Source: Methylomonas sp.
GTDB taxonomy: Bacteria; Pseudomonadota; Gammaproteobacteria; Methylococcales; Methylomonadaceae
Reading direction: 5' to 3'
NCBI GenBank assembly: GCA_002929135.1
Contig: PESC01000018.1
Location: 1 to 59,944, forward strand
Length of the DNA stretch: 59,944 bases
The notes below the pieces were generated by a model, which was not told the origin of the DNA, did not search any database, and was given only the letters and a program-made list of their open reading frames with translations. The position numbers were made by a program, and so were the translations under genes. Positions 1 to 59,944 of the stretch are shown one piece after another. Positions within the stretch are counted from its first letter, which is position 1. Each line of letters begins with the position of its first letter.

Positions 1-39
1 CCTACCTGGCCGCCCCACAAAACCAGGCAGCCAATTTTA

Positions 40-73
40 TTGTCCGACAGGCTCCTAGGAGCCTGTCGGACAA
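40..73. repeat. Perfect 34-bp palindrome, head-to-head element ends
   Basis: A perfect inverted repeat centred on CCTAGG at 54-59. The right half is the left end of the 55-180 element. The left half is the same end in opposite orientation, so a second, mostly off-window copy probably ends here and shares the CTAG. Confidence 0.6.
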
Positions 74-180
74 TGCAAAACTTCAAAAATTAACCACAAC
101 ATATAGCATCTAAAACCATATTAACCCACTACATGTAGTAATAAAAATTTTTATAGCGCTACTCTCGGACAGCCTCCTAG
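55..180. mobile_element. MITE-like element with CTAG ends
   Basis: About 126 bp bounded by CTAG at both ends (55-58 and 177-180). The first 19 or so bases match the reverse complement of the last 19 at all but about four positions, starting with CTAGGAG on both strands. The interior is AT-rich and has no gene. CTAG with a central TA duplication is the typical target of IS630-type (Tc1/mariner-like) elements, so a non-autonomous IS630-type element is my inference. The right end supplies the stop codon of the metallophosphoesterase on the minus strand. Confidence 0.5.
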
Positions 181-905
181 ATTTCAACCACTTTGTTGAT
201 GTCGAAGTTTGTCACGGTTTTTCGTCCGACATAGCCACGGGTATTGCTCAAAATCCGCGCATCGGCAATCCGGTAGTCGCCCATGTTGTGCACATGACCA
301 TGAAACCAGGCGGCGATTTCATACTCATGAAACAACGGCTTGAGATCATTGCAATAAGCGATTTTCTTTATCGAGTGTGAGGTGTCTATCCAGCTCCACT
401 CGGTGGGCGCATGATGGGTGACGACAACGGTTTTGCCCGCATACGGTTGGGCCAGTTGCGACTCTAGCCAGGTTTTGCTCTGGTGGTACAGCGATGAAAA
501 TTGCCGTGGGCCAAACCGCTCGCTGCCCATGGTTATCCTGCGAAAATCGTTCAGTGTTTTTTCAAGCGCCTCGGCTTTGGCGTCGCCATCGACGTAAAGA
601 TCGGCCCACAAGGTACAGCCCAGAAAACGAACGCCCTGGAACTCGAAGCGGTCATTGTCGAGAAAACGGATGTTGCTGCCTGCGCACTCCCGCTTGAGCA
701 TGGCCAGCACCTGGTGATACTCGTTGTTGTAGAACTCGTGATTACCTGCCACATAAATCACAGGCTTGTCTATGGCTTTGAGCCAGGCCACGCCCTGATT
801 GAATACGCCGATGTCGCCAGCGGCCACCACGACATCGGCATCGGTGACAGGCAATGTCTGTTCGCCAAACTCAAGATGCACATCCGAAAAATAGTTTATT
901 CTCAC
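177..905 (-). CDS. Calcineurin-like metallophosphoesterase
   Basis: A 242-residue cytosolic protein with the metallophosphatase metal-binding blocks in order: SDVHLEF near the N-terminus, GDIG, GNHEFY, THHAPTEWS and GHVHN. These are the residues that hold the binuclear metal centre in this superfamily. The substrate cannot be told from sequence; relatives hydrolyse phosphomonoesters, phosphodiesters or nucleotides. The gene is divergent from ispG across about 100 bp. Its stop codon lies inside the terminal CTAG of the small mobile element at 55-180, so the natural C-terminus may have been altered by that insertion. Confidence 0.85.
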   Translation of the reverse strand: MRINYFSDVHLEFGEQTLPVTDADVVVAAGDIGVFNQGVAWLKAIDKPVIYVAGNHEFYNNEYHQVLAMLKRECAGSNIRFLDNDRFEFQGVRFLGCTLWADLYVDGDAKAEALEKTLNDFRRITMGSERFGPRQFSSLYHQSKTWLESQLAQPYAGKTVVVTHHAPTEWSWIDTSHSIKKIAYCNDLKPLFHEYEIAAWFHGHVHNMGDYRIADARILSNTRGYVGRKTVTNFDINKVVEI

Positions 906-936
906 GCTCGACTCGTTCGTCTCGCCTTCATGGCGT

Positions 937-942
937 TATAAT
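937..942 (+). promoter_or_regulatory. Candidate -10 box for ispG
   Basis: A perfect TATAAT lies 63 bases before the chosen ispG start. The -35 region at the right spacing is weak, so this is only a candidate. Confidence 0.35.
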
Positions 943-1004
943 CGGCAAACCCAAGCAAATTGCTGGGTATTTTTCAGCAACCCCGGTTCAGCGCAAAACA
1001 TTCT

Positions 1005-2225
1005 ATGTCGATTAGTTCCAGAAAACACACCCATCAGGTTTTGATTGGCAATGTCCGAATGGGCGGCGGTGCGCCCATCGTCGTGCAATCAATGACTAAC
1101 ACCGACACCGCCGATGTCGATGGCACAGTCAAGCAAATCATTGAGCTTGCAACCGCCGGGTCGGAAATGGTGCGGGTCACCGTCAATAACGAAGATTCTG
1201 CCAGGGCAGTGCCGGACATCGTCAACCGGTTGGCACAGAAAGGCTTTTACACCCCCATCATCGGCGACTTTCACTTCAACGGCCACAAGTTGCTGGAAAA
1301 ATACCCCGATTGCGCCCAGGCACTTGCCAAGTACCGCATCAACCCCGGCAATGTCGGCAAAGGCAAGGCTCGCGATCCGCAATTCCAGCAAATGATCGAA
1401 TTCGCCGTTCGTTACAACAAGCCAGTACGTATCGGCGTCAACGGTGGCAGCCTGGATCAGGCCGTGCTCACCCGTCTGCTCGACGACAACCGCAAACGTG
1501 CCAATCCGCTGGATTTGCCTGCCATCACCCGCGAGGCGATCATTTTGTCGGCGTTGGAAAGCGCGGCGAAAGCCGTCGAACTGGGCCTGGGCAAGGACAA
1601 AATCGTCTTATCCTGCAAAATCAGTGATGTACAGGAACTCATTCGCATCTACGAAGACCTGTCCAACCGCTGCGATTACGCACTGCATCTGGGCCTGACC
1701 GAAGCCGGCATGGGTTCCAAAGGCATCGTCGCATCGTCGGCGGCACTGGCGGTTCTGATGCAACAAGGCATAGGCGATACGGTTCGGGTGTCACTGACAC
1801 CAGAACCCGGCGCCCCCCGCACCAACGAAGTGGTCGTCGCCCAAGAGATTTTGCAGACCATGGGCTTCCGTTCATTCACCCCGCTGGTAATCGCCTGCCC
1901 CGGGTGCGGTCGTACCACCAGCGATTATTTCCAGAAGCTGGCGAAGGACATCCAGGCCTTTCTTCGTGATCAAATGCCGGTCTGGCGTGACCGCTACAAA
2001 GGTGTCGAAGACATGAAAGTCGCGGTCATGGGGTGTGTGGTGAACGGGCCGGGCGAAAGCAAGAACGCCAACATCGGCATCAGCCTGCCCGGCACCGGTG
2101 AATCCCCCGTAGCGCCGGTTTACGAAGACGGTGTCAAAACCGTTACCCTGAAAGGCGACAACATTGCTGAAGAATTTCAGGCCCTAGTGGAACGCTACAT
2201 CGAAAGTCACTACAGCCCGCAATAA
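1005..2225 (+). CDS. ispG: 4-hydroxy-3-methylbut-2-enyl diphosphate synthase (flavodoxin)
   Basis: IspG/GcpE performs the penultimate step of the MEP isoprenoid pathway, converting 2-C-methyl-erythritol 2,4-cyclodiphosphate to HMBPP with a [4Fe-4S] cluster. The protein has 406 residues from this ATG. The N-terminal barrel carries VQSMTNTDT and RINPGNVG, and the cluster cysteines are C298 and C301 (CPGCGRT) and C344 (GCVVNGPGE). It is longer than the 372-residue E. coli enzyme, partly because of extra sequence between the cluster cysteines, like the longer proteobacterial form. An in-frame TTG at 960 is possible, but homology begins after the ATG used here. Cytosolic. Confidence 0.96.
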
Positions 2226-2392
2226 GGTTCAGAGCGTCGACATCGACGGATTGGACAAAAAGTAGACATCCCGGCCCGCAGGATGTCGTTTTGATGCGGT
2301 TCTACGGTGGGTTAATCGGGATTAGCGCCAGAAACTTACGCTGGACTAAGCGGCCAGCAACCGACACAACAACAGCACGATGGAGACAGCCC

Positions 2393-3139
2393 ATGCCAGC
2401 CACCCGACGTGAATTTCTGCTTGCCACTTCCGCAGGCATTGCCGCCGCCACACTGACGCCAGACGCTTTTTCGGCTCCCCCATCACCGAAAACAGCCCTG
2501 ACACAACCGCTTCCTTCGGCATTTGCCGCCATCCACGAATTAAAACCCTTGCCGTTCGATCCTGCCAAACTGGATGGCCTGTCCGAAAAATTGATTCGCT
2601 CCCATTGGGAAAACAACTACGGTGCCTCGGTAAAAGCCTTGAACATCGTCAAGCAGCGGCTGGCTGCGGCACTTGCCGACCCTGACTTGCCTGCGTTCCT
2701 TTACAACGACATGAAGCGCGAACACCTGCTGCGAACGGGTTCGATCGTGCTGCATGATCTTTATTTTGGCAATCTGGGGCAATCCGGCAAACCCGATGAC
2801 AGCCTGCGCCAGGCCTTGAACGAGGCGTTTGGCAGCTTTGCCGCATGGGAAAAAGAATTCAAGCGCATGGGCGCAGGTTTGGGGGGCGGTTCCGGCTGGG
2901 TGGTGCTGGGTTACAACCTGCACACCGGGTCATTGGAGAATTATTGGTCGTGGGATCACCTCCACTCGCCTGCCGCCACCTTGCCGTTGCTGGTAATGGA
3001 TATGTACGAGCATTCCTACCAGATGGACTATGGCGCTGCCGCACCGGCTTATGTCGATGCCTTTTTCCGCAACATCCAATGGCAGGTGGTTGCGACCCGC
3101 TGGGATAATGCCCGCAAAGCACGAGCCTTATTAGGCTGA
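2393..3139 (+). CDS. Fe/Mn-type superoxide dismutase with Tat-like signal
   Basis: Converts superoxide to peroxide and oxygen. The 248-residue protein has a SOD N-terminal helical domain (SHWENNY, then REHLLRTGSIVLHDLYF) and a C-terminal domain with the metal-binding MDMYEHSYQMDYG block. Unusually for a SOD it begins with a twin-arginine leader, TRREFLLATSAGIAAA, ending near an Ala-rich cleavage region, so export by the Tat pathway after folding is likely. The start was chosen for GGAGAC seven bases upstream. It is near a periplasmic cytochrome c peroxidase, which would remove the peroxide. Metal preference cannot be read. Confidence 0.88.
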   Translation: MPATRREFLLATSAGIAAATLTPDAFSAPPSPKTALTQPLPSAFAAIHELKPLPFDPAKLDGLSEKLIRSHWENNYGASVKALNIVKQRLAAALADPDLPAFLYNDMKREHLLRTGSIVLHDLYFGNLGQSGKPDDSLRQALNEAFGSFAAWEKEFKRMGAGLGGGSGWVVLGYNLHTGSLENYWSWDHLHSPAATLPLLVMDMYEHSYQMDYGAAAPAYVDAFFRNIQWQVVATRWDNARKARALLG

Positions 3140-3219
3140 CAACCCGCAGATGCGATGGGCGTCAGCGCGTCGCCCACATGAGACTTTCGCTCCGTAACCA
3201 TTCAGCGTCCAGTTGGCTC

Positions 3220-3289
3220 CTCGTCCCCCATGCTCTGCGCGGCGTAAGCTCGGTTGCAGAGCATATTCTTTGCGGCGCGAGGGAACGAG
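3220..3289. repeat. REP-like palindromic repeat (GTTCCC family)
   Basis: An imperfect inverted repeat from CTCGTCCCCC to GGGAACGAG with an internal GCTCTGC/GCAGAGC pair. It is a member of the family also seen at 5741, 7006, 20325, 32817 and 48240. The rest of the 3140-3411 gap shows no gene. Confidence 0.55.
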
Positions 3290-3411
3290 AAATCGGGGCC
3301 TACCTGTTTGTTTCACTTGTAGATTCCCGACACCCGCTTACCCTCTATTGTCCGGCCTGGCATTTTCGTCATCGGAGCCACCCGGTTTCTTACTCATTGT
3401 TTGATTAGTTG

Positions 3412-5652
3412 ATGAAGACACGACACGGTTTGATTTTAATGCTAGCCATTTTTGGGGAAACGGCGATGGCCATGAAAGACGGGGATATAGATGAACGGGT
3501 TAGGGCGTTACTCGCCCGGATGACGCTGGAGGAGAAAATCGGCCAGATGACGCAGATCGATTTCAGCGTGATTGCGCTGGACAATGTTCAGCACGGCGAT
3601 AATCCCATCGATAGGCGCAAACTGGACGATGCCATTTTCAATCACCACATCGGCTCCATCCTCAATACACCCAGCACACCGAACAACCGGGCGCAGCCCG
3701 TTGCCACCTGGCGCAAAATAACGCAAGACATACGGGAAACCGCCGCCCGCAGTCGGCTGGGTATTCCGGTGATTTATGGCATCGATGCCATACACGGCGC
3801 CACGTACACCGAAGGCGCGGTGCTGTTTCCGCAGGCCATCAGCATGGCGGCGACCTTCAACCCCGAGCTGTCGTACCAGACGGGTGTTATCACGGCCCGA
3901 GAGGTCAAGGCGTCCGGTCTGGACTGGAATTTTTCGCCAGTCATGGACATAGGTCGCCAACCCTTGTGGCCCAGGCTTTGGGAAACCTACGGCGAGGATG
4001 TTCATCTGGCCGATGCGATGGGCGGCGCCTACATTCGTGGTCATCAAGGTGACGACATGGCCGCGCCCGACAAGGCTCCGACCTGTCTCAAGCATTACGT
4101 GGGTTACAGCTACCCCTTGAACGGCAAGGACAGAACGCCTGCCTGGATTGGCGAGCGGGCGTTGCGCGACTATTTTCTGCCCGGGTTTCAGAGCGGCATC
4201 CTGGCCGGTGCGCCGACGGTGATGGTCAATTCAGCGGAAGTCGACGGCATTCCCGGTCATGCCAATCACCAGTATCTGACGACGATACTGCGCGGCGAGA
4301 TGGGTTTCAAAGGCTTTACCGTGTCGGACTGGCAGGATGTCATCCGGCTGTACACCCGCGACAAACTAGCGTCATCACCGCGCGAGGCGGTCAAGATTGC
4401 CGTCATGGCGGGCATCGACATGAGCATGGTGCCGTTCGATTACTCGTTTTACGAACTGCTGCTCGATCTGGCGAAAACCGGCGAAGTGCCGGTCAGCCGT
4501 ATCGACGAAGCGGTATCGCGTATCCTGCGCGTCAAGTACCAAACGGGCCTGTTCGATCGCCATGAAGCCGCCCTGCCGGTCGAAGGTCATTTTGCAACGG
4601 CGGGCGCTGCGGCAGTCAACCGTCAGGCCGCGCGTGAGGCCATCATTCTGGCCAAAAACGACCATCAGATGTTGCCGTTGCGCAAGGATGCCAGTATTTT
4701 GGTGACAGGCCCCGGCGCCAACTTGCTCAGCGTGATGAATGGCGGCTGGACCATCACCTGGCAGGGTGATGACGAAGCCTTGTACCCGAAGGACAAGCTC
4801 ACCTTGCTGGCCGCCATACGCGGCAAAGCCCAAGGCAGGGTGACGCATGTCGGTGGTCAGCGTTTTACCGATGAAATCGACATCGAACGCGCCGTCAACG
4901 AAGCACGCCACCATGATCTGGTGGTTCTGGCATTGGGCGAGCCGCCTTATACCGAGACCGTCGGCAATATCGATACACTGGCGCTGGCGCCGGTGCAGGT
5001 ACAGCTTGCCAAGGCAATTTTCGCCATCGGCAAGCCGGTGGTGCTGGTGATGTTTGGCGGTCGTCCACGCATCATCACCGACCTTGCCGAGCGTGCCGAT
5101 GCCGTCGTGCTGGGTTTTCTGCCAGGCATGGAAGGTGGTGCGGCCATGGCCGACATCCTGTTCGGCGATGTCAACCCCAGCGGCAAGTTGCCGATTTCCT
5201 ATCCCCGCGCCGAAGGCGACATCACGCCCTACGACCACAAACCGCAGGCGGCTTTCGAAGCCAATCAGTACCGGCCTTTGTATCCGTTCGGTCATGGTTT
5301 GAGTTACACCCGCTTCGAAACCCAGGGCTTGACGCTGGACAAAAGCCGGATTCACCTGGGCGAATCGCTAACCGTGAATGTCAAGGTTAAAAACATCGGT
5401 GAACGGGTCGGCAAGGAAACCGTGCTGGTTTACCTCAACGATGCGGTGGCATCGGTGACGCGACCGGTCAGACAGTTGCAGGCATTCGAAAAAGTCGAAC
5501 TCAAACCCGACGAACAGAAAACCCTGCACTTCACGCTGAAGCCCGAGGCGATGTCGTTTATCGGGCTGGACATGAAACGCATCGTCGAACCGGGTGAGTT
5601 CAGCGTAATGGTCGGCAACGAGACGGCGACATTCACCGTATTGCCCGACTGA
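3412..5652 (+). CDS. Glycoside hydrolase family 3, beta-glucosidase-like
   Basis: A 746-residue secreted or periplasmic GH3 enzyme. A signal peptide (MKTRHGLILMLAIFGETAMA) leads into the GH3 N-terminal barrel. The catalytic nucleophile is D306 in TVSDWQDV, and substrate-binding KHYVGY lies upstream. The second alpha/beta domain (LVTGPGANLLS, GEPPYTETVG) and a C-terminal fibronectin-III-like domain (VKNIGERVGKETVLVYL) follow. Family members remove terminal beta-linked glucose, and some act on beta-glucans; exact specificity is unknown. The start is the ATG right after an in-frame TTG, with no good ribosome site visible. It stands alone, with repeats on both sides. Confidence 0.9.
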   Translation: MKTRHGLILMLAIFGETAMAMKDGDIDERVRALLARMTLEEKIGQMTQIDFSVIALDNVQHGDNPIDRRKLDDAIFNHHIGSILNTPSTPNNRAQPVATWRKITQDIRETAARSRLGIPVIYGIDAIHGATYTEGAVLFPQAISMAATFNPELSYQTGVITAREVKASGLDWNFSPVMDIGRQPLWPRLWETYGEDVHLADAMGGAYIRGHQGDDMAAPDKAPTCLKHYVGYSYPLNGKDRTPAWIGERALRDYFLPGFQSGILAGAPTVMVNSAEVDGIPGHANHQYLTTILRGEMGFKGFTVSDWQDVIRLYTRDKLASSPREAVKIAVMAGIDMSMVPFDYSFYELLLDLAKTGEVPVSRIDEAVSRILRVKYQTGLFDRHEAALPVEGHFATAGAAAVNRQAAREAIILAKNDHQMLPLRKDASILVTGPGANLLSVMNGGWTITWQGDDEALYPKDKLTLLAAIRGKAQGRVTHVGGQRFTDEIDIERAVNEARHHDLVVLALGEPPYTETVGNIDTLALAPVQVQLAKAIFAIGKPVVLVMFGGRPRIITDLAERADAVVLGFLPGMEGGAAMADILFGDVNPSGKLPISYPRAEGDITPYDHKPQAAFEANQYRPLYPFGHGLSYTRFETQGLTLDKSRIHLGESLTVNVKVKNIGERVGKETVLVYLNDAVASVTRPVRQLQAFEKVELKPDEQKTLHFTLKPEAMSFIGLDMKRIVEPGEFSVMVGNETATFTVLPD

Positions 5653-5707
5653 CGGCGCGGAACCAGGCATTAAAATTTATCCGGCATGAGGCTTTACCTT
5701 ACAATCA

Positions 5708-5863
5708 CGCCGCTATTGCCCCACAAGTTTCTGGAAGATTCTCGTTCCCACGCTCTGCGTGGGAACGCAGACCAGGACGCTCTGCGTTCCGAACGCAGAG
5801 CGTGAACGAGAAAGGCGACTAGGTGCTGAATAGTTACCCATTTCGCCGCTATTGACCCACAAG
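5708..5863. repeat. 20-bp direct repeat flanking a REP element
   Basis: CGCCGCTATTG(C/A)CCCACAAG occurs at 5708-5727 and again at 5844-5863, the second copy just before the ribosome site of the cytochrome c peroxidase gene. The palindromic repeat sits between the copies. Confidence 0.7.
5741..5810. repeat. REP-like double palindrome
   Basis: CTCGTTCCCACGCTCTGCG at the left and its near complement CGCAGAGCGTGAACGAG at the right, with nested shorter palindromes between. It is the clearest copy of the dispersed family and is flanked by a 20-bp direct repeat. Confidence 0.7.
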
Positions 5864-5884
5864 AACATATTTTTGGAGGATGAC

Positions 5885-6886
5885 ATGTTTAGATTGACTG
5901 CGCTGGTCTCTGCCCTGGCATTGACCGCTTCTATGGCCGCGATGGCCGATGCGCTGCCGACGACGGCGCCTGCCCCGGCGGACAACCCGACGACCCCTGA
6001 AAAGGTCGAACTAGGCAAAATGCTGTACCACGACCCACGCCTGTCATCGACCGGCACCGTGTCGTGTGCGTCGTGCCATAACGTCATGGCTGGTGGCGAA
6101 GACAGCCGACCCAACTCCATGGGCGTCAGGGCACAAACCGGTGGCCGCAGCGCACCGACGGTGTGGAACGCCGCGTTCAATGCCGTACAGTTCTGGGACG
6201 GCCGCGCTGCCAGCCTGGAAGAGCAGGCCGCAGGCCCTGTGACCAACCCGATCGAAATGGGCATGAAAAGCTGGGATGACGTAGTGGCCCGCTTGAAAAC
6301 CATAAAAGGCTACCAGCACGCTTTCGAAGCAGCCTTCGGCAAGGATTCGATCAGCAAGGACAACGCCACCAAAGCCATTGCCGCCTACGAGCGCACCCTG
6401 ATTACACCCAATAGCGCTTACGACAAATACGTCAAGGGCGACAAAGCGGCCATGAGCGCACAGCAAGTCCGTGGCATGAACAAAGCCGTCGAACTCGGCT
6501 GCACCAGTTGCCACAGTGGCCCGGCGTTCAACGGCTCGGGCAGCTACCAGAAATTCCCGATGCACCCGAACGGCTATTTCGAGGCCCAATACCATTTCAG
6601 CAAGGATTTGGGACGTGCCGAAGTGACCAAGCAAGATAGCGACAAGCATTTGTGGAAAGTGCCGACACTGCGCAACATTGCCCTGACGGCACCTTATATG
6701 CACAACGGTGCGGTACCCACCCTGGACAAAGCCGTGCGCCTGATGGGAAAACTTCAGCTTGACACGATTCTGGAGGATGACGACGTGGCCGATATAGTCG
6801 CATTCCTGACTGCGCTGACCGGCGAATTCCCCGAGCAAACCATGCCAAGATTGCCAGGCACACCGGGTGCCACGTTCAATCCCTGA
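5885..6886 (+). CDS. ccpA: Di-haem cytochrome c peroxidase (CcpA/MauG superfamily)
   Basis: Reduces hydrogen peroxide to water in the periplasm using electrons from small c-type cytochromes. The 333-residue precursor has a signal peptide ending MAAMA, then two haem sites: CASCH (C61, C64, H65) and CTSCH (C206, C209, H210). W94 in APTVWNAAFN fits the inter-haem tryptophan, and M271 in APYMHNG the axial Met of the electron-accepting haem. That Met favours a true peroxidase over MauG. The start is set by GGAGGA about six bases upstream; no other gene is obviously co-transcribed. Together with the exported SOD it would form a periplasmic oxidant defence. Confidence 0.92.
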   Translation: MFRLTALVSALALTASMAAMADALPTTAPAPADNPTTPEKVELGKMLYHDPRLSSTGTVSCASCHNVMAGGEDSRPNSMGVRAQTGGRSAPTVWNAAFNAVQFWDGRAASLEEQAAGPVTNPIEMGMKSWDDVVARLKTIKGYQHAFEAAFGKDSISKDNATKAIAAYERTLITPNSAYDKYVKGDKAAMSAQQVRGMNKAVELGCTSCHSGPAFNGSGSYQKFPMHPNGYFEAQYHFSKDLGRAEVTKQDSDKHLWKVPTLRNIALTAPYMHNGAVPTLDKAVRLMGKLQLDTILEDDDVADIVAFLTALTGEFPEQTMPRLPGTPGATFNP

Positions 6887-7272
6887 CAGCGGTTCCAACA
6901 TGGCTGAGGCCTGACGGTCTCCGCTTTCTTTTGCGGCCTCATCAAAAAACCGCGCGGTAATTCGTACCGGTTCCAGGGGCAAGTCTTTTCTGGTTTTTCT
7001 ACTCTGGTTCCCACGGTCCCCGTGGGAACCCATACCGGCTTTTCTACGCAGACCTGCCCTCATGGCAGCGTCCGTATGCATTCCCAGACTCCGCGTGGGA
7101 ATGAGAAGATGCTGCGTTTCCACGAAAACCGGGTGAACCCGGAATCAGTGCCTTTCAGCATATGTTCTTCAAGTAACTGACAGGAGGATCAGCAGCGCTG
7201 GCTACCTCCGCACAAGCCAGAACAAATGCTTTATCATGCCAGCGTCTCGCAGTTCAATAACGATAACGATCA
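6887..7272. other. Gene-free interval with palindromic repeats
   Basis: No credible gene. It holds a possible terminator (TGAGGCC near 6904 pairing with GGCCTCA near 6939) and two REP-like palindromes at 7006-7030 and 7079-7103. The segment TTCTACGCAG...CCGTATGCATTCCCA at 7042-7086 recurs at 48214-48248, so the mobile unit is larger than the palindrome itself. A GGAGGA at about 7184 has no start codon at proper distance. Confidence 0.6.
7006..7103. repeat. Two REP-like palindromes
   Basis: GGTTCCCACGG-TCC-CCGTGGGAACC is a perfect 11-bp stem at 7006-7030. CATTCCCAGACTCCGCGTGGGAATG at 7079-7103 is slightly imperfect. Confidence 0.7.
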
Positions 7273-9531
7273 ATGAATAGCGCACCCCAGGCCGTTTCCA
7301 GGCTTTCCTCATCCTCCGTCATTGTGTTTGCGGGCACCTTGTTTGTCAGTGCCTTGCTGATGTTCGTCCTGCAGCCGATGTTTGGCAAATTGCTGCTGCC
7401 CTTGCTGGGCGGCACCCCGGCGGTGTGGAATACCTGCATGGTGTTCTATCAATCGCTGCTGTTCGGCGGCTATCTGTACGCCCACTGGCTGACACGGCAT
7501 TTCGGCGGCCAGCGCCAGATTCAGATGCACACGGCGCTGATGATTTTCAGTCTGTTGGTACTGCCGGTTGCGTTGCCGGATAATCCGACGCCACCTACCG
7601 AAACCAATCCCACGTTGTGGTTGATCTGGACCTTGCTGCTGGCCATCGGTCTGCCGTTTTTCGTGGTATCGACATCAGCCCCCCTGTTGCAAAACTGGTT
7701 TTCCCGCATCGGCCATAAAAGCAGCGGCGACCCTTATTATCTGTACGCCGCCAGCAATGCCGGTAGTTTGCTGGCTTTGCTCAGTTACCCGTTCCTGATC
7801 GAGCCGAACATGGGGCTGGCCAATCAGCGTCTGTTCTGGAGTGCCGGTTATGGTCTGCTGTGCGCTTTGATCTTGTTGTGCGCCTGGATGTTATGGCGCA
7901 ACCAGGCTAACAATGACGATGACGATGACGATGACGATGATGACAACATCGACACCACCACCGTCCCGTCTGAAGACGAAACCGTACCGGCGCGCCAGCA
8001 ATGGCACTGGCTGGCGCTGGCTTTCGTGCCGTCCAGTCTGTTGCTCGGCCTGACGCAATACATCAGCACCGACATCGCCGCCGTGCCTTTGCTGTGGATA
8101 CTGCCGCTGACGCTGTATCTGCTGTCCTTCATTCTGGTGTTCTCGACCTGGGCTGACCACATCCATCCTGTCATGCGGGTGGTGCAACCGGCGGTGTTGC
8201 TGGTGTTCATCGCATACAGCTTCATCAATCCGGCGTTGCTGCCTTACTGGCTGGATTTGCTACTGCATTGCCTAGCCTTTTTTCTGGCCGTCATGGTCTG
8301 CCACGGCGAACTCGCCCGAAAACGGCCCCATACCCGGCACCTGACCCGTTTCTATCTGGTGATGGCCTTCGGCGGTATGTTGGGTGGTTTGTTCAACACC
8401 TTCGTTGCACCGTTCGTGTTCGATGCCGTTTACGAGTATCCGATCATGATTGCCGCCGCCTTGCTGCTGCGTCCGGGCTTCTTCGATGGCCGCTGGTTTC
8501 TGCACGCGGTATTTCCCGCCGTCTTACTGATGACCGGGCTGTTGATTTACGCCAGCAGCCATGCGTTATGGCACTACTTCGACATCATCGGTGGTGCGCT
8601 GATTTTGCTGACGGGCTTGAGCTATTCCGTACGGCAAAGCCCCTTGGGGCTGGGCTTGCTGACTGCTGTCATTCTGGTGTTCACGCTCGGACTGCACAAC
8701 CTGGCTTCCAATACGTTGTACCAGGAACGCAGCTTCTTCGGCGTGTTGTCGGTGCGCGAAACCGTCATCGCCGATGAAAACGACCGCCCGGAAAAAGTCC
8801 ACGAGCTGTTTCACGGCACCACCAAGCACGGCGCACAGCGCTTGATACCAGCCCACATGACGACGCCGCTGACCTACTACAGCCGCCCCGGCCCGATCGG
8901 CCAGTTGTTCAGCGAATTCGATGGTGAAAACCACAACTGGCGTATCGGCGCGGTGGGTCTTGGTGCGGGCGCTTTGGCGTGTTACAGCAAGCAAGGCCAG
9001 CATTGGTCGTTTTACGAGATCGACCCGCTGGTGGTCGATGTTGCCAAAGATACCCGCTGGTTTCATTACCTGGCGCGTTGCAACCCCAATGCCGACATGA
9101 TCGTCGGTGATGCCCGACTGTCGCTGGCCAAGGAAGATGACGGCCATTTCGATCTGCTGGTCATGGACGCTTTCAGCTCCGACGCCGTACCCACTCATTT
9201 ACTGACGCGCGAAGCCATGCAGCTTTACATGCGCAAGCTCAAGGATGACGGCCTGCTGGCATTTCACATCACCAACCGCCATCTGGCACTGAAAAAAGTG
9301 CTGGCCGATCATGTCGAAAGCCTGCACCTGGCCGGTCTGTTGCAGGAATTCAAGCCTGAAAACCCGGCGCCGCTGGTGATGGCCACTGACTGGGTGGTTA
9401 TTGCCAAGCAGCCACAGCGTCTGGAACGCTTGAATCAAAGTCGGCTCGGTCATTGGCAAAAGCTGCCACTGACCTTCGGTCTGAAGGCCTGGACCGACGA
9501 TTTCACCCACATCATCGGAATCTGGAAATAG
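7273..9531 (+). CDS. Membrane protein with C-terminal spermidine-synthase-like domain
   Basis: A 752-residue protein. The first 490 or so residues hold many hydrophobic helices. The C-terminal 260 form a Rossmann methyltransferase-type domain with VGLGAGALACY, YEIDPLVVDVA, VGDARLSLA and DLLVMDAFSSDAVP, the pattern of spermidine synthase homologues. Membrane-fused members are common in proteobacteria, but most lack an established polyamine activity, so the reaction is open. Between helices lies a run of ten aspartates coded by GACGAT repeats (7915-7944). It probably forms an exposed loop. The gene ends just before lpxD. Confidence 0.8.
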   Translation: MNSAPQAVSRLSSSSVIVFAGTLFVSALLMFVLQPMFGKLLLPLLGGTPAVWNTCMVFYQSLLFGGYLYAHWLTRHFGGQRQIQMHTALMIFSLLVLPVALPDNPTPPTETNPTLWLIWTLLLAIGLPFFVVSTSAPLLQNWFSRIGHKSSGDPYYLYAASNAGSLLALLSYPFLIEPNMGLANQRLFWSAGYGLLCALILLCAWMLWRNQANNDDDDDDDDDDNIDTTTVPSEDETVPARQQWHWLALAFVPSSLLLGLTQYISTDIAAVPLLWILPLTLYLLSFILVFSTWADHIHPVMRVVQPAVLLVFIAYSFINPALLPYWLDLLLHCLAFFLAVMVCHGELARKRPHTRHLTRFYLVMAFGGMLGGLFNTFVAPFVFDAVYEYPIMIAAALLLRPGFFDGRWFLHAVFPAVLLMTGLLIYASSHALWHYFDIIGGALILLTGLSYSVRQSPLGLGLLTAVILVFTLGLHNLASNTLYQERSFFGVLSVRETVIADENDRPEKVHELFHGTTKHGAQRLIPAHMTTPLTYYSRPGPIGQLFSEFDGENHNWRIGAVGLGAGALACYSKQGQHWSFYEIDPLVVDVAKDTRWFHYLARCNPNADMIVGDARLSLAKEDDGHFDLLVMDAFSSDAVPTHLLTREAMQLYMRKLKDDGLLAFHITNRHLALKKVLADHVESLHLAGLLQEFKPENPAPLVMATDWVVIAKQPQRLERLNQSRLGHWQKLPLTFGLKAWTDDFTHIIGIWK
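7915..7944 (+). repeat. GACGAT hexanucleotide microsatellite (poly-Asp)
   Basis: Four perfect GACGAT units plus GATGAC encode ten consecutive Asp residues. Because the unit is six bases, slippage would change loop length by two residues without a frameshift. Confidence 0.85.
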
Positions 9532-9539
9532 GACACATC

Positions 9540-10568
9540 ATGCTGATTAGCGAACTGGCAACACGTTGCCATGCCACGCCCAAAGGCGGCGACCTCAACC
9601 GCAACATTCACGCCGCCGCCGACATCATGTCGGCGCGCCACGATCAGGTCACGGTATTAAGCTCTGGCAAATACCGCAAATTTCTGCAAGACAGCCTTGC
9701 TGCGGCCTGCTTCATCTCCGAGGCACTGATCGACGATGACGTACCGCCTGGCCTGACCTTGCTGGTGTGCGACGACCCTGAAATCAGCTTTATCGAGGCG
9801 GTCAAGGCACTGCATCCCGAGCCGCACCTGAAACGCCAGGTATCGGAACACGCGGTACTGGCCGATACCGCCACGCTGGGTTTCGATTGCCATGTCGGTG
9901 CCTTCAGCACGGTGGGCCAGTTCAGCAGCGTCGGCGACAGCAGTACCATCGAAGCCAATGTTCACATCGGCCATCATGTCGCCATTGGTCGCCATTGCCG
10001 CATTCATCCCAACGTGGTGATTTATGACCACGCCGTGATCGGCGACCACGTCATCATCCATGCCGGGGCGGTGATCGGTGCCGACGGTTTCGGTTACAAG
10101 TTCCGCGACAATCAGCACGTCAAGGTGCCGCATGTCGGTAATGTGGTGATCGAAGACCACGTCGAAATCGGTGCCAACACCTGCATAGACCGTGGCGCGC
10201 TGGGTTCGACCCGTATCGGCTGGGGCAGCAAGATCGATAATCTGGTGCAACTGGGTCATAACAATGTGGTGGGCAAGAATGTCATCGTTTGCGGTCAGTG
10301 CGGTATTTCCGGCTCGTGCGAGATCGGCGACGGCGCGGTTCTGGCGGGCAGCGTCGGTGTTGCCGATCATGTCAAGATCGGCTCACGCGCGGTGGTGATG
10401 GCGCGCAGCGGCGTATCGGCTGACATCGAGCCTGGGGCGCAGATGTGGGGAAGTCCTGCCAAGGATCGCAAAATTGCCTGGCGCGAACTGGCGGCTCTGG
10501 CAAAATTGCCGGAACTGATACAGAGAATCAAGGCGCTGGAACTACGCATCGGCAAGTCCGAAGAGTGA
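9540..10568 (+). CDS. lpxD: UDP-3-O-(3-hydroxyacyl)glucosamine N-acyltransferase
   Basis: The third step of lipid A synthesis: transfer of a 3-hydroxyacyl chain from acyl carrier protein to UDP-3-O-acylglucosamine. The 342-residue protein has an N-terminal uridine-binding domain, then a left-handed beta helix of hexapeptide repeats with GADGFGY. The likely catalytic base is H240 in QLGHNN (E. coli H239). A C-terminal helix follows. AGGA overlapping the previous stop codon sets the start. It is not in the usual skp-lpxD-fabZ-lpxA setting; it lies between a spermidine-synthase-like gene and rpiA, so it may be a second copy. The N-terminal domain looks divergent. Confidence 0.88.
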   Translation: MLISELATRCHATPKGGDLNRNIHAAADIMSARHDQVTVLSSGKYRKFLQDSLAAACFISEALIDDDVPPGLTLLVCDDPEISFIEAVKALHPEPHLKRQVSEHAVLADTATLGFDCHVGAFSTVGQFSSVGDSSTIEANVHIGHHVAIGRHCRIHPNVVIYDHAVIGDHVIIHAGAVIGADGFGYKFRDNQHVKVPHVGNVVIEDHVEIGANTCIDRGALGSTRIGWGSKIDNLVQLGHNNVVGKNVIVCGQCGISGSCEIGDGAVLAGSVGVADHVKIGSRAVVMARSGVSADIEPGAQMWGSPAKDRKIAWRELAALAKLPELIQRIKALELRIGKSEE

Positions 10569-10610
10569 CCGGCGTTTTTAATGCTTGATACCGCAGACAA
10601 GAGGCTCACG

Positions 10611-11300
10611 ATGAATGACAAACAACGGGTTGCAGAACACGCCGCGCAGCGTATCAAGGACGGCATGATCGTCGGTCTCGGTACCGGTTCGACGGCCAAT
10701 TTCTTCATCGAGGCGCTGGCGCGGCGCATGTACGACGAGCGCCTGAAGCTGTGGGCGGTCGCCAGTTCCGTCGTCAGTACGATCAAGGCCAGGGAAGTCG
10801 GCCTGCCGCTGATTGGTATCGAGCAGGTCGAGTATCTGGATGTTTACGTCGATGGTGCCGATGAGGTCGCGCCGGATTTGACCTTGCTCAAAGGCCGGGG
10901 TGCCGACCTGGTGCGCGAGAAATTGCTGGCCAAAGCCAGCAAGGCGTTCTGGGTGTTGATCGACCGCAGCAAGCAGGTCGAATACATAGGCCAGAAATTC
11001 CCGATTCCCATTGAAGTCATGCCGTTCGCCTGGTCATTGGTGAACAACAGTCTGATGGCGATAGGCGGAACACCGCAACTGCGGGCGAATGGCGACGGTT
11101 TGTTCGTTACTTCGCATGGCAGTCTGGTCGTGGATACGCTGTTCGAACCCGCCATCGACGGCAAAACCCTGAACAAGCTGTTGAACGATATTCCCGGCAT
11201 CGTCGAGCATGGTGTATTTTGTGATCTGGCCACCGCCATTTTCTGCGGCCATGACGGACGGGTCGACGAACGCTGGGCGTTTTCCGGCGGGACGGAATGA
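10611..11300 (+). CDS. rpiA: Ribose-5-phosphate isomerase A
   Basis: Interconverts ribose 5-phosphate and ribulose 5-phosphate in the pentose phosphate pathway, and in the ribulose monophosphate cycle if the host is a methylotroph. It has 229 residues, the normal length. Motifs are GLGTGSTANFF (phosphate loop), VDGADE and KGRGADLVREK, which contain the active-site Asp, Lys and Glu of the family. The start was chosen at the second ATG, with GAGG seven bases upstream; the ATG at 10581 is less likely. It lies 42 bp after lpxD in the same direction. Cytosolic. Confidence 0.95.
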   Translation: MNDKQRVAEHAAQRIKDGMIVGLGTGSTANFFIEALARRMYDERLKLWAVASSVVSTIKAREVGLPLIGIEQVEYLDVYVDGADEVAPDLTLLKGRGADLVREKLLAKASKAFWVLIDRSKQVEYIGQKFPIPIEVMPFAWSLVNNSLMAIGGTPQLRANGDGLFVTSHGSLVVDTLFEPAIDGKTLNKLLNDIPGIVEHGVFCDLATAIFCGHDGRVDERWAFSGGTE

Positions 11301-11381
11301 ATTGCTTGCCCTGGCCTGTTTGTTGGGTCGGGTGCATGACTCTGGGTTTGGCGGCTGTGGTAACGCTTTCCTGTGGATAAC

Positions 11382-11654
11382 ATGATATACGGGTGGGATG
11401 AAAACAAAGCGGCAACGAATTTAGTCAAGCATGGGGTTTCCTTTGAGGAAGCAAAAACGGTTTTTGATGATCCGTTGTATGTCGATTTTCATGACCCCGA
11501 TCATTCTTACGGAGAGCGCCGTTTTATCTTGCTTGGCCAATCAACCCAAGGACGATTACTGTTCGTTTCCTATTTGGAGCGTCGCGATAGTATTCGCTTG
11601 ATTAGCGCAAGAGAAGCAACACCATCGGAGCGTAAAGCCTATGAGCAACAATGA
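11382..11654 (+). CDS. brnT: BrnT-family ribonuclease toxin
   Basis: A 90-residue BrnT-type toxin, a RelE-like RNase that blocks translation when free. The N-terminal pattern WDENKAATNLVKHGVSFEEA and the later YGERRFILLGQS and LISAREATPSER are the family signature. The gene overlaps the next by 14 bases, which fits toxin-antitoxin co-translation; in BrnTA the toxin comes first. A GTG nine bases upstream is an alternative start. Autoregulation by the BrnA-BrnT complex is known for the family, but no operator was recognised here. Confidence 0.88.
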   Translation: MIYGWDENKAATNLVKHGVSFEEAKTVFDDPLYVDFHDPDHSYGERRFILLGQSTQGRLLFVSYLERRDSIRLISAREATPSERKAYEQQ

Positions 11655-11871
11655 AACGGAAGATGAATTACGACCCGAGTATGACTTACAAAGTTTGCAG
11701 GTCAGAAGGCTTGGGTCTGGACGCAAGAAATTTAGCGATACGGTTCGGTTAGAACCTGATGTGGTGGCCGCGTTTCCAAATGCGGATTCAGTTAACGAGG
11801 CGTTGCGTTACCTGATTGAAATAGCGAAACATTCGGCGAGCCTAACCCAACGCTCTAGCGGACTCCGCTAA
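11641..11871 (+). CDS. brnA: BrnA-family antitoxin
   Basis: A 76-residue partner of BrnT. A short acidic N-terminus is followed by a ribbon-helix-helix-like segment (KKFSDTVRLEPDVVAAF, then SVNEALRYLIEI) expected to bind both the toxin and the operator. The start ATG overlaps the end of brnT. It is followed by a rho-independent terminator. The antitoxin is shorter than many BrnA proteins but is an intact reading frame. Confidence 0.8.
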   Translation: MSNNETEDELRPEYDLQSLQVRRLGSGRKKFSDTVRLEPDVVAAFPNADSVNEALRYLIEIAKHSASLTQRSSGLR

Positions 11872-11941
11872 CGCTGCGCCGCTGATTTATGGGTTTGTCA
11901 TCACCCCAATCCATCTTTCACAGGGAGGGGGGGAACCAACG

Positions 11942-11968
11942 CCCGGTTAGCCAACCGGGGAGTTTTTT
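11942..11968 (+). terminator. Rho-independent terminator after brnTA
   Basis: Stem CCCGGTT / AACCGGG with an AGCC loop, followed by GAG and six Ts. It separates brnTA from bcp. Confidence 0.7.
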
Positions 11969-11991
11969 GGTCACACCAAGAGGAAACATCC

Positions 11992-12483
11992 ATGTCACAA
12001 CCATTGCAAAAACATCAGGACGCACCGTTTTTCAGGGCGGTCAATCAGGACGGCAAGCCGATCAGCCTGCTGGATTATCAAGGCGAAAAAAACGTCGTGC
12101 TGTATTTTTACCCTAAGGACGACACACCGGGCTGCACCATCGAAGCCAACGACTTCACCGCACTGGCGGGCGAGTTTGCCGCACTGGATACGATAATCGT
12201 CGGTGTCAGCAAGGACGACTGCGCCAGCCATAAGGCTTTCATCGCCAAATACGGCCTGAATGTGCAGCTATTGGCCGACACGTCCGGCGAGCTGTGCGAT
12301 AGCTACGGTGTCTGGCAGGAAGTGGAAAAAGACGGCGTCAAGAAATGGAAGGTCGTGCGTTCGACCTTCATCATCGACAAGCGGGGCAAACTGGTTGAAG
12401 CGCTGTACGGCGTCAACCACGAAGGCCACGCCCAGGCCGTGCTCGACATCATCAAAGGCTCTGGTTCCAATACGGAAGGTTGA
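11992..12483 (+). CDS. bcp: Thioredoxin-dependent peroxiredoxin (BCP/PrxQ type)
   Basis: Reduces hydrogen peroxide and organic peroxides in the cytosol. The 163-residue protein has the PrxQ signature YFYPKDDTPGCT with peroxidatic C48. The usual resolving cysteine five residues later is replaced by Asn (C48-T-I-E-A-N53), so it is either a 1-Cys enzyme or uses one of the later cysteines (DDCASHKAF, ELCDSYG). AGAGGAAA is upstream of the ATG. It converges on pilQ across a hairpin. Confidence 0.93.
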   Translation: MSQPLQKHQDAPFFRAVNQDGKPISLLDYQGEKNVVLYFYPKDDTPGCTIEANDFTALAGEFAALDTIIVGVSKDDCASHKAFIAKYGLNVQLLADTSGELCDSYGVWQEVEKDGVKKWKVVRSTFIIDKRGKLVEALYGVNHEGHAQAVLDIIKGSGSNTEG

Positions 12484-12492
12484 GCGGCGAAG

Positions 12493-12529
12493 CAGTGGAT
12501 GGGCAGTCCTTGCCCAATCCGCTGTTCTT
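12493..12529. terminator. Possible bidirectional terminator, bcp / pilQ
   Basis: An imperfect stem, CAGTGGATGGGCA against TGCCCAATCCGCTG, in the 48-base gap between two convergent genes, followed by TTCTT on the plus strand. Confidence 0.4.
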
Positions 12530-12531
12530 CA

Positions 12532-14835
12532 TCAGTTCAAGGAAGCGGTACTTTTGACGATTTTGGGTGTGACGAATATCAGCAATTCGCTCTTTTCGTC
12601 GCTAACGTTTTTCTGCGGTGTAAACAACCAGCCCAGAACCGGCAGATCGGCAAACCAGGGTACGACATTTCTGGTGTTGCTGATATCAGATTCGTAAACC
12701 CCGCCCAGAACCACGGTTTCGCCGTCTTCGACCTGAACCCGCGTCTGCACGTTTTTCTTCTCAATGGCGACGGCCTGCCCTCCTTGCGCCTGCGGAATGA
12801 CCGCACCTTGCGCATCCTTGCTGACATTGATCTCCATGATGATGCTGCCTGATGGCGTGATTTGCGGCGTTACATTCATGACCAGCGACGCGTCGATGAA
12901 TTCGGTATGGGTTCCCTGCATCGACACGGTGGTGAAAGGAATGGCGCGGCCTTGTTCGATGTGGGCAGGCTGATTGTCGGATGTCAGAATCCTGGGATTG
13001 GACAATTGCTCACCCCGGCCTTCGTTTTGCAAGGCTTCTATTTCCAGGCTAAGCAGATAATTCGCGCCACTGGCCAGCGTCATAGCCAGTAACCCTGGCG
13101 GACTGGCGCCCGCCAGGGTGTAGCCGAGATTGGCCAGGGCACCGGTTTCCGTCGCTGCGTTACGGTTGGTGTTGACACCAAAACGGACGCCCAGATCACG
13201 CGCAAACCGGGTGTTGGCAATCACCACCCGTGCTTCGATCATCACCTGCCTGACGGGGATGTCGAGCTTGGCGATCATCTTGCGAATTTCTTCCATTTGT
13301 GTGGCCGTGTCTTTCACGATCAAAATGTTGGTTCTGCCGTCGGCAATCACGGAGCCTCTGGGCGACAGCAAGCGCATGTCCATCATGGGGTTGGCACCAG
13401 CGCCGCCAGCAACTCCGCCAGCTACGGGGGGCATAGCACCCATTCCGCCCATCATTCCGCCCATCATTCCGCCCATCATGCCACCACATGCACCGCCTCC
13501 CATAGCAGCGCCACCGCCGCCTGCCGCACCACCGCCAGCCGCCTGTCCACCACCAAGACCGGCATTACCCTGTGCCGCCGGGACACTACGCCCGAGCAAA
13601 ATGGCGCAGATGTTGTCGGCTCTTGCGTAGTTGATCTGAATGTTTTCAGTTTTGAGCGGCTCCAGTTCCTGCTGAACCCGTCGTGCTTCGAGTTCTTTCT
13701 CTTCTATGACTTTGATTTCTTCGGTAGGGCCAACCAATATGACGTTGCCATTTTCACGTTTGGACAAGCCTCTGAGCTTCATGACCACGTCCAGCACCTG
13801 ATCCCAGGGTACATCGTTGACGTGCAATGCCATCGAGCCGGCCACGGAATCGGTGGTGACGATGTTGACTTCCTTGCCTTCCTGCGTCTTGATGTGGTCG
13901 GCCAGTATCATCAACACCGAGCGCACTTCAATGTCCTGAAAATTCAGAGACAATTTGCTGCCGACATAGGGCATTTTGGCTTTCAACTGGGCTTCTTTTT
14001 CCGCCGGGGTCAGTGGTCTAAAATCGACGGTGAGGATGTTGTCCGATTGGTAAGACGAATAATCGAAATTCGGATGACTGGGTGTCACCACGATTTCGAC
14101 GTTCTCACCCTTGGGATTGATGTCGAATTTATGTACCGGTGATGCAAAATCCGAGACATCAAAGCGTTTGACCAAGCCTTCCGCTACTGTGGTGTTCAAA
14201 AAATTCAGGATGACCTTGCCGCCTACTTGTCTGGCATCGACCACAGTATCGGGTTTGGACAAACCTAATACCAAACGGCCTTCGCCGTTGGGGCCTCTGC
14301 GAAAATCCACACTTTTGATGGACTGATCGGGAAGCAGGCGGCTGATTGCGGGGCTTTTTGGGGGGACTAAAGTAGTTTGCTTCGTGGCTGCCGTCGAAAA
14401 CGCTTTCCCCGGTGTCGGCTTCAGACGAACGTAAAACGTGTTGCCGTCGATGTGAGTTTCATAAGGTGCGTTGTCGAGCAGGTTGATGATGATACGGGTG
14501 CGGCCCGAGGCTTCCATCACATACACGGTATTGGCGATCGTCTTGTTGAGGGGGAAGCTTTTTTTCGCCAGATTGCTTTTCGTGCCCTCGAAATCCAGGG
14601 CCAATCTGGCCGGATTGTCGGTTTGAAAAATTTTTGGTTCCACCGCCGGGCCACTCATTTCCAAGCGAATTTGTTCGATGCCACCAGACAATGACGAAAA
14701 TTCCAGGTTGTTGATCGTCAGATCGTCGGCCCAGGCAAGCCCGGCAGACAGATTCAACATCATCCAGCCTGCGAGACCGGCCAGTATCAAGCTTCTCAAT
14801 AGTGTGGCTTTTGGGGTGTTAAACATAGTATTCAT
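12532..14835 (-). CDS. pilQ: Type IV pilus secretin PilQ
   Basis: The outer-membrane channel through which the type IV pilus emerges. It has 767 residues: a signal peptide ending GLAWA, N-terminal AMIN domains that bind peptidoglycan, then N0/N1 domains (LSLNFQDIEVRSVLMILADH). A long Gly/Met/Ala-rich insert follows, then the secretin domain (VMIEARVVIANTRFARDLG, RILTSDNQPAHIEQG, LGGVYESD). The insert contains repeated MMGG units and one Cys, and is not typical of PilQ. It is last in the pilMNOPQ operon. ATG codons at residues 1 and 4 are both possible starts. Confidence 0.95.
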   Translation of the reverse strand: MNTMFNTPKATLLRSLILAGLAGWMMLNLSAGLAWADDLTINNLEFSSLSGGIEQIRLEMSGPAVEPKIFQTDNPARLALDFEGTKSNLAKKSFPLNKTIANTVYVMEASGRTRIIINLLDNAPYETHIDGNTFYVRLKPTPGKAFSTAATKQTTLVPPKSPAISRLLPDQSIKSVDFRRGPNGEGRLVLGLSKPDTVVDARQVGGKVILNFLNTTVAEGLVKRFDVSDFASPVHKFDINPKGENVEIVVTPSHPNFDYSSYQSDNILTVDFRPLTPAEKEAQLKAKMPYVGSKLSLNFQDIEVRSVLMILADHIKTQEGKEVNIVTTDSVAGSMALHVNDVPWDQVLDVVMKLRGLSKRENGNVILVGPTEEIKVIEEKELEARRVQQELEPLKTENIQINYARADNICAILLGRSVPAAQGNAGLGGGQAAGGGAAGGGGAAMGGGACGGMMGGMMGGMMGGMGAMPPVAGGVAGGAGANPMMDMRLLSPRGSVIADGRTNILIVKDTATQMEEIRKMIAKLDIPVRQVMIEARVVIANTRFARDLGVRFGVNTNRNAATETGALANLGYTLAGASPPGLLAMTLASGANYLLSLEIEALQNEGRGEQLSNPRILTSDNQPAHIEQGRAIPFTTVSMQGTHTEFIDASLVMNVTPQITPSGSIIMEINVSKDAQGAVIPQAQGGQAVAIEKKNVQTRVQVEDGETVVLGGVYESDISNTRNVVPWFADLPVLGWLFTPQKNVSDEKSELLIFVTPKIVKSTASLN
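13420..13575 (-). repeat. Gly/Met-rich repeat insert inside pilQ
   Basis: The plus strand shows repeated CATCATTCCGCC units (about 13445-13485), encoding MMGG repeats in PilQ, flanked by Gly/Ala-rich sequence. Confidence 0.75.
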
Positions 14836-14852
14836 TGTCGATAACCTTCAAA

Positions 14853-15410
14853 TTACTCAGCCATGGCGATTGCCGCCTGTTGCTCGCGCCATGTGCCCGG
14901 CTTGTCAGGCACGATTTCCATCAATTCGATCCTGTCTTCGAGTATACGGATGATTTTTCCGTAGTTCTGTCCGATGTAGTTGCCCACCCGAACGCTGTGA
15001 ACCGTGCCATCCTTGGTTTTGACCAGACCCCAAATGCCTTTGGGGTCTTTCAAGGTACCTACCATGCGTAACGAGTCCAGCGAGTAAGCTTCCAGCACCT
15101 CTTTTCGCCGCTCGGTATCCGGCCTGATGCCGCCGCCTGTTGCCATGTCATCATCGGCATGCGCCAGGGCTTTTTGCACAGGCTGAAAAGGATCGCGCAG
15201 GCCATCGGGTTTGAATATGAAGGGTTCGACGATTTTGGGTTCAGGCAGAGGCTCTATTGCACCTTTGGGTCTGGCCTTGACCTCCTGGATGTATTTTTCC
15301 AAATCCGCAAAATCCCCGCCATCACATGCGGTCAGCATCATCATGGCCAGAGTCAACCCCAGGGTCGTTGCCCATTGCCGTAATGGCCGGTTTGTGATCG
15401 AAGCATTCAT
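14853..15410 (-). CDS. pilP: Type IV pilus lipoprotein PilP
   Basis: An inner-membrane lipoprotein that links PilNO to the secretin PilQ. The 185-residue precursor has lipobox LTAC, a proline-containing linker (EPLPEPKIVEPFIFKPDGLRDPFQP) and a C-terminal beta domain (VGTLKDPKGIWGLVKTKDG, VRVGNYIGQNYGKI), which is the usual PilP layout. It starts directly after the pilO stop codon and ends 17 bases before pilQ, so translation is probably coupled. Confidence 0.94.
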   Translation of the reverse strand: MNASITNRPLRQWATTLGLTLAMMMLTACDGGDFADLEKYIQEVKARPKGAIEPLPEPKIVEPFIFKPDGLRDPFQPVQKALAHADDDMATGGGIRPDTERRKEVLEAYSLDSLRMVGTLKDPKGIWGLVKTKDGTVHSVRVGNYIGQNYGKIIRILEDRIELMEIVPDKPGTWREQQAAIAMAE

Positions 15411-16055
15411 CTAAGGGCCTGCCTTCACGCGCTTGGTTTTTTGATCCTTGTCGATAACATCGGAGCCTTCGTTGTAGGTTTTGATGACGGCGGACATCAA
15501 TAACTGCCCTGATGCGTCTTTTGCGGTTTTCACATCTTTGACAAGCGGAACGATGTTGACATCATGAACCGTGACAATACGAGGCAAGGCCGCTACGCCG
15601 CTGACAAACAAGCCCAGTTCTTCGTACCTGCCAATGACCTGGATGCTGATGGGCAACTCGGAATAAAAGTCCTTGCGAACTTCGCCACTGGGCTGAAACA
15701 GTTTGAACTCAAGGCCGCTGGCCAGGCCGGTCTGCGATATGTCGATCAAAAGACTGGCTACTTCGGCTTTGGTAGGCATTTGCTTCAGCATGTCTGCCAG
15801 AAACATTTCGATTTGCGCCAGTTGATCGCGGTAGTCCTGAAGATTGACGGCTTTCTTCTGCTTGCCTTCGAATGCGGTTTTCAGGCTGAGTTCTTCCTGT
15901 TCGAGTGCATTGAGTTCATCGATTTGGGGCTGGTGAACGTAATAAACCCCGGCTATTGCCACCAGAATTGAAACCAGCACGGCGGCGGCGGTTTTTACCG
16001 GTGTCGGCCAGCTGCCTGCGGCATTCAAATCCCAGTTGATTTCAGACAGATTCAT
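15411..16055 (-). CDS. pilO: Type IV pilus inner-membrane protein PilO
   Basis: Forms a heterodimer with PilN in the inner-membrane alignment complex. The 214-residue protein has a short cytoplasmic N-terminus, one membrane helix (AAAVLVSILVAIAGVYYV), a coiled coil (IDELNALEQEELSLKTAFEGKQKKA) and a ferredoxin-like periplasmic domain. The gene overlaps pilN by four bases and abuts pilP. Confidence 0.93.
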   Translation of the reverse strand: MNLSEINWDLNAAGSWPTPVKTAAAVLVSILVAIAGVYYVHQPQIDELNALEQEELSLKTAFEGKQKKAVNLQDYRDQLAQIEMFLADMLKQMPTKAEVASLLIDISQTGLASGLEFKLFQPSGEVRKDFYSELPISIQVIGRYEELGLFVSGVAALPRIVTVHDVNIVPLVKDVKTAKDASGQLLMSAVIKTYNEGSDVIDKDQKTKRVKAGP

Positions 16056-16624
16056 TGCTTGCCTCCCGCCGTGCTGCCGTTGACACGCCGACTTTGCGTT
16101 GCGGTCAGCGAAAAGTCGTTCATCTGTTCGTCGTTTTTACCCTGACCTTTGATAACGCCCAGTACGGGGGTCGACAACCAGTCAGAGTGTTCAATGGCTC
16201 GCATGAACGCTGAAACACGGGCATTCGATTCAGCTTTACCATCAATGGTCAAGGTCTGCCCGATTTGGGCAAATTTGGTCAGATGAACGCCTTCCGGTGT
16301 TGTTCTGGCCAGTTCGTCGAACAGACGGACGATTTCAGGGCGGCTTTCCTGCAAATCTTGAATGACCTCGATTTTTTTCAGCAGCTTGTTTTTTTTGTCC
16401 TCGATTTCCCTGATTTCCGCGATTTTTTTATCCAGAAAGACAATTTCGTTTTTTATCATCGCATTACGCTGGCTTTGGTAATTCTTCAAACCTTCGATGT
16501 ACATATACACCAACAGCAGGATGAAGGCCGTAAACAGCACACCGGCAAAGACACTTGCCACAAAGTCTTGTTGTTTCTTCTTCCGTGCCTCTTCGCGCCA
16601 GGGCAGCAGGTTGATTTTTGCCAT
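16052..16624 (-). CDS. pilN: Type IV pilus inner-membrane protein PilN
   Basis: A 190-residue bitopic protein. The N-terminal MAKINLLPWREE is the conserved tail that binds PilM. A membrane helix (SVFAGVLFTAFILLLVYMYI), a coiled coil and a periplasmic ferredoxin-like domain (GVHLTKFAQIGQTLTIDGKA) follow. Its start overlaps the pilM stop by one base. It partners PilO. Confidence 0.95.
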   Translation of the reverse strand: MAKINLLPWREEARKKKQQDFVASVFAGVLFTAFILLLVYMYIEGLKNYQSQRNAMIKNEIVFLDKKIAEIREIEDKKNKLLKKIEVIQDLQESRPEIVRLFDELARTTPEGVHLTKFAQIGQTLTIDGKAESNARVSAFMRAIEHSDWLSTPVLGVIKGQGKNDEQMNDFSLTATQSRRVNGSTAGGKQ

Positions 16625-17685
16625 TAATCGAACCCTCTCAATGCCAGTCCGCAGGCTATCATCATGGCCGGGGTATCGTTGCTCAAACTTTGCGGTTTTA
16701 CCCGATTCGAAAGTGCCATGTTGATGAACGGGTTGGCGATATAGCTTGGAATGCCCAGATCACGTTCCACCAGTTTGTCCAGGCCAGGAATCGAGGCGCA
16801 GCCACCGGCCAGGATCATGGCGTCTATCCCTCGGTTGGCGCTGGATGACACGAAAAACTGTAACGACCTGGCAATCTGTTGCAGCATGGCTTTTTTGAAG
16901 GGATCGAGAACATCGGGGATGTAGTTGTCCGGCAAGCCACCATGTTTCTTGGCCAGACCAGCCTCCTCGTAAGACAGGCCATAGCGCCTTTGTATCTCTT
17001 CCGTCAATTGCTTGCCGCCAAAGCCCTGATCGCGGGTATAAATGGTTTTGCTGTCATATAGAACATTCAATGACGTCATCGTGGCGCCGACATCAACTAT
17101 CGCTATCGTGCGTTTTTCGACCGCATCCGGCAATTGATCAGCCAGCAGGACAAACGCATTTTCCATGGCAAAGGCTTCGACATCGACGATGGCCGCTTTC
17201 AAACCGGCATGAGACAAGGCAGCCACTCTGTCCTCGATGTTTTCTCGCCTGGAGGCCACCAGCAAGACATCAAGCATGTCAGGATTGGCTTTGGATACAC
17301 CTTGTACTTCAAAATCCAGGTTGACTTCATCGAGTGAATATGGCACGTACTGGTCGGCCTCGACCATGATCTGCTCTTCCATTTCGTCTTCGCTCAACGA
17401 AACCGGCATGGCGATGATTTTGGTCATCACCGACGAACCGGCAACCGCTACGCAGGCACGCCTGGCACGGGTACCCGATTGTTTGACGGCTGCTTTGATG
17501 GCGTTACCGATAACCTCGACATTCGCGATGTTTTTGTCGATCACGGCATCTTGCGGCAAAGGGGCGACGGCATAACTTTCAACCTTGTAGCGCACGCCCG
17601 AGCGACTCAGTTCCAGAAGCTTGACGGCAGCGGTGCTGATATCGATACCCAGCATCGCGGACTGATTCTTGTTAAACCAGCTCAT
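16624..17685 (-). CDS. pilM: Type IV pilus assembly ATPase-like protein PilM
   Basis: An actin-like cytoplasmic protein that binds PilN and links the alignment complex to the motor. It has 353 residues with the ATP-fold blocks LGIDISTAAVKLLEL, VDVGATMTSLNV and LAGGCASIPGLDKL. It is first in the pilMNOPQ operon and divergent from mrcA across 215 bases, the arrangement seen in many gammaproteobacteria. Confidence 0.95.
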   Translation of the reverse strand: MSWFNKNQSAMLGIDISTAAVKLLELSRSGVRYKVESYAVAPLPQDAVIDKNIANVEVIGNAIKAAVKQSGTRARRACVAVAGSSVMTKIIAMPVSLSEDEMEEQIMVEADQYVPYSLDEVNLDFEVQGVSKANPDMLDVLLVASRRENIEDRVAALSHAGLKAAIVDVEAFAMENAFVLLADQLPDAVEKRTIAIVDVGATMTSLNVLYDSKTIYTRDQGFGGKQLTEEIQRRYGLSYEEAGLAKKHGGLPDNYIPDVLDPFKKAMLQQIARSLQFFVSSSANRGIDAMILAGGCASIPGLDKLVERDLGIPSYIANPFINMALSNRVKPQSLSNDTPAMMIACGLALRGFD

Positions 17686-17900
17686 TTGAGTGAAACCTTA
17701 AGAATAGAATCGAAAAACATTGATTGATGGTGAAAGCCTGTGCCCTACGTTTGACCAAGGCCAAGCAAATTCCATCCTGGCGGTCAGTATAGATAGGTTT
17801 TTTGATTTTCATACGTCTGACAAATGCTAAACTCGCGCTCCAATCCTCAGCGCCAAGTGTCTATTTTTAAAGATCGCTGCATGTTTCAGCCCATCCCATT

Positions 17901-20246
17901 GTGACCGTTCCGAAAATCAGACCAGGCTCAGTCATCAGAACGCTGTTGAAGTGGCTGGCCATGCTGTCGCTGCTATTCGTGGTCAGCTTGGGCACGGCGG
18001 TCTATTTTTTCCTCAATGAACTGGGCAAGGAACTGCCCGACATCGATGCACTGGACAGCATCCAGTATCAAACGCCGCTGAAAATATTCAGCCGTGATGG
18101 CTTGCTGATCGGCCATTATGGCGAAAAACGCCGGATACCCGTTGCCATCAAAGATGTGCCCCAGCGCCAGATACAGGCCTTTCTGGCCGCAGAAGACGAC
18201 AGGTTCTACAGTCATCCTGGCGTCGATTTCAAAGGACTTTTGCGTGCAGCCAACCAATTGGCCACAACGGGCCAGAAGCGCCAGGGCGGTAGCACCATCA
18301 CCATGCAGGTGGTTCGCAACTTTCTGTTGGGCAACGAAAAGACTTTTCTGCGAAAAATCAAGGAAATCATGCTGGCTTTGCGCATCGAGCGGCGCTACGG
18401 CAAAGACAGGATACTGGAAATGTATCTGAACAAAATCTACATGGGTCAGCGTGCCTATGGGGTCGCGGCGGCAGCGCAAACCTATTACGGCAAGAACTTG
18501 CAGGAATTGGATCTGCCTCAGCAGGCCATGATAGCCGGCCTGCCAAAAGCGCCCTCGATTTACAATCCCATCGCCAATTCGGAACGTGCTCTGGAACGGC
18601 GCAATTATGTGTTGCGGCGTATGAAGGAACTCGGCCATATTTCGCAAACCGATTACGAAACCGCATTCGTTGTGCGTGACGACGCCCGCATACAGCCGAT
18701 CAACATCCAATTGGATGCGCCCTACGTTGCTGAAATGGCCCGTCAGGAACTCGTCGAAAAATACGGCGAAGACGCCTACACCCTGGGCCTGAGCGTGTAC
18801 ACCACAATTACCAGTCAGTTGCAGATCACAGCGGATCAGGCGTTGCGACAAGCACTGCATATTTACGACGAGCGCCACGGCTACAGAGGACAATCCGGAC
18901 GCAAAGGTCGTGCCAGTAACGACAAATTGCAGACTGTCATTGGCGACCTTCACCGTGCCGTCATCCAGTCGACGTCGGATGATGGCATCAAAGCAGTCCT
19001 GACGGATGGCACCCCAATCCATATCCCTTGGGAAAACGCTCGCTGGACAGGCCGTATCAAAACCGACAGCGACAAACGTAACTTCCTCAAGACAAACGAC
19101 CTGGCATGGGTCAGACCGACCGACGATGAACACTGGGCGCTCAGCCAGATACCTGCCGCAGAGGGCGCGTTTGCCGCAGTGAACGTCAATAACGGTGCAA
19201 TACTCGCTCTCTCCGGCGGCTTCGATTTTCGCTTGAGCAAATACAACCGCGCCACCCAATCGAAACGCCAGCCCGGCTCCGGTTTCAAACCGTTTATTTA
19301 TACCGCCGCCCTGGAAAAAGGCTTTACGCCAGCCAGCATCATCAACGATGCCCCCCTCGCCATCGCCGACCCATCCCAGGCAAACGACTGGCGACCGGAA
19401 AATTACACCCAGCGTTATCTTGGCCCCATTTCGTTGCGGGTTGCGCTAAAACAGTCGATAAATTCGGTCTCGGTACGTTTGCTCCAGTCGGTAGGCATTC
19501 CCTATGCGATAGAAACTGCGATGCGCTTCGGATTCACCCGGGAACAACTACCTGGCACATTCTCGCTGGCGCTGGGCAGCGGCCATGCCACCCCGCTCCG
19601 CATGGCAACGGCTTATTCGACATTTGCCAACGGTGGCTATGGCGTGACCACCCACTTGATCGAGCGCATCGAAAACCACGACGGCCACACCTTGTTCCAG
19701 GCCACATCCGACACATCCTGCATAGCGGATTGCCCAGCCAACGCCAGGCCGGCAACGCGCATTCTCTCGGAACCCGTTTGTTTTCTGATGAACAGTCTGC
19801 TGAGAGATGTGGTGGAATCCGGTACCGCAACCGCCGCCAAACAACTTGGTCGCTCCGACCTGGCTGGCAAAACCGGCACCACCAACGACCAGCGCGACGC
19901 CTGGTTCAACGGCTACGCAGGCAATATAGCGGCATCGGCATGGATGGGTTTCGACGATATGCAGCCACTGGGGAAAGGCGAGACCGGTGGAAAAGCCGCA
20001 TTGCCCATGTGGATGGCGTTCATGAAAACGGCTTTGGCGGACAGGCCAGAGCAACCGCTAGAACCACCGGAAGGCATCGTAAAAAGCTACATCAATCCGT
20101 CCGATGGCCTGCTGCTCGATCCGACCAATCACGACGGAAACTGGGAATACTTCATAGCCGGTACGGAACCTAAACTCCGTTCACCCCCCAAAATGCCCGA
20201 ATTCGACTATGAGGATTTTGAGTGGAATGACGAGGGTTTGTTTTAG
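17901..20246 (+). CDS. mrcA: Penicillin-binding protein 1A (bifunctional)
   Basis: A peptidoglycan glycosyltransferase and transpeptidase anchored in the inner membrane. It has 781 residues: a short N-tail, one membrane helix (LAMLSLLFVVSLGTAVYFFL), then a GT51 domain with catalytic E98 in AAEDDRFYSHPG and GGSTITMQ. An OB-like insert region follows, then the transpeptidase with nucleophile S460 in PGSGFK, the SIN motif and GKTGTT. The start is GTG, with no other good start. It is divergent from pilM. Confidence 0.95.
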   Translation: MTVPKIRPGSVIRTLLKWLAMLSLLFVVSLGTAVYFFLNELGKELPDIDALDSIQYQTPLKIFSRDGLLIGHYGEKRRIPVAIKDVPQRQIQAFLAAEDDRFYSHPGVDFKGLLRAANQLATTGQKRQGGSTITMQVVRNFLLGNEKTFLRKIKEIMLALRIERRYGKDRILEMYLNKIYMGQRAYGVAAAAQTYYGKNLQELDLPQQAMIAGLPKAPSIYNPIANSERALERRNYVLRRMKELGHISQTDYETAFVVRDDARIQPINIQLDAPYVAEMARQELVEKYGEDAYTLGLSVYTTITSQLQITADQALRQALHIYDERHGYRGQSGRKGRASNDKLQTVIGDLHRAVIQSTSDDGIKAVLTDGTPIHIPWENARWTGRIKTDSDKRNFLKTNDLAWVRPTDDEHWALSQIPAAEGAFAAVNVNNGAILALSGGFDFRLSKYNRATQSKRQPGSGFKPFIYTAALEKGFTPASIINDAPLAIADPSQANDWRPENYTQRYLGPISLRVALKQSINSVSVRLLQSVGIPYAIETAMRFGFTREQLPGTFSLALGSGHATPLRMATAYSTFANGGYGVTTHLIERIENHDGHTLFQATSDTSCIADCPANARPATRILSEPVCFLMNSLLRDVVESGTATAAKQLGRSDLAGKTGTTNDQRDAWFNGYAGNIAASAWMGFDDMQPLGKGETGGKAALPMWMAFMKTALADRPEQPLEPPEGIVKSYINPSDGLLLDPTNHDGNWEYFIAGTEPKLRSPPKMPEFDYEDFEWNDEGLF

Positions 20247-20324
20247 CGTCAAATTGCATGAGCAAGGCATTAAATCGGGTGTAAGAATTCGAGTAAGCAT
20301 TCAGCAAAAATCACTGGATTGTTT

Positions 20325-20352
20325 CTCGTTCCCACGCTTTGCGCTCCGGACG
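20325..20352. repeat. Partial REP-like repeat
   Basis: CTCGTTCCCACGCTTTGCG followed by CTCCGGACG: half of the palindrome family, with the right half decayed. Confidence 0.5.
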
Positions 20353-20450
20353 TTTACGCATGGACGGACACGGTGCATGGCGAGATAATGCCTCAGTTGA
20401 GAAAGCGCTATCCAAATGCTTGGCGCTAAAAATGTTATGGGAACCCGTTC

Positions 20451-21032
20451 ATGCTACCGATTTCGTCCAGTCTCCCACTGAAAACCGGGGACATCATCTT
20501 CATCGCAATTCCAAACGTGCTTTATCGCAAAGTAGCTCAAATCACAGGCTCACCTGCCACGCACGTCGGCATCGTTTTCGACGATCCGCATCACGGTTGG
20601 GTCGTTGCAGAAAGCGCCGTTCCGTTGGTCAAATACACGCCACTAGCGAAGTTTCTTGCTCGATCCGATCGCGGCTGGTTTGCCATCCGTCGGCTTAAGG
20701 GTGGCCTGACGCCTGCCCAATGCGAGCATTTGCGCAAAGCCTGTGATGCAAAGATGGGCACTCTGTATCACCTTGGCTTTCGCTTCGAATCGAAGCGTCA
20801 GTTTTGTTCGAAACTGGTTTACGAGGCCTACTTGGCTGCCACCGGTATCGAAGTGGGTAGATTGGAATCATTCAGGCAGCTGCTTGCCCGCCATCCAGAC
20901 ACGCCCATCGGCTTCTGGCGGGCATGGTTTCTGGGAGCTATTCCGTGGTCGAGACTGACCGTTACACCGGCCAGTCAAATGACGTCTGATGCCCTGGAAA
21001 CCGTGATCGAACAGACTCAAGCCGAACCTTAA
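20451..21032 (+). CDS. YiiX/YebB-like permuted papain-fold amidase
   Basis: A 193-residue protein of the YiiX/DUF830 group of permuted NlpC/P60 enzymes. The N-terminal LKTGDIIFIAIP and the His block ATHVGIVFDD precede the Cys block RQFCSKLVYEAY, the permuted order of this fold. No signal peptide or membrane helix is clear, so a cytosolic or membrane-surface location is likely. Members are thought to act on amide or ester bonds, including lipids; the substrate is unknown. It converges on the MxaD-like gene. Confidence 0.75.
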   Translation: MLPISSSLPLKTGDIIFIAIPNVLYRKVAQITGSPATHVGIVFDDPHHGWVVAESAVPLVKYTPLAKFLARSDRGWFAIRRLKGGLTPAQCEHLRKACDAKMGTLYHLGFRFESKRQFCSKLVYEAYLAATGIEVGRLESFRQLLARHPDTPIGFWRAWFLGAIPWSRLTVTPASQMTSDALETVIEQTQAEP

Positions 21033-21086
21033 ACCGGCTGCTCAAGTTTTCGGCGCCACCTTTTGGGCATTATGCTTTGCGCCAAG

Positions 21087-21620
21087 TTATTTCGGTTGTT
21101 CGAGTTTGTTTTTCAAGCCGTCCAGTCCGTGACGGAAAAAATCGGTCATGGCTCTTACGGCGGCTTCGTCGCTCAGATGGCTGGGTGGAGTATTGCCGGT
21201 ATCGCCGCGATAGAAACGGCTTTTGAGGGTGACCACGCTGGTATCGGGCGTGTCGCCGACGCTGACCTTGAGATCGACGCTGTGCGAACTGGTCGGGAAG
21301 GCTAGTGTGTTTTCGGTTTTCAGTCGGTAGCTGTATTCGCGCTCCTTTTCGTTGTAGTAATCCAGCTCCTCGACCAATGACTGGCCGTTGTGAAAGGTCA
21401 GGGTGCGCTTGCCGCCGGATTGATTGCTGCCGTCACCTTCACTTTTTTTTACATCGGGATGCCATTGATCGATCGCATCGAACTGCTTGACGACCGCCCA
21501 AACCTTATCAGCCGGCGCCTGAAGGCTGATAGATTCCTTGGCTTTTTGGGGCGTTGGGCCATGAGCATGGGCAGGAAGGGAGAGCGCGAGGGCGCAGAGG
21601 CTTAATAGTATGAATTGCAT
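21087..21620 (-). CDS. MxaD-like SRPBCC-family periplasmic protein
   Basis: A 177-residue exported protein: signal peptide MQFILLSLCALALSLPAHA, then a START/SRPBCC fold (LQAPADKVWAVVKQFDAID, WHPDVKKSEG, GGKRTLTFHNG, VEELDYYNEKEREYSY). This pattern resembles MxaD, a periplasmic accessory protein of methanol oxidation in methylotrophs. No methanol dehydrogenase gene is nearby, so the role is an inference. Upstream in-frame codons are ignored because homology begins at this signal peptide. Confidence 0.7.
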   Translation of the reverse strand: MQFILLSLCALALSLPAHAHGPTPQKAKESISLQAPADKVWAVVKQFDAIDQWHPDVKKSEGDGSNQSGGKRTLTFHNGQSLVEELDYYNEKEREYSYRLKTENTLAFPTSSHSVDLKVSVGDTPDTSVVTLKSRFYRGDTGNTPPSHLSDEAAVRAMTDFFRHGLDGLKNKLEQPK

Positions 21621-21769
21621 GAGGTCACCGCCAACATAAAAGGCGGTAATTATCGGCGAGTGGATTGGTGTAGCCTTGGGAATCATTCCCGAGTTGTGTT
21701 GGGAGTGATTCATTTTTTTGCGCACGTTTGTGACGTTTGTTAAGTCGCGTTGACGCGGGCATTTGCTCA

Positions 21770-21802
21770 GCACAGGCTCCTGTTATTTACAGGAGCCTGT
21801 GC
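21770..21802. terminator. Strong hairpin between PepSY and MxaD-like genes
   Basis: A perfect 14-bp stem, GCACAGGCTCCTGT / ACAGGAGCCTGTGC, with a TATTT loop. There is no clear T tract on either side, so it may work as an mRNA 3' stabiliser or a rho-dependent terminator. Confidence 0.5.
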
Positions 21803-21815
21803 AAAGGATGAAGGA

Positions 21816-22340
21816 TCAGCGTTTTTCGTCGTGTTCTTCGCCGATTTCCCAGTCTTCGATGGCGGTTTCGATGATTTTGCCACTGGCGGCGTCAACCTCA
21901 ACCTTGGTTTCCACGCCTTTGTCGTTGACGATGTCGAACTCATACGACGGCGCGCCGCTTTCCTCGATTTCGTATTCCACTTCCTTTATCGTGCCTGGGT
22001 GAGCTTTCAGCGCGATGGCGGCGGCATCCTCCTCTGTAACCTTGGCATTTTTCTTGAATGCCAGGCTGTTTGGATCGGCAACTTCCGCTTCTTTCTCGAT
22101 GATTTTGCCGCTGTCGGCGTCGCACATGAACTCCCATTCCTGATGATTGCTGTCGCGGACTTCCAGCTCGTACACGCCTTTGCCATTCACATTGAGCTTT
22201 TCCAGTTTCACTAGACTTCCGGGTTTTTGTTGTTTTACCGATTGGATGCAAGCCTCCAGACTGGTGTCGGCTGCCCCGACATTAGCTGACAACAAACCCA
22301 GGGCAGCCATGGCGAGCGTATTTAGTAGTGATTTTTTCAT
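21816..22340 (-). CDS. Secreted protein with two PepSY domains
   Basis: A 174-residue periplasmic protein. Signal peptide MKKSLLNTLAMAALGLLSANVGAA is followed by two PepSY-like repeats, around 30-95 (VYELEVRDSN, DADSGKIIEKE) and 95-160 (VTEEDAAAIALKAHPG, VDAASGKIIE). PepSY domains are often inhibitors or redox and metal partners at the cell envelope; the role here is unknown. It is strongly acidic at the C-terminus. The start was chosen for AGGTGG just upstream rather than the ATG four codons earlier. Confidence 0.82.
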   Translation of the reverse strand: MKKSLLNTLAMAALGLLSANVGAADTSLEACIQSVKQQKPGSLVKLEKLNVNGKGVYELEVRDSNHQEWEFMCDADSGKIIEKEAEVADPNSLAFKKNAKVTEEDAAAIALKAHPGTIKEVEYEIEESGAPSYEFDIVNDKGVETKVEVDAASGKIIETAIEDWEIGEEHDEKR

Positions 22341-22529
22341 GATCCACCTCATTACAAAAAAAAGGAAAAATTCCTGAAGCGAGCGAATGATAAGCCGTTA
22401 TCTATCTCGGTGCCAGGTTTTTTGCTGCATCCCGCTGATTTATCGCAACAGCGCGGATGACAATGTGACCTGAAGGTTAGAGTAAGGCACAGCCAAGTAG
22501 AGCGGGCTGCTTACAAGCAATAAACCTAT

Positions 22530-22544
22530 TGATAATTATTTGCA
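22530..22544. promoter_or_regulatory. Candidate Fur box upstream of tonB
   Basis: TGATAAT-T-ATTTGCA matches the 7-1-7 Fur consensus TGATAATnATTATCA at 12 of 14 positions. It lies about 80 bases before tonB. TonB systems are classical Fur targets. Confidence 0.55.
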
Positions 22545-22624
22545 ATTAAATGCAAGACTAGGGCCTTTTCCATTCGTTATACTATCCATCCGGATTTGGC
22601 TTAAGGCTTTTGCAAGACGCGATT

Positions 22625-23458
22625 ATGTTCTTTTTCAATTCTCAACAAGGTGTTTTGCACGACAACGACATCGCATCACCACAGGGCGGATTGCTGTCGT
22701 TCAGACAACAGCCATCACGCTGGCTACAACAAGCATTATTTGGCGAAGAACAACCCAGCACCATGCTGTTGTTGTTGGGTATTTTGGTTGTCCTGCTGCA
22801 TATCTGGCTCATGCAGCTTCTGTTCAGACAAACTGATGAGCCTGTACCCGAAACCAAGCCGCAGGTCATGGAAGTGTCGATGATTTCCATCGCAAGCGCC
22901 AAGCCTGCCGAGCAACCCAAGCCGGTTGCCGCACCGCCGAAACCGATTGTCCCGCCGACACCAAAGCCGGTGGTAAAAAAGCCGATTATCAAGCCGGTCG
23001 AGAAAAAACCACCACCGAAAATTCAACAAGCATCCGACGTGCCTGTTTTCGAGCCATTCAAGCCGGAATCTGCACCGCCGACAGCCGCCAGTCAACAAGC
23101 CACGACAAGTACCAATGCTGCAACCGGCACCAGCCAAGCGACATCTCCGGCTACTGTATCTCAAAGCGAAGCTTTTACTGAAGCCAATTACCGTGCCAAT
23201 TACGCGCACAACCCTAAACCGGAATATCCTGCTATTGCCAAGAGTCGCGGCTGGCAGGGCAAAGTGCTGTTGCGAGTTCAGGTGTCGGCGCAAGGCGGCA
23301 GCCAGTCGGTCGCCATCGAGCAGTCCAGCGGACGGGATATTCTCGACGAAGCGGCGATGGAGGCCGTAAAACAATGGAAATTCACACCTGCCCGTCGCGG
23401 CGATACGGCTATCGCCAGCTCGGTCATCGTGCCTATCGTGTTCACCCTCAAAGATTGA
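22625..23458 (+). CDS. tonB: TonB energy transducer
   Basis: Transmits proton-motive force from ExbBD to outer-membrane receptors. It has 277 residues with an unusually long cytoplasmic N-terminus (about 50), a membrane helix (TMLLLLGILVVLLHIWLMQLL), a Pro/Lys-rich periplasmic spacer and a C-terminal TonB domain (KPEYPAIAKSRGWQGKVLL, then DEAAMEAVKQWKFTPAR). The ATG is preferred over a TTG five codons earlier. exbB and exbD follow at once. The FecA-like receptor at 48-50 kb could be a client. Confidence 0.93.
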   Translation: MFFFNSQQGVLHDNDIASPQGGLLSFRQQPSRWLQQALFGEEQPSTMLLLLGILVVLLHIWLMQLLFRQTDEPVPETKPQVMEVSMISIASAKPAEQPKPVAAPPKPIVPPTPKPVVKKPIIKPVEKKPPPKIQQASDVPVFEPFKPESAPPTAASQQATTSTNAATGTSQATSPATVSQSEAFTEANYRANYAHNPKPEYPAIAKSRGWQGKVLLRVQVSAQGGSQSVAIEQSSGRDILDEAAMEAVKQWKFTPARRGDTAIASSVIVPIVFTLKD

Positions 23459-23492
23459 TACAACAACCAAAGCCATAACTTAGGAGAGTTTG

Positions 23493-24182
23493 ATGCCTTT
23501 TCATGTGTCGCCGACCGTCATGATTGACGGTACTTTGTACACGCTATTGCTATTCTCGTTAGTGACGTGGACGCTGATTTTTTTCAAGGTCTGGCAATTT
23601 GCCAAAAACAGCCATTACAACCAGCACTTCAGCCATGCGTTCTGGGATGCGCGTGATTTGCAAGCGGCACAACAGCTTCCGCCGGAAACCACGCGAGGGC
23701 CGAAGGCGCGCATAGCCGCCAGCGGATTCGCCTGGCTGGAAGAAATAAAGCATCCAGAACTGGGTGCCAGCCTCAAGTTTCGCGGCTCGCCGCAGGACTT
23801 GCTCGAACAAACCTTGCGCAAGCAAACTCAGATCGAGCAAAAGAAAATGGAAAGTGGTCTGACCATGCTGGCCAGCATTGGTAGCACCGCCCCCTTCGTC
23901 GGTTTGTTTGGCACGGTTGTAGGCATCATGAACGCATTGCACGACATCAGCGCCAGCGGTTCCGCCAGCCTGGATGTGGTTGCCGGGCCGATCGGTGACG
24001 CCCTGATCGCCACAGCCGTTGGTATCGCCGTTGCCGTACCGGCAGTATTGGCCTATAACTTTTTCCTGCGTCGCGCCAAACATCACCGGGCATCGCTGGA
24101 GCACTTTGTCGACGGCTTCTTGCATATCGCGTTTGGCGACAACTATATGGAAAAAAACAAGGGGTCATTCAATGGGGTTTAA
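23493..24182 (+). CDS. exbB: ExbB/TolQ/MotA proton-channel protein
   Basis: The inner-membrane motor subunit that forms the proton channel with ExbD. It has 229 residues: a helix near the N-terminus (TLYTLLLFSLVTWTLIFFKV), a cytoplasmic loop, and two C-terminal helices (MLASIGSTAPFVGLFGTVVG, and AVGIAVAVPAVLAYNFFL) with the family Gly/Thr pattern. TAGGAGAG precedes the start. It overlaps exbD by 11 bases. Confidence 0.94.
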   Translation: MPFHVSPTVMIDGTLYTLLLFSLVTWTLIFFKVWQFAKNSHYNQHFSHAFWDARDLQAAQQLPPETTRGPKARIAASGFAWLEEIKHPELGASLKFRGSPQDLLEQTLRKQTQIEQKKMESGLTMLASIGSTAPFVGLFGTVVGIMNALHDISASGSASLDVVAGPIGDALIATAVGIAVAVPAVLAYNFFLRRAKHHRASLEHFVDGFLHIAFGDNYMEKNKGSFNGV

Positions 24183-24582
24183 AACGCAATCTGACGACGA
24201 CGAAGCGGTTGCCGATATCAACGTCACGCCGCTGGTCGATGTAATGCTGGTGCTAGTCATCATCCTGTTGGTGACTGCGCCGCTGTTGACGCAATCGGTC
24301 AACGTGGCCCTGCCCAAAACCGCATCGACCACACCCGATATCGAAAAGCAGCCCATGCAGCTGGGTATCGACGCCCAGGGCGGCGTGACGCTAAACAAAA
24401 ATCCCATCGCCGATCTAACGGTACTCGAAACCACCTTGCAAACCGAGTTGGCAGCCAATCCTGAATTGATCGTTCACATTTATGCTGATCAAGCCGTCAA
24501 TTACGGCAAGGTTGCCGCCGTGATGGCGGCTGCGCAGCATGCAGGCATTGCCAAGCTGGCCTTCGTGACATTGGAACACTGA
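24172..24582 (+). CDS. exbD: ExbD/TolR biopolymer transport protein
   Basis: A 136-residue partner of ExbB. After a short cytoplasmic tail, the single helix INVTPLVDVMLVLVIILLV carries the conserved Asp that senses protons. The periplasmic domain follows (LGIDAQGGVTLNKNPI, VHIYADQAVNYGKVAAVM). The start lies inside the end of exbB, so translation is coupled. Confidence 0.94.
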   Translation: MGFKTQSDDDEAVADINVTPLVDVMLVLVIILLVTAPLLTQSVNVALPKTASTTPDIEKQPMQLGIDAQGGVTLNKNPIADLTVLETTLQTELAANPELIVHIYADQAVNYGKVAAVMAAAQHAGIAKLAFVTLEH

Positions 24583-24790
24583 TCTGGCGATGGCGTGGGG
24601 AAGTCCAGTATGATTGGACTGGGGTAAGGTGAGGGGAATAGACAAGGAGGTTGTTTACAGCCTAATTCCAAGTCAACTTGCTGTGTCTGTTGCACAGCGG
24701 GTTTGCATCATAAAATCGGGCGGCTTGCTGTCGAAAAGACGATTCAAAACCGGTGTGGTCGACCTTGTTTACCCGGCAAGTAGGCAGATA

Positions 24791-24820
24791 ATTGCCGACA
24801 CAGCAAAAGGTGTCGGCAAT
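24791..24820. terminator. Hairpin between exbD and the exosortase gene
   Basis: A perfect 11-bp stem, ATTGCCGACAC / GTGTCGGCAAT, with an 8-base loop, between convergent genes, followed by CTTATT on the plus strand. It is likely a bidirectional terminator. Confidence 0.6.
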
Positions 24821-24852
24821 CTTATTGCGAGCGGAGGCAGGCGGAAAGGTTT

Positions 24853-26478
24853 TTAGTCAAGGGCAAGCATCGATGCCACCGGCGCATCTCGGCCCGGCAG
24901 ATAATCCGGCAGCACCCCCACCAGCGTTTGCATGAAGCCATACAAGCGTTGATCGGCAACATCAATATCCTGCCCCTTGTCCAGTGAAGTTACCAAGCGC
25001 ACCAAGGCGCCATCGGTACGGTGCATGGTGATTGCGTCGGTGAACAAATACCATTTCACTGCGTATTCGTTGGTGATGTTGCGACCCCGTTGCTGAAACC
25101 AGTAATACACCAACTGTTTGTAATCGCCTTTCTCGATGACGGCCCGGTTCACGCGCATGGGCGAACCCTGAAACTGCAAATCGGCAAAGTCGCGCTGACT
25201 CAGGCTGGTGATGCGCCAGCCGTCACCCGGAATACAACTGCGCGGCGAGTGTACCGACACGCCTTTACGCTGCGATTGGTAATACGCCGAATAGAAATTC
25301 ACCGAACCCTCGCCATCGCTGGACGCATAATTGGCAACGAAATAATCGGTGAGCTTGAGTGTATCGAGATACTGCTGCTCGATGAACTCCCGGCGACCGG
25401 ACCATTCGCTCATTTGCAACGGGAAATTGATGAAGGCCTTGCGCTGCGGAATGATTTCCTCGTCACCGCGAATGAACTGCCCGGAAAATCCCAAGCTGGC
25501 AATCAGCCCTATTGCGACATAAGACGAACGGTTCAAGTTGAATTCGATCTTGTTCTGCGCGGCTCTGGCATACCATTCGTCCGGCAGTTGCACCAGCTCG
25601 GAAAAGGCAACCTTTTTGCCATTCAGTATCGACAGCAGCCACATCAGGATGAACAGCAACACCATGCACAGCAAAAACACCACCCAGCCTTCGAAATCGT
25701 GCAAAAAACCTTCGGCCATGTCCGTGCCCCAGTAGTTGACCAGAATGCCGATGACGCCAATCCGGAAACTGTTCATGAAAATGGTCAGTGGAATGGCCGC
25801 CAGGAATACCAGCGCCTTTTGCCAGACCGGCCCTTTGAACAGGTAGGCGCACAAAAACGACAAACTCGTCAAAGGAAACAGGTAACGCAAACCACTACAG
25901 GCTTCCACCACTTGCAGCTTGTAGCCACCCAGATCGATGACGTTGCCTTCGAGATATACCATGATGTCGCAAATGCGGATGAACTCCACCCCCAGCCACG
26001 ACGACCACAACTGCAACCTCGACGACAGATTGTTCAAGATGAAGTTGGGAAACGGCACCATGAACACCAGAAACAACAATGGCACCCAGGCCAGCTTCAG
26101 GCCCTCGCGGCCAAAAGCAGCGGTGAACAAACCAACCAGCGACACAATGAAGGCGTAATGCTGAAGAGTACGCACCGTCGCCAAATCACCCAGCAGCCCC
26201 AGTAGCAATCCGGCCACCAGTAAAGCCAGGCCAAGGCTGCTCTCGTTCAGTTGTTTGACGAAGCGCAATTCGTTACGCCGCAGCCAGATCAGATAAGCAC
26301 TGATGGCAGGAATGAAAAAACCGTGGCTGTATTCTTCGCTGTTCTGCCAGATAGTGCTCATTTCCTGCAAGGCTTCGTAAAACGCCGCCATCAGCACTAG
26401 CAAGGCTGCACCCCAGATCAACAGGACCGGGTTGGGTGAGGTGTTGGGGTTGGCTGGGGGTGCGTGCAGAGTATCCAT
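24853..26478 (-). CDS. Exosortase fused to EpsI-like domain (XrtA/XrtD type)
   Basis: Exosortases are multi-helix transpeptidase-like membrane proteins that process C-terminal sorting tails of exported proteins. Residues 15-310 are the exosortase core, with catalytic-type C194 (VVEACSGLRYL), R239 (MNSFRIGV) and H260 (FLHDFEGW). Residues of about 330-530 match the EpsI domain (SVHSPRSCIPGDGW, YYWFQQRGR). The EpsI fusion resembles the exosortase class linked to VPLPA-CTERM tails, but subtype is uncertain. No substrate with a sorting tail and no polysaccharide genes lie in the window. A GGAG-type site precedes neither candidate start strongly. Confidence 0.85.
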   Translation of the reverse strand: MDTLHAPPANPNTSPNPVLLIWGAALLVLMAAFYEALQEMSTIWQNSEEYSHGFFIPAISAYLIWLRRNELRFVKQLNESSLGLALLVAGLLLGLLGDLATVRTLQHYAFIVSLVGLFTAAFGREGLKLAWVPLLFLVFMVPFPNFILNNLSSRLQLWSSWLGVEFIRICDIMVYLEGNVIDLGGYKLQVVEACSGLRYLFPLTSLSFLCAYLFKGPVWQKALVFLAAIPLTIFMNSFRIGVIGILVNYWGTDMAEGFLHDFEGWVVFLLCMVLLFILMWLLSILNGKKVAFSELVQLPDEWYARAAQNKIEFNLNRSSYVAIGLIASLGFSGQFIRGDEEIIPQRKAFINFPLQMSEWSGRREFIEQQYLDTLKLTDYFVANYASSDGEGSVNFYSAYYQSQRKGVSVHSPRSCIPGDGWRITSLSQRDFADLQFQGSPMRVNRAVIEKGDYKQLVYYWFQQRGRNITNEYAVKWYLFTDAITMHRTDGALVRLVTSLDKGQDIDVADQRLYGFMQTLVGVLPDYLPGRDAPVASMLALD

Positions 26479-26508
26479 GGAGTGATCTTAAATGTGAAGT
26501 CCGTATAC

Positions 26509-26528
26509 ATTTCGCCAGAGGGCGAAAT
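26509..26528. other. Short inverted repeat upstream of the exosortase gene
   Basis: ATTTCGCC-AGAG-GGCGAAAT, an 8-bp perfect stem 31 bases before the start on the minus strand. It could be an operator or a leader hairpin. The rest of the 26479-26757 gap has no gene. Confidence 0.35.
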
Positions 26529-26757
26529 AGTCGAAAATGCGCCCCGCCAAAGCGGTACGGCGGCGACATGATGCCACGAAAAAATCGAAGTTTGTAAGCC
26601 TCGTTTGTTCGTGGTGTCGGGGGTGGAATGGTCGGGCTGTTTTTACGATGTTGCGCCCTGAATGTGACGATTTTATTATTGCCTAGCGCTCACGAAATCG
26701 GTGTATCGCGCCGGAAAATGCAATGCGGTTTCATGGGCAAGGTCATATCCCGCAAGT

Positions 26758-27015
26758 TCATTCGTCCTGTAGCAGTACGTCGAGTTCCTGACGCATATCC
26801 AGCGCACGTAAATCGTCGAAACCGCCGACATGGTGCTGGCCGATGTAAATCTGCGGCACCGTGCGCCGCCCGGTTTTTGCCATCATTTCCTGACGCAGGT
26901 CGGGCTGGGCATCGACATCGATTTCCGTGTAAGCCACGCCTTTACGTTCCAGCAACTTTTTGGCCATGGTGCAATAAGGGCAGAGCCTGCCGGTGTAGAT
27001 GATGATGTCTGCCAT
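26758..27015 (-). CDS. grxC: Glutaredoxin 3-like
   Basis: An 85-residue thiol-disulfide oxidoreductase of the cytosol. It has the dithiol active site CPYC (GRLCPYCTMAKKLL), the TVPQIYIG cis-Pro segment and the GGFDDLRAL glutathione-binding end, all in normal GrxC spacing. It follows the class II aldolase gene by 30 bases in the same direction and may share its transcript. Confidence 0.93.
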   Translation of the reverse strand: MADIIIYTGRLCPYCTMAKKLLERKGVAYTEIDVDAQPDLRQEMMAKTGRRTVPQIYIGQHHVGGFDDLRALDMRQELDVLLQDE

Positions 27016-27045
27016 GGTTTTCCCGTTCCAAAAAAGTGCGCCATT

Positions 27046-27708
27046 TTAAGTGGCGGTGGATTTGCATTCAATGGCGAGGGCGGCGGCCAGCGTTTTCAGC
27101 AAACACAACCCGGCGTCTGCGAGTGACGGCCCTATGGCCACGATGCCGTCTTCGTGACCCAGCATGCTGAATACCCCGGTTTCCCCGATGTCGCCCGCTT
27201 TGAACAGGCCCTGCACGGCGCTTGCCATGGTCACCGTGCCATAAGCGATGGCGCCCGATGTATGAGGCAGCCCCAGGCCTAAGGTATTGCGCCAGATTTC
27301 AGGACTATGCACATGAATCACGGCGTTTGCCGTTGGCGCTTGCAGATAGACGGCGGCATGGGTCAGCGCCTCTGAAGACGGTTGGCAGGGGCCTTGGGAT
27401 TCAAGATAATTGGCCGCTGGCGATGCCGCCAGAACCTGGGTGAAATCTGAGCGGCTCAGCCGGGGTAAATGGCCGGTCTGGCTGCCGGTAATCAGGAACA
27501 AACCCTGGCTGCCTAAAAGACGCATACTGATGTTGCCGAACCCCAGGCCGTCATAACGGTCTGCTGTCTGGCCTATGAGTCCCAGTCGGTGAAACAAGGC
27601 CCGCCAGGCATCGATCTCGACTATATCCAGCGCCGCATCCGTCGCCTCGGTTCGGTGCGTCAGCCGATATTTGATGACGCCTTCGCTGTCGCTCACCTTG
27701 TCATTCAT
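27046..27708 (-). CDS. Class II aldolase/adducin family protein
   Basis: A 220-residue cytosolic protein. The family blocks are GLGFGNIS (substrate loop), TGSQTGHLPRL, PSSEALTHAAVY and the zinc-binding HVHS, with GHEDG later. Family members act on sugar phosphates such as fuculose-, ribulose- or methylthioribulose-1-phosphate, or as decarboxylases; the substrate cannot be assigned. It is divergent from the mscK-like gene and upstream of grxC. Confidence 0.85.
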   Translation of the reverse strand: MNDKVSDSEGVIKYRLTHRTEATDAALDIVEIDAWRALFHRLGLIGQTADRYDGLGFGNISMRLLGSQGLFLITGSQTGHLPRLSRSDFTQVLAASPAANYLESQGPCQPSSEALTHAAVYLQAPTANAVIHVHSPEIWRNTLGLGLPHTSGAIAYGTVTMASAVQGLFKAGDIGETGVFSMLGHEDGIVAIGPSLADAGLCLLKTLAAALAIECKSTAT

Positions 27709-27749
27709 GGCGTCGTCAGTCCTTTATTCATATCCACCCACTTTTCCGC

Positions 27750-30700
27750 ATGTTCATGTCGCTTTCCAAGTTTTTCGGTTTTCTATTCTATCTGCTCGGC
27801 GTGTGCCACGCGCCATTGGCTCTGGCGGCAGCGCCCGCCGCTGCGGAAAAAACCCTGTCGGTCGATGACATCAGGCAAAAAGCACAAGCCATCAAGGACA
27901 GGCGCAATCTGGGTGACGACATCAAAAACCGCATCGTTGCCGCTTACGAGGAAAGCATCGACAACCTCAATGAAATCGAGCGTCTGGAGCAACAGACCAA
28001 GCAATTGAAAACGGCCTTGAATACGCTGCCGGTCGAGATCAAGCAAGCGGCGCGGCAAATCGGCGAATCCGAAAACCAGTTGAAAAATCGGAAACCCGAG
28101 AAATTTTCCTTGTTTCCGGCGGATGAACTCGAACAGCGGTTGCTGATGGAAAAAACCCGGCTCAACGACATCGACGCTGAAATTAGCCGCACCGAGACTT
28201 TGGTGTCTGAATTGACCAACCGGCCTGGCGCGATACGCAACCGCATCAGCGAAATCAAAAGCAAACAGACGCTGGTGCAGCAAGAACAGCAACGCATGGC
28301 AACCCGCAACGACGAACCGCTTGCCGAGAAAGAAGCCCGGCAACTGCTGCTGGAAACCCGCGCCCGTTTGTTCAATGTCAGCCTGAAGGCGCTGGAGCTG
28401 GAAAACATCGCCTCACCGCAGCAACTGGCGCTGCAAAAGAACCGGTTGCATGTGCTGGGGGTACGGCATGAACAAGGCCGCTTGCTGCTGGACGATCTGG
28501 AAAACCATCTGATCGAGCGTCGCCAGGCCGAAATCGAAAAAGCGCAAACCGAACTGGCGCAGGCTGAAAAAGACGCCGAGGGCAAACACCCGCTGATCCA
28601 GCAGGCAACCAAGGAAAACATGGCCCACAGCCGTTTGTTGCAGGACATCGGCAAGCGCATGGAAACCTTCAAGGCCCACAATGCCGAGATCGAACGGCGC
28701 AGCAAACAAATCGAAAGCGATTTTCAACGCGCCGAGCAACGCATCTCGCTGGCCGGTTTGAGTCCGGTGCTGGGCAATCTGCTGCGGGAACAACGACGCA
28801 ATCTGCCCAGACGGGCAGACTTCGACGCGCTGGTCGACGAGATTCAAAATGAAATCGCCCTGACCAGTCTGGCGCTTTTCGAGCTGGACGAAGCCAGGGC
28901 CGCGCTGTTCGACATCAACCACGCCCTGATGCAGCGCATACAGGCTGCCGACCTGGCCAGCCTGGACGACACGGCAAAGCTGCGGCTCAGAACCGAACTC
29001 AGAATGCTGCTGAGTGACCAGAAAGAACTGGTGATTCGTTTGTCGGCAATCGATAGCGACTATGCTCGCATGTTGGGCGATGTCGATTTCAATTTGCAGC
29101 AGATGCTCACCAGTGCCGACAAATTCGCCGCTTATCTCGATGAACGCCTGCTTTGGGTGCCGAGCGCGCCGGTGGTCGATGCCGATTTCGGCAAACAGCT
29201 CGCCCGTTCGCTGTGGTGGTTCAGTTACCCGGCCAACTGGTTGAAAACAGTGACCGATCTGGGACGGGGCGCACTCGATCACCCGATCTGGCTACCGCTG
29301 CTGCTGGCATTGGTCATCGCCTACTGGCGGCTGCGTCTATCGGTCAAGACCGCGTTGACAGACGCGCTGGAAAAAAACCGTCAGTCGCCCCATGCCACCG
29401 GGTTTGCCGATTTGCTGATGATTTTGACCGGCAATGTCATGTTGTCGCTGCGCTTGCCATTGATGATGATCGCCCTGGCCTGGCTGCTGGATTTGAACCG
29501 CGCGGCCCATGTCTTTACCCACGCCGTGGCCGATGGTCTGTGGGCGGCCAGCCTGCCAGCGGCTGTGCTGCAACTGGCTCATCGTCTGTTCAAGCCCGGC
29601 GGCGCGGTTTATATCCTGTTCAACTGGCAGGCGTTTGCCGTTCGCTTGGTTTACCGGCGCTTGCGCTGGTTGCGTCATCTCGTCATCGTCTGCGTCTTCA
29701 TCGTGACGATGACGGCCAGCGATCTGTTTTCCGAACACAGCCATAGCCTGGGCCGGGTCGCCTTGATTACCCTGATGGCCAGCCTGTCCTGGGTGCTGCA
29801 TGGTTTTGCTCACCCCATCCACGGGTTGGCGCGGACGTTTTACGCCCATTCGAACGGCTGGTTCACCCGGCTGCGCCATGTCTGGTATCTGATGGCGGTT
29901 TTGCCGCCGCTGGTGGTGATTGGATTTGCCGTGGCGGGCTACTATCAAAGCGCACTGGAATTGCACGACAAGCTGATGCAGAGCATCTGGCTGTTGATCG
30001 CGACGATCGCACTGCATGCCCTCGCATTGCGCTGGCTGGCAATCAGCCGCCGTCGGCTGGTGTTGCAAAACGTCCGGCAAAAACGCCGACATGGTGAAAC
30101 CGCCGTCACCTCGCTGGACGGCAGCGTGCCGCCGGTCGACGACAATCTGCACGACATCGGCAAAATCAGTCAGCAAACCAGCAAGCTGCTGGCCACGACC
30201 CTGGTCGTTATGCTGATAATCGGCGTCTGGATGATCTGGCACGACATACTGCCGGCCTTTTCAGTGTTCGACCGTATCGCGCTGTGGCACGTCGGCGAGC
30301 TGGTCGATGGCAAGATGGTCGAACACCCCGTTACCCTGACCAGCCTGCTGCTTTGCCTGGTTGGTGCGGCGTTGACGACGATACTGGTCAGAAATTTTCC
30401 CGCGCTGGTCGATCTGTTGCTGGCAGGCAAGTTTGCCATCGCCGCCGGTAGCCGCTATGCCCTGATTCAGTTGGTGCGCTACCTGCTGATCGTCATTGCG
30501 TTTTTGATGATAACCAACGAACTGGGCGGAAGCTGGGAAAAAGTCCAGTGGCTGGTTGCGGCCTTATCGGTGGGCTTGGGCTTTGGTTTGCAGGAAATTT
30601 TCGCCAACATGGTATCGGGCATCATTCTATTGTTCGAACGGCCAATCCGGGTGGGTGACACGGTGACGATAGGCGATGTGACGGGCCGCGTCAGCCGCAT

Positions 30701-31142
30701 CCAGATGCGGGCAACCCATATCGTCGACTGGGACAGCAAAGAGCTGATCGTGCCCAACAAGCAATTCATCACCGATCGCCTGGTGAACTGGACGCTGACC
30801 GACACCATCACCCGCCTCACCTTGCCGGTGGGTGTCGCTTACGGCAGCAACCCGGAACAGGTCGAGCGCGTGCTGAAAGACGTGGTACGCAGCTGTGACA
30901 AAGTGCTGACCGACCCGGAACCGGTGGTGCATTTCGTCAGTTTGGGCGAGAGTTCGCTGGATTTCACTGTTTATGTCTATGTGCGCGAATTGGGCGATCG
31001 TTTGCCCACCACCACCGAACTCTACAAACGCATTTGCGAAGGCTTGAAGCGTGAGGGCATCGAGATTCCCTATCCGCAACGCGATGTGCATATCCGCTCG
31101 ATTGCCGACGGCATCATGCACAAGCAAGGATGGGCTACTTGA
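27750..31142 (+). CDS. mscK: Large mechanosensitive channel, MscK/KefA type
   Basis: At 1130 residues this is close to E. coli MscK. A signal-like N-terminus (FFGFLFYLLGVCHAPLALA) leads into a long periplasmic coiled-coil region (about 30-480). Many membrane helices follow (about 510-920), then the MscS pore and beta domain with GLGFGLQEIFANMVSGI, FERPIRVGDTVTIGDVTG and VPNKQFITDRLVNWTL. It relieves osmotic pressure; in MscK, gating also depends on potassium. An ATG at 27756 is an equal start candidate. A trkA gene in the window also concerns potassium but is distant. Confidence 0.9.
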   Translation: MFMSLSKFFGFLFYLLGVCHAPLALAAAPAAAEKTLSVDDIRQKAQAIKDRRNLGDDIKNRIVAAYEESIDNLNEIERLEQQTKQLKTALNTLPVEIKQAARQIGESENQLKNRKPEKFSLFPADELEQRLLMEKTRLNDIDAEISRTETLVSELTNRPGAIRNRISEIKSKQTLVQQEQQRMATRNDEPLAEKEARQLLLETRARLFNVSLKALELENIASPQQLALQKNRLHVLGVRHEQGRLLLDDLENHLIERRQAEIEKAQTELAQAEKDAEGKHPLIQQATKENMAHSRLLQDIGKRMETFKAHNAEIERRSKQIESDFQRAEQRISLAGLSPVLGNLLREQRRNLPRRADFDALVDEIQNEIALTSLALFELDEARAALFDINHALMQRIQAADLASLDDTAKLRLRTELRMLLSDQKELVIRLSAIDSDYARMLGDVDFNLQQMLTSADKFAAYLDERLLWVPSAPVVDADFGKQLARSLWWFSYPANWLKTVTDLGRGALDHPIWLPLLLALVIAYWRLRLSVKTALTDALEKNRQSPHATGFADLLMILTGNVMLSLRLPLMMIALAWLLDLNRAAHVFTHAVADGLWAASLPAAVLQLAHRLFKPGGAVYILFNWQAFAVRLVYRRLRWLRHLVIVCVFIVTMTASDLFSEHSHSLGRVALITLMASLSWVLHGFAHPIHGLARTFYAHSNGWFTRLRHVWYLMAVLPPLVVIGFAVAGYYQSALELHDKLMQSIWLLIATIALHALALRWLAISRRRLVLQNVRQKRRHGETAVTSLDGSVPPVDDNLHDIGKISQQTSKLLATTLVVMLIIGVWMIWHDILPAFSVFDRIALWHVGELVDGKMVEHPVTLTSLLLCLVGAALTTILVRNFPALVDLLLAGKFAIAAGSRYALIQLVRYLLIVIAFLMITNELGGSWEKVQWLVAALSVGLGFGLQEIFANMVSGIILLFERPIRVGDTVTIGDVTGRVSRIQMRATHIVDWDSKELIVPNKQFITDRLVNWTLTDTITRLTLPVGVAYGSNPEQVERVLKDVVRSCDKVLTDPEPVVHFVSLGESSLDFTVYVYVRELGDRLPTTTELYKRICEGLKREGIEIPYPQRDVHIRSIADGIMHKQGWAT

Positions 31143-31200
31143 TATAGCCTTTGTAGACCGTAACCCTTCAGCCCAACTCACCTCAAAACCGAGCACAACC

Positions 31201-32808
31201 ATGTCACAAGCGCTATTGACCGTCAGTAATCTCACCGTGGCATTTGGCCAGAACAACGTCGTCAATGACATCAGTTTTGCCGTCAACCCCGGTGAAACCT
31301 TCGCTCTGGTTGGCGAATCCGGCTCTGGCAAATCGATGACGGCGCTGGCGGTTCTGCGCTTGTTGCCGAACGCCGCGACCCTGTGCGCACAATCGGTTCG
31401 CCTGCAACAGGATGAATTGACCCATGTCACCGAGCTGGATTTGTGCAAAATCCGTGGCCGTCGCATCGGTCTGATTTTTCAGGATCCGATGGCATCGCTG
31501 AATCCGGTCATGACCTTGGGCGAGCAGATTGCTGAAGTATTGCGGATTCATTTCGATCTGTCGGCTGACGCCATCCGCCAGAGGGTATTGCAATTGCTGC
31601 AACAGGTCGAGATTCCCGAACCGCAGCGCCGCATGGCCGAATACCCGCATCAATTATCCGGTGGCCAGCGTCAGCGGGTGATGATTGCAATCGCACTGGC
31701 CGCAGAACCTGCGCTGCTGATTGCCGACGAGCCAACCACGGCGCTCGACGTCACCATACAGGCGCAAATCCTGACGCTGCTGAAAACCCTGCAACGGCAG
31801 ACCGGCATGGCCTTGTGGATCATCAGCCATGACCTGGCGCTGGTGTCGAATGTCGCCGACCGCATTGCCGTCATGCAAAAGGGCAAGATCGTCGAAACCG
31901 CCGATACACAACGCTTTTTCCGCGCCGCGCAACATCCCTACAGTCTGAAATTGCTCGATGCCTTGCCCAGGCTGGAGCATTGCGCCGAACGTCATCACAA
32001 GCCCAAACAACCACTGCTGAAAGTCGAAAATTTCCAGGTGTATTACCCCATTCGCAAAGGCCTGTTCAAGCGTGTTGTGGGTCACGTCAAGGCTGTCGAC
32101 GGTGTGGATTTCGAATTGAGCGCCGGTTCGACCCTGGCGCTGGTGGGCGAATCAGGCTGTGGCAAAACCAGTATGGGCAAGGGATTGCTGAATCTGCTGC
32201 CGACCCACGGTGGCCGGGTCTGGCTGGATGGCGTCGAACTGACGCAACTATCCGGCGAGGACTTGCGTCGTCAGCGCAGCACCATGCAAATCGTGTTTCA
32301 AGACCCGTTTTCATCGATGAATCCACGCATGCTGGTCGGCGACATCATCGCCGAAGGACTTACCGCGCTACGGCCTGACATCGGCGCCGAACTCAAGCAC
32401 GAGCGCGTGCGCGAGTTATTGCGTCAGGTAGGCTTGTTCGACGAAGCCGCGCTGCGTTATCCGCATGAGTTTTCCGGAGGCCAGCGCCAGCGCATCTGCA
32501 TTGCCCGTGCACTGGCAGTCGAACCCAAACTGATTATTTGCGACGAACCCACCAGCGCGCTCGATGTGTCGGTGCAGGCGCAAATCATCGCGCTGCTGAA
32601 AAGCCTGCAAAGGCGTCAAGGCATCAGCTATTTGCTGATAACCCACAGCTTTGGCGTGGTGGCAGAAATGGCCGACGAAGTGGCCGTCATGTACCAAGGC
32701 CGCATCGTCGAACGCGGCCCGGTGCAGCAAGTGTTACAGCAGCCCGCGCACGATTACACCCGCAGCCTGCTGGCCGCCGTGCCACGTCTGGCTGCCGTCT
32801 ATGGCTGA
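31201..32808 (+). CDS. yejF: Peptide-type ABC transporter, dual ATPase (YejF-like)
   Basis: A 535-residue cytosolic protein with two complete ATPase domains. The first has [18 protein letters not shown] and [13 protein letters not shown]. The second has [18 protein letters not shown] and [14 protein letters not shown] short OppF-type C-terminal segment follows each half. In YejABEF it drives uptake of peptides such as microcin C. The permeases and binding protein are not adjacent on either side here, so it is an orphan within this window. The start was chosen where homology begins; earlier in-frame codons lie in the mscK end. Confidence 0.92.
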
Positions 32809-32816
32809 TTCTGTGT

Positions 32817-32847
32817 TCTCGTCCCCGCGCTCCGGCGCGGGAGTGCG
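32817..32847. repeat. REP-like palindrome (GC-rich variant)
   Basis: TCTCGTCCCCGCGCTCCGGCGCGGGAGTGCG: stem CCGCGC/GCGCGG around TCCG, right after yejF. It belongs to the dispersed family and may end transcription. Confidence 0.5.
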
Positions 32848-32901
32848 TACCGGACTATGGCGCAGGGGCGAGGCTTTTTTTACCCAACCGGGAATGACAC
32901 C

Positions 32902-33411
32902 ATGCCGTTTTTCGTGATTTTCAGCGCCCTGATCGGCGTACTCACCGCCATAGCCAGCCCTTATCTGCCCTGGTTGCTGCAACCGCAACTGGCAACGGTG
33001 GGCTTGATAATAGGTGGGGTGTTTTTGCTGGCAGGGTTGATTGCCGCCAAGCGTGTCCCGTTCTGGCACGACGGCTTTGCCATTGGCTGTTTGCTGTACT
33101 GGTACCCCGAGTGGCGGCCACTATTTTCCGATCAAGCACCGATTTTTCACTGGTATCCGCTGTATTTCAGCGTGACCGGCGCCTGGCTGAGCTTATGGGT
33201 GGTTCATAGGGCACGTTATTTCGACGAACCGTCGCGCCAGTCCTTGCGTGTACTTCAAGGGCTTGCCCGCTTCGATACCCGGGCTTTGGGCTGTATCGTG
33301 GCAGCCAGTCTGTTCTTGCCGGATCAGTATTTGCTGTATCCATTGGTCATGACCGTATTCATTATTCGCTTTACGATGGAAGCCTGTCTGAAGCTGTTCG
33401 AAACCGATTGA
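32902..33411 (+). CDS. Integral membrane protein of unknown function
   Basis: A 169-residue protein with four or five hydrophobic helices (FFVIFSALIGVLTAIASPYL, VGLIIGGVFLLAGLIAA, LYFSVTGAWLSLWVV, LGCIVAASLFLP, LVMTVFIIRFTMEACL). It has several Trp/Tyr near membrane borders (LLYWYPEWRPLF) and no recognised motif. GGGAATG precedes the start. It is downstream of yejF in the same direction but separated by a palindrome. Confidence 0.6.
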   Translation: MPFFVIFSALIGVLTAIASPYLPWLLQPQLATVGLIIGGVFLLAGLIAAKRVPFWHDGFAIGCLLYWYPEWRPLFSDQAPIFHWYPLYFSVTGAWLSLWVVHRARYFDEPSRQSLRVLQGLARFDTRALGCIVAASLFLPDQYLLYPLVMTVFIIRFTMEACLKLFETD

Positions 33412-33488
33412 GTCGGCATTGCAGCGCTGTTTTTCTTCCCAAGGCAAGCGCAGGCCAAAGCAAAGCAAAGTAGAGTTAGGTTGTTTCC

Positions 33489-34316
33489 TTAACGACCATC
33501 GTTGTGCTCATCTGACCTGGCTATAGCATCCTTCTGTTGCCAGAAGCCCTCGATCAGACCCGCATGAATTTGCCGATAGTGTGCGTCGATGGCTGGTGGT
33601 AGTTGCTCGTCGAAGAAGGCTTCGAGCTGGCTCATCAACACGGCGGAATTTTGAATCTCGCCCAGTACGTCCTGATAATTTTTCAATGTTTCGATTTGCT
33701 GCGTCGGCGCTCGGGTCAGCAGGGGTGATGCAGCCGACAGCAGATAACGCTGCTTTTTCACGGCGATGCGTAGCTGGTGCAAGCTGTCGGGGTTTGCGGC
33801 ATCGATGGCCTGGTAGCGATCGTCCAGACGCTGATAACCGGCTTCGACCAGACTTACCAGCCGTTGCAGCCATTGGCCCGAGTTTGCCGATTTTTTCAGA
33901 TGGCGCGCGGCCCGTTTCAACACTTTGCCGACTTTGCGGTTGTGAATGTGGGCGATGACCGTGGGCGCTTGAGCCAGAAGCGTGGCTTCACGTTGTTGCA
34001 ATGCTGCAACACAAGACTGAAGTGCAGGCAGTTTGTGGCAGTCTGGCGCCAGCGTCATTAACATGACTTGGGTATCGCGGAGCTGGTCGAAGCCGTCGAG
34101 CTGGTATTTCAGGGTTTTACGGATTTTACGCAAGCCCTTGGTCGGCATCAGGACATCCAGCAGTTGGATTACCGCGATCAGGCGACGAATGCCGGTACGC
34201 AGATCATGGATATTGTCTTCGCTGGCGTCCTTACGGCAACGTTTAAGGTTTTTGCGGTAGGACGTCCAGTGATCGTCAACAATTTTTGCGATGCGTTTGG
34301 CCGTCTGATGCGTCAT
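33489..34316 (-). CDS. CHAD-domain protein
   Basis: A 275-residue helical protein. The CHAD pattern of conserved His and basic residues is visible: DNIHDLRTGIRRLIAVI, the second half's LHQLRIAVKKQRYLL and ENYQDVLG-like LKNYQDVLGEIQN. CHAD domains bind polyphosphate and are often near polyphosphate metabolism genes; none is adjacent here. It has no signal peptide. It lies six bases downstream of pssA in the same direction, so co-transcription is likely. Confidence 0.88.
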   Translation of the reverse strand: MTHQTAKRIAKIVDDHWTSYRKNLKRCRKDASEDNIHDLRTGIRRLIAVIQLLDVLMPTKGLRKIRKTLKYQLDGFDQLRDTQVMLMTLAPDCHKLPALQSCVAALQQREATLLAQAPTVIAHIHNRKVGKVLKRAARHLKKSANSGQWLQRLVSLVEAGYQRLDDRYQAIDAANPDSLHQLRIAVKKQRYLLSAASPLLTRAPTQQIETLKNYQDVLGEIQNSAVLMSQLEAFFDEQLPPAIDAHYRQIHAGLIEGFWQQKDAIARSDEHNDGR

Positions 34317-34322
34317 GTTTGC

Positions 34323-35063
34323 TCAAGGTTTTCGGCTTTGCAGGTGGCGTTTGCGGATGATGAGCGTCATGATGGGACCGGACAGCGCATAACCCACCGC
34401 CAGCAAAAACAGCATGCGTTGTGGCTGCGCCATCACGAAACCGACGATCAACATCACCACTATCGCCACGATGAACGGCACCTTGTTTTTGAAATCGACT
34501 TCCTTGAAGCTGGAATAACGGAAATTGCTGACCATCAGCAGCCCCGTCGAAATCGTGATGATCAGCACCAGATACTTGAAGTGCTCCACCGGATATTCGT
34601 TCTCGACGCAGTACCACAAGCCCCCCGCCAGAATTGCCGCCGCTGCCGGGCTGGGCAGGCCTTGAAAGTAGCGTTTGTCGGCCACTTCGACCTGGGTATT
34701 GAAACGCGCCAGCCGCAGCGCCGCGCCGGCCAGATGGACGAAGGCGGCAAACAGGCCGACCTGACCCATCGTCGATAGCGTCCACAGATACATCACGATG
34801 GCCGGCGCCACGCCGAACGACACCATGTCGGACAAGCTGTCGTACTGCACACCGAATTCGCTTTGGGTGTTGGTCAGGCGGGCGACCCGGCCATCGAGCC
34901 CATCGAGCACCATGGCGATGAACATGGCGATCGCCGCTGTTTCAAAGCGGCCATTGACGGCCGAGGTAATGGCGTAAAAACCGGCAAACATTGCGCCGGT
35001 GGTGAACAGATTGGGCAGCAGGTAGATTCCGCGATGGCGTTTGGGTTGTGGTTGTTGAATCAT
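34323..35063 (-). CDS. pssA: CDP-diacylglycerol-serine O-phosphatidyltransferase
   Basis: Makes phosphatidylserine, the precursor of phosphatidylethanolamine, in the inner membrane. The 246-residue protein has the CDP-alcohol phosphotransferase signature (DGLDGRVARLT, then FGVQYDSLSDMVSFG) with all the expected Asp residues, and about seven helices. This is the multi-helix (type II) form, not the E. coli phospholipase-D-like form. A TTG five codons earlier is an alternative start. It is followed closely by the CHAD gene. Confidence 0.92.
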   Translation of the reverse strand: MIQQPQPKRHRGIYLLPNLFTTGAMFAGFYAITSAVNGRFETAAIAMFIAMVLDGLDGRVARLTNTQSEFGVQYDSLSDMVSFGVAPAIVMYLWTLSTMGQVGLFAAFVHLAGAALRLARFNTQVEVADKRYFQGLPSPAAAAILAGGLWYCVENEYPVEHFKYLVLIITISTGLLMVSNFRYSSFKEVDFKNKVPFIVAIVVMLIVGFVMAQPQRMLFLLAVGYALSGPIMTLIIRKRHLQSRKP

Positions 35064-35213
35064 GGCGTCTGCAAGCAAATCGGAAGTGGCGGCATTTTAT
35101 AGGGTTCACATGGCAAATTTCGGATTTTTCATCCAAGCACTATAACCCCCCGTACAAGGCGGCGCGAATGAAAGTCAACACCTTGATGCCGCTGATGTGA
35201 ATACCCATTCCGC

Positions 35214-38200
35214 TCATTGCCGCTGATGCAGATGAAAGGAAAATTCGCTGGCAGGCAAGGGGCGACTGAAAAAATAGCCCTGGTAGGACAAACAGCCCTT
35301 GGCTTTGAGGAAATCGACCTGGGCCTGGGCTTCCACCCCTTCGGCGATGACATCGAGGCCCAGGCTGCTAGCCATGGCGATGATGGTTTCGACGATGACG
35401 GCGGCGTTGCTGTCGTCGTAATGGCGGACGAAACTCTGATCGATCTTGAGCTGGCTGAGCGGCAAACTTTTCAGGTAGGACAGCGATGAGTAGCCTACGC
35501 CAAAATCGTCGATGGAAATCCGCACACCCATGGCTTGCAAGGCCTGCATTTTGGCGACGGTGTCGTCGATGTCCTCGATGACGCTGCCTTCGGTCAGTTC
35601 GATGACCAGACGCTCGGCGCTCAGTCCGGCATCCAGCAGGGATTGCTGCACCTGTTGCACGAAGCCGCCTTGGCGGAACTGTTTGGAGCTGACATTGACG
35701 GCAACGTGATGGATGCGTCGGCCTTCCTTATCCCAGGCCTTGATCTGCCGACAGGCCTCGTGCAGCACCCAGGCACCGATTGGCAGAATCAACTGGGTCT
35801 CTTCGGCTACCGGAATGAATTCGGCTGGCGAAATCATGTTTCTGACCGGGTGAACCCAGCGAATCAGCGCTTCGGCACTGATGACATTGCCTTGGGCATC
35901 GACCTGCGGCTGGTAATACAACATGAATTGCGACTGCGCGATTGCGGCGCGAATTTCGTTTTCCAGGGTCAGACGCTTGTCGGCCGCCGCCTGCATCGTT
36001 GGGTCGTAGAAACAGATGCCATTGCGTCCCTGCGCCTTGGCGCGGTACATCGCGGTGTCGGCCTGCTGGATCACGGCCACCGAGTTTTCAGCAATGTGCG
36101 GGTACAGCGTAATGCCGATGCTGGTCGAAAAATGGTGCTCGTCATCGCCAACGACGAAGGGCCGGTTGATGGCCAGCAGGATTTTTTCGGCCAGCATGAC
36201 AGCATGATTCGTCGCCTGTTCGATATCGTCATGGCAGGCAGGCGCCATGACGATGAATTCGTCGCCGCCCAAACGGCAGGCGGTATCCTCTTCCCGGATG
36301 ATGGCCCGCAGGCGGTTGGCCACCTGAATCAGCAGATCGTCACCGACATGGTGGCCGCGCGAGTCGTTGATGTTCTTGAAGTGGTCGAGGTCGAGAAACA
36401 GCAGGCAACCCAGGCATTTTTGCCGTTTGGCGGCGGCGATTTCATGATGCAGCCTGTCCAGCAGCAAACGCCGGTTGGGCAGGTTGGTCAGCGGATCGTA
36501 AAAAGCCAGGTTGTGAATTTCCTGCTCGGCGGCTTTTTTGTCACTGACATCGGAAAAAATGCCGACATAGTGGGTCAGTTGGCCATCGGCATCACGGACG
36601 CCGGTCAGTGTCAAGCGCTCGGGATACACCTCGCCATTCTTGCGCCGGTTCCAGATTTCACCGAGCCAGCGGCCATCCCGTTCCAGCGCCTGGTACATCT
36701 GCGCATAAAACGCCTGATCGTGATAACCGGACGCAAGAAAGCGCGGATTGTTGCCCATGGCTTCATCGGCGCTGTAACCCGTGATTTGGGTGAACGCATG
36801 GTTGACCCGAAGAATGGTGCCGTTGGCATCGGTGACGACGATGGCCTCGTGCGATTCGAAAGTAGTGGCTGCGATGCGCAGCTCGTGCTCTTGTTGTTTA
36901 CGGATGGCGATTTCATGGCTGAGCGCATTATTGGTGCGGCGAATTTCTTCGGTGCGTATCGCCACCAGCTCGCCGACCCGCGCGGTACGTCCGGTCAGCA
37001 ACAGCAGACCGCAGCCGGTCAGCCCGCACAGCAAGAAGCCGCTCAGTAATGCCCAGGTAGTCACCGCCGATTGCTGGCGGTTGAAAAATTCGGGCGCGGG
37101 CTGGTAGCGGATGCGCCAGGTACAACCGGCAACATCGATGTTGCGGCTTTCAAACAAGCCGACATAGTCCAATTTTTTTGCTGCGCCGTTGGCAGCGCTG
37201 CGGTAGATGATCTGGTCATCGTCATATATCTCGATTTCGAGCTGCGCCTGTTCGCGGCCTATCCAGTCGAAAATCGCTGCCATGTCGCGTCCGATTCTGA
37301 AAACCGTTGCGGCAAACCCTACAAAGGCTTCGCGTCTTTGCCCGACATCCCAGGTGCCGACAACGCGCCGATAGACCGGGGCATAGATGACGACGCCGGT
37401 TTCAGTGGCGCTATCCTGAATCAGACGGATGCCGCCGGTGGCCCGCGCCTCGCCGGTGTCGATGGCCGCATGCACAGGGCCTGCAATGTCCGGGTTGGAG
37501 ACAACATCGAAACCGATGGCGGCCTGATTGCCGTTTTCCGGGTCGATATAGGTCACCGGAAAATACACGGCCCGACGCTCGGCGACGACCGTGACGCCCG
37601 GCGCCTGCATTTGTTTGATCGTGGCCTGGTTGCGCCGCTCCCAGTCGCTGCGCTGGGCATCGGTGATGCGCGGCGTCCATTGCAGCACGACATTCTTGTC
37701 TTTGCGGATGGAGCGGGCGAATTGCTGGAATGTCTCGCGGGTGATGGGCGCACCGCTGTTGAAAAACGCCTGCAGCGCGGCATTGTCGGCCAGATAGCCG
37801 GTCAGGCGCTGCTCGATGGCACCGTGCAGCAGCGCCACCTGGCGGGAAAACTGCTCGTGAATCCGTTGCTGCTCCTGGTTGCGGGCATAGTCGAATGCCA
37901 CCAGTACCAGCACCACCGCTGCCAGCAAAGGGTAGGTCACCACCCGTTGGCGCATCCGCCACAACGCACGCGGTTTGCCGACGAAGACCAAGGTCAGCGG
38001 GGTGAATATCATCGCGCCTATCATGTCGCCCACCCACCACACGGCAAGCCCCATGGCGATGTCGGGCGCATCGATGGCACCCTGGCTCCACAGCATGGCT
38101 ATGCCGACACTGCCGGACACCGTACAGCTCAGAATGGCCGCCATGAAAAAACGCATGATCTTGCCGTCTTCGATCAAGGCATCGTGTTTGCCGACCCAAC

Positions 38201-38522
38201 GTTCAACCAGCCAGGCGCCCAGCCAGGCTTGCAGGCTGGCACCCAGCGCCACCACCGCACCCACCCGCAGCGATCGCAGGAAATGGGGCCAGTCATCCAG
38301 GTCGCTGAAGGCATAAAGCTGGGTGATGAGTATGCCAAGGAACAGGCCGGACAGAATGCGCCGACCAAACGCCAGTACCAGGCCCAGGGCAATACCGGCG
38401 GCCGGCCATATTGGGCTGGCCTGACTGGGTGGAGTTGCCAGCAAAAACCCCAGCCAGCCGCTGACGAAATAGGCAGCGCCTGCGAGCAGGTTCAAAAGCA
38501 GGTGTCGGAAAAATTCAGCCAT
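35214..38522 (-). CDS. MASE1-CHASE-PAS-GGDEF-EAL cyclic-di-GMP protein
   Basis: A 1102-residue membrane sensor. Residues 1-210 hold a MASE1-type multi-helix sensor. About 230-440 form a periplasmic CHASE domain (LTGYLADNAALQAFF, ITYIDPENGNQAAIGFDV-like core). After another helix near 485 come a PAS domain (EAIVVTDANGTILRVNHAF), GGDEF (CRLGGDEFIVM, intact) and EAL (ISAEALIRW, DDFGVGYSSLSYL, intact). Both synthesis and breakdown of cyclic di-GMP are therefore possible. It may control surface attachment, with the pilus and amyloid-like genes as possible outputs (inference). Confidence 0.94.
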   Translation of the reverse strand: MAEFFRHLLLNLLAGAAYFVSGWLGFLLATPPSQASPIWPAAGIALGLVLAFGRRILSGLFLGILITQLYAFSDLDDWPHFLRSLRVGAVVALGASLQAWLGAWLVERWVGKHDALIEDGKIMRFFMAAILSCTVSGSVGIAMLWSQGAIDAPDIAMGLAVWWVGDMIGAMIFTPLTLVFVGKPRALWRMRQRVVTYPLLAAVVLVLVAFDYARNQEQQRIHEQFSRQVALLHGAIEQRLTGYLADNAALQAFFNSGAPITRETFQQFARSIRKDKNVVLQWTPRITDAQRSDWERRNQATIKQMQAPGVTVVAERRAVYFPVTYIDPENGNQAAIGFDVVSNPDIAGPVHAAIDTGEARATGGIRLIQDSATETGVVIYAPVYRRVVGTWDVGQRREAFVGFAATVFRIGRDMAAIFDWIGREQAQLEIEIYDDDQIIYRSAANGAAKKLDYVGLFESRNIDVAGCTWRIRYQPAPEFFNRQQSAVTTWALLSGFLLCGLTGCGLLLLTGRTARVGELVAIRTEEIRRTNNALSHEIAIRKQQEHELRIAATTFESHEAIVVTDANGTILRVNHAFTQITGYSADEAMGNNPRFLASGYHDQAFYAQMYQALERDGRWLGEIWNRRKNGEVYPERLTLTGVRDADGQLTHYVGIFSDVSDKKAAEQEIHNLAFYDPLTNLPNRRLLLDRLHHEIAAAKRQKCLGCLLFLDLDHFKNINDSRGHHVGDDLLIQVANRLRAIIREEDTACRLGGDEFIVMAPACHDDIEQATNHAVMLAEKILLAINRPFVVGDDEHHFSTSIGITLYPHIAENSVAVIQQADTAMYRAKAQGRNGICFYDPTMQAAADKRLTLENEIRAAIAQSQFMLYYQPQVDAQGNVISAEALIRWVHPVRNMISPAEFIPVAEETQLILPIGAWVLHEACRQIKAWDKEGRRIHHVAVNVSSKQFRQGGFVQQVQQSLLDAGLSAERLVIELTEGSVIEDIDDTVAKMQALQAMGVRISIDDFGVGYSSLSYLKSLPLSQLKIDQSFVRHYDDSNAAVIVETIIAMASSLGLDVIAEGVEAQAQVDFLKAKGCLSYQGYFFSRPLPASEFSFHLHQRQ

Positions 38523-38579
38523 GCCGGTTTACCAATCGGCCTGGTGCGTGGGTAAGGGATGGTTTGCCACTGATAGGGA

Positions 38580-39149
38580 TCATGGACGGTTCGGCGACAG
38601 TTGACGGTGGCGAAAACAGTCGGTGGTGTGGTCGTTGACCATGCCCACGGCCTGCATGTAGGCATAGCAGATGGTTTTGCCGACAAAGCTGAAGCCGTGC
38701 TTTTGCAGATCGCGGCTCATGCGGATGGAGTCGTCGGTAAAGGCGGGCAATTCATGCGGGTAACACCAGTGATTGTGGCGGGTTTGGCCGTCGACGAAAC
38801 GCCAGATGTAGGCATCGAAACTGCCGTACTGCTGCTGTATGGCGAGAAAGGCCTGGGCATTGCGCACGGCAGACTGAATTTTCAAACGATTGCGGATGAT
38901 GCCGGGGTCGTTCATGAGCTGACAGATTTTGTCGGCATCGTAACCGGCGATTTTGTCGGCATCGAAGTCGTCGAAAGCCTGGCGGTAGGACGGGCGTTTT
39001 TCCAACACCGTGCGCCAGCTCAAACCGGCCTGGGCACCTTCGAGCAGCAGGAACTCGAATAAAACCTGATCGTCATGCCGGGGCACGCCCCATTCGTGAT
39101 CGTGATAGTGTTCTTCGGCAGCACTGGCGAGCGCCCAACGGCACTTCAT
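38580..39149 (-). CDS. tag: DNA-3-methyladenine glycosylase I
   Basis: Removes 3-methyladenine from alkylated DNA in base excision repair. The 189-residue protein has the Tag zinc-binding and catalytic pattern: CRWA at the start, YHDHEWGVP, LLLEGAQAGLSW with the recognition Glu, and a C-terminal His/Cys pair (NDHTTDCFRH). The start ATG overlaps the yajD stop (ATGA), so the genes are translationally coupled. Confidence 0.96.
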   Translation of the reverse strand: MKCRWALASAAEEHYHDHEWGVPRHDDQVLFEFLLLEGAQAGLSWRTVLEKRPSYRQAFDDFDADKIAGYDADKICQLMNDPGIIRNRLKIQSAVRNAQAFLAIQQQYGSFDAYIWRFVDGQTRHNHWCYPHELPAFTDDSIRMSRDLQKHGFSFVGKTICYAYMQAVGMVNDHTTDCFRHRQLSPNRP

Positions 39150-39505
39150 CGTTTCTGCATCATGCTTTTGAGGTCGGCAAACGGGCTGAACGTTGCGCCA
39201 GAACTGTTTGCCTGGGCCGTAGACTTGCCGCCGTAACGTACTTGTTCCTCGTAGCGCTGATGCTCGTTGTCGTGGCAATACAAGCACAGCAATTCCCAGT
39301 TGCTGCCATCGCCCGGATTGTTGTCGTGGTTGTGATCGCGGTGATGCACAGTCAGTTCGCGCAGGGTTTTGTGGCTGAATTCGCGGGTGCAGCGGCCACA
39401 AATCCAAGGGTAGAGCTTCAACGCCTGTTCGCGGTAGCCTTTCTCGCGCTCTTCCTTGTAACGCCGCGCGTCGGCAATGATTTGATCGGCTTTGGTTTTC
39501 GACAT
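39146..39505 (-). CDS. yajD: HNH nuclease YajD-type
   Basis: A 119-residue protein very like E. coli YajD. It has two CxxC zinc knuckles (CGRC, CLYC), the HNH core LTVHHRDHNHDNNPGDGSNW, and the C-terminal PFADLKSMMQK signature. The cellular role of YajD is not established. It overlaps tag by four bases, suggesting a link with DNA repair. The internal ATG is used because homology starts there. Confidence 0.94.
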   Translation of the reverse strand: MSKTKADQIIADARRYKEEREKGYREQALKLYPWICGRCTREFSHKTLRELTVHHRDHNHDNNPGDGSNWELLCLYCHDNEHQRYEEQVRYGGKSTAQANSSGATFSPFADLKSMMQKR

Positions 39506-39521
39506 GACAACTCCTGAGCAA

Positions 39522-40523
39522 CTAACCGCCGGTGGCATTCATGTGTCTGAAAATGACCGGCTTTTCGTGAATATCGAATGTATGGCGTTCGGGCTTGACC
39601 GCCATGGCGGCGATGATCGCCGCCTGTAAACGCGCCCTGTCGCCGGGATGCTGGCGCACGACGGCCTTGAGATCGACGGCATGCTCGTTACCCAGGCACA
39701 GCAGCAAACGGCCTTCCGCCGTCAGCCTGACCCGGTTGCAACTGGCGCAGAAATTGGCGCTGTGCGGCGAAATGAAACCAACACGGCTGTGAGTCCCTGC
39801 AATACGGTAGTAAACCGACGGCCCACCGCTGCTTTCCGCCAGCGCCTGCAACGGGAAGCGCCGCTCGATGTCGTGTTTGATTAGCCGACTGGGGTAATGG
39901 ACGTCGCCGCGATCATGGCTGTCGATGACACCCAGCGGCATTTCCTCGATGAAGCTGATGTCGATGCCACGATCGACAGCGAAGTGCACCAGGTCGCAGA
40001 CTTCGTCATGGTTGCGGTTTTTCAGGATGACGGCGTTGAGTTTGATGCGTTCAAAACCGGCGTCACGCGCGGTGTTGATGCCTTTCAGCACGTTTTCGAG
40101 GTCGCCCGTGCGGGTCAGTGCCTTGAATTTTGCCGGGTCCAGCGTATCCAGACTGATGTTGATGCGCTTGACGCCAGCCGCACGAATGTCGTGTGCCAGG
40201 GTTGCCAGTTTCGATGCGTTGGTCGTCATCACCAGCTCATCCAGGCCGGAAATGGCGCCGATCTGCCGCAGCAGGTCGAGCGCACCGCTGCGTACCAAGG
40301 GTTCGCCACCGGTGATCCGAATTTTGCCAACACCGAGTTCGACGAATGCCTGGCAAATCCAATGGATTTCTTCAAGGCTGAGTATCTGTTTGCGCGGCAA
40401 AAACGTCATGTTTTCCGCCATGCAATACACGCAGCGGAAATCACAGCGGTCGGTAATCGACACCCGCAGGTAATTGACGACACGTCCAAAACGGTCGACC
40501 AGCTTTGGCGAAAAATCGGTCAT
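39522..40523 (-). CDS. moaA: GTP 3',8-cyclase, molybdenum cofactor synthesis
   Basis: A radical SAM enzyme for the first step of molybdopterin synthesis. It has 333 residues with CDFRCVYC for the first [4Fe-4S] cluster, GGEPLVR, and the C-terminal cluster cysteines in SANFCASCNRVRLTAEG and LLCLG. The C-terminal Gly-Gly (NATGG) needed for activity is intact. A GTG two codons earlier is an alternative. It is 16 bases upstream of yajD in the same direction. No other moa gene is present in the window. Confidence 0.96.
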   Translation of the reverse strand: MTDFSPKLVDRFGRVVNYLRVSITDRCDFRCVYCMAENMTFLPRKQILSLEEIHWICQAFVELGVGKIRITGGEPLVRSGALDLLRQIGAISGLDELVMTTNASKLATLAHDIRAAGVKRINISLDTLDPAKFKALTRTGDLENVLKGINTARDAGFERIKLNAVILKNRNHDEVCDLVHFAVDRGIDISFIEEMPLGVIDSHDRGDVHYPSRLIKHDIERRFPLQALAESSGGPSVYYRIAGTHSRVGFISPHSANFCASCNRVRLTAEGRLLLCLGNEHAVDLKAVVRQHPGDRARLQAAIIAAMAVKPERHTFDIHEKPVIFRHMNATGG

Positions 40524-40743
40524 GGTCACAAGCAGTATGAATAGGTAGGCGCAATGTTAGCACAGGGCTGTAGAGCATCAGACACCCGCCACGCGCCTGG
40601 CTTGTCTGGGCATCAATGCAACGAAAATTCTGCGGCATGGTCGATGTATTGGCCGACAGCTATGGCAATTTTCCGCATAGCTTGAAAAATACTGTGAAAT
40701 CGGCTAAACCTTAGCCCGCTGTCAGCGCATCAGGAGGTCATCA

Positions 40744-41067
40744 ATGAACACCCGCGCCCATTCACACGCCACCACACTCGCCCTTGCCGCCCTGTGTTTT
40801 TGTGCCAACGTCACAGCGACGACGCCAGAGGAAACCGATAACCCCGACCTGATTCTGACGCTGTCGGACAGCCAGACCCAATGGCAGGATGACAATACCG
40901 GCGGTGTGCTCAAACACGAAAATCATCCGTCATCTTCCTTGGTATCGCCCCGTCAACCCAAACGCCCCGCCGCGCTCAATTGCGGAGTCGACAGCAACCC
41001 GCTCGCCGAAGGCAATTCGCTGAGCGGTCTCTTGGTCGGTGAATGCAACTTCAATTACAAGTATTGA
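40744..41067 (+). CDS. Small secreted protein, unknown function
   Basis: A 107-residue precursor with a strong AGGAGGT ribosome site. The signal peptide likely ends at NVTA. The mature part is hydrophilic, rich in Asp, Asn and Pro, with just two cysteines near the C-terminus (LNCGVDSNP and LVGECNFNYKY) that could form a disulfide. No domain is recognised. It converges on copA with a seven-base gap; whether it relates to copper is unknown. Confidence 0.6.
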   Translation: MNTRAHSHATTLALAALCFCANVTATTPEETDNPDLILTLSDSQTQWQDDNTGGVLKHENHPSSSLVSPRQPKRPAALNCGVDSNPLAEGNSLSGLLVGECNFNYKY

Positions 41068-41074
41068 GCTAGGT

Positions 41075-43342
41075 TCACGATCGACGATCGAGCGGAATCC
41101 AGCGCAGCCGGTTGGCGTTGCTGACCACCGTTACCGATGACATGGCCATCGCTGCACCGGCTATCATCGGGTTCAGCAATACGCCAAACAGCGGATACAG
41201 CAGGCCCGCTGCTACCGGTATGCTGAGGGTGTTGTAGAAAAACGCGCCCAGCAGGTTCTGCTTGATGTTGCTGACGGTGAGTTGCGACAAGGCCATGGCC
41301 TCGGCCACCTTGCGCAGCGAACCCTGCAACAGCACGATGTCGGCGCTCTCGATGGCGACATCGGTGCCAGAGCCTATGGCAAAGCCGACATCGGCCTGGG
41401 CCAACGCCGGCGCGTCGTTGATGCCATCACCGACCATGCCCACCACTTCGCCGCCATCTTGCAAAGCCTTGACCACGGCGGCCTTGTCTTTCGGCAACAC
41501 CTGCGCCCGGACTTCGTCGATACCGGCTTGCCTGGCAATGGCTTGCGCCGTGATGTCGTTGTCACCCGTCACCATCAGCACCCGTACACCACGCGCCTTC
41601 AGTTCGCTGACCGCCAACGCCGAATCCGGCTTGATCGGGTCGGATACCGACACGATACCGGCGATTGCACCATCGATAGCCAACAACATCGGCGTTTGCC
41701 CCAGCACCGACAATTCCGCCAGTTTGGCAGCGTAAGCATCGGTGGCGATGGCGTTTTCACGCATCAGCGCCGTGTTGCCGAACAAACAGTGACTATCGGC
41801 GATACGACCGCCGATGCCGTGGCCTGCCACCGCCTGAAACTTGCGTACCCGGGTTAGAGTCAGGTCTTTTTCCGCCGCGCCTGCCAGTATCGCCGCCGCC
41901 AGTGGGTGTTCAGACCCGGATTCCAGACTGGCGGCGCATTGCAGCACCTGGTTTTCGTCAAAGCCGTCGAAGGCAACAACCGAGGCCAGCGCCGGTTTTC
42001 CCAGCGTTACCGTGCCGGTTTTATCCAGGATTACACAGCTTAATTTACCGGCGGTTTGCAAGGCCTCACCTTTGCGAATCAGCACACCCATCTGCGCCGC
42101 CCGTCCGACGGCCACCATCACCGAAATCGGCGTTGCCAGGCCTAAGGCGCACGGGCAGGCGATGATGAGCACCGTCATCGATGTGACGAAGGCATAGCCC
42201 AGGGCGGGCGACGGCCCGAGCATCAGCCAGATCAAAAACGTCAGGATTGCAAAAACCACCACTGCCGGTACGAAGACGGCAGATATTTTGTCGGCCAGCC
42301 GAGCCAGTTCGGGCTTGCTGCTCTGGGCCTGGCGGACGCTTTGAATGATTTGCGCCAGCGCCGTATCGCGGCCAATACGGGTAGCGGTGAACAGCAAGGT
42401 GCCTTGCTGGTTGAGCGTACCGGCCGCCACGCTGGCACCGGCTATTTTCTCGACCGGCAGCGATTCGCCCGTGAGCATGGACTCATCGACCGTCGAATGG
42501 CCATCGATCACAATGCCATCGACGGCAATTTTCTCGCCTGGCCTGACGCGCAGGGTTTCGCCCAGGCCCACATCATCGATGGGGATGTCGATTTCCTGGC
42601 CGTCGCGCACGACGCGGGCGGTGCGCGGCTGCAAGCCGATCAGGGCGCGAATCGCCGCCGAAGTTTTGCCACGGGCGCGGGTTTCCAAGGCGCTGCCGAG
42701 ATTGATGAAGGCCAGAATCACTGCGGATGCCTCGAAATAGGCATGATTGGACAGCGAGGGCAACTGGTCGGCGTAGTCGATCAATATGGCCGAATACAGC
42801 CACGCTGCCCCCGTGCCCAGCGCAATCAGCGTGTCCATATTGGCCTGTTTGTGCCGGGCCAGCTTGAATGCGCTGATGAAAAAATGTTTGCCGCTGTAAT
42901 ACATCACCGCCAGGGTAACCAGCGCCACTTTGGCCCAGAAGCTACTGCCTGCCGCCGTGCCCATCAGCGGGAACCAGTCGAAGTGCGCACCCAGCATCAG
43001 CGGCACCCCCAGAGCACCAGCGACGACGGCTTTACGCATCAGACCGTGATAGCGCTGCTCTTCCTGTCGTTCTTCTTCGCCCGCATCTTCCAAACCTTCC
43101 ATGACCGCGCCATCGTAACCCGCCGCTTTCAAGGCCAATTTCAACTGCAAGGGATCGACATGGCCGGATACCTGCGCCGAATGATCGGCGAAATTGACGC
43201 TGACCGATTCCACGCCCGCCACTCCCTGCAATGCGCTTTCGACGGCGGCGATACAGCCCGCGCAGCGCATACCGAGTATGGATAGCCGCATGGACTGGGG
43301 TTCATTGGACTGGGCTTGCTGATTTGATGCTGGTGCGTTCAT
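41075..43342 (-). CDS. copA: Copper-exporting P1B-type ATPase
   Basis: Exports Cu(I) from the cytosol. It has 755 residues: one N-terminal heavy-metal domain (GMRCAGC), eight helices with the transport site CPC ([13 protein letters not shown]), the phosphorylation site DKTGTVT, and hinge [10 protein letters not shown]. The C-terminal helix contains NxMxxSS-type residues ([17 protein letters not shown]). Start chosen at the internal ATG before the heavy-metal domain. copZ lies 67 bases upstream. In a copper-demanding methanotroph this pair would buffer copper. Confidence 0.95.
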
Positions 43343-43409
43343 GACGGCCTTTGCGGAGTGAGGGTTGACGGCAGGCTGCCGCTGAGATCGCCGTGGCCTG
43401 GCGGGGGTA

Positions 43410-43619
43410 TCAATCGACGTCAAAACCGGCGGCTATGATGGCGTCTTCAATACTGTCCAAATCGACTTTGCCATCGTCGAACTCGACATCGACGCGCTTT
43501 TTGGCATGGGAAGCTGCCACGTTGACGACGCCATCGAGTGCGGAGACGGCTTTTTCGATGGTATTTTCACATCCCCCGCACTTCATGCCGGTGACGGAAA
43601 TGGATGCTGACTGTGCCAT
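43410..43619 (-). CDS. copZ: Copper chaperone CopZ-like
   Basis: A 69-residue heavy-metal-associated domain protein with [15 protein letters not shown], the Cu(I)-binding CxxC loop, and normal ferredoxin-like length. A strong GAGGAG lies eight bases upstream on the minus strand. It probably delivers copper to CopA, encoded next. No CueR-type operator was recognised. Confidence 0.93.
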
Positions 43620-43968
43620 GGTGGCTCTCCTCGGGTAATGGTTAATGGTTGGTTGGCTGATTGCCAACATCAATTGATGTCGGCGATTACAAAAAATTCA
43701 ACACCTCTGCGGCCATGCCATGCCACATGGCCATCGCGCTGAATATCGAAATAAAACGGCCTGGTCGGCGGGCAAGCGGGGCATACTAGTCAAAGCCATG
43801 TCATCCGTAAACTCGCGGCTGCAAATGTTCAAGGCCGTTGGTATAAGCGATGCATAATCTTTTATATCGATTTTTACGATAGCCACTTCTAAAACTGTCA
43901 CTTTTACCGACATGCATCGCACCGTATGATACGGCAACCCTCATAGCCGAACATCACCAGGAGACTGC
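43620..43968. other. Divergent intergenic region, copZ / sbp
   Basis: 349 bases between divergent genes. A 79-codon reading frame on the minus strand lacks a ribosome site and family resemblance and was rejected. The region should hold promoters for both operons; no clear operator was seen. A dyad-like CACCGTATGATACGG lies 40 bases before sbp. Confidence 0.5.
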
Positions 43969-44973
43969 ATGATCCGCCATCGCTTCATCAAGCCCCTCAT
44001 TCTTGCCCTTGGCCTGCTGGCAGCGCCCCATGTCATGGCCGATCGCGCCCTGCTCAATGTATCGTACGATCCCACCCGCGAACTGTACCAAGACTTCAAC
44101 CAGGCGTTCGCCGATTACTGGAAAACCAAGACCGGCGAGGATGTCGAAATCCAGCAATCGCACGGCGGCAGCGGCAAGCAGACCCGCGCCGTGATCGATG
44201 GCCTGGCAGCCGATGTCGTCACTTTGGCGCTGTCCCATGACATCGATCAGATCGCCGAGCGCGCCGGTCTTTTGCCGAAAGACTGGCAGAAGCGTTTGCC
44301 CAACAACAGTACACCTTATACCTCGACCATCGTGTTTCTGGTGCGCAAGGGCAATCCGAAAGGCATCCATAACTGGAACGACCTCATCAAGGACGGCGTT
44401 CAGGTCATCACCCCCAATCCCAAAACCGGAGGCGGTGCCCGTTACAATTACTTGGCCGCCTGGGCATACGCGGAAAAAAATCTCGGTGGCAAAGACGCTG
44501 CCAAGGATTTCATGAAAAAACTGTTCAAGCACGTACCCGTGCTCGACTCCGGTGCGCGCGGTTCGACCACGACCTTCATCCAGCGCGGCATGGGTGACGT
44601 GCTGATAACCTGGGAGAACGAAGCCTTCCTAGCCTTGAAGGAGTACGGTGCCGGTGAGCTGGAGATCGTCGTGCCACCGGTCAGCATCAAGGCCGAACCG
44701 CCTGTAGCGATGCTCGACAAGGTCGTCAAGAAAAACGCCACGCAAGACTTGGCCGAAGCTTATCTGAATTATCTGTACAGCCCGGTGGGGCAGAAGCTGG
44801 TGGCCAAGCACTTCTACCGCCCTGCCTTGCCCGAACATGCCAACGCCGAAGACCTGAAACGCTTCCCCAAACTGGAAATGTTCACGGTCAATCAGCAATT
44901 CGGTGGCTGGGCCAAAGTACAGAAGGAGCACTTCGACGATGGCGGCACGTTCGATCAGATTTACGTGCCGTAA
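43969..44973 (+). CDS. sbp: Sulfate/thiosulfate-binding periplasmic protein
   Basis: The binding protein of the sulfate ABC importer. The 334-residue precursor has a signal peptide ending HVMA. Blocks typical of Sbp/CysP are [43 protein letters not shown] and [21 protein letters not shown] precedes the start. It leads the cysTWA genes, separated from cysT by a repeat. Sbp and CysP differ subtly, so thiosulfate preference is not excluded. Confidence 0.94.
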
Positions 44974-45000
44974 AGATTCAGCTGACCAACAACGCCCTGC

Positions 45001-45077
45001 GCCCCTCACCCGACCCTCTCCCAGGGGAGTGGGGGGTAAAGCCCCTCTCCCTCAGGGAGAGGGGTTGGGGCGAGGGC
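45001..45077. repeat. CCCTCTCCC-family palindromic repeat
   Basis: Nested inverted repeats from GCCCCTCACCCGACCCTCTC to GGGGTTGGGGCGAGGGC, with a GCCCCTCTCC/GGAGAGGGG stem. It lies in the sbp-cysT gap and is related to the copy at 46944. Confidence 0.75.
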
Positions 45078-45111
45078 AAATAAAGAACACTCACAACTAC
45101 ATAACTCCTCC

Positions 45112-45939
45112 ATGCCGCAAAGCAACATCATGCCGGGCTTCCGCCCCACAATGGGTTTCACGCTGTTCTATCTGGCGCTGATCGTACTGATTCCACTCAG
45201 CGCCATGCTGCTGAAAACCCTGAGACTGAGCTGGGAGCAATTCGTTGCCGTGTTGACCCATGCCCGGGTGATCGCCTCGTTCAAAATCAGTTTTGGTACT
45301 GCCCTGCTGGCGGCGACAATTGCGGCGGTACTGGGCTTCATCATTGCCTGGACATTGGTACGCTACCCCTTCCCCGGTAAAAAACTGTTCGACGCGCTAA
45401 TCGACTTGCCATTTGCCTTGCCGACCGCCGTGGCCGGTATCGTGCTCGCTACGCTGTATGAGCCCCGGGGCTGGATCGGCAAGGTCGTCATGGAAGTCAC
45501 CGGTGTACAGATTGCCTACAAGCCGCTGGGCATCGTCGTGGCATTGATTTTCATCGGCCTGCCGTTCGTGGTACGCACGGTGGAGCCGGTGTTGCAGGAG
45601 CTCGACACTGCCATGGAAGAAGCCGCCGCCAGCCTGGGCGCCAGTCGCTGGCAAACCTTTCTGAAAGTGATACTGCCCAATCTGCTGCCTGCCACCATCA
45701 CGGGGTTTGCGCTGGCGTTTGCCCGTGGTGTCGGCGAATACGGCTCAGTGATTTTCATCGCCGGCAACATGCCTTATGTGTCTGAAGTGGTGCCGCTGCT
45801 CATCATCACCAAGCTCGAACAGTACGACTACACCGGCGCTACCGCCATCGGTCTGGCCATGTTGATCGTGTCGTTCCTGCTGCTGCTGCTGATCAACAGC
45901 CTGCAAAGCTGGCTGCGGCGACGCGGCGGCCAACTGTAG
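45112..45939 (+). CDS. cysT: Sulfate ABC permease CysT (CysU)
   Basis: One of two permeases of the sulfate importer. It has 275 residues with six helices and the ABC-coupling EAA loop ([26 protein letters not shown]). The C-terminal [17 protein letters not shown] is typical of CysT. ATG codons at residues 1 and 7 are both possible; no good ribosome site is visible. cysW follows by 13 bases. Confidence 0.95.
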
Positions 45940-45952
45940 CGAAGGAGGAATC

Positions 45953-46810
45953 ATGCAGAAACCACTGAATTCCGCATCGAAATACGGCACACCACAGGCT
46001 TTGTCCGATCCCCGCTGGCTGCGCTATGCCGCCATTGGCATTACCCTTGTCATCATCGGCCTGTTTCTGGTGCTGCCGCTGGTAACGGTGTTGATCGAAG
46101 CCTTTGCCAAAGGCTGGTCGGCCTATGCCAAGGCGCTAACACAAAAAGATGCGCTGGCAGCGATGCGGCTGACCTTGCTGGTTGCCGCCATTACCGTACC
46201 GTTGACCACGGTGTTCGGCGTATCGGCAGCCTGGCTCATTGCCCGTTTCGACTTTCCCGGCAAAAACCTGCTGATTACCCTGATTGATCTGCCGTTCTCG
46301 GTATCACCGGTGATTGCCGGTTTGATTTACGTGTTGATTTTCGGCGCCCAGGGTTGGCTGGGACCGTGGCTGTCGGCGCACGACATCAAGATCATCTTTG
46401 CCGTGCCGGGCATCGTGCTGGCGACGCTGTTCGTCACCTTTCCGTTCGTCGCCCGCGAACTGATCCCGCTAATGCAGGAAATCGGCCACGAAGAAGAAGA
46501 AGCCGCGCTGTCGCTGGGTGCCAGCGGCTGGCAGACCTTTTTCAAGGTGACACTGCCCAACATCAAGTGGGGGCTGCTGTACGGCGTGTTACTGTGCAAT
46601 GCCCGCGCCATGGGCGAATTCGGCGCGGTGTCGGTGGTATCGGGTCATATCCGTGGCCTGACCAATACCCTGCCGTTGCATGTGGAAGTCAGCTACAACG
46701 AGTACAACTTCGTCGCTGCATTCGCCAGTGCCTCCTTGCTGGCGGGCCTGGCAGTCTTCACGCTGATTTTCAAGACCCTGCTGGAATGGAAGCAGGCGGG
46801 CAAGGGATGA
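45953..46810 (+). CDS. cysW: Sulfate ABC permease CysW
   Basis: The second permease, 285 residues, six helices. The EAA loop is [28 protein letters not shown], and [20 protein letters not shown] is a CysW signature. AAGGAGG precedes the start. It is co-transcribed with cysT and separated from cysA by 218 bases holding a palindromic repeat. Confidence 0.95.
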
Positions 46811-46943
46811 GGCGGCATCGCTTCGGAGCTGCGTTCTCCTGGTTACGATACAACGTGATGAACCCGGCCTGTCCTCGATGACGCCCAACGTAGCAGCGCC
46901 CCCTCATCTCCAGTCCTCGCTTCGCTCCCCCGCAGGAAAAAAA

Positions 46944-46980
46944 GCCCCTCTCCCTTGGGGAGAGGGGTTGGGGTGAGGGC
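46944..46980. repeat. CCCTCTCCC-family palindromic repeat, second copy
   Basis: GCCCCTCTCCCTTGGGGAGAGGGGTTGGGGTGAGGGC, a strong stem in the cysW-cysA gap. It is the same family as 45001-45077. Confidence 0.75.
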
Positions 46981-47028
46981 ACTAAACAACCACAGACTTT
47001 CACACCTACCCGATTTCAAGAGACAGTC

Positions 47029-48081
47029 ATGAGTATCGTACTTTCCAACATTTCCAAACAATTCGGCGCATTCAAGGCGCTGGACAGTATCAGCCTCGAC
47101 ATCGCCGAAGGCGAGTTGGTGGCGCTGCTGGGGCCATCGGGTTGTGGCAAGACCACGTTGCTGCGCATCATCGCCGGACTGGAGCAGGCCGACAGCGGCG
47201 AAGTGCATCTACAGGGTGACAACGTCACGCAACAGCCAGTGAAAAACCGGCAGATCGGCTTCGTGTTTCAGCATTACGCGCTGTTTCGCCACATGACGGT
47301 GTTCGACAACATCGCTTTCGGCCTGCGGGTCAAACCGCGCAAGGAACGGCTCAGCGAAACCGTCATCCACAAGAAAGTGCACGACTTGCTGAACCTGGTG
47401 CAACTGGACTGGCTGCACGATCGCTTTCCCGAACAACTGTCCGGTGGCCAGCGCCAACGCATCGCCCTGGCCCGCGCTTTGGCGGTGGAGCCGTCGGTAT
47501 TGCTGCTGGACGAACCTTTCGGCGCACTCGATGCCAGCGTGCGCAAAGACCTCAGGCTGTGGCTGCGCCATCTGCATCATGAACTCAACGTCACCAGTAT
47601 TTTCGTCACCCACGATCAGGAAGAGGCCATGGAAGTCGCCAGCCAGATCGTCGTGCTCAATCATGGCCGCATCGAGCAGAAAGGTTCGCCCAGTCAGATT
47701 TACGACCGCCCAGCCAACGATTTCGTATCGCGCTTCATCGGTCATACCAATATCTTCGACCTGGCGCACGATGATGCGGGCTGGCTGAAAACCCTGGGGC
47801 TTGTCGCAACGAATCCAAACGACCGTATCGCCCACGTCCGCCCGCATCACATCATCGTTGAAAAGCCCACATCAGCGGAAGCACCGACCATCGTGCTACA
47901 AGACTGGCAACATCTGGGCGCCACCATCCGGCTGGAATTGAACCCGGACGGTCGTAAAGCCCCTGAAAGCACCATTTACGCCGAAATGCCCAACGATAGA
48001 TTTCATGAGCTGGCGCTGAATCGCGGCGATCGCGTAGCGATGAAGGTCAAGCAGGCGCACTGGTTCAGCGTAACCGCTTAG
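47029..48081 (+). CDS. cysA: Sulfate ABC transporter ATPase CysA
   Basis: A 350-residue ATPase: Walker [10 protein letters not shown], signature [15 protein letters not shown], Walker [12 protein letters not shown], and a C-terminal TOBE-like domain ([24 protein letters not shown]). It drives the CysTW channel. The ATG is preceded by AAGAGACAG. Confidence 0.96.
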
Positions 48082-48213
48082 CTGCCGAAGGGAGAGCTTT
48101 TCTATGGCGCTTGGTTTCGCATAACCACATACCATTCCGTAGCTAGCCATTCTTCCAGGCGCAAGCCTTAGTTAGCACGCACGGACGCTCTCCGGGAGAA
48201 CCAGAAACGGCTG

Positions 48214-48264
48214 CTCTACGCAGGCTTGGCGCCCGTATGCATTCCCACGCTCGGCGTGGGAATG
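48214..48264. repeat. REP-like repeat with conserved flank
   Basis: The palindrome CATTCCCACGC-TCG-GCGTGGGAATG at 48240-48264 is preceded by CTCTACGCAGG...CCGTATG, which also precedes the copy at 7079. Confidence 0.7.
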
Positions 48265-48280
48265 TTAAAACGAGGGAAAC

Positions 48281-50476
48281 TTAAAAGTTGACTTTGAAAC
48301 CTGCCTGCACCAGCCTTGGCGCACCGGGCAAGATACCCCGGGTACGGTCGACGATGTAGGTTTCGTCCAGCAGGTTTTTCAATGCCACGAAGAAGTCGGT
48401 GTTGATGGGCTTGGCGTGGTAGGTGGTGGCGAGGTTGAGCACCACGTAGTCGTCGATCTGGCCGATTTGACCGTTGCCGTTGACCGGTATCTCCACGGTA
48501 TTGGCAAAGTCGCTGAATTGCTTACCGACATAGACAGTTTCCAGATGAATATCGAAACCGCTGACGTGGGAATAACCGATGGTGCTGGTTAGCAGGTGTT
48601 CGGGTGAGTAAGGCATACGGTTGCCGATGAATCTGCCGCGATCAAGGTCTTGGGCGGCAGCCGCGCCACAGCCGGTAGTTGCCAGACAGCGAAACGCCGA
48701 TGTCATATCGGCTGTCGCAACCCAGGTGTAAGCCGCCTGGAAATAGACGTTATGGTCGCTGTCGAACAAGGGGCCAAAATCCTGTCTGCCCAGAAATTCC
48801 GCACCTTCATACAGGGCAGCACCAGCCGCCAGTGGCGTCGCGCCACCGGCAATGCTGCCAACAGCGTTTTGTTGCTGGAAATCGGCCCGAAACAACGTCC
48901 CCTCAAGCCGGGCGCCAGTGTAGGGTCGGCTGCGAATGCCCACCTCGTAGTTGCGGCTTTTCTCCGGCCCGACATCGACCATGGTGCCGAAATTGTCGAT
49001 GGCATCCTCCACCCTCGGTGGTGCAAAGCCGCCATGAAAGCCAAAGAATGCGGTGAACTGTTCGTTGGGCGAATAAGCGCCGCCGAAGGCGGGCAAAATT
49101 TCGGTCACCGTTGTTTGGCCACCTCTGCCATTCAGTTCGTTGAGTCGACCAAAATCCATGTGCTCGATGCGCACACCCGGCGTCAGACTGAAGTCGCCTA
49201 GGATGAATTTATTCTGGGCAAAGCCGGAATAGGCGCTGGTATCACGCTGGTTTTCTTCAACAAAAGTGGTTGCCGTCGGTCTAATATTGGTTTGGTTACG
49301 AAATTGCTCTTCGAAATGGGCACGGAAGCCCATGTCCAGTTCGTTGTTGATGCCCAGGGTACGGTGATTGACATGCAGCCGGGGTTCGACGCCGTAACTG
49401 TAGTAGTCGCGCAAGCGGCCTTCCATCACATTACAGCCATCGACGTTTATAGCCTCTCCGCGCAAACGCGCATCGCGGATGGCAACAGCACATGGCGTAT
49501 TGCCCTGGGTATCCGTCGTCGTACTGGTTTGCCGCCACCAGTCGCGATGAAAGTGCGACCAATAAACGTTGGTAATCAGCGACACATCGTTGTTGAACAA
49601 GTGCTGATGGGTCAACGAGGTGCCCCAGCGGTCGGTTTCGAACGTGTCGTTCTTGAACGGGTTGTAGCGGATGCCGAAATTGCGCAGCTCGGCTTCGGTG
49701 ATGCCCGAGTAGGTCACCATCGAATGTTCCTGGAAGTAATTGCCGCGCAGCGTTATGGCGTTGCGGCTGTCAATGTCGTAAACGCCTTTGATGTTGAAAT
49801 CGTTGATGTCGGAATGGGTGTTGTCGCGGGCACCTTCGCTTTCCTTGTGGGTGATGTCGACCAAACCGCCGAAATCGCCCCATTTGCCACCGTAATTGAA
49901 GTGACCGTCGTAAAACCCGCGGTTACCACCGGTGAAGCTCAAGGAGCCGCCGGGCTTTTGCGGTGGATTGGGTGTCAGGTAGTTGATGGTACCGCTGATG
50001 GTTTGCGGGCCGAATTTGATCTGCTCTGGCCCTTTCAATACCTCGATACTGGCAAAACGCTCGATCGGCGGATGGTAGTAGCTGGCGTTGTCGCCATAGG
50101 GCGCATACGACAACGGAATGCCGTCTTCCAATAACAAGGTTTTGGTTGATCGGGTAGGGTTCATGCCGCGAATACCAATGTTGGGCCGCATGCCAAAACC
50201 CTCTTCATCGCGCACATGCACACCGGGCACTTTGCGCAAAGCTTCGTTGACGTTGAACACATGGCTTTTGAACAGCTCTTCCTTGGTCAGAATGTTGACG
50301 GTACTGGCCAGTCTCCTCAGCGAGGAATCCGACTCGACGATTTCGACGACAGGCATTTCCAAGGTTGGCAGCTCCTTGTCGGCGGCGTTGCTGGTATCGG
50401 CAATCAGGATCGGTAGAACGCAGCCCATTGCTTGCGCAATGCGACTGGGTGTTAGCAATTTCGTTGATTTAGTCAT
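48281..50476 (-). CDS. TonB-dependent receptor, FecA-like
   Basis: A 731-residue outer-membrane receptor. After a signal peptide (cleavage near TSNA) come a short TonB-box region (LEMPVVEIVES), the plug domain (ALRKVPGVHVRDE, IGIRGMNPTRS, ASIEVLKGPEQIKFG, GTINYLTP) and a 22-strand-type barrel ending in FKVNF. It resembles the ferric-citrate FecA group but lacks the extra N-terminal signalling domain. A Fur-box candidate lies upstream, which fits iron-siderophore or iron-citrate uptake. It would rely on TonB-ExbBD. Confidence 0.9.
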   Translation of the reverse strand: MTKSTKLLTPSRIAQAMGCVLPILIADTSNAADKELPTLEMPVVEIVESDSSLRRLASTVNILTKEELFKSHVFNVNEALRKVPGVHVRDEEGFGMRPNIGIRGMNPTRSTKTLLLEDGIPLSYAPYGDNASYYHPPIERFASIEVLKGPEQIKFGPQTISGTINYLTPNPPQKPGGSLSFTGGNRGFYDGHFNYGGKWGDFGGLVDITHKESEGARDNTHSDINDFNIKGVYDIDSRNAITLRGNYFQEHSMVTYSGITEAELRNFGIRYNPFKNDTFETDRWGTSLTHQHLFNNDVSLITNVYWSHFHRDWWRQTSTTTDTQGNTPCAVAIRDARLRGEAINVDGCNVMEGRLRDYYSYGVEPRLHVNHRTLGINNELDMGFRAHFEEQFRNQTNIRPTATTFVEENQRDTSAYSGFAQNKFILGDFSLTPGVRIEHMDFGRLNELNGRGGQTTVTEILPAFGGAYSPNEQFTAFFGFHGGFAPPRVEDAIDNFGTMVDVGPEKSRNYEVGIRSRPYTGARLEGTLFRADFQQQNAVGSIAGGATPLAAGAALYEGAEFLGRQDFGPLFDSDHNVYFQAAYTWVATADMTSAFRCLATTGCGAAAAQDLDRGRFIGNRMPYSPEHLLTSTIGYSHVSGFDIHLETVYVGKQFSDFANTVEIPVNGNGQIGQIDDYVVLNLATTYHAKPINTDFFVALKNLLDETYIVDRTRGILPGAPRLVQAGFKVNF

Positions 50477-50539
50477 GGCGTTTATTGGCTTGTGTATCAA
50501 AGGATGCGGGAGTTTACGCAAAACAATTCGCTATGTAAA

Positions 50540-50554
50540 TGAGAATGTTTTCCA
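50540..50554. promoter_or_regulatory. Candidate Fur box for the FecA-like receptor
   Basis: TGAGAAT-G-TTTTCCA fits the 7-1-7 Fur consensus at 10 of 14 positions, and AATGAGAAT is a well-known half-site form. It lies 64 bases before the receptor start on the minus strand. Confidence 0.5.
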
Positions 50555-50708
50555 TTAACATAGCGCGCATCTTTTGCCTCTCGCTATTCGACGCTTTTAA
50601 CCCGCCTGTTTTCCGGCTTTATTACCACTGCTCGAAAAACCATCTTGTCAATTTTGCCGATCATGCCGCCGCCCTGTACCATGACAAACTTTGTAACAGG
50701 AGGTAGAC

Positions 50709-51248
50709 ATGAATCTGCATTTGCAACTCGTCCGCGACTTTCATGAGCATTTCGGCATCGATCAACCCGATTACCCGGAAACCCGCCATTTATCCGATAT
50801 GGACATCGTCATGCGCCAAGCCCTGCTGATGGATTGCGGCAGCGAAACCTTCAAGGCCATCACAACGGGCGATCTGGTCAAAATTTTGTCTGGCCTGGTG
50901 GATTTGGCTTACAACGCATTGGCGGCGATTGCCTGTCGAGGCGACGATGTGGTCAATAGCTCGGCTCAGTGGCGTCGTGATGGTTCGGTGTTACCGGTAA
51001 TGCAGGTGATTTCCGACAGGATCAACGCCTGCAATAGTGGCGAAACCGTTGATTATTCGGCGCTATACAAACTGTGCGAGCAGCTTGCCAGCGCGTTCGT
51101 CAATGCCGATTTCGACCAGGCCTTCCGCATGGTGCATCAAAACATCATGGTGCAGGCTGTGCGGGAAGGCGGTTCGTCTTACCGGCAGCGCCTGGCACGC
51201 GAAACGCTGCCTGCGACACCTGACCTCAGTGATGCACTCTACGAATGA
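50709..51248 (+). CDS. MazG/PRA-PH-like all-alpha protein, divergent
   Basis: A 179-residue protein with a strong AGGAGGT site. The start VRDFHEHFGI, then MRQALLMDCGSETFKAITTG and LVKILSGLVDLAYNALAAI, recalls the all-alpha NTP pyrophosphatase (phosphoribosyl-ATP pyrophosphohydrolase-like) group. The usual EExxE metal site appears only partly kept (MDCGSE), so activity is doubtful. No partner gene is evident; it lies between the receptor and a VOC protein. Confidence 0.6.
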   Translation: MNLHLQLVRDFHEHFGIDQPDYPETRHLSDMDIVMRQALLMDCGSETFKAITTGDLVKILSGLVDLAYNALAAIACRGDDVVNSSAQWRRDGSVLPVMQVISDRINACNSGETVDYSALYKLCEQLASAFVNADFDQAFRMVHQNIMVQAVREGGSSYRQRLARETLPATPDLSDALYE

Positions 51249-51341
51249 CAGGTTGCGTTCGGATTTTGCGCTCTACGCGAAACGGCACGGCGGACTGTTC
51301 TGCCGACGATAGTTACAGGGTGAGTGCTAGCGGCTTAGGCT

Positions 51342-51347
51342 TATAAT
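51342..51347 (+). promoter_or_regulatory. Candidate -10 box of the VOC gene
   Basis: TATAAT 27 bases before the start. The -35 region is weak. Confidence 0.3.
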
Positions 51348-51373
51348 CGGTCGGTTTTTTCAGGAGGGCTGCC

Positions 51374-51751
51374 ATGTCCAAATTCAATCTGACCCTGCAT
51401 CACGCTAGCCTCATCGTTTCCGATACCGAAAAGTCGCTGGTGCTGTATCGCGACATTCTGGATATGACGCTGGTTGAGCGCCCCAACCTGCCGTTTCCGG
51501 GCGCCTGGTTGCAAATAGGTGAGCAGCAGATTCATTTGCTGGAGCTGGACAATCCCGATCCGATCAGCGGCAGGCCGACACACGGTGGCCGCGACCGTCA
51601 TGTGGCGTTGCACTGCACAGACGTCGATGCGCTCAGGACGGAGCTTGACCGGCATCAAATGCCTTACACCTTAAGCATTTCCGGGCGTAAGGCCTTGTTT
51701 TGTCGTGATCGCGACGGTAACGCACTGGAGTTCATCGAACGGCCTGCCTGA
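51374..51751 (+). CDS. VOC/glyoxalase-superfamily protein
   Basis: A 125-residue protein with paired beta-alpha-beta-beta-beta modules (LHHASLIVSDTEKSLVLYRDIL and RHVALHCTDVDALRTEL). Metal-ligand positions fit H9/H10, E56 (LLELDNP), H75 and E121 (LEFIE). VOC members include glyoxalases, dioxygenases and resistance proteins; the substrate is not readable. CAGGAGGG precedes the start. It converges on trkA. Confidence 0.85.
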   Translation: MSKFNLTLHHASLIVSDTEKSLVLYRDILDMTLVERPNLPFPGAWLQIGEQQIHLLELDNPDPISGRPTHGGRDRHVALHCTDVDALRTELDRHQMPYTLSISGRKALFCRDRDGNALEFIERPA

Positions 51752-51764
51752 TGCCGGTAGCGTC

Positions 51765-53123
51765 TCAAATAGGCTGGAAGTAGGCTTCTATATCCCTGAC
51801 CAGCTTTTTTTCGAGCGCAAACATCACGACATGGTCGCCTTCGACGAACACCGTGTCGTGATGTACCGGAACCATTTCCTGGTTGCGGATCAATGCGCCC
51901 AGAATGACGCCTTCGGGCAAGCCGATTTGATCGACGCGCAGGCCAACGACCGAGCTGCCGTTCTTGCTGCTGCGATGGGCGATGGCCTCGATGGCTTCCG
52001 CACTGCCGCCGCACACCGAACAGACACCCACCACGTCACCCTTGCGGACATGCTTCAGAATGCTGCCCAGGGTTTCCAAGCGGGGCTGAATGGCCAGATC
52101 GATGTCGGTGCCGTCCAGCAGCTTCAGGTAGGACGCGTTGTTGATGAGGCAAATCGATTTCTTGGCGCCGAGCTTTTTCGCCAGCCCGGCTGAAATCAGG
52201 TTGATGCCGTCGTTGTCGGTAATGCTGCAGAACAGGTCGACATTTTCGATCATCTCCTCCAGCAACAACGATTCATCGGTACAGTCGCCATGCAGAATCA
52301 GGGTTTTGCGCAAGTCGTTTGCAATCTCCCGCCCTCGTGTGATGTCTTTTTCTATGATCTTGACCTGATAGTTGTTTTCCAGGGCTAACCCCAGGCGTTT
52401 GCCGACATGACCGCCGCCAGCCAACATGATCGATTTGATCGGCGACTCCAGTTTGTGCAAGTCCACCAGCAGCTTTTTCACCCTGTCGCGCGGACAGACG
52501 AAGAACACCTCATCACCGGTTGCCATGATGGCTTCACCATTGACCGGTATCGCCTTGCCATCACGGAAAATGGCGGCAACACGAATCATACTGTCCGCCA
52601 GTTTTTCCTTGACGGCATGTATGCGCTTGCCGGTCAGAAAGCCGGTGGGTACTACGCGAATCGACACCAGACGCACCAAGCCATCGGCAAATTCCGACAC
52701 ATGGCGGGCACCGGGGAATTTGATCAAATTGCGTATGGCGTCGGTGACCACCTGCTCCGGGCTGATGACGATGTCGATACCGCCAGGCTGAAACAGCTCG
52801 GGGTGGTTCAGGAAATCGATAGCGCGAACGCGGGCGATGGTCTTGGGTTTGCTGTACAAGGTGTTGATGACCTGGCAGGCCAGCATATTGGTTTCGTCGC
52901 GGTCGGTGACAGCAATCACCATGTCGGCATCGCCGATACCGGCGTTTTCCAGCACACTGGGATGGGCAGCGTTGCCTTCGACAGTGCCTATGTCCAGACG
53001 GCCTTTTAGTGCTGTCAATAGCGCCGGGTTCTTGTCGATGACGACAATGTCGTTTTCCTCGCTGGCCAGAGCGCCCGCGACCGAAGAGCCGGTCACACCG
53101 GCGCCGAGAATAACGATTTTCAT
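51765..53123 (-). CDS. trkA: Trk potassium uptake regulator TrkA
   Basis: The NAD-binding regulatory subunit of Trk potassium channels, cytosolic and membrane-associated. It has 452 residues in two tandem RCK units. Each begins with a Rossmann motif (VILGAGVTGSSVAG, IMLAGGGHVGKRLGLAL) and ends with an RCK_C domain. It would need a TrkH or TrkG channel encoded elsewhere. It starts about 280 bases from the tRNA cluster, transcribed away from it. Confidence 0.96.
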   Translation of the reverse strand: MKIVILGAGVTGSSVAGALASEENDIVVIDKNPALLTALKGRLDIGTVEGNAAHPSVLENAGIGDADMVIAVTDRDETNMLACQVINTLYSKPKTIARVRAIDFLNHPELFQPGGIDIVISPEQVVTDAIRNLIKFPGARHVSEFADGLVRLVSIRVVPTGFLTGKRIHAVKEKLADSMIRVAAIFRDGKAIPVNGEAIMATGDEVFFVCPRDRVKKLLVDLHKLESPIKSIMLAGGGHVGKRLGLALENNYQVKIIEKDITRGREIANDLRKTLILHGDCTDESLLLEEMIENVDLFCSITDNDGINLISAGLAKKLGAKKSICLINNASYLKLLDGTDIDLAIQPRLETLGSILKHVRKGDVVGVCSVCGGSAEAIEAIAHRSSKNGSSVVGLRVDQIGLPEGVILGALIRNQEMVPVHHDTVFVEGDHVVMFALEKKLVRDIEAYFQPI

Positions 53124-53252
53124 GGGGAAAATGGAGGATAAGCCAGCGTTGGAAAGGTGATCGAACGAGGGTGAAATACCCTGCGATTCGAGCGCACGAT
53201 TATACCGTCATCATCTTGCAACACCGTTGAATCAGTCTTTTCGATTTTGCAG

Positions 53253-53281
53253 TTGACAGTGTGAGGGTTTGTAAATATGAT
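53253..53281 (+). promoter_or_regulatory. Near-consensus sigma-70 promoter of the tRNA cluster
   Basis: -35 TTGACA (53253-53258), 17-base spacer, -10 TATGAT (53276-53281). The discriminator after it (TAGCGCC) is GC-rich, as in stringently controlled stable-RNA promoters. This gives a leader of about 120 bases before the first tRNA. Confidence 0.7.
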
Positions 53282-53406
53282 TAGCGCCTTAACGAACGGG
53301 TAGCAAAGCTGCCCAAATTACTCTGAAAGTCAGCTACAGACAGATGCCTTTCATTGGCTTGGCCTGATACATGCAGTCTTTCTTTCTGAGCGTTAAAAAG
53401 TCACAA

Positions 53407-53483
53407 CGGGGTATAGCGCAGTCTGGTAGCGCGTCTGCTTTGGGAGCAGAATGTCGGGAGTTCGAATCTCTCTACCCCGACCA
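53407..53483 (+). tRNA. tRNA-Pro (anticodon TGG)
   Basis: A 77-base cloverleaf with CCA encoded. The acceptor CGGGGTA pairs with TACCCCG, the anticodon loop is TTTGGGA with TGG, and the T arm contains TTCGAAT. Confidence 0.95.
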
Positions 53484-53489
53484 CGATTT

Positions 53490-53566
53490 GCGCTTGTAGC
53501 TCAGACGGATAGAGCATCGGCCTTCTAAGCCGAGGGTCGCAGGTTCGAATCCTGCCAAGCGTGCCA
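53490..53566 (+). tRNA. tRNA-Arg (anticodon TCT)
   Basis: A 77-base cloverleaf with CCA encoded. GCGCTTG pairs with CAAGCGT (first pair G-U), the anticodon stem TCGGC/GCCGA encloses CTTCTAA, and the T arm has TTCGAAT. Confidence 0.93.
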
Positions 53567-53586
53567 TCCGAAATACAAATGATTAT

Positions 53587-53663
53587 GGTGAGCGTAGCTC
53601 AGTAGGTAGAGCCCCGGATTGTGATTCCGGTTGTCGTGGGTTCGAGCCCCATCGTTCACCCCA
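53587..53663 (+). tRNA. tRNA-His (anticodon GTG)
   Basis: It has the extra 5' G (G-1) opposite C73 typical of tRNA-His. The acceptor GTGAGCG pairs with CGTTCAC, the anticodon loop is TTGTGAT, and CCA is encoded. A weak CAACGA-CTC-TCGTTG hairpin follows at 53671-53685. Confidence 0.95.
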
Positions 53664-53856
53664 CCTAAATCAACGACTCTCGTTGCCCCCCCCAACATGG
53701 TTCGCTGCTAGCAAGTTTTTTCCGAATCCAATGACAATGCTCTATGACAAAAGAGCCTCCCCTGCAGACGCCACATAAAAATTCGGACAACCATTCAGAA
53801 GCTGTCTGGCAAAATAATTTTCAGTAAAATCAAGCCTTTTTGGGTGACGGCTAAAA

Positions 53857-53997
53857 ATGACTTACGAAAGCCATTTAAGTCAAGAGGAATGGGGCTTTAT
53901 AAGCAAACACTTTGAGCCGCCCAGTGCGCGAGGGAGCCGCCATAAGCACTGCAAAAAAATCATTGTGAACGCCATTCTCTTTTGTTCTAACGGGCAG
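53857..53997 (+). pseudogene. IS5-type transposase, N-terminal fragment
   Basis: From the ATG the translation begins MTYESHLSQEEWGFISKHF and continues to IIVNAILF, the N-terminal pattern of IS5-family transposases. It stops matching where the sequence joins another transposase fragment in opposite orientation (about 53990). Only about 45 residues remain and no catalytic domain. Confidence 0.6.
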
Positions 53998-54421
53998 GAT
54001 AACGTGGCGTACTTTCTACCGCAAACATAAACCCCAGCCGGTGATTTTTTACCGCCTTGAGGTTGTCCACACAGGCATACCAACTGTCCCCGGTCATGAA
54101 ATCCGGTTGTAATCCCCAGGCCAGCGCCTCGTCCAACATGTCGCGAAAATAGTCATTTTTGGTTTTGCCTTCCGCCTTATCGTAGATGCGGTAGTTGACG
54201 GGCAGCTCCATGCGTTGGCTGTAGGCTTTGTCCAAGGTGCTGTCATCCACGCTCAGCGTCCCGCCCACCAGATTCAATAGGCATTTGGCCTCATCGAACA
54301 AATCTTTCGGCTCGTAACTTTCTCGTAACAGGAAGCGATTCACGCTGTCATGGGTGATGTTCATCACCTCGGCAAGACGGGTGCAGGTGCTTGATTTCGG
54401 TTCGCTCATCAAAAATCCCAT
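53987..54421 (-). pseudogene. IS701/IS4-type transposase remnant
   Basis: About 145 codons: EPKSSTCTRLAEVMNITHDS and GGTLSVDDSTLDKAYS, then VNYRIYDKAEGKTKNDYF and VTGDSW-like FMTGDSWYACVDNLK, and a premature end at ESTPRYPAR. From memory of the family, about 40-45 residues are missing between DKAYS and PVNYRIY, and the whole C-terminal part with the catalytic Glu is absent. It is therefore inactive. Confidence 0.7.
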
Positions 54422-54550
54422 ATACCTTGGCAAGGTGCAGCGCGCCTCTGTCGCTGGGCGGCTTGGTTTTCTTATCATCCCTGAATCGCTCTTGGTAAAT
54501 GTTCTGCCGTCTCATATTTTTTGCTCATTCGTCAATGCGTAAGTCCTAGA

Positions 54551-54697
54551 ATGAAACGTATCGGCCTGCTGTTGGCAGAAAACGGCGTGTCCGTGATCTT
54601 TTTGCCTCGTTATTCTCCTGATTTGTCGCCCATCGAGCTGGCTTGGTCGAAAATCAAATCCAGCTTTTGCTCCGAACAACCATTACAAATCAATTAG
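54551..54697 (+). pseudogene. IS630-type transposase, C-terminal fragment
   Basis: A 48-codon frame with VIFLPRYSPDLSPIELAWSKIK, the C-terminal signature of IS630/Tc1-mariner (DDE_3) transposases. The upstream two thirds of the gene are missing. It shows that this IS family has been active in the genome, as the 55-180 element also suggests. Confidence 0.75.
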
Positions 54698-54873
54698 TTG
54701 CTAGCGAGCGCGGCTTTTTAAGTCACGGATTCAGGTTACAAGCAATCCGTCAACCATGCGTTTGCTACATGCGACTAACGGCTGTTGCCGATCAGGATTT
54801 TTAATCAATTTTTGATTTTGATTTTATAGAAAATTGAGATGGAAATCGGGACACTGGAACCGTGGTAGCGGCT

Positions 54874-54889
54874 GACTCAGATTTGAGTC
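54874..54889. promoter_or_regulatory. Palindrome upstream of the repeat-protein gene
   Basis: GACTCA-GATT-TGAGTC, a perfect 6-bp dyad about 60 bases before the repeat-protein start, in the expected promoter region. It could be an operator; no family was recognised. The interval 54698-54948 is otherwise AT-rich and gene-free. Confidence 0.35.
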
Positions 54890-54948
54890 GATAAAGTTGT
54901 TCCACTCTAACTTTTGGAATATTAAAATTTCTTTATGGAGTAATGGCG

Positions 54949-56238
54949 ATGAAACAATTTAATAAAACATTATTGGCTACCGGTATTGTCCTGGCTTTAG
55001 GGGCAGCGTCCAGCGCATGGGCGAACCCAACCAACACTGCGACTGAAGTAGTAGAAAGTCAGACCGCGAGCGTTGACTCAACTGCCAAAGGCCAAGGCAA
55101 CTCATCCATCAGTGAAGGCGGAACTTCTACTATCGGCGCAATTACTGACACCAAAACGATCACCAAAACTGAAACTGACACCAACAACAGTCAGGACAAT
55201 GACGTCAAGGAAAGCTACAACCAGGACAACGACACCAAAACCATCACCAAAACTGACACCAACAACAGTCAGGACAATGACGTCAAAGAAAGCTACAACC
55301 AGGATAACGACACCAAAACCATCACCAAAACTGACACCAACAACAGTCAGGACAATGACGTCAAAGAAAGCTACAACCAGGACAACGACACCAAAACCAT
55401 CACCAAAACTGAAACTGACACCAACAACAGCCAGGACAATGATGGCAAATCCAGGGCATCAGACCAGGCTGCATCCGTAGGTCGTGATGGCACTGCGACA
55501 TCCACCAATACAAAAACTGACACCAACAACAGTCAGGATAACGACGTCAAAGCCAGCTATAACCAGGACAACGATACTAAAGGAAGTTACAACCAAGACA
55601 ACGACACTAAAACCATCACCAAAAACGACAGTGACAGCAGCGTTCATAACGACAGCAAAGGCAAAGCTGAAGATCAGGCTGCCGCAGTGGGTCGTGATGG
55701 CACAGCAACCTCCACTAACACCAGAAATGATGGCAGCTACAACCAAGACAACGATACTAAAACCATCACCAAAAACGACAGCAACAGCAGTGTAAACAAC
55801 GACAGCAAAGCCAAAGCTTCGGATCAAGCTGCATCAATCGGTCGTGATGGCACGGCAACGTCAAACAACAACAAATCTGATGCCGGCGGAGATGGCTCAG
55901 CATCTTCCAACACCGGTACTGCCACCTCTACGTATAGTGAAACCACTGTAAAAACCCAAGGCGATGCGTCACCCGCAGTAGCTTCGGGCGGTGGCGCGGC
56001 TTCTGTCAACAACTCTTACCTGGCTGGCAGTGTGACCGGTGAAGGTGCAGGCTACGCATTATTCGTTGATCAAAATGGCTATATCGTGCCTACCAGCAAC
56101 AGCATTAATGGTTCCTACAATAATTTTGCCGGTATTAACCAGTCGGTACAAAACTCAGGTAATTCTTCGTTGGCGCAACAACAGGTGTCTTTCCAAGGCA
56201 ATGTTAACGTCAACCAAAATACACCTGTAGCTCCTTGA
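54949..56238 (+). CDS. Secreted Asn/Asp-rich tandem-repeat protein, amyloid-subunit-like
   Basis: A 429-residue precursor without cysteine. The signal peptide ends SSAWA. About 75-155 is a perfect or near-perfect tandem repeat of 26 residues beginning TDTNNSQDNDVKESYNQDND, three full units and decayed copies beyond. A second motif, DQAASVGRDGTATS, recurs three times. The C-terminal part (NNFAGINQSVQNSGNSSL) is Asn/Gln/Ser-rich, as in functional amyloid and curli-like subunits. The genes downstream match FapD-E-F, so it may be the fibre subunit, though it is not obviously homologous to FapC. GGAG eight bases upstream sets the start. Confidence 0.75.
   Translation: MKQFNKTLLATGIVLALGAASSAWANPTNTATEVVESQTASVDSTAKGQGNSSISEGGTSTIGAITDTKTITKTETDTNNSQDNDVKESYNQDNDTKTITKTDTNNSQDNDVKESYNQDNDTKTITKTDTNNSQDNDVKESYNQDNDTKTITKTETDTNNSQDNDGKSRASDQAASVGRDGTATSTNTKTDTNNSQDNDVKASYNQDNDTKGSYNQDNDTKTITKNDSDSSVHNDSKGKAEDQAAAVGRDGTATSTNTRNDGSYNQDNDTKTITKNDSNSSVNNDSKAKASDQAASIGRDGTATSNNNKSDAGGDGSASSNTGTATSTYSETTVKTQGDASPAVASGGGAASVNNSYLAGSVTGEGAGYALFVDQNGYIVPTSNSINGSYNNFAGINQSVQNSGNSSLAQQQVSFQGNVNVNQNTPVAP
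55174..55407 (+). repeat. Three tandem 78-bp repeats
   Basis: Unit starts at 55174, 55252 and 55330 are exactly 78 bp apart, with only a few synonymous differences. Partial units continue at 55414, about 55514 and beyond. The near-identity at DNA level indicates recent duplication. Confidence 0.9.
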
Positions 56239-56266
56239 TCTCGATATTGTGAATTGAGATGAGCCC

Positions 56267-56298
56267 GTCGGCGAACAAGAAATTGTTCGCCGACTTTC
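56267..56298 (+). terminator. Intra-cluster terminator or attenuator
   Basis: An 11-bp perfect stem, GTCGGCGAACA / TGTTCGCCGAC, with a six-base loop, followed by TTTCTT. It lies 29 bases after the repeat-protein stop and 30 bases before the next gene, so partial termination would give much more of the first product. Confidence 0.65.
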
Positions 56299-56330
56299 TT
56301 GGCGATGGTTTAACAACAGGGAGAAATGTC

Positions 56331-56684
56331 ATGAAAAGAACAGTTACCGGTTTTTTTTCGATACTCCTGGTAGTCGGCCTGCCCATTCAGAGCATTGATG
56401 CCGGGCAAAGTGTTGAATTGTTTTTTGAGCAGACAGAAGCAGTCTTGCTCGAAGAGCTGGATAATGAAAGAGGCAAGGGGGATATTGACATCGTCACACT
56501 GAACAACGCCACTGCCCAAGCATTGTTGAAAAATAGTACGTCTTATAACAATATCACCGGAAATAATATTATCGATAGTAGCTCATTTTCAGGCTCCAGC
56601 GGCTTAGTATCGGTAATACAAAACAGCGGCAATAATGTAATCATTCAGGACTCCACCATTATCAATGTAACGATCGTTCCTTGA
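56331..56684 (+). CDS. Small secreted Asn-rich protein, possible minor subunit
   Basis: A 117-residue precursor. The signal peptide ends SIDA; an acidic segment follows (VELFFEQTEAVLLEELDNERGKG). The C-terminal 60 residues are Asn/Ser/Ile-rich (NNITGNNIIDSSSF, VIQNSGNNVIIQDST). VIQNSGNN resembles the subunit C-terminus and the next secreted protein (IIQNSLDN), so it may be a minor subunit or nucleator. GGGAG precedes the start. It is followed by the peptidase gene after 17 bases. Confidence 0.65.
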   Translation: MKRTVTGFFSILLVVGLPIQSIDAGQSVELFFEQTEAVLLEELDNERGKGDIDIVTLNNATAQALLKNSTSYNNITGNNIIDSSSFSGSSGLVSVIQNSGNNVIIQDSTIINVTIVP

Positions 56685-56701
56685 TTGATGAGGCGTATGC
56701 C

Positions 56702-57403
56702 ATGAAACATAAAAACCTAACCATTTATTTTGGTTTGTTGATATGGATGTTGTCTGCCGAGGTTTATTCCGGCTCCATTGAACTGAATGGCATTTCCGGT
56801 GGCGGAAATTACTCCATTCCAATGACCAGCTACGTCGAAAGGCGGTTCAAAACTGTTTATAAACAACAATACGATTTCAGTTGCGGCTCTGCCGCGCTGG
56901 CGAGTTTGCTGGCGTTCCATTACAACGATGTGGTCGATGAGCAAAGCGTTTTCTTGGATATGTATCAAAGTGGCGATCAGGCAAAAATACAAAAACAAGG
57001 ATTCTCGCTGCTGGATATGAAAATGTATCTGCAGCGTCGCGGCTACGAAGCCAACGGTTTCAAAATAAACCTCGACGGCCTGCTGAAAGCCAATGCCCCA
57101 GCCATTACCATCATCAACAACAAAGGTTACTTGCACTTTGTCATTATCAAAGGCCTTGATGCCGATGAAGTTTTAGTGGGCGACCCCGCCATTGGCGTTA
57201 AAGTCATACCCAGGCCAGAATTTGAACAAATGTGGGAAAATCGCATATTGTTTTTGATACACGATAAAGACATTGTCACCGAAAATCATTTTCAGGATGA
57301 AAACGAATGGGCGATCAGGGTCAGGTCGCCACTGGGAACCGCAGTAAACACGGAGAGTTTATCGGCATTCAACTTATTGCAGCCAGGGCGCTGGGACTTT
57401 TAA
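56702..57403 (+). CDS. C39-like papain-fold peptidase, FapD-like
   Basis: A 233-residue exported protein of peptidase family C39. The signal peptide ends EVYSG. The catalytic set is C61 in QQYDFSCGSAALASLL with the preceding oxyanion Gln, H145 in GYLHFVIIKG, and D161 in VLVGDPAIGV. C39 enzymes cut after double-glycine leaders. A stand-alone, ABC-free C39 protein is the hallmark of FapD in the Pseudomonas fap operon. The gene sits between two small secreted proteins, and the next one has a double-glycine-like motif. Codon use is AT-rich compared with the rest of the window. Confidence 0.82.
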   Translation: MKHKNLTIYFGLLIWMLSAEVYSGSIELNGISGGGNYSIPMTSYVERRFKTVYKQQYDFSCGSAALASLLAFHYNDVVDEQSVFLDMYQSGDQAKIQKQGFSLLDMKMYLQRRGYEANGFKINLDGLLKANAPAITIINNKGYLHFVIIKGLDADEVLVGDPAIGVKVIPRPEFEQMWENRILFLIHDKDIVTENHFQDENEWAIRVRSPLGTAVNTESLSAFNLLQPGRWDF

Positions 57404-57421
57404 TTTGCCAAGGTGCTCGAA

Positions 57422-57910
57422 ATGAAAAAAATAATAAGAAAATTTGTTTCGTATCGCCATGCTGCAGAAATTGTAATGCTATTGGCATCTTGTTTGGTTA
57501 ATCCAGCAGGGGCAGAGGATTTTTTTGAAGAAAATGACGATATTTTAGATGTCGCGCCAATCGCCAGTGATGCAGAATTAAACGAATTACGCGGTGGCTT
57601 TACTTTGCCCAATGGCGTCAATGTTGATTTCAGTATAGAAAAAATAGTCGCCTTGAATGGCGTAATAACCTTTTCGTCTTCTTTTCGCCTGCCAGAAACT
57701 ATTTCGCTGATACAGAACGGATTCGACAGAGTAATACCGGAAATAAATGGCGGCGGGCTGGGAAGCATTATTCAGAACAGTCTTGATAATCAAGTGATTA
57801 GCAGAATAAACACTATTAATATTGAACTGAGCAATCTTAGAAATGCTAATAGCAACCTAGGCAACATGGTTTTTGGTGACATGGTCATGCCAAACTTGTA
57901 CAAAAACTGA
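57422..57910 (+). CDS. Secreted protein with double-glycine-like motif, FapE-like
   Basis: A 162-residue precursor. The signal peptide ends around PAGA. Residues 48-59 are ASDAELNELRGG, fitting the double-glycine leader pattern at S-11, E-8, L-7, L-4, G-2 and G-1. The mature part would begin FTLPNGVNVDFS and contains IIQNSLDNQVISRINTINIEL, like the 117-residue protein. FapE of Pseudomonas carries, from memory, a similar DAELxxLRG segment. It is encoded 18 bases after the peptidase. Confidence 0.65.
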   Translation: MKKIIRKFVSYRHAAEIVMLLASCLVNPAGAEDFFEENDDILDVAPIASDAELNELRGGFTLPNGVNVDFSIEKIVALNGVITFSSSFRLPETISLIQNGFDRVIPEINGGGLGSIIQNSLDNQVISRINTINIELSNLRNANSNLGNMVFGDMVMPNLYKN

Positions 57911-58029
57911 AAATCGACATGTAATGTATTTTGATATTGTGAGGAATTATCGATTTGCTCTATGGAAAAGCAAGGACGTTTTGATGGCTTGTTTCCTAAT
58001 ATTTGGTGTGCAATAGTTTTGCATTGCAC

Positions 58030-58035
58030 TATACT
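58030..58035 (+). promoter_or_regulatory. Candidate -10 box before the barrel gene
   Basis: TATACT in the 260-base gap before the FapF-like gene. The -35 (TGTGCA) is poor. A separate promoter would explain the long gap. No gene is seen in 57911-58170. Confidence 0.25.
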
Positions 58036-58170
58036 TGGCAGGCAAGCGGAAAATTGAAAGGCTGTGGGTTAAGTGTATTTTGACCAGACAGGTATTGCTG
58101 CGACACATGGCAACTTGTCATCGATAGCCTTCGACTTTTACATCAAATCATCATATAAGCTTAGGTATAG

Positions 58171-59490
58171 ATGCAAATGAGGGCGAAAAAATCTGGTCAT
58201 CGAATATCAACGACCCAGGCAACTGTCATTGTGTTCTCCAGCTGGCTGTTGTTGTGCAACACGGCCAATGCAGAGTCGTTGAACCCTGAGCAACTCCTGA
58301 ACCAATACAAAAAGTTACTGGCGCAGCAGCAAAAAGAATTTGAAACACAACGAGAGATCATTGCCAATCAAGGCAAGGAACTGGAGCAACTCAAACAACG
58401 CCTCGACGCCTTCACCAGCCAGACCAGTGAAGGCAAACAACCCGCAACCAAGCCTGCAGCAAGGGTGATAGCACAAGCCACTACCGAACAGCCTAAACCG
58501 CAGCCTCCCCAGATGCCCATCAAGCCCGTGGGACAAGCCCCCGCCGAGACCACGGAAAAAGTCAGGCCACCTGAAATTCCGCGTTTGAGCGAGACCGTGG
58601 GCGGCGTGTTGACACGGAAAGGCAAGATCGCCATCGAACCGGCTTTTGAATACGGTTATACCGACAATGATCGTGTTTTCCTTGATGCCTTCACTTTCTT
58701 ACCGGCAATAGCCGTTGGCCTCATCGATCTCAGGCAAATTAAACGGCATACCATGATGGCTAGCGTGGCTGCACGTTATGGTGTTACCGATCGGCTTGAA
58801 CTGGAACTAAGGGCGCCTTATATCTACCGTACCGACACTCAGCGCTCCCGGCCCATCAGCATTGGCGCCGGTGTTGATGAAACCTTTAGTGCCAGTGGCA
58901 TGGCGCTAGGCGACATTGAATTCGCGGGGCGCTACCAACTAACCAGTGGCCAAAAGGGTTGGCCTATCTTGGTGGGCAATATGGTGGCTTCGGTGCCATC
59001 CGGGGTGAGTCCTTTCGATATCGAGTATGTAGCGGCTCAAGGTGTGCCTGGTGCGACGTTTCCAACCGAACTGCCAACCGGCGCAGGCTATTTCAGCTTT
59101 CAGCCCAGCATTACAGCGTTGTATCCAACCGATCCGGCGGTGTTCTTTAGCAATTTCAGCTACAACTACAATATGGAAACCGATGAAACCGTCGGTAATT
59201 ATGATCCCGGCAACGCCATCGGCTTGAGCTTTGGCATGGGATTTGGCCTCAATGAACGCTCGTCATTCAGCTTGGGTTATTCGCATCGGCACGTATTCAA
59301 CTCTACGCTCAACGCCATAACGATAAAAGGCAGCGAGTTGGATATAGGCCAATTATTGATTGGTTACTCCTACAAACTATCCCCTAAAACTACCTACAAT
59401 TTGGCATTGGGCATAGGCACAACCGAAGACGCACAGGATGTCCGGCTGAACTTCAGAATGCCCTGGACTTTTGATCTTGGCTCTAAGTGA
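58171..59490 (+). CDS. Outer-membrane beta-barrel with coiled-coil plug, FapF-like
   Basis: A 439-residue precursor. The signal peptide ends NTANA. Residues 40-82 form a heptad coiled coil (LLNQYKKLLAQQQKEF, then ELEQLKQRLDAF), and 90-145 is a Pro/Lys-rich linker. The remainder is a barrel of alternating strands (YGVTDRLELELRAPY, GLSFGMGFGLNERSSFSLGY) ending in an aromatic-containing strand (FRMPWTFDLGSK). This matches FapF, a trimeric channel with a coiled-coil plug that exports amyloid subunits. A generic porin-like transporter is the alternative. ATG codons at residues 1 and 3 are both possible starts. Confidence 0.78.
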   Translation: MQMRAKKSGHRISTTQATVIVFSSWLLLCNTANAESLNPEQLLNQYKKLLAQQQKEFETQREIIANQGKELEQLKQRLDAFTSQTSEGKQPATKPAARVIAQATTEQPKPQPPQMPIKPVGQAPAETTEKVRPPEIPRLSETVGGVLTRKGKIAIEPAFEYGYTDNDRVFLDAFTFLPAIAVGLIDLRQIKRHTMMASVAARYGVTDRLELELRAPYIYRTDTQRSRPISIGAGVDETFSASGMALGDIEFAGRYQLTSGQKGWPILVGNMVASVPSGVSPFDIEYVAAQGVPGATFPTELPTGAGYFSFQPSITALYPTDPAVFFSNFSYNYNMETDETVGNYDPGNAIGLSFGMGFGLNERSSFSLGYSHRHVFNSTLNAITIKGSELDIGQLLIGYSYKLSPKTTYNLALGIGTTEDAQDVRLNFRMPWTFDLGSK

Positions 59491-59708
59491 ATAATCGCCT
59501 TCAGATGTGGAAATGAACGAGAACAGCGAGCGCAAACGCGCCAAATTTAACTAGAAAATTAAGGATTCGATCATAAATAACATCCCTGTCTATTGCCCTC
59601 ACCCTTACCACCCCCTCAACTTAAGAAAATTTTCCAATAAATTCATTTGGTTGCAGTATTCTATATGATAGAATCAGCCTTAATTTATTGATAATGAAGA
59701 ATATCAAA
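59491..59708. other. Gene-free AT-rich interval
   Basis: No gene or clear terminator. It leads into the left end of an insertion sequence. Confidence 0.4.
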
Positions 59709-59944
59709 ATGTCAACACCCCCTAATACCTTAGTATTTTAGTTGGTTTTATCGCTCATCTCCATTCCGCCGACTTGCTCGAACAAACCCGCCTTGACGAC
59801 AACGCCTTTGTCAGAACACGCAAACTGACCTTTCCCGTGTTGTTGGTCAGCATGATGTCCGGTTTCAAAGCCAGTGTTCAAAATGAACTCAACGCTTTTT
59901 TTGCTCATCTCGCCAATCAAGCCGATCTGACCCGTCATGTCAGT
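59709..59944 (+). pseudogene. IS4-type transposase, frameshifted and cut by window end
   Basis: The ATG at 59709 begins MSTPPNTLVF and stops. A second frame then continues LVGFIAHLHSADLLEQTRLD, and RKLTFPVLLVSMM, the N-terminal region of IS4-type transposases, to the window edge. A single indel near 59738 would join them. The rest is off-window, so activity of the element cannot be judged. Confidence 0.6.

Follow-up and report, generated by a model that had tools for sequence, protein, structure and literature searches.

A five-gene kit of a methane-eating bacterium looks like a distant, overlooked cousin of the amyloid-fibre export system of Pseudomonas

We will start with fapABCDEF of Pseudomonas, in which Cys38 of the peptidase FapD is required for secretion (PMC5557850). 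The papers of 2017 (PMC5557850) and 2018 (PMC6173800) call the target of FapD unclear or undetermined and describe canonical C39 sites as absent from the Fap proteins. In the 2017 paper FapF is named as another candidate for cleavage, and its mass spectrometry yielded no peptides from the first ~70 residues of FapE. According to a 2025 review, FapE and FapF are "thought to" be the targets. A survey of the same year, seeded with the FapB/C repeat, calls Fap "fixed", as regards both its synteny and its number of repeats, and the most frequent variant is said in the 2018 paper to be the absence of FapA.

The locus described here lies in a window of 59,944 nucleotides, the whole stretch of Methylomonas DNA that was analysed. 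The five-gene cluster of the original prediction is indeed there, with five open reading frames on the + strand. They are separated by about 92, 17, 18 and 260 bases in the list of reading frames, and each protein starts with a Sec-type signal peptide as judged by eye. The features are:

54862..54905, + strand: conserved hairpin, 5' region of the gene for the repeat protein
54949..56238, + strand: large fibre-subunit candidate, 429 aa, with signal peptide, N/D/S/T spacer repeats and C-terminal module
55172..55412, + strand: spacer with 26-aa unit TDTNNSQDNDVKESYNQDNDTKTITK, 3.1 copies
55588..55859, + strand: second, longer spacer repeat, 150-base unit, 1.8 copies, A-DQAA-VGRDGTATS units
56098..56217, + strand: C-terminal amyloid-like module NSINGSYNNFAGINQSVQNSGNSSLAQQQVSFQGNVNVNQ of the large protein
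56331..56684, + strand: small protein s1, 117 aa, with signal peptide, leader-like stretch and module copy
56451-56477, + strand: leader-like EELDNERGK of s1
56565-56672, + strand: module copy of s1
56702..57403, + strand: periplasmic C39 peptidase, FapD-like (Pfam, NCBIfam)
56882-56884, + strand: catalytic Cys61
57134-57136, + strand: catalytic His145
57182-57184, + strand: catalytic Asp161
57422..57910, + strand: E-position protein, 162 aa, with signal peptide, double-glycine-type leader and C-terminal QNS-type motif
57560..57598, + strand: putative recognition leader for C39, IASDAELNELRGG; the cut is predicted between Gly59 and Phe (57599)
57764-57838, + strand: C-terminal QNS-type motif of the E protein
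58171..59490, + strand: outer-membrane exporter, FapF-like (NCBIfam, PDB sequence match)
58270-58428, + strand: coiled-coil-like stretch of the exporter (by eye)
58612-59472, + strand: barrel of the exporter

The gene of the repeat protein has a further in-frame ATG at 54943. Three Rfam matches in its 5' region were rejected, each being under the gathering score; we take them to be eukaryote families. No FapA-like gene was noticed in the cluster, and the FapA-position protein of a classic locus also matched no NCBIfam model.

Two of the proteins are homologous to Fap components, as had been predicted. The stand-alone peptidase, with its catalytic residues kept and a Sec signal by eye, matches the C39 family of Pfam (E 5.4e-20) and FapD of NCBIfam (E 9.1e-37; 126.5 bits, below the equivalog cut-off of 330). 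The exporter, which also starts with a signal peptide by eye, matches FapF (NF058560, E 4.9e-43; 147.5 bits, below the equivalog cut-off of 700) and the sequence of the FapF crystal structure 5o67 over residues 148-434 (E 4.5e-26). At column 139 of the C39 alignment most class II peptidases, defined below, have N and most classic ones D. A reading of such columns as a specificity pocket was dropped, as nothing places the residue at the cut site.

The E-position protein had been taken for FapE. Its full-length sequence does not match the FapE profile; its leader fragment matches the model weakly (E 0.14). Behind the Sec-type signal comes ASDAELNELRGG-F, a leader of the double-glycine C39 type, whose consensus is ELxxLxGG. 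It resembles a textbook site for cleavage by the cluster's own protease. Each of the 24 class II E proteins analysed has RGG in this leader (two, L150 and L151, are closely similar and from the same genome; L011 and L014 are from the same species), while the 16 classic FapE homologues all have RGR or RGK at the same place (Fisher 1.6e-11; the sequences are related). A stricter form of the pattern, [ED][LM]..[LMIV]RGG, occurs in 9 of 820 reading frames of at least 150 aa from 44 sources (the window, L052-L089 and L104-L108), every time in the E protein; six further class II E proteins in this set have RGG without the whole pattern. Profiles of the two E classes match over the leader and about 15 residues (42.6; the highest of 20 column shuffles was 17.2), and their mature parts do not match (15.6 vs 18.2 in shuffles). 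In classic FapE the predicted cut falls at about residue 46-91, with uncertain starts, which is only a rough fit to the ~70 missing residues. The AlphaFold models of E (6-row alignment, pLDDT 34) and s1 (5-row alignment, pLDDT 41) are unusable.

The large protein has no cysteine, as predicted, and is rich in N, D, S and T. It is acidic, but less so than the "very acidic" of the original prediction implies: its net charge after the signal is -25 over 404 residues, and -3 per 26-residue unit. The 78-base unit (3.1 copies, 98% match, score 468) is beyond chance. The large protein matches no Pfam family at E<=1, and its best NCBIfam match, lipase_YSIRK (E 0.19), is at chance level. In relatives the large proteins have different repeats where the window has the 26-residue unit, which on these comparisons is a hypervariable hydrophilic spacer; the conserved part lies elsewhere. 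The idea that this repeat defines a new subunit is not supported: spacers vary by species and the part that is kept is the C-terminal module.

This module is shared by the large protein and s1, at the C-terminus of both and in one copy each in the window (profile score of s1 against the C-terminus of the large protein 50.1, shuffles at most 25.1). In two relatives the large protein has four copies. These multi-copy modules align with the Fap repeat along 35 columns, with a score of 25.6 (shuffles at most 12.9, and at most 16.7 in a second set of 50); no single-copy cores were included, and in three multi-copy proteins with four copies each by eye the pattern used caught 4, 2 and 3. The protein s1 also matches the Fap repeats (25.5 against 16.7 in shuffles). 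A direct equation of the window-type module with the Fap repeat is not significant (10.1 vs 11.1 in shuffles), so the link passes through s1 and the multi-copy relatives. The FapB profile is matched by two of the five scanned large proteins of relatives (E 0.017 and 0.088). The window proteins match neither FapB nor FapC profiles, and the large protein and s1 have one module copy each, not three imperfect repeats.

Related clusters are found in Methylomonas and Nitrosomonas, and also in further genomes of the class. To judge from their sequences they are a branch apart from the classic fap loci, which we call class II. C39 and E genes occur together in 24 class II clusters. Of these, 22 have s1 (one weakly), the barrel is present in 22 and the module in 21, for instance in L075, L081 and L142; some lack parts because contigs end, and in L153 neither s1 nor module was seen. 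Duplicate loci (L069, L071, L073, L076, L079, L080, L083 and L108) were dropped and the wider copies kept. In the C39 tree of 49 rows the class II rows, 24 in number, are separated by a branch with support 98/95 from 10 other rows and from 14 of the 15 classic ones. The remaining classic row, L060, is long and 47% filled and falls on the class II side, which means that no group can be equated with one side of the branch; L055 was excluded from the classic C39 profile and from the tree.

The large protein travels with FapD/FapF-type genes: among 369 genomes of the class and 61 relatives it was not found in any genome that lacks Fap-like genes. The C-terminal module occurs in 14 of the 369 genomes, each of which belongs to the 35 that have a FapF match. 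Seven of the 14 contributed rows to the module profile; the seven others all have a FapF match (4e-8). Five of the 61 relatives have the module, four of them together with a barrel; in the fifth, C39 and E genes but no barrel were seen. In G424 module genes and barrel are on separate contigs; three contigs showed neither C39 nor E nor s1, and two more contigs with module matches are outside this set. E was not detected in 10 loci that have C39 and barrel but are more distant, nor in the barrel-only or module-only loci L018, L020, L064, L074/L152, L084/L147, L148 and L149, several of which are at contig ends. The original prediction of a divergent fap-type system is supported as regards the homology of D and F and the co-travelling large protein. 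It is not supported as regards the repeat as defining subunit, nor as regards the cation-binding coat that it suggested. The leader of double-glycine type, the module common to two proteins and the wider class were absent from it.

With a probability of about 0.72 we consider the cluster a divergent Fap-type fibre exporter of class II, in which the peptidase would trim E in the periplasm. The five proteins would enter the periplasm via Sec. There the FapD-like peptidase would recognise and cut the leader behind the Sec signal of E, and perhaps also the degenerate leader of s1. Cutting may license or open the FapF-like channel, through which the large protein (a putative FapC counterpart) and s1 (FapB counterpart) would pass. 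They would then assemble outside the cell via the shared amyloid-like module, with the spacer repeats projecting as a hydrophilic brush.

The same machinery might instead have been reused for a non-amyloid matrix protein, disordered and hydrophilic, that acts as glue or hydrogel. The module would then be an export signal for the channel and not an amyloid core. The large protein is mostly spacer of low hydrophobicity (12.9% VILMFYW) with a single module; this module is C-terminal, as in s1, and s1 is matched by the mature part of E (37.4, shuffles at most 15.2), all of which would suit this reading. We find this unlikely in view of the two relatives with four copies, as in amyloid repeats, and of the 35-column alignment.

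RGG might also be a structural turn of E, with the target of the peptidase elsewhere, for example in the FapF linker. Cleavage at RGG is a prediction, Arg or Lys before the cut in classic FapE would be unusual for C39, and FapF was itself named as a possible target in the 2017 paper. However, the position and pattern of RGG fit double-glycine leaders, the similarity between E classes is limited to the leader region, and the published mass spectrometry yielded no peptides from the FapE N-terminus; such a turn is as improbable to us as the matrix protein. Far less probable is a bacteriocin-like system releasing an antimicrobial from E or s1. Three of ten leader-region fragments do touch Pfam families, all of bacteriocin or leader type and none at cut-off (Mersacidin 0.013, Lactococcin 0.037 and 0.15), but the barrel is of FapF type, no ABC transporter gene was noticed by eye among the reading frames listed between 50 kb and the end of the window, and s1 and the large protein have a conserved common module, not a variable toxic core.

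Returning to the class II fibre exporter, we give even odds to a wider reading. FapD-type peptidases would serve a two-signal route on E, Sec and then a periplasmic C39-type leader, with Gly before the cut in class II and a shift to Arg/Lys in the classic systems. Class II would be a second class of amyloid, variable in module number and layout and missed by surveys seeded with the FapB/C repeat, and Fap would not be "fixed". This suggests that its apparent fixity may partly reflect searches with that repeat model. The putative C39-type site in class II E makes the question of the FapD target directly testable and points to the corresponding place in classic FapE. Methane and ammonia oxidisers gain candidate extracellular fibres.

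Among other known systems, curli (csg) is similar by eye in its N/Q/G-rich module. However it has a different channel, and the five proteins match no csg family of Pfam or NCBIfam at E<=1. Double-glycine peptides with C39 ABC transporters share the ELxxLxGG-type leader and a C39 domain with Cys, His and Asp; in the window a Sec-type signal (by eye) precedes the leader and the peptidase is stand-alone and periplasmic. The Fil system, a putative pilus in NCBIfam, has a similar C39 and barrel: the peptidase matches FilB (1.7e-34) and the barrel FilC (5.2e-20), although below cut-offs (119.4 of 475 and 72.1 of 630 bits). Four Fil-like loci showed no s1 match, no E match and no module.

The last comparison is with Pseudomonas fap. 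The window proteins differ from it by having no full-length match to the FapB, FapC or FapE profiles, and by one module in the large subunit instead of three repeats. Class II has long hydrophilic spacers and RGG instead of RG[RK]; its layout also differs, with F convergent to the other genes in six relatives (L141-L145, L153) and a small coiled-coil-like gene ahead of F in three (L075, L078, L081). Both systems have a FapD-like periplasmic C39 peptidase, a FapF-like barrel with a coiled-coil-like N-terminus and an E gene in between, an LSDxELxxLRG-type leader in the corresponding position of E, and a repeat-like module in two subunits.

Five ORFs with the same direction extend from 54949 to 59490 of the window, which is contig C17 of its genome; Methylomonas lenta is among its same-genus relatives. 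The original prediction of a divergent fap-type system holds for two of them: the peptidase (56702–57403) matches Pfam C39 (5.4e-20) and NCBIfam FapD (9.1e-37), while the last protein (58171–59490) matches NCBIfam FapF (4.9e-43) and, over residues 148–434, the solved FapF barrel 5o67 (4.5e-26). All the FapD and FapF matches are well below the NCBI equivalog cut-offs. The protein in the E position (57422–57910) has no full-length match in NCBIfam. The large repeat protein (54949–56238), the small protein s1 (56331–56684) and the E protein have no Pfam family at E≤1; in NCBIfam the only hit among the three is from the repeat protein, at chance level (E 0.19).

A FapF-like protein is found in 7 of 61 genomes in our search of relatives, the genome of the window included; among the 36 other genomes of the genus it is found in 3. 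Three other Methylomonas carry the gene set of the window, and so do four Nitrosomonas loci, either whole or interrupted by contig ends or masking. This patchy occurrence within the genus would fit gain and loss. A draw of 369 genomes from the whole class includes 35 with a match to the FapF model at 1e-15. Their neighbourhoods are of four kinds: classic Fap loci, clusters like that of the window (class II), more distant loci with C39 and barrel, and loci where only the barrel is seen. C39 and E occur together in 24 class II clusters; of these, s1 is present in 22 (weakly in L070), the barrel in 22 and the module, the conserved C-terminal part of the large protein, in 21. In six loci (L141–L145 and L153) the barrel gene runs convergently towards the rest of the cluster; three others (L075, L078 and L081) have an additional small coiled-coil-like gene upstream of it. 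In the C39 tree 14 of the 15 classic rows lie across a starred branch from class II; the exception, L060, which is long and half filled, sits on the opposite side. In one relative, G038, the module-s1-C39-E cluster occurs twice, in closely similar versions (L150 and L151) on separate short contigs.

A repeat of 26 residues had been proposed as the defining feature of the large protein, but such spacers vary from species to species. What is conserved is the last 40–80 residues, with 11 invariant positions over 13 aligned rows. This module is related to the C-terminus of s1: the score is 50.1, and 20 column shuffles reach at most 25.1. The proteins of L143 and L144 have four module copies, as judged by eye. 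In L144 (7234–11641) two large proteins with four copies each lie on either side of s1-C39-E, adjoined by a convergent barrel gene. Classic FapB/FapC homologues gave 22 repeats, and eleven repeats taken from three proteins of this four-copy type and from two further proteins align with these across 35 columns; the score is 25.6, versus best values of 12.9 and 16.7 in two series of 50 shuffles each. By itself, the window-type module scores no higher against the classic repeats than shuffles do (10.1 vs 11.1). The module is found in 14 of the 369 genomes, all within the 35 with FapF; seven of the 14 contributed no row to the profile, and in one (G424) the module genes and the barrel are on different contigs. 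Five of the 61 relatives have it, four of them with the barrel; in the fifth, G038, module, s1, C39 and E are found on its two short contigs and no barrel is seen.

The E protein has the stretch IASDAELNELRGG-F after a Sec-type signal, which resembles the double-glycine leaders cut by C39 peptidases. The site is RGG in all 24 class II E proteins; all 16 classic FapE homologues have RGR or RGK at the equivalent site, in a matching context (Fisher 1.6e-11, although the cases are not independent events because the sequences are related). Profiles of the two kinds of E protein match in the leader stretch only. The pattern [ED][LM]..[LMIV]RGG, picked after the motif was known, was sought in the 820 ORFs that reach 150 aa in 44 sources, a set which contains spurious frames; it occurs nine times, always in an E protein, and six further class II E proteins from the same loci have RGG but deviate elsewhere from the pattern. 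We scanned ten leader fragments: seven from class II E proteins, one from a classic FapE, one from a FapA-position protein and one from s1. Three have weak Pfam matches to bacteriocin-leader families and seven have none. Five match NCBIfam FapE, the classic one at 2.5e-6 and four class II ones at 0.0018 to 0.16; among the other five, there is one match to a GG-leader RiPP family and one to an unrelated family, and three fragments have none. No fragment reaches a curated cut-off in either database. The s1 protein has a looser version, EELDNERGK, which takes the RGG form in two relatives (L142 and L146). A small FapA-position protein of a classic locus (L052, 3308–3622) also has a leader-like VEDSELHEISGKG; its fragment has no family match in Pfam or NCBIfam.

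The homology, the gene set and the leader are shown by these comparisons. We infer a Fap-type exporter, in which the FapD-like peptidase would trim the E protein in the periplasm, and perhaps s1 too; the large subunit and s1 would then exit through the barrel and would assemble via their shared module, presumably into amyloid fibres. Structure prediction gave no help on this mechanism. According to Rouse et al. 2017 (PMC5557850), FapD Cys38 is needed for FapC secretion and the FapD target is unclear; canonical C39 sequences are absent from Fap proteins, yet processing of FapE is suggested by its GG/GA motifs, and no peptides were observed from its first ~70 residues. In later reviews, the substrate is still to be determined in 2018 (PMC6173800), which also reports fapD-fapF pairs from five further phyla; in 2025 FapE and FapF are thought to be processed by FapD, and Fap is considered fixed in evolution, with its three repeats; the survey behind this view started from a FapB/C repeat model (PMC12822426). 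FapD and FapF were already suspected to belong to larger families in a 2013 survey (PMC3792158). No cut site is described in the titles and abstract openings among the matches listed, and no paper with both FapF and Nitrosomonas was matched, in searches with little coverage of subscription literature; for functional amyloid or the fap operon, the word Methylomonas is in none among the matches listed.

The region upstream of the cluster contains the following features:
53407–54700, directly upstream of the cluster: tRNA-Pro, tRNA-Arg and tRNA-His, then two transposase fragments
53987–54478, minus strand: transposase fragment, DDE_5/DDE_Tnp_1 (Pfam, below cut-off)
54551–54694, plus strand: transposase fragment, DDE_3 (Pfam)
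54862–54905: hairpin conserved in four Methylomonas, 5' region of the repeat gene

The hairpin has 15 predicted pairs in the four Methylomonas, one with a two-sided change and several broken in one sequence; it has no credible match in Rfam and is possibly a regulatory RNA. In two other Methylomonas (L015 and L017) the cluster is preceded by a gene for a regulator whose C-terminal domain is of the OmpR type (Pfam), and L016 has a similar ORF there. This gene is absent from the equivalent place in the window; the closest protein in the same genome is on a different contig, with 46% identity.

The cluster of the window also has similarities to the Fil system: its peptidase and barrel match FilB (1.7e-34) and FilC (5.2e-20), again well below the cut-offs. 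A Fil-like locus (L104, 4423–7672, reverse orientation) has tandem proteins, which we take to be FilA-like, with TDTAMSNATGQDGIDI near the N-terminus. This stretch resembles EELDSATGREGIDV in the s1 of Nitrosomonas, and the leader idea may reach Fil systems too.
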